From: a bacterium
Lineage (GTDB): Bacteria; UBA9089; CG2-30-40-21; SBAY01
Reading direction: 5' to 3'
Assembly: GCA_040757115.1 (NCBI GenBank)
Contig: JBFLYA010000213.1
Coordinates: 1 to 6,472 of the forward strand
Length of the DNA: 6,472 nucleotides
Program-made: the position numbers and the translations under genes
The notes under the pieces: generated by a model
The model's input: the letters and a program-made list of their open reading frames with translations, nothing else
Databases searched by the model: none
What the model was told of the DNA's origin: nothing
Part shown: piece by piece, positions 1-6,472 of the stretch
How the letters are laid out: each line of letters begins with the position of its first letter
How positions within the stretch are numbered: the stretch's first letter is position 1

Positions 1-127
1 TTGTTTTCCACAATCAATTTCTACCTATTTCTATAAATTTCAATCTATTTCTATTATCTTATCTCCATATCACTCTTATCTCCTTATCCCCTTTCTTACA
101 CTTTTGATATATAGCTTGAACGGTTAC
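1..127 (-). mobile_element. Partial IS66-like MITE, copy A (inverted relative to the copy at 4368-4596)
   Basis: Read on the minus strand from 127 down to 1, this stretch matches 4368-4486 with about four mismatches over 119 aligned bases plus one 8-nt indel. Copy A carries the extra 8 nt, as a near-tandem GATAAGGAGATAAG. It begins with the terminal repeat GTAACCGTTCA and continues into the same purine-rich arm with TAGAAATAG repeats. The element runs off the left edge, so its other end and target duplication cannot be seen; the flanking 8 bp on the visible side are GATTTTTA (128-135). The end lies inside the 3' end of rpe. No coding capacity of its own. Confidence 0.85.
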
Positions 128-767
128 GATTTTTAAGACTTTTTATTGCCTCAACAGGGTCTTGAGCACCATAGACAAAAGAGCCTGCGACTAAAACATT
201 TGCCCCTCGTTTGACGACTTCAGCCCCGGTCTCAAGGTTTATTCCGCCATCTACCTCAAGGTCTAAATTAAGTTTTTTTTGAGTTATAATCTTGTTTAAT
301 TGCTCTATCTTGGGCAAAACATCATTGATAAATCCCTGTCCACTAAAGCCTGGATTAACGGTCATCACCAGGGCAACATCTATCTCTTTTAGAACAGGAT
401 AAATTTTATCCAGTGGGGTTGGCGGATTGATAGATACACCGGCTTTTACTCCCCTATCCTTTATCTTCTGAATATTTAACATCAGGTCATCTGTAACTTC
501 GGCATGAAAGGTGATTAAATCCGCACCAGCATCAATAAACTTATCAATAAATTTATCCGGATTAGTAATCATCAGATGAACATCAAAGAAAAGATTACTC
601 TTTTTGCGAAGATTTGCGACGGCATCTGGTCCAAAGGTAAGATTATCGACAAAATGTCCATCCATAATGTCCCAATGTAACCAATCGGCAACATCTTCTA
701 TTTTTTCTACCTCGCTGGCTAATTGACTGATGTCAGCTGATAATATTGAAGGTGCTATCTTTATCAT
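96..767 (-). CDS. rpe: Ribulose-phosphate 3-epimerase, C-terminus supplied by a MITE
   Basis: Interconverts D-ribulose 5-phosphate and D-xylulose 5-phosphate in the cytoplasmic pentose phosphate pathway. The 223-aa product is normal length for this (beta/alpha)8 TIM-barrel family. Visible hallmarks are the N-terminal APSILSAD (residues 5-12), the metal ligands H31 and D33 in HWDIMDGHFV, H64 in DVHLMI, the phosphate loop NPGFSGQGF (138-146), and D173 in VDGGI, the second acid/base. The start at 767 gives the family-typical MIKIAPSILSAD beginning. Upstream in-frame ATGs at 806 and 782 fall in the -35 and -10 boxes of a strong promoter, so they are unlikely. Residues 215-223 and the TAA stop are encoded by the end of a MITE (1-127), so the native tail has been replaced; the catalytic barrel is intact, so activity is probably kept. 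No strong Shine-Dalgarno is visible. Function is confident; the start is fairly confident. Confidence 0.95.
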   Translation of the reverse strand: MIKIAPSILSADISQLASEVEKIEDVADWLHWDIMDGHFVDNLTFGPDAVANLRKKSNLFFDVHLMITNPDKFIDKFIDAGADLITFHAEVTDDLMLNIQKIKDRGVKAGVSINPPTPLDKIYPVLKEIDVALVMTVNPGFSGQGFINDVLPKIEQLNKIITQKKLNLDLEVDGGINLETGAEVVKRGANVLVAGSFVYGAQDPVEAIKSLKNRNRSSYISKV

Positions 768-777
768 CTTAATCAAA

Positions 778-806
778 ATCATACCATAATTTAATGTTTT
801 TGTCAA
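778..806 (-). promoter_or_regulatory. Sigma70-type promoter for rpe, nearly leaderless
   Basis: On the minus strand TTGACA (806-801) and TATGAT (783-778) are separated by exactly 17 nt. Transcription would begin about 7 nt further on, near 771, only a few bases before the ATG at 767-765. This matches the absence of a ribosome-binding site there and argues against the longer in-frame starts. Predicted from consensus only. Confidence 0.75.
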
Positions 807-822
807 CCTTTTTGCTAAAATT

Positions 823-944
823 AAAACGAAAGGAAAAACGAAAAAGTTTATAAGAATTAAAAATAACTCTTGACAAATCCCTCTGGATGTAGTATAATAT
901 AATTAGAGGTTTCAAGAGCAATAAAAACGAAACTAAAAACGAAA
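823..944 (+). promoter_or_regulatory. Four AAAACGAAA direct repeats around the FapA-gene promoter (putative operator)
   Basis: AAAACGAAA occurs at 823-831, 835-843, 924-932 and 936-944. Each pair has start-to-start spacing of 12 nt, and the two pairs lie 101 nt apart, on either side of the promoter at 870-898. The core is the same in all four copies and includes a CG step that is uncommon in AT-rich DNA. The paired layout suggests a regulator binding cooperatively upstream and in the 5' untranslated region, but no known operator is recognised. Chance A-richness is the main alternative. Confidence 0.4.
870..898 (+). promoter_or_regulatory. Consensus sigma70-type promoter for the FapA-family gene
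   Basis: TTGACA at 870-875 and TATAAT at 893-898 are both perfect consensus hexamers with a 17-nt spacer. The predicted start is near 905, leaving an untranslated leader of about 64 nt before the ATG at 969. Confidence 0.85.
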
Positions 945-952
945 GATAAATT

Positions 953-960
953 GAAAGGAG
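953..960 (+). promoter_or_regulatory. Ribosome-binding site that fixes the FapA-gene start
   Basis: GAAAGGAG lies 8 nt before the ATG at 969. It overlaps the codons following an alternative in-frame TTG at 951, so that earlier start would have no Shine-Dalgarno and is not preferred. Confidence 0.85.
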
Positions 961-968
961 TAAGTAAG

Positions 969-2414
969 ATGACACACCAGGTTACTTCAACAAAACCAGA
1001 AGCTTTGACGATAAAAATTACTGAAGATGGGCTAAAGGCTTTTATGACTATTAATTCCAACAATTGCCATCAGCTATCTTTAGACTTAAATTCCATTCTG
1101 CAAAGATTAAATAAACAAGGGATAAAGTTTGGGATAAAAGACCTGGTGATTAAAACTATACTACAAGATAAAATCTATAATCGCTCGATATTAGTTGCCG
1201 AAGGAATCCCACCGCAAGCAGGTAAAGATGCCAGCATTGAATATAAATTTAACAAAAAAGATAAACCAGGGTTATTGGAGGACATAGAAGGAAAAGTGGA
1301 TTTTCGTGAATTAAGATTAATTGATATTGTGCATACAAATGATGTGCTTGCCTCTAAAATCCTTCCTACTCAAGGAACTCCTGGCAAAAAAGTTACAGGT
1401 GAACAAATACCTGTTAAAAAAGGAGAGGATATTAATATCCCGGTTGGTGAAAATACCTGCCTTTCCCATGACAAATTAACACTTTTTTCATCAGCGGATG
1501 GTTATGTATTCTGGGAAGATAGTAGAATTGGTGTCAAGACAACTTATGAAATCCTATCTGATGTTGATATGAATGTCGGAAATATCAATTTTATAGGTCC
1601 GGTTAAGGTCAAAGGAGATGTAAAAGAAGGTTTTTTTGTTAAGGCTAAAGGAGATGTTGAAATTGGCGGCGTGGTAGAAAACGCAACCGTAATCTCTGAA
1701 GGAAATATTACGGTTATGCAAGGAATCATTGGCAGTAAATCTAAAATCGTGTGCGATGGTGATTTAAAATGCAAATTTATCCAGAATGCTAATATTGAGG
1801 TTAAAGGTAATATCATTGTTCATGATGCTATTTTACATAGCGATGTCCATGCGGGAAAAGGTGTTTTTGTCTTAGGTGGAAAAAAAGGGGCGATTATTGG
1901 TGGGAGAATCTCGGCTAAAGAAGAAGTAAATGCTAAAAATATTGGCTCTATCTCCGAGGTTACTACTGAAATCGAAGTCGGTGTTGACCCTCAAATTAGA
2001 CAAGAAATAGATGCATTAGAAGAAAGTTTAACTACGGAAAAAACTCAATTACACCAGGAAAGGTTAAATTACAAAACATTACTTGCTCAAAATAAAACAG
2101 AGTTAGCCGAACAATCATTATCTAAACAAAAGGAATTAGAAGAGGTTATTAAAATGATGCATCATCACTTATATGAATTCAAAAAACATGTCCGTGCTAA
2201 CTATAAAGGTAAGGTATCTGCCTTTGATACACTTTGGCCAGGTGTAAAACTTACTATTGGCAATGCTACAGTTCCACTAAAAATTGATTATCGGTATGTC
2301 ACCTTTTATAATAGCGTCGGCCATATTGAACAGACTGGATATGAAAAACCAAAAATTAAAGTAGAAACACCTACGATTACTTATTGGGAAAGAGAAATTG
2401 ATAAGGTAAAATGA
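969..2414 (+). CDS. DUF342 / FapA-family polymer-forming-like protein
   Basis: The 481-aa product has the layout of the DUF342/FapA family. An N-terminal region of about 190 residues includes the characteristic KILPTQGTPGKKVTGE segment and a GENT...SADGYV stretch. A run of short Val/Ile/Gly-rich repeats follows (about 195-335: VGNINFIGPVKVKGDV, GDVEIGGVVENATV, GNITVMQGI and others), reading as a right-handed beta-helix. Next is a Glu/Gln/Lys-rich probable coiled coil (about 340-400), then a beta-rich tail. No signal peptide or membrane segment is visible, so it is probably cytoplasmic. Some family members are named flagellar assembly protein A, but no flagellar gene is present here and that role should not be assumed. 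The gene has its own consensus promoter and ribosome-binding site, and ends 118 bp before the DeoR-type gene. Family assignment is confident; biological role is unknown. Confidence 0.88.
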   Translation: MTHQVTSTKPEALTIKITEDGLKAFMTINSNNCHQLSLDLNSILQRLNKQGIKFGIKDLVIKTILQDKIYNRSILVAEGIPPQAGKDASIEYKFNKKDKPGLLEDIEGKVDFRELRLIDIVHTNDVLASKILPTQGTPGKKVTGEQIPVKKGEDINIPVGENTCLSHDKLTLFSSADGYVFWEDSRIGVKTTYEILSDVDMNVGNINFIGPVKVKGDVKEGFFVKAKGDVEIGGVVENATVISEGNITVMQGIIGSKSKIVCDGDLKCKFIQNANIEVKGNIIVHDAILHSDVHAGKGVFVLGGKKGAIIGGRISAKEEVNAKNIGSISEVTTEIEVGVDPQIRQEIDALEESLTTEKTQLHQERLNYKTLLAQNKTELAEQSLSKQKELEEVIKMMHHHLYEFKKHVRANYKGKVSAFDTLWPGVKLTIGNATVPLKIDYRYVTFYNSVGHIEQTGYEKPKIKVETPTITYWEREIDKVK

Positions 2415-2532
2415 AGGTTGGGATAAAGTGGCTCACACAGAAGACCTTCGGATAAAAATATCCCAGAACGCAGAAGATAGAAAGTATGGGTAAATTACAA
2501 AAAAGTCTTCACACATATAAAAGGGTACTGAG
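2415..2532 (+). other. Intergenic gap with a weak inverted repeat
   Basis: TGGGATA (2419-2425) and TATCCCA (2459-2465) form a 7-bp inverted repeat with a 33-nt loop containing GAAGACCTTC, itself a short palindrome. There is no U-tract, so it is not a normal Rho-independent terminator. No clear separate promoter is seen for the next gene. AAGGG at 2521-2525 is a plausible ribosome-binding site 7 nt before its ATG. Confidence 0.3.
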
Positions 2533-3651
2533 ATGGAAAAATCATCATCTGAAACAAGACGATATGTTATTTTAAAAGAGATTTATAAAAAAAGGGTTGT
2601 CTCTAACGATGATTTAATGGATAAATTTGGAGTTTCGTTAGTAACAATTAGAAAGGATTTAGATGAACTTAAATCACTGGGATTGGTAAATAGGACATTT
2701 GGTGGGGCAGTCCCTATCATGGCAAAGGTAAATGAAGATAATTTGGAAGGTTCTATTGAAGACCGCTCGGAGATAATTGCCATTAGTAAATATATTGTCG
2801 ATAAAAAAGTTATAAAAGATGGTGATATTCTATTTATGGATGGTGGAATAATTATTAATATGCTGGCAAAAAGATTATCTGATAAAAAACCAGGACACAT
2901 CACTGTCATTACAAATGCCGTCAATGTCGCCAATGAACTTGCCTCTAAATCAAATGTTATTCTCACCGGCGGTGACCTGAAAGACACCCAGGGAGTTCTC
3001 TCAGGAAATTTATCTACCCAAACAATTGACCAATATTCAGTTGATGTAGCATTTATAGATGTTGATGGCATATCGTTTAATAGCGGATTATGGGCTAAAG
3101 ATGAAGTTGAGGCTCAGGTTAAAAAGCGAATGATTAAAGGAGCAAAGCAGGTAATAATTATGATCAAACATTCAAAATTAGGTCACGAGGTAGGTCAAGT
3201 GTTTGCAGAATTTTATCTTGAAGAAGGAAATAATCTGAAACTTATGCTCCCGGATTTAAAAGATGAAAAAACAGTGAGATTAGATTTTGTTGATCTACCA
3301 TCTGATTATAAATCATTAGAAAATGACCCTGTTCAAAAGTGGCTTGAAAAGAATTTAAAGGAAAAAGGTATAACCGAACCAATCTGGGTCAAAGAAAAAG
3401 CAGGTGGTAGGTTTGAAATTATTGATGGTAAAAGAAGGTATTTGGCGGCTAAATCACTTGCAGATGAAGGCTCAAGCACCTTTTCTTCCATCCCCATAAA
3501 ATTTGAAAAAGAATCTTGTGTCAAGCGTGATTTCCAGATTATCACCTCGTCAAAATACCTCAAGCAAGATGTGGCAAAGAAACACTTTTTAGCAGAAAAG
3601 AGAAAATTCGAAGAGATAGCCCCAAATACCTTCATTGATATTGCCGATTGA
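2533..3651 (+). CDS. DeoR-family regulator fused to a ParB-N-like C-terminal domain
   Basis: A 372-aa predicted DNA-binding regulator; typical DeoR repressors are near 250 aa. Residues 1-60 are a DeoR winged helix-turn-helix with recognition helix VSLVTIRKDLDEL and the FGGAVP end motif. Residues about 76-232 follow the DeoR sugar-phosphate sensor fold: KDGDILFMDGG, ITVITNAVNVANEL, TGGDL, VDGISFNSGL, KHSKLG. Usual ligand residues are altered: the D-x-G-S/T-T motif is DGGIII (103-108), GLT is GLW (185-187) and DHSK is KHSK (212-215), so the normal sugar-phosphate effector may not bind. Residues about 255-345 are extra. KEKGITEPIWVKEK followed by RFEIIDGKRRYLAAKSL (293-309) closely resembles the ParB N-terminal segment around its GERR motif, here GKRR, and is followed by IPIKF. 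The later ParB ENLQR motif and HTH are not evident. The gene probably follows the FapA gene in one transcript and ends one base before repeat DNA. DeoR assignment is confident; the ParB-like assignment is by pattern only. Confidence 0.85.
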   Translation: MEKSSSETRRYVILKEIYKKRVVSNDDLMDKFGVSLVTIRKDLDELKSLGLVNRTFGGAVPIMAKVNEDNLEGSIEDRSEIIAISKYIVDKKVIKDGDILFMDGGIIINMLAKRLSDKKPGHITVITNAVNVANELASKSNVILTGGDLKDTQGVLSGNLSTQTIDQYSVDVAFIDVDGISFNSGLWAKDEVEAQVKKRMIKGAKQVIIMIKHSKLGHEVGQVFAEFYLEEGNNLKLMLPDLKDEKTVRLDFVDLPSDYKSLENDPVQKWLEKNLKEKGITEPIWVKEKAGGRFEIIDGKRRYLAAKSLADEGSSTFSSIPIKFEKESCVKRDFQIITSSKYLKQDVAKKHFLAEKRKFEEIAPNTFIDIAD

Positions 3652-3735
3652 GTAACTGTTCACCGCAGAGACACAGAGAAAAAATTAAAAACTATTTGTA
3701 ACTATTCACCACGAAGAGCACGAAGGGCAGGGAGA
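3652..3735. repeat. Direct repeats beginning GTAACTrTTCACC with 9-nt periodic tails
   Basis: GTAACTGTTCACC (3652-3664) and GTAACTATTCACC (3698-3710) are direct repeats 46 nt apart. The first is followed by CGCAGAGACACAGAG and the second by ACGAAGAGCACGAAGGG, each with roughly 9-nt periodicity. The head resembles the GTAACCGTTCAGG end of the MITE at 4368, so these may be ends of related elements, but no matching right end was found. The block starts immediately after the stop codon at 3651. Confidence 0.6.
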
Positions 3736-3788
3736 TGTTACAGAACAAATCTCTTCATGCCTTCTTTCAATCTTTCCACATTGAAATT

Positions 3789-3968
3789 TATAGCACTTAT
3801 TAATCGAAACTTAACATAGAACAGATAGAAATTTGACTATCAATTGAATGAATGTAGAATATCGAATAATGAATTTAGAATAATGAAGTTTTAGTATTAC
3901 TTCTACATTCTACATTCAATATTCAATATTTTTCATTTTATGGAAACTTTTGATTAATAACTACTATA
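3789..3968. mobile_element. TATAGC-ended MITE-like element, copy 1
   Basis: The left end (3789-3819) begins TATAGCACTTATTAATCG and the right end (3944-3968) finishes TTAATAACTACTATA; the ends are imperfect inverted repeats. They match copy 2 (6120-6347) at 24/31 and 22/25 positions respectively. If the outer TA on each side is a target duplication, the element would be of the Tc1/mariner/IS630 type, which inserts at TA. The 180-bp body has no gene. Confidence 0.65.
3843..3932. repeat. GAATGTAGAAT-type imperfect palindrome inside element copy 1
   Basis: The left part repeats GAATGTAGAATA, GAATAATGAATTTAGAATAA and TGAAGT. The right part reads ACTTCTACATTCTACATTC and then two copies of AATATTCAATATT-like units, which is the approximate reverse complement. 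Together they can form a long, imperfect, AT-rich hairpin with a short centre near 3888-3898. Confidence 0.6.
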
Positions 3969-4110
3969 TCCCTGAAAGATCAGCTGGTAGGCTGGAGGGC
4001 AATGCCTCCAACCCCCAATCATCGCCAAATTTGTTAGACAACATAACAAATTCTTTTAAACCATACGTCTTTCTCGTAGTTAGCGACCCCGTATAGTTGC
4101 TCTATGGTAG
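3969..4110. other. Gene-free stretch with three small stem-loops
   Basis: TGGAGG/CCTCCA (3993-3998/4005-4010) has a 6-nt loop. AATTTGTTA/TAACAAATT (4028-4036/4044-4052) is a perfect 9-bp stem with a 7-nt loop. AACCATACG/CGTATAGTT (4059-4067/4090-4098) pairs along all nine positions only if read as minus-strand RNA, where the odd pair is G-U rather than C-A. This hints at a minus-strand structured transcript, but no known RNA family could be named. Confidence 0.35.
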
Positions 4111-4359
4111 AGAGAAGTTACTATTTATACACAAGCCCTCTTAAACTTTTCCTCCTGGATAGTCTCCGAATTGTCCATTTATCAACCGTGTTTCCCCAGT
4201 TTACCCCTTCTGATACGGCAGAGGTTACCGCTTTTGTTCAGATTATCAGTGGTTATACCTGCTGAGCGTATTAAATGGACATCTTTGGCTATCTCCTATA
4301 CGGTTATGTCCCTTCATCCTGATTTTCTCAAGATTACTATGAACAATGCTGACGACTCT

Positions 4360-4367
4360 AAAAATGG
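4360..4367. repeat. 8-bp target-site duplication, left copy
   Basis: AAAAATGG immediately before the left end of the MITE, identical to 4597-4604. An 8-bp duplication is the size expected for the IS66 family. Confidence 0.9.
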
Positions 4368-4596
4368 GTAACCGTTCAGGCTATATATCAAAAGTGTAAG
4401 AAAGAGGATAAGGGCGATATGGAGATAAGATAATAGAAATAGATTGAAATTTATAGAAATAGGTAGAAATTGATTGTGGGAAACAACAAATTTCCATAAA
4501 TTTCTATTAGTTTCTACTAATTTCAATTTTTTTAATAATATCTCCCTATCTCCTTAATCTCCACATCTCCTTTTGTTACCCCACCTGAACGCTTAC
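4368..4596 (+). mobile_element. 229-bp IS66-like MITE, complete copy B
   Basis: The ends are GTAACCGTTCAGG (4368-4380) and CCTGAACGCTTAC (4584-4596), inverted repeats with one mismatch (GTAA[C/G]CGTTCAGG). Perfect 8-bp AAAAATGG copies flank it. Beyond the ends, the arms are loosely complementary: the left is purine-rich with GGAGATAAGATAATAG and two TAGAAATAG units 20 nt apart (4434, 4454), and the right is the pyrimidine-rich counterpart, so the whole element can fold into a long imperfect hairpin centred near 4487. IS66-family elements are known for GTAA termini and 8-bp duplications. No transposase is encoded, so it must be mobilised in trans. A nearly identical inverted half copy is at 1-127. 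Confidence 0.9.
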
Positions 4597-4604
4597 AAAA
4601 ATGG
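4597..4604. repeat. 8-bp target-site duplication, right copy
   Basis: AAAAATGG directly after the MITE right end, identical to 4360-4367. Confidence 0.9.
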
Positions 4605-4755
4605 ACATTTGAGAGCTAAACATCCATCACTACCTCATAAAGATTGGATTTCGGATTTCCCTTATACTAATCCCTTAGTCTTAATTAAAAGACAAGATGT
4701 GAGTCCTCCTTTGGTCATATGGATTACCCATTTTCCTTCCGTGATGTATGTTTAA

Positions 4756-5045
4756 ACGCATTACCCAGAGATGCTTTAACCTAACCTATTTATTCATCTC
4801 CGACAAGGACATTGCCAGTGCTTCGCTGAGAAAGGGCAGTTGGCACGAGTTAATACGCCATAATCATACACCCCAATAGGTCATCTGTAATTCGTCACTC
4901 CATCATATCACCTCACGATGATACCCTGTCTTTCTGTAGATACGGATTGCTCCTTTATCTACATAATTACAAACTTCTATACAAGGATTAGGCTTGCATA
5001 GGTGGTTTTCCCAACCACTCTGGTATCCCATACTTCAAAGCACAC
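4756..5045. other. Gene-free block, higher GC than its neighbours, possibly decayed RNA element
   Basis: No convincing reading frame on either strand. By eye it is richer in G+C than the flanking repeats and holds small stems such as GTGGTT/AACCAC (5002-5007/5013-5018, 5-nt loop) and AGTG/CGCT around CTT near 4817-4827. It lies upstream of the intron-like 3' end at 5340 and could be a remnant of the same or another intron, but no intron 5' end or reverse transcriptase fragment could be identified. Confidence 0.3.
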
Positions 5046-5228
5046 CAAATCTCAAAACGCAAAACGCAAAACTACAACGCAAAGCTCAAAACTATTTTTA
5101 TTATGGACTTTCGCCGGTTTTCAAAGAATCCTATATTTTTTGACCTCCGTTCAGAATGGCACTGAATTAGTTTTAAGGTTTTGAGTTTCAGCTTTGAGTT
5201 TTGACATTTGAGTTTTGAGTTGATTTTT
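5046..5228. repeat. Inverted arrays of CAAAAC(G/T)CAAAAC-type decamers
   Basis: The left array (5046-5093) is built from units such as CTCAAAACGC, AAAACGCAAAACT and AAAGCTCAAAACT. The right array (5172-5228) has the complementary TTTGAGTTTT, AGCTTTGAGTTTT and TTTGAGTTGA units. They face each other across about 78 nt, giving a potential long imperfect stem. The unit strings are degenerate and near-periodic at about 10 nt, which suggests slippage as well as inversion. No gene inside. Confidence 0.65.
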
Positions 5229-5339
5229 GCAAAAATTGCTTACCAAAGAATCACAAATTGTCACCCTAATATAGTATAGGATTGTATGGAGACTATCGTG
5301 TCAATTGAGCGAACGCCTTAAGATGAGTGATTATCGGAA

Positions 5340-5500
5340 AGCCGTGTAAGGGAAAACCTTCGGGTCACCCACGAAGTGGGTCGGGTTTGATGCGGGGGTG
5401 TTGGAGAAGTGCTATAGTGAACCTAAAACAGGCATCGTTGGAAACGATTGAGGCAACCAAAGGAACACCTACGGTAACTCGCCAGTGCTCTACTCTACTA
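5340..5500 (+). ncRNA. Possible decayed group II intron 3' end (domain V/VI-like)
   Basis: AGCC (5340-5343) can pair with GGTT (5384-5387) in the manner of the domain V catalytic AGC/GUU base, followed by AAGG-GAAAA-CCTT (5348-5360). Domain V is normally a single hairpin of about 34 nt; here an extra stem ACCCAC-GAA-GTGGGT (5367-5381) takes the place of the expected closing strand. GGTTTGATG then leads into a domain VI-like helix with GGTGTT (5397-5402) pairing AACACC (5464-5469), an inner stem ATCGTT/AACGAT, and the end GTGCTCTACTCTACT (5485-5499) typical of intron 3' junctions. No reverse transcriptase precedes it. Assignment is by recalled motif style only. Confidence 0.4.
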
Positions 5501-5532
5501 AAAAAGGGGTGAAGTTGGGCTAAAAGTAGGAT

Positions 5533-5880
5533 TTACATCTTCTTTTCCCACTTCAGAATCTCTCTTAGAACTCTGACGAGTAAATCAATATGTTGTGGAT
5601 TTATTCTTTCTATTAGTCCTATAATCTCAAAGGTAGAAGATTCTTCTTTACTTACAACTTCTTGGGCAGAAGGAAGAGATAAAAGATCTGTTATCGTCAT
5701 TCCTAAAACAGAAGCAATTTTGTTAAGAACTGTAATGGTAGGATTTACTTCTCCTCTTTCTATTCTCCCAATATATGTTGGATGTAAACCAGCTCTTTCT
5801 GCCAATCTTTCTTGAGATAACCTCATTTCATTCCTTAATCTTTGTATTCTACTTCCTATCTTGATTAACAATTCATTCAT
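5533..5880 (-). CDS. XRE (Cro/C1-type HTH) family transcriptional regulator
   Basis: A 115-aa cytoplasmic DNA-binding protein. Residues 7-67 form a complete HTH_3 domain: IGSRIQRLRNEMRLSQERLAERAG (helices 1-2), recognition helix HPTYIGRIERGEV (33-45), then NPTITVLNKIASVLGM and ITDLL. The rest (about 83-112, FEIIGLIERINPQHIDLLVRVLREI) looks like an amphipathic dimerisation helix; there is no peptidase or sensor domain. Start at 5880 is preferred because the HTH begins just after it and GGAGGG lies upstream. It stands alone between repeat elements and converges with the intron-like RNA at 5500. Small XRE proteins of this shape often regulate themselves or a mobile or toxin partner, but no partner gene is in the window and no operator palindrome was identified. 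Confidence 0.9.
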   Translation of the reverse strand: MNELLIKIGSRIQRLRNEMRLSQERLAERAGLHPTYIGRIERGEVNPTITVLNKIASVLGMTITDLLSLPSAQEVVSKEESSTFEIIGLIERINPQHIDLLVRVLREILKWEKKM

Positions 5881-5892
5881 TATAATCTATAG

Positions 5893-5898
5893 CCCTCC
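5893..5898 (-). promoter_or_regulatory. Ribosome-binding site of the XRE gene
   Basis: GGAGGG on the minus strand ends 12 nt before the ATG at 5880. This is longer than the usual 5-9 nt spacing but is the only strong purine motif near the start; a good -35/-10 pair was not found further upstream. Confidence 0.6.
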
Positions 5899-6119
5899 AT
5901 TCTTATTTTACTGTGAATATTAAAATGGATTTTTAACTTATTTTTTACGGATAACAACAATTTCCAAATGAAGATAGATCAATTAAGAATTGGCAGTTGA
6001 CAGAGACAAGATATTATGATATTTTACAAAATAAATAGAAGAAGTGAGATTTGATATGCCCAAAGAAAATAGAGCATGAGGGGATGTCTACTTCGGGTAA
6101 ATGGAATATTTGTTCATCT
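5899..6119. other. Gene-free AT-rich stretch
   Basis: No gene is supported. TTGACA (5997) and TATGAT (6015) occur but only 12 nt apart, too close for a promoter. The ATG at 6056 opens only seven codons (MPKENRA) before a stop. Confidence 0.5.
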
Positions 6120-6347
6120 TATAGCGGTTATTAACTGGAAGTTTACATAGGATAATACCCATAAATAAGGCATGAGAATAATCGTTCCGTTAGGAACATA
6201 ATATCGGTAGGAATAGATAGACAAATCAATCAGTTCCGTAGGAACGATATATTGGTAGAAAATTTATGGAAAGCCATTTACCGATATATTGTCCCTATGG
6301 GACATTATTTGTATTTCTAAGTAAAGTTTTGAATAATAACTGCTATA
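6120..6347. mobile_element. TATAGC-ended MITE-like element, copy 2, carrying REP-like hairpins
   Basis: The left end (6120-6150) reads TATAGCGGTTATTAACTGG and later TTTACATAG; the right end (6323-6347) finishes GAATAATAACTGCTATA. The ends are imperfect inverted repeats of each other and match copy 1 at 3789-3968, but the 228-bp body is different: it holds three short palindromes in place of the GAATGTAG repeats. TA on each side would fit an IS630/mariner-type target duplication. No transposase. Confidence 0.65.
6184..6303. repeat. Three REP-like palindromes with a conserved ATATCGGTAG tail
   Basis: Units are GTTCCGTTAGGAAC (6184-6197) with ATAATATCGGTAG, GTTCCGTAGGAAC (6233-6245) with GATATATTGGTAG, and an inverted TACCGATATATT (6279-6290) with GTCCCTATGGGAC (6291-6303). 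The second and third face each other like a bacterial interspersed mosaic element. The third stem carries G-C pairs where the others have T-A pairs (GTCCC/GGGAC against GTTCC/GGAAC), so base pairing is conserved while sequence changes. Confidence 0.75.
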
Positions 6348-6452
6348 ATTTTACATTTTGATGTTTGATTTTTAATTTATTTTATGGTATTCCAGAAAAG
6401 TGGAAGTTAATTTTGCAAAAACCATAAGCCTCGCACTACAAATCTTTTTATT

Positions 6453-6472
6453 ATTCGTGTTCATTCGTGGTT
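6453..6472 (-). repeat. CACGAAT short repeat at the window edge
   Basis: On the minus strand this reads AACCACGAATGAACACGAAT, two CACGAAT units 10 nt apart. It resembles the CACGAAGAGCACGAAGGG block at 3709-3727 and may be the beginning of a similar dispersed repeat cut by the window end. Confidence 0.45.

Follow-up and report, generated by a model that had tools for sequence, protein, structure and literature searches.

The window analysed here, a stretch of 6,472 nucleotides, is contig C213 of genome G000 (4.32 Mb in 462 contigs). It carries the gene for ribulose-phosphate 3-epimerase (rpe) on the minus strand, the last codons of which run into the end of a short repeated element (a MITE), and a second, complete copy of the same element lies further to the right. 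The relevant features, by window coordinates, are as follows:

99–767, minus strand (frame to 96 including the stop; start codon 767–765, TAA 98–96): rpe, ribulose-phosphate 3-epimerase, 223 amino acids, identified by the PF00834 profile and solved Rpe relatives
128–135, minus strand: target site TAAAAATC (GATTTTTA on the plus strand), first copy of an 8-bp duplication, with its second copy at C239:122–129 and a single copy in genome G001 (L010:1521–1528)
126–128, minus strand: hybrid codon 214 (CGT, Arg), with C from rpe and GT from the element, by codon-by-codon reading
96–125, minus strand: element-encoded codons 215–223 (NRSSYISKV) and TAA stop, by codon-by-codon reading
115–127, minus strand: 13-bp terminal repeat GTAACCGTTCAAG, from the sequence and the motif count
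1–127, minus strand: left end of the MITE inserted in rpe, where the contig ends within the repeat; the remainder is C239:1–121 (L135) of the same genome
4360–4367, plus strand: AAAAATGG, left copy of the 8-bp duplication (direct repeat) of the complete MITE
4368–4596, plus strand: second, complete copy of the rpe MITE (229 bp), common to G001 (G001:C22:13900–14129, ~100%)
4597–4604, plus strand: AAAAATGG, right copy of the same duplication (direct repeat)

The identity of rpe is clear from a Pfam profile search, in which PF00834 was complete (1.1e−73, residues 3–199 on profile positions 1–198 of 198), and from the comparison with solved Rpe relatives (best 2fli, 2.2e−60). Two other regions of the window were recorded as side observations. 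Positions 4693–5530 are partly repeated at many places in both genomes (e.g., 98% over 360 bases on C334, 88% over 220 bases on C37) and have no Rfam match, and positions 2533–3648 encode a DeoR-type regulator followed in frame by a weak ParB_N-like domain (5.7e−6), which is an unusual combination.

The first-pass annotation had placed a terminal repeat starting at 127 on the minus strand inside the rpe frame, and had derived residues 215–223 together with the stop from the element. The repeat GTAACCGTTCAAG does read downwards from 127, the numbering is right, and codons 215–223 as well as the TAA lie wholly within the element. They read AAC CGT TCA AGC TAT ATA TCA AAA GTG TAA, i.e., N R S S Y I S K V and stop, which gives the predicted C-terminus ...KNRNRSSYISKV. 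As the twelfth base of the terminal repeat is A in the rpe copy and G in the family, the tail encoded by this copy contains a serine in place of a glycine; the standard family end in the same frame would encode NRSGYISKV and a stop.

The element measures ~230 bp (full copies 227–239 bp) and is bounded by 13-bp terminal repeats (GTAASCGTTCAGG), which in the complete window copy appear as the inverted ends GTAACCGTTCAGG and GTAAGCGTTCAGG. No transposase gene is present, all six frames of this copy being broken by stops. The first 127–147 bases of the window match at least ~40 other places in G000 at 96–100% identity (97–100% for the 127-bp stretch) among the best of 319 candidates, and at least about 40 full copies were found in G000 and likewise at least about 40 in G001. 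In G000 the terminal motif GTAANCGTTCANG was counted 541 times and in G001 500 times, compared with 2 and 1 occurrences of the reversed control, and it is found in other genomes of the phylum too, in smaller numbers, while the left end of the element was sought in viral contigs and not found there. In the copy survey, which covered the stretches around the scored copies, nearly all copies were 236–239 bp long and 17 of the 41 full copies had a perfect 8-bp duplication. Short, gene-less, bounded by terminal inverted repeats and a duplication, present in many copies, and present or absent at given sites between relatives, the element is a MITE. As RNA it folds along its whole length (−75.5 kcal/mol, z −8.7), though scanning the complete copy for terminators returned none by consensus in spite of the strong fold, and no Rfam RNA family was found in the window.

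A likely origin of the element is suggested by an IS66 transposase relic (PF03050, DDE_Tnp_IS66, 1.9e−39) at C277:3061–4623 (L136; 1563 bp), a single frame with two internal stops that is flanked by identical 13-bp repeats (GTAACCGTTCAGG). The terminal motif occurs a third time inside the relic frame, at 3441. Both ends of the relic are identical to the left end of the MITE, and IS66 members produce 8-bp duplications (PMC3281130), as does the MITE; judged by these shared ends and duplications and one decayed transposase copy, the MITE is most likely IS66-type. It differs from IS66 insertion sequences in having no gene and a length of about 230 bp. That some non-IS66 transposase family mobilises the MITE appears unlikely given the identical ends and the 8-bp duplications, even though just one relic with matching ends was seen, which has two stops and no matching 8-bp duplication around it, and no intact transposase copy with MITE-type ends occurred in the stretches surveyed.

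The insertion in rpe can be dissected with the help of G001, a genome of the same genus in which rpe and its neighbour are 98.8% identical to G000 over 773 bases, up to the boundary of the element. The site is empty in G001, where rpe ends in a different tail (...AIKSLKN-QRKNE, then stop) and its last bases (ATGAATAA) contain the start of the next gene, so that the two genes overlap. Only 7 of the preceding 213 codons differ between the two genomes, and the tail is therefore the largest difference between their Rpe proteins. As a separate observation, six of these seven differences fall within nine adjacent codons (174–182, window 222–248), a clustering that would fit the exchange of a short tract. 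When the G001 flank was used as a query against G000, it matched contig C239 (99% identical) through the eight bases TAAAAATC and then broke off at the element's other end. Contig C239 thus starts with the second half of the element, behind which come the 8-bp duplication (GATTTTTA), the former end of rpe and then its downstream neighbour, and the order deduced for G000 is rpe...TAAAAATC / element / TAAAAATC / AGAGGGAAAATGAATAAATC. The ends of C213 and C239 overlap by 21 bp inside the element, giving an rpe copy of about 227 bp; since this copy is split over two contigs, its joining rests on the 8-bp duplication, the 21-bp overlap and the synteny with G001. The earlier description of a MITE end serving as coding sequence and stop of rpe, together with its expectation of an empty site in a close relative and of a second end and an 8-bp duplication beyond the window, is borne out: the empty site, both ends, the duplication and the exact codons are all visible in the two genomes. 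The pattern is not due to chance, because the 127-bp stretch is repeated genome-wide, the motif count is 541 against 2 in the control, and the predicted duplication and second end were both found.

An assembly chimera, in which the end of a contig joined rpe to an unrelated copy of an abundant element while the real gene is uninterrupted, would fit a contig that does end inside a repeat and a genome in 462 pieces. In addition, 24 of the 41 full copies (L172–L211) have no perfect duplication, suggesting that some repeats were misjoined; the simplest reason for these missing duplications may be that the fragmented assembly joined near-identical repeats wrongly, and recombination between copies could be another. 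However, an independent contig has the opposite element end followed by the expected eight bases and the expected downstream gene, and it is very unlikely that two chimeras would share one junction base and also show the correct duplication, so we give this explanation very little weight compared with a true insertion.

For the enzyme, the consequences of the insertion appear slight. Among 109 Rpe sequences from the loci of relatives (including the window's own), the tail after the last helix varies in both length and sequence, and many end at the insertion point or at most two residues from it, often at residue ~212. The ending SYISKV was absent from all 109 C-termini except that of the window's own gene, i.e., no relative among them had the same terminal residues without the element, the observation that the first-pass annotation had named as speaking against its reading. 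The active-site His/Asp residues H31, D33, H64 and D173, which in this family act as metal ligands or in acid-base catalysis, were invariant among 38 Rpe relatives. The predicted model (mean pLDDT 94.9) has a complete barrel, with values of ~97 over most of the core that fall to 77 in residues 211–220 and 52 in residues 221–223, and its last helix extends into the new residues, to 220. Full Pfam coverage, conserved residues and predicted structure hence agree with the earlier statement that the barrel was not broken. What should be toned down is the significance implied by that annotation: the insertion is real, but the five replaced residues lie outside the conserved core and many relatives have no tail there. 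Given that relatives often stop at ~212 and that the barrel is predicted with high and the tail with low confidence, the change is probably close to neutral for Rpe. That the tail has instead been taken into service and selected for changed stability, oligomer contacts or turnover of Rpe is highly improbable: the frame is open, the core gene is intact and the predicted helix continues to residue 220, but model confidence is low in the tail, the tails of relatives vary freely and are often absent, and the insertion is recent, leaving one sequence only for any substitution pattern.

A more tangible effect of the near-neutral insertion may be that on the operon. The gene after rpe encodes NHL and TPR repeats (profile search); its 8-base overlap with rpe has been lost in G000, where a gap of roughly 210 bases containing a strong hairpin now follows the rpe stop, and it still has its own AGAGG before the ATG. 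A loss of translational coupling from rpe to this gene is plausible from such an arrangement.

Taken together, we consider it very likely (probability about 0.93) that, once G000 and G001 had split, a ~230-bp non-autonomous MITE of the IS66 type jumped into the final codons of rpe, resulting in a near-neutral exchange of tails. Eight base pairs (TAAAAATC) would have been duplicated in this event, and the element end would have entered in the frame nGT AAC CGT TCA, which by accident offers nine open codons and then a TAA. The five-residue tail of Rpe (QRKNE) would thereby have been swapped for a ten-residue one (R plus NRSSYISKV) with a ready stop, and the copy with the insertion may have survived because the lost residues lie outside the barrel.

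Every reading frame that enters the element meets a stop: at one end this comes within 0, 9 or 22 codons, at the other within 0, 6 or 20. Among 175 distinct ends in the stretches surveyed, about ten were entered by frames of ≥ 80 codons; L224, L235, L177 and L228, which have such long frames into element ends, were left out of the family-supported count. At least two further genes with family support, for a DegT-type aminotransferase (profile 4–359 of 360; L207 = G000:C191) and a GerM-type protein (1–117 of 117; L199 = G000:C21), take their stop from the element, both genes ending on the TAA in the terminal GTAA of the element with a perfect 8-bp duplication each. The GerM relative in G001, where the element is absent, ends in LIYQHKKKE and a stop, while the DegT site in G001 has changed too much to count as a clean empty site. 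In G000, recO (L188:2100–2260) reads 19 residues into a related element (extension NRSGSPLPQRRRGTEKIWK). It was considered as a second tail made by insertion and rejected, as the insertion is shared with G001 (L251, G001:C125) and the stop there precedes the element, which makes it a case of read-through. Because G001 has the same insertion with a TGA directly before the element, where G000 has TTA, the stop of recO was most likely lost after the insertion. It is improbable that in this lineage the IS66-type MITE, abundant as it is, serves as a cassette for gene 3' ends in general, supplying stops and a hairpin and having rewritten many C-termini and 3' ends of which some were kept by selection. 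The rpe case itself, which concerns an enzyme of central metabolism, indicates that a transposon family can provide stops and new protein ends in a way that the gene survives, and it is unusually clean in that the empty site, both ends, the duplication and the codon exchange are visible in two near-identical genomes.

This changes no concept, since C-termini supplied by MITEs are known from Coxiella and enterobacteria. In Coxiella burnetii, QMITE1 and QMITE2 provide the last residues or the stop for about a dozen functional genes, their ends overlapping the 3' ends of ubiB, pntAA, mutT, nagZ, recN, ruvB, and others, and EnhC gains 33 residues from QMITE2 in one strain while the stop lies just before the element in another (PMC5896051). 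The MITE described here resembles the QMITEs in that its ends contribute either the terminal residues of a protein or just a stop, and the contrast between the EnhC strains parallels that of recO in G000 and G001, whereas the sequences and hosts are unrelated. The enterobacterial RU-1, a MITE-like element, is fused to the 3' end of the ECA3499 amidase gene past the conserved domain, with the normal stop removed (PMC2759123); as in rpe, the element sits at the 3' end of an enzyme gene outside the conserved domain, but it is a different element and adds a longer tail. Rickettsia palindromic elements are likewise small repeats found in frame within many protein genes (PMC10969869, review); they carry a conserved open frame, whereas the readable stretch in the MITE is short, arises by chance from its terminal repeat and falls at the extreme 3' end of the gene. 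Compared with the QMITEs, the rpe case stands out in that a close relative still shows the empty site and that it was the insertion event which exchanged the tail.

What the first reader, a model, noticed from the sequence alone, without database searches (positions are those of the whole stretch)
2533..3651. DeoR repressor fused to a ParB-like domain
DeoR proteins normally stop near residue 250. This one continues for about 120 residues containing GITEPIWVKEK then RFEIIDGKRRYLAAK, very like the ParB N-terminal box around GERR, where ParB binds CTP. If real, this would be a sugar-type repressor with a nucleotide-binding or clamp-like module, or a regulator borrowing a ParB-fold enzyme domain. 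The change GERR to GKRR and the absence of an ENLQR motif suggest altered or lost CTP hydrolysis.
Basis: partly seen in the sequence, partly recalled or inferred. Interest (0 to 1): 0.75.

Follow-up and report, generated by a model that had tools for sequence, protein, structure and literature searches.

The report
DeoR repressor carrying a ParB-fold domain
A bacterial gene switch of the sugar-repressor (DeoR) type has acquired the nucleotide-binding fold of the chromosome-segregation protein ParB, and it probably controls only its own two-gene operon; whether the fold still senses a nucleotide is the open and testable question.

Summary
Window 2533-3651 encodes one 372-aa protein: a DeoR helix-turn-helix (9-60), a DeoR sensor domain (92-221) and a ParB_N/ParB-CTPase-fold core (about 242-325). 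The ParB match passes Pfam's cut-off, holds profile-to-profile (hhalign 97%), works in reverse (a profile of the tails alone retrieves ordinary ParBs), and gives a model close to ParB, Noc, PadC and sulfiredoxin.

It is no assembly error: the same architecture occurs in four genomes of two genera, with dN/dS about 0.08-0.2 across the tail. It was not found elsewhere at the sensitivity used.

Box I (GITEP) and the GxxR of Box II (GKRR) persist; the Box II glutamate and ENLQR are lost, as in PadC, which binds but does not hydrolyse CTP. The DeoR sugar-phosphate loop is also altered.

New here: the gene follows fapA (beta-solenoid protein). The fapA promoter is a perfect TTGACA-N17-TATAAT flanked in all four genomes by two pairs of 12-bp-spaced ACGAAA repeats, 99-101 bp apart, nearly unique in each genome: a typical DeoR-type operator.

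Best reading: a dedicated autorepressor of the fapA operon whose ligand input was moved to a non-hydrolysing ParB-fold domain. Nucleotide binding is inferred, not shown.

The parts
2533..3651 (+). deoR-parB fusion gene, 372 aa
   Evidence: open frame; orthologues of the same length in G001, G002, G003 at 96/73/73% identity; purifying selection in the tail
2557..2712 (+). HTH_DeoR DNA-binding domain, residues 9-60
   Evidence: PF08220 E 1.5e-12
2806..3195 (+). DeoRC sensor domain, residues 92-221; phosphate loop and two other conserved positions altered (T107I, G176D, D212K/G), K215 kept
   Evidence: PF00455 E 1.2e-32; comparison with 35 DeoR proteins
3256..3507 (+). ParB_N / ParB-CTPase-fold core, about residues 242-325
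   Evidence: PF02195, hhalign 97.1%, model pLDDT above 90 over this stretch, Foldseek and VIA-align matches to ParB, Noc, KorB, PadC and Srx
3367..3381 (+). Box I (C motif) loop GITEP, residues 279-283
   Evidence: alignment to ParB GIIQP
3427..3438 (+). Box II (P motif) GKRR, residues 299-302 (ParB GERR); invariant in the four orthologues
3520..3648 (+). segment after the ParB core, residues 330-372; no ENLQR; resembles the C-terminus of the DeoR protein of G012
969..2414 (+). fapA (FapA_N plus FapA beta-solenoid), upstream gene of the putative operon in all four genomes
   Evidence: PF03961 E 7.6e-70, PF20250 E 3.8e-45
870..898 (+). sigma-70 promoter TTGACA-N17-TATAAT (12 of 12), conserved in the four genomes
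826..843 (+). upstream operator pair ACGAAA-N6-ACGAAA
927..944 (+). downstream operator pair ACGAAA-N6-ACGAAA, 101 bp from the first

Best explanation
It is a DeoR-family transcriptional repressor in which a ParB-CTPase-fold domain (the ParB/sulfiredoxin fold) sits at or inside the end of the sensor domain. Shown by sequence: the two modules, their conservation, the changed motifs, and a conserved operator-like array. Inferred: the DeoR helix-turn-helix binds the two ACGAAA repeat pairs that flank the fapA promoter, bridging or occluding it, and so represses fapA and its own gene. The usual sugar-phosphate site is degraded, so the signal is most likely read by the ParB-fold domain, which binds a nucleotide (CTP, ATP or GTP; identity not predictable) through Box I and GKRR without hydrolysing it, and changes the oligomer or its DNA affinity. 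It would thus act as a concentration sensor and not as a sliding clamp.
For: ParB homology by Pfam, NCBIfam and PHROG, hhalign 97.1%, E 7e-11, PDB profile search with Noc at 9e-5, reverse search retrieving ordinary ParB-sized ORFs, fold matches ParB Z 12.9, KorB 10.9, Srx 10.8, PadC 9.4. Architecture and fapA neighbour conserved in four genomes; dN/dS about 0.08-0.2 in the tail between genera. Box I and GxxR kept, E and ENLQR lost; the same losses occur in PadC, a non-hydrolysing CTP binder (PMC8494293), and Box III is often absent in orphan ParB-fold proteins that still bind NTPs (PMC12704722). Operator: two ACGAAA-N6-ACGAAA pairs around a perfect promoter in all four genomes while the surrounding intergenic DNA diverges. 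In G001 and G002 these are the only exact pairs in the genome; in G003 the only exact pair is one of these two; in G000 the one extra copy lies inside a coding sequence. DeoR-type operators are direct repeats of 10-11 bp period, and Chloroflexus RhaR binds four tandem TCGAAA sites (PMC3870299). This is the only DeoRC protein in the genome.
Against: No binding data of any kind. The glutamate-to-lysine change in Box II could remove magnesium or nucleotide binding altogether; in the PNAS survey only 11 of 28 purified ParB-fold proteins bound an NTP. The full-length model failed (pLDDT 34); the good model of the tail used 45 ParB rows, so its fold is not independent of the homology. In G003 the second repeat pair is imperfect (GCGAAA...ACGAAA). 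The repeat pairs are assigned to this protein by proximity and type, not by test; the control pattern occurs 3-6 times in each of these four genomes, so the genome-wide count alone is weak and the argument rests on position and conservation.
Confidence: 0.5

Rival explanations
1. The ParB-fold core is a structural or oligomerisation module that no longer binds a nucleotide; the protein is an autorepressor that responds to something else, such as a remaining DeoR ligand.
For: Glutamate-to-lysine in Box II and loss of Box III in all four orthologues; K215, T127, G146, G147 and other DeoRC positions are kept; many ParB-fold proteins did not bind NTP in vitro (PMC12704722).
Against: The stretch GGRFEIIDGKRRYLAA is invariant across two genera while its flanks differ, and both arginines and the glycine that bind phosphates in ParB are kept.
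Confidence: 0.3
2. A feedback sensor for FapA: the ParB-fold domain binds the FapA beta-solenoid, as PadC connects a ParB-like domain to bactofilin, and FapA level or assembly relieves or sets repression.
For: Conserved fapA neighbour and shared promoter; PadC, one of the fold matches (Z 9.4), works with the bactofilin cytoskeleton (PMC12704722).
Against: No interaction data; FapA is a large paralogous family here, with about ten matches per genome; PadC's bactofilin contact is not known to me to lie in its ParB fold.
Confidence: 0.15
3. A ParB-like DNA clamp or spreading silencer with a DeoR head for loading, using the nucleotide as a gate as KorB does.
For: Fold match to KorB, Noc and ParB.
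Against: No ParB-type HTH, no ParB dimerisation domain, no ENLQR; only one site cluster per genome.
Confidence: 0.04
4. Artefact: chimeric assembly or frameshift joining two genes.
For: The window is from a draft genome of 462 contigs.
Against: Four independent genomes, two genera, the same junction, purifying selection on both halves.
Confidence: 0.01

Closest known systems
DeoR/GlpR family repressors (PF08220 + PF00455), e.g. GlpR, AgaR, RhaR of Chloroflexus aurantiacus
   Same: HTH, sensor domain, direct-repeat operator of GAAA type, location beside the controlled gene
   Different: about 120 extra residues with a ParB fold; altered phosphate loop; neighbour is fapA and not a sugar operon; 12-bp and not 10-11-bp period
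ParB-CTPase fold proteins (PF02195): ParB, Noc, KorB, VirB
   Same: fold of the core, Box I loop, G and both R of Box II
   Different: no ParB HTH or dimerisation domain, glutamate of GERR replaced by lysine, no ENLQR; domain lies C-terminal to a DeoR repressor
PadC of Myxococcus xanthus
   Same: ParB fold, lacks both catalytic glutamates, associated with a beta-solenoid type of protein (bactofilin there, FapA here by gene neighbourhood)
   Different: PadC is a ParA adaptor without a DeoR domain; CTP binding is proven for PadC and not here
Other ParB-fold regulators: SbnI, DndB, ParB-fold/Sigma70 fusions (PMC12704722)
   Same: ParB fold linked to transcription control, nucleotide as input
   Different: different partner domains; a DeoR partner is not mentioned in the main text of the 2025 survey

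Membership tests
DeoR/GlpR family repressor | N-terminal DeoR HTH plus DeoRC sensor domain | tested here: met
   PF08220 1.5e-12 and PF00455 1.2e-32, both above cut-off
DeoR/GlpR family repressor | conserved sugar-phosphate loop (GTTT) and other sensor residues (typical, not defining of the family) | tested here: not met
   T107 is I in all four orthologues (T in 34 of 35 others); G176 is D; D212 is K or G; K215 kept
DeoR/GlpR family repressor | direct-repeat operator at the controlled promoter | tested here: met
   two pairs of 12-bp-spaced ACGAAA in four genomes; binding itself not tested
ParB-CTPase fold (PF02195) | profile match over the curated cut-off | tested here: met
   26.7 bits (full protein) and 28.5 bits (tail) against 26.3; two of the four orthologues fall just below
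ParB-CTPase fold (PF02195) | fold | tested here: met
   model residues 12-99 align to ParB at Z 12.9, 2.4 A over 81 residues; the model was built with ParB rows in its alignment
ParB-CTPase fold (PF02195) | nucleotide binding | not testable with these tools
   needs a binding assay; Box I loop and GxxR are present
Canonical ParB of ParABS | GERR and ENLQR motifs | tested here: not met
   GKRR; SSKYL in place of ENLQR; a profile of the ParB Box III region gives no match
Canonical ParB of ParABS | ParB HTH and partner parA | tested here: not met
   only DeoR HTH found; no parA seen beside the gene; the genome has a separate true ParB at G000:C101
PadC-type non-hydrolysing CTP binder | both catalytic glutamates absent | tested here: met
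   with PadC described in PMC8494293
PadC-type non-hydrolysing CTP binder | CTP binding without hydrolysis | not testable with these tools
   assay needed

The most novel reading that the evidence does not exclude
A sugar-type repressor whose metabolite sensor was disabled and functionally replaced by a ParB-fold NTP sensor nested in it, so that a nucleotide level (possibly CTP) gates a dedicated two-operator switch on a beta-solenoid (FapA) operon: a nucleotide-sensing DeoR repressor, for which I found no description.
Probability: 0.35. Interest if true: 0.68.

Novelty: new variant of a known kind. Interest (0 to 1): 0.52.

Why it matters
ParB-fold domains are known as CTP switches, and a 2025 survey showed that they are repeatedly fused to other domains and can bind ATP or GTP, with no way to predict which. 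A fusion to a classical one-component repressor, with an identified operator, gives a compact system in which nucleotide binding can be read directly as a change in DNA binding. It would also show how a one-component regulator can swap its ligand class by acquiring a new domain.

Tried and rejected
1. Full-length structure prediction with three sequences: pLDDT 34, unusable. 3. Fusions elsewhere: plasmid and phage tblastn hits with long coverage (e.g. Deinococcus deserti, 98%) were reading-through past the end of an ordinary annotated DeoR gene of about 250 codons. Long open frames with DeoR hits in other genomes had N-terminal extensions or unrelated tails and no ParB match. 4. The genome-contig scan used only two short patterns and found the two orthologues of the sister genus; viral scans with the tail found none. 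5. Assigning the post-core segment by profile: neither the DeoR C-terminal nor the ParB Box III profile matched convincingly; only the pairwise comparison to the G012 DeoR tail did (0 and 1 of 20,000 shuffles for two orthologues, 0.005 for the window), against 0.33-0.91 for the genome's own ParB. Nested insertion is therefore a lead, not a result. 6. An additional site in G000:C86 lies inside a coding sequence of a restriction-modification-like gene and was discarded. 7. Defence-system library: only weak HTH matches. 8. The alternative that the repeats are a general motif: of four genomes of the sister family that lack the regulator, three have no exact pair and one has a single pair in coding-like DNA.

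Full report
What is there. The window holds rpe (96-776, minus), fapA (969-2414), the finding's gene (2533-3651) and, further on, repeats and a small HTH gene. The finding's protein has HTH_DeoR at 9-60, DeoRC at 92-221 and a ParB_N match at 271-309 over Pfam's cut-off. NCBIfam and PHROG give the same picture. A profile of the four orthologous tails finds Noc in the PDB at 9e-5, matches a ParB profile at 97.1% and E 7e-11 over 40 columns, and, searched against 386 genomes, retrieves ORFs of mostly 270-310 aa, ParB-sized, in about 45 of them, with matches spread over profile positions 8-108. The tail also matches the genome's own ParB beyond 20,000 shuffles.

Extent of the ParB fold. An alignment with 45 ParB N-domains from viral contigs places the whole core, from the first strand to the strand after the GxxR helix. 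A model from this alignment has pLDDT of about 90 or more for residues 242-324 and low confidence after that. It matches ParB (Z 12.9), Noc, KorB, sulfiredoxin, free serine kinase, SbnI and PadC. The model leans on ParB rows, so it supports the extent of the domain more than its identity, which rests on the sequence comparisons.

Motifs. Box I loop GITEP and the G, R and R of Box II are kept and GGRFEIIDGKRRYLAA is invariant in four orthologues (Box I is GWTEP in the sister genus). The Box II glutamate is lysine and ENLQR is replaced by SSKYL. In B. subtilis ParB both glutamates are needed for CTP hydrolysis but not for binding, and PadC lacks both, and binds CTP without hydrolysis (PMC8494293). 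The 2025 survey of the fold found Box III often absent in orphan proteins, NTP identity unpredictable, and 11 binders among 28 purified proteins (PMC12704722). So binding without hydrolysis is plausible, and neither binding nor the nucleotide is shown.

The DeoR half. Compared with 35 DeoR proteins, the phosphate-loop threonine 107 is isoleucine in all four orthologues, G176 is aspartate and D212 is lysine or glycine, while K215, T127, G146 and G147 are kept. That this loop binds sugar phosphates in the family is established knowledge, not tested here. The HTH is normal. This suggests that DNA binding is intact and the usual ligand site is not. It is the only DeoRC protein of the genome.

Is it nested? 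The segment after the core, RDFQIITSSKYLKQDVAKKHFLAEKRKF, resembles the C-terminus of the DeoR protein of G012, from the same phylum (RHFKIVTDDNFATEEERDIFEAERKKF): 0 and 1 of 20,000 shuffles for two orthologues and 0.5% for the window, against 33-91% for the genome's own ParB Box III region. Ordinary DeoR proteins end with such an I-V-T-D element soon after the conserved H-S-K-x-G. This would put the ParB core inside the end of the DeoR domain. Profile searches did not confirm it, so it stays a lead.

Reality and spread. The architecture is in all four held genomes of the family (two genera), at 96, 73 and 73% identity. Between genera dN/dS is 0.16-0.18 in the tail where it could be computed, 0.08-0.18 in the ParB box, against about 0.11 in the DeoR part. 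It is absent from the other 15 genomes of the phylum, from 367 further genomes and 398 genomes of another phylum at the thresholds used, and from plasmid and phage collections. These searches would miss very diverged fusions.

Operon and operator. In all four genomes the gene follows fapA. Upstream of fapA is a TTGACA-N17-TATAAT promoter (12 of 12) conserved in all four. Around it lie two pairs of ACGAAA repeats, 12 bp apart within a pair and 101 bp between pairs in three genomes and 99 bp in G003, where the second pair has one changed base. No mononucleotide shuffle of 100,000 of this intergenic region gave two pairs. In the whole genomes the exact pair occurs 3, 2, 2 and 1 times (G000, G001, G002, G003), and all but one of these eight are at this promoter; the exception is inside a coding sequence. 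Conservation of the repeats and promoter against diverged surroundings is a phylogenetic footprint. Operators of DeoR-type RhaR regulators are direct repeats of 10-11 bp period, and Chloroflexus RhaR binds four tandem TCGAAA sites (PMC3870299). The simplest assignment is this regulator acting on its own operon. Repeat pairs on both sides of a promoter at a fixed distance fit occlusion with bridging; this is inference.

Mechanism and judgement. Best-supported model: an autorepressor dedicated to the fapA operon, with a ParB-fold domain as probable nucleotide input. Shown: modules, conservation, motif losses, operator-like array. Inferred: operator binding by this protein, nucleotide binding, allostery. 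The finding is real and more interesting than an odd tail, because the likely target site is now identified and nucleotide control can be tested in one EMSA. It is a new fusion variant of a fold already known for fusions, hence not categorically new.

Noticed in passing
window 1-138 and 4357-4486: Inverted copies of a dispersed repeat of about 130 bp (94 and 89% complementary arms) flank rpe-fapA-deoR/parB. The repeat has at least 40 copies in G000 and in G001 and is nearly absent from the sister genus: a MITE-like element that expanded in this genus.
   Followed up: partly
G000 and relatives; e.g. G017:C203, G018:C111, G016:C36: FapA-type proteins are strongly expanded in this phylum: about ten matches per genome in this family, and open frames of 1000-2100 codons with several FapA stretches in others. 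Function unknown.
   Followed up: no
G000:C297 (L061 654-2123): The closest paralogue of fapA sits directly upstream of genes that read as ribosomal protein S16, a KH-domain RNA-binding protein and a tRNA (guanine-N1) methyltransferase, a translation operon (product names from reading the sequence).
   Followed up: no
window about 5280-5520; L102 7861 onward: A conserved stretch in both species of the genus looks like the 5' part of a group II intron or similar RNA, but no Rfam family reached its threshold.
   Followed up: partly
G012:C19 (L005 689-1645): A 318-aa DeoR protein with its own unusual C-terminal extension lies directly upstream of genes that look like heterodisulfide-reductase subunits; no ParB_N match was found in this genome, which is 84% complete.
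   Followed up: partly
SBAY01000191.1 (L038): The public record is titled 'Nitrospira sp.', yet its sequence equals genome G003 of the window's own family; the label is probably wrong or the bin mixed.
   Followed up: no
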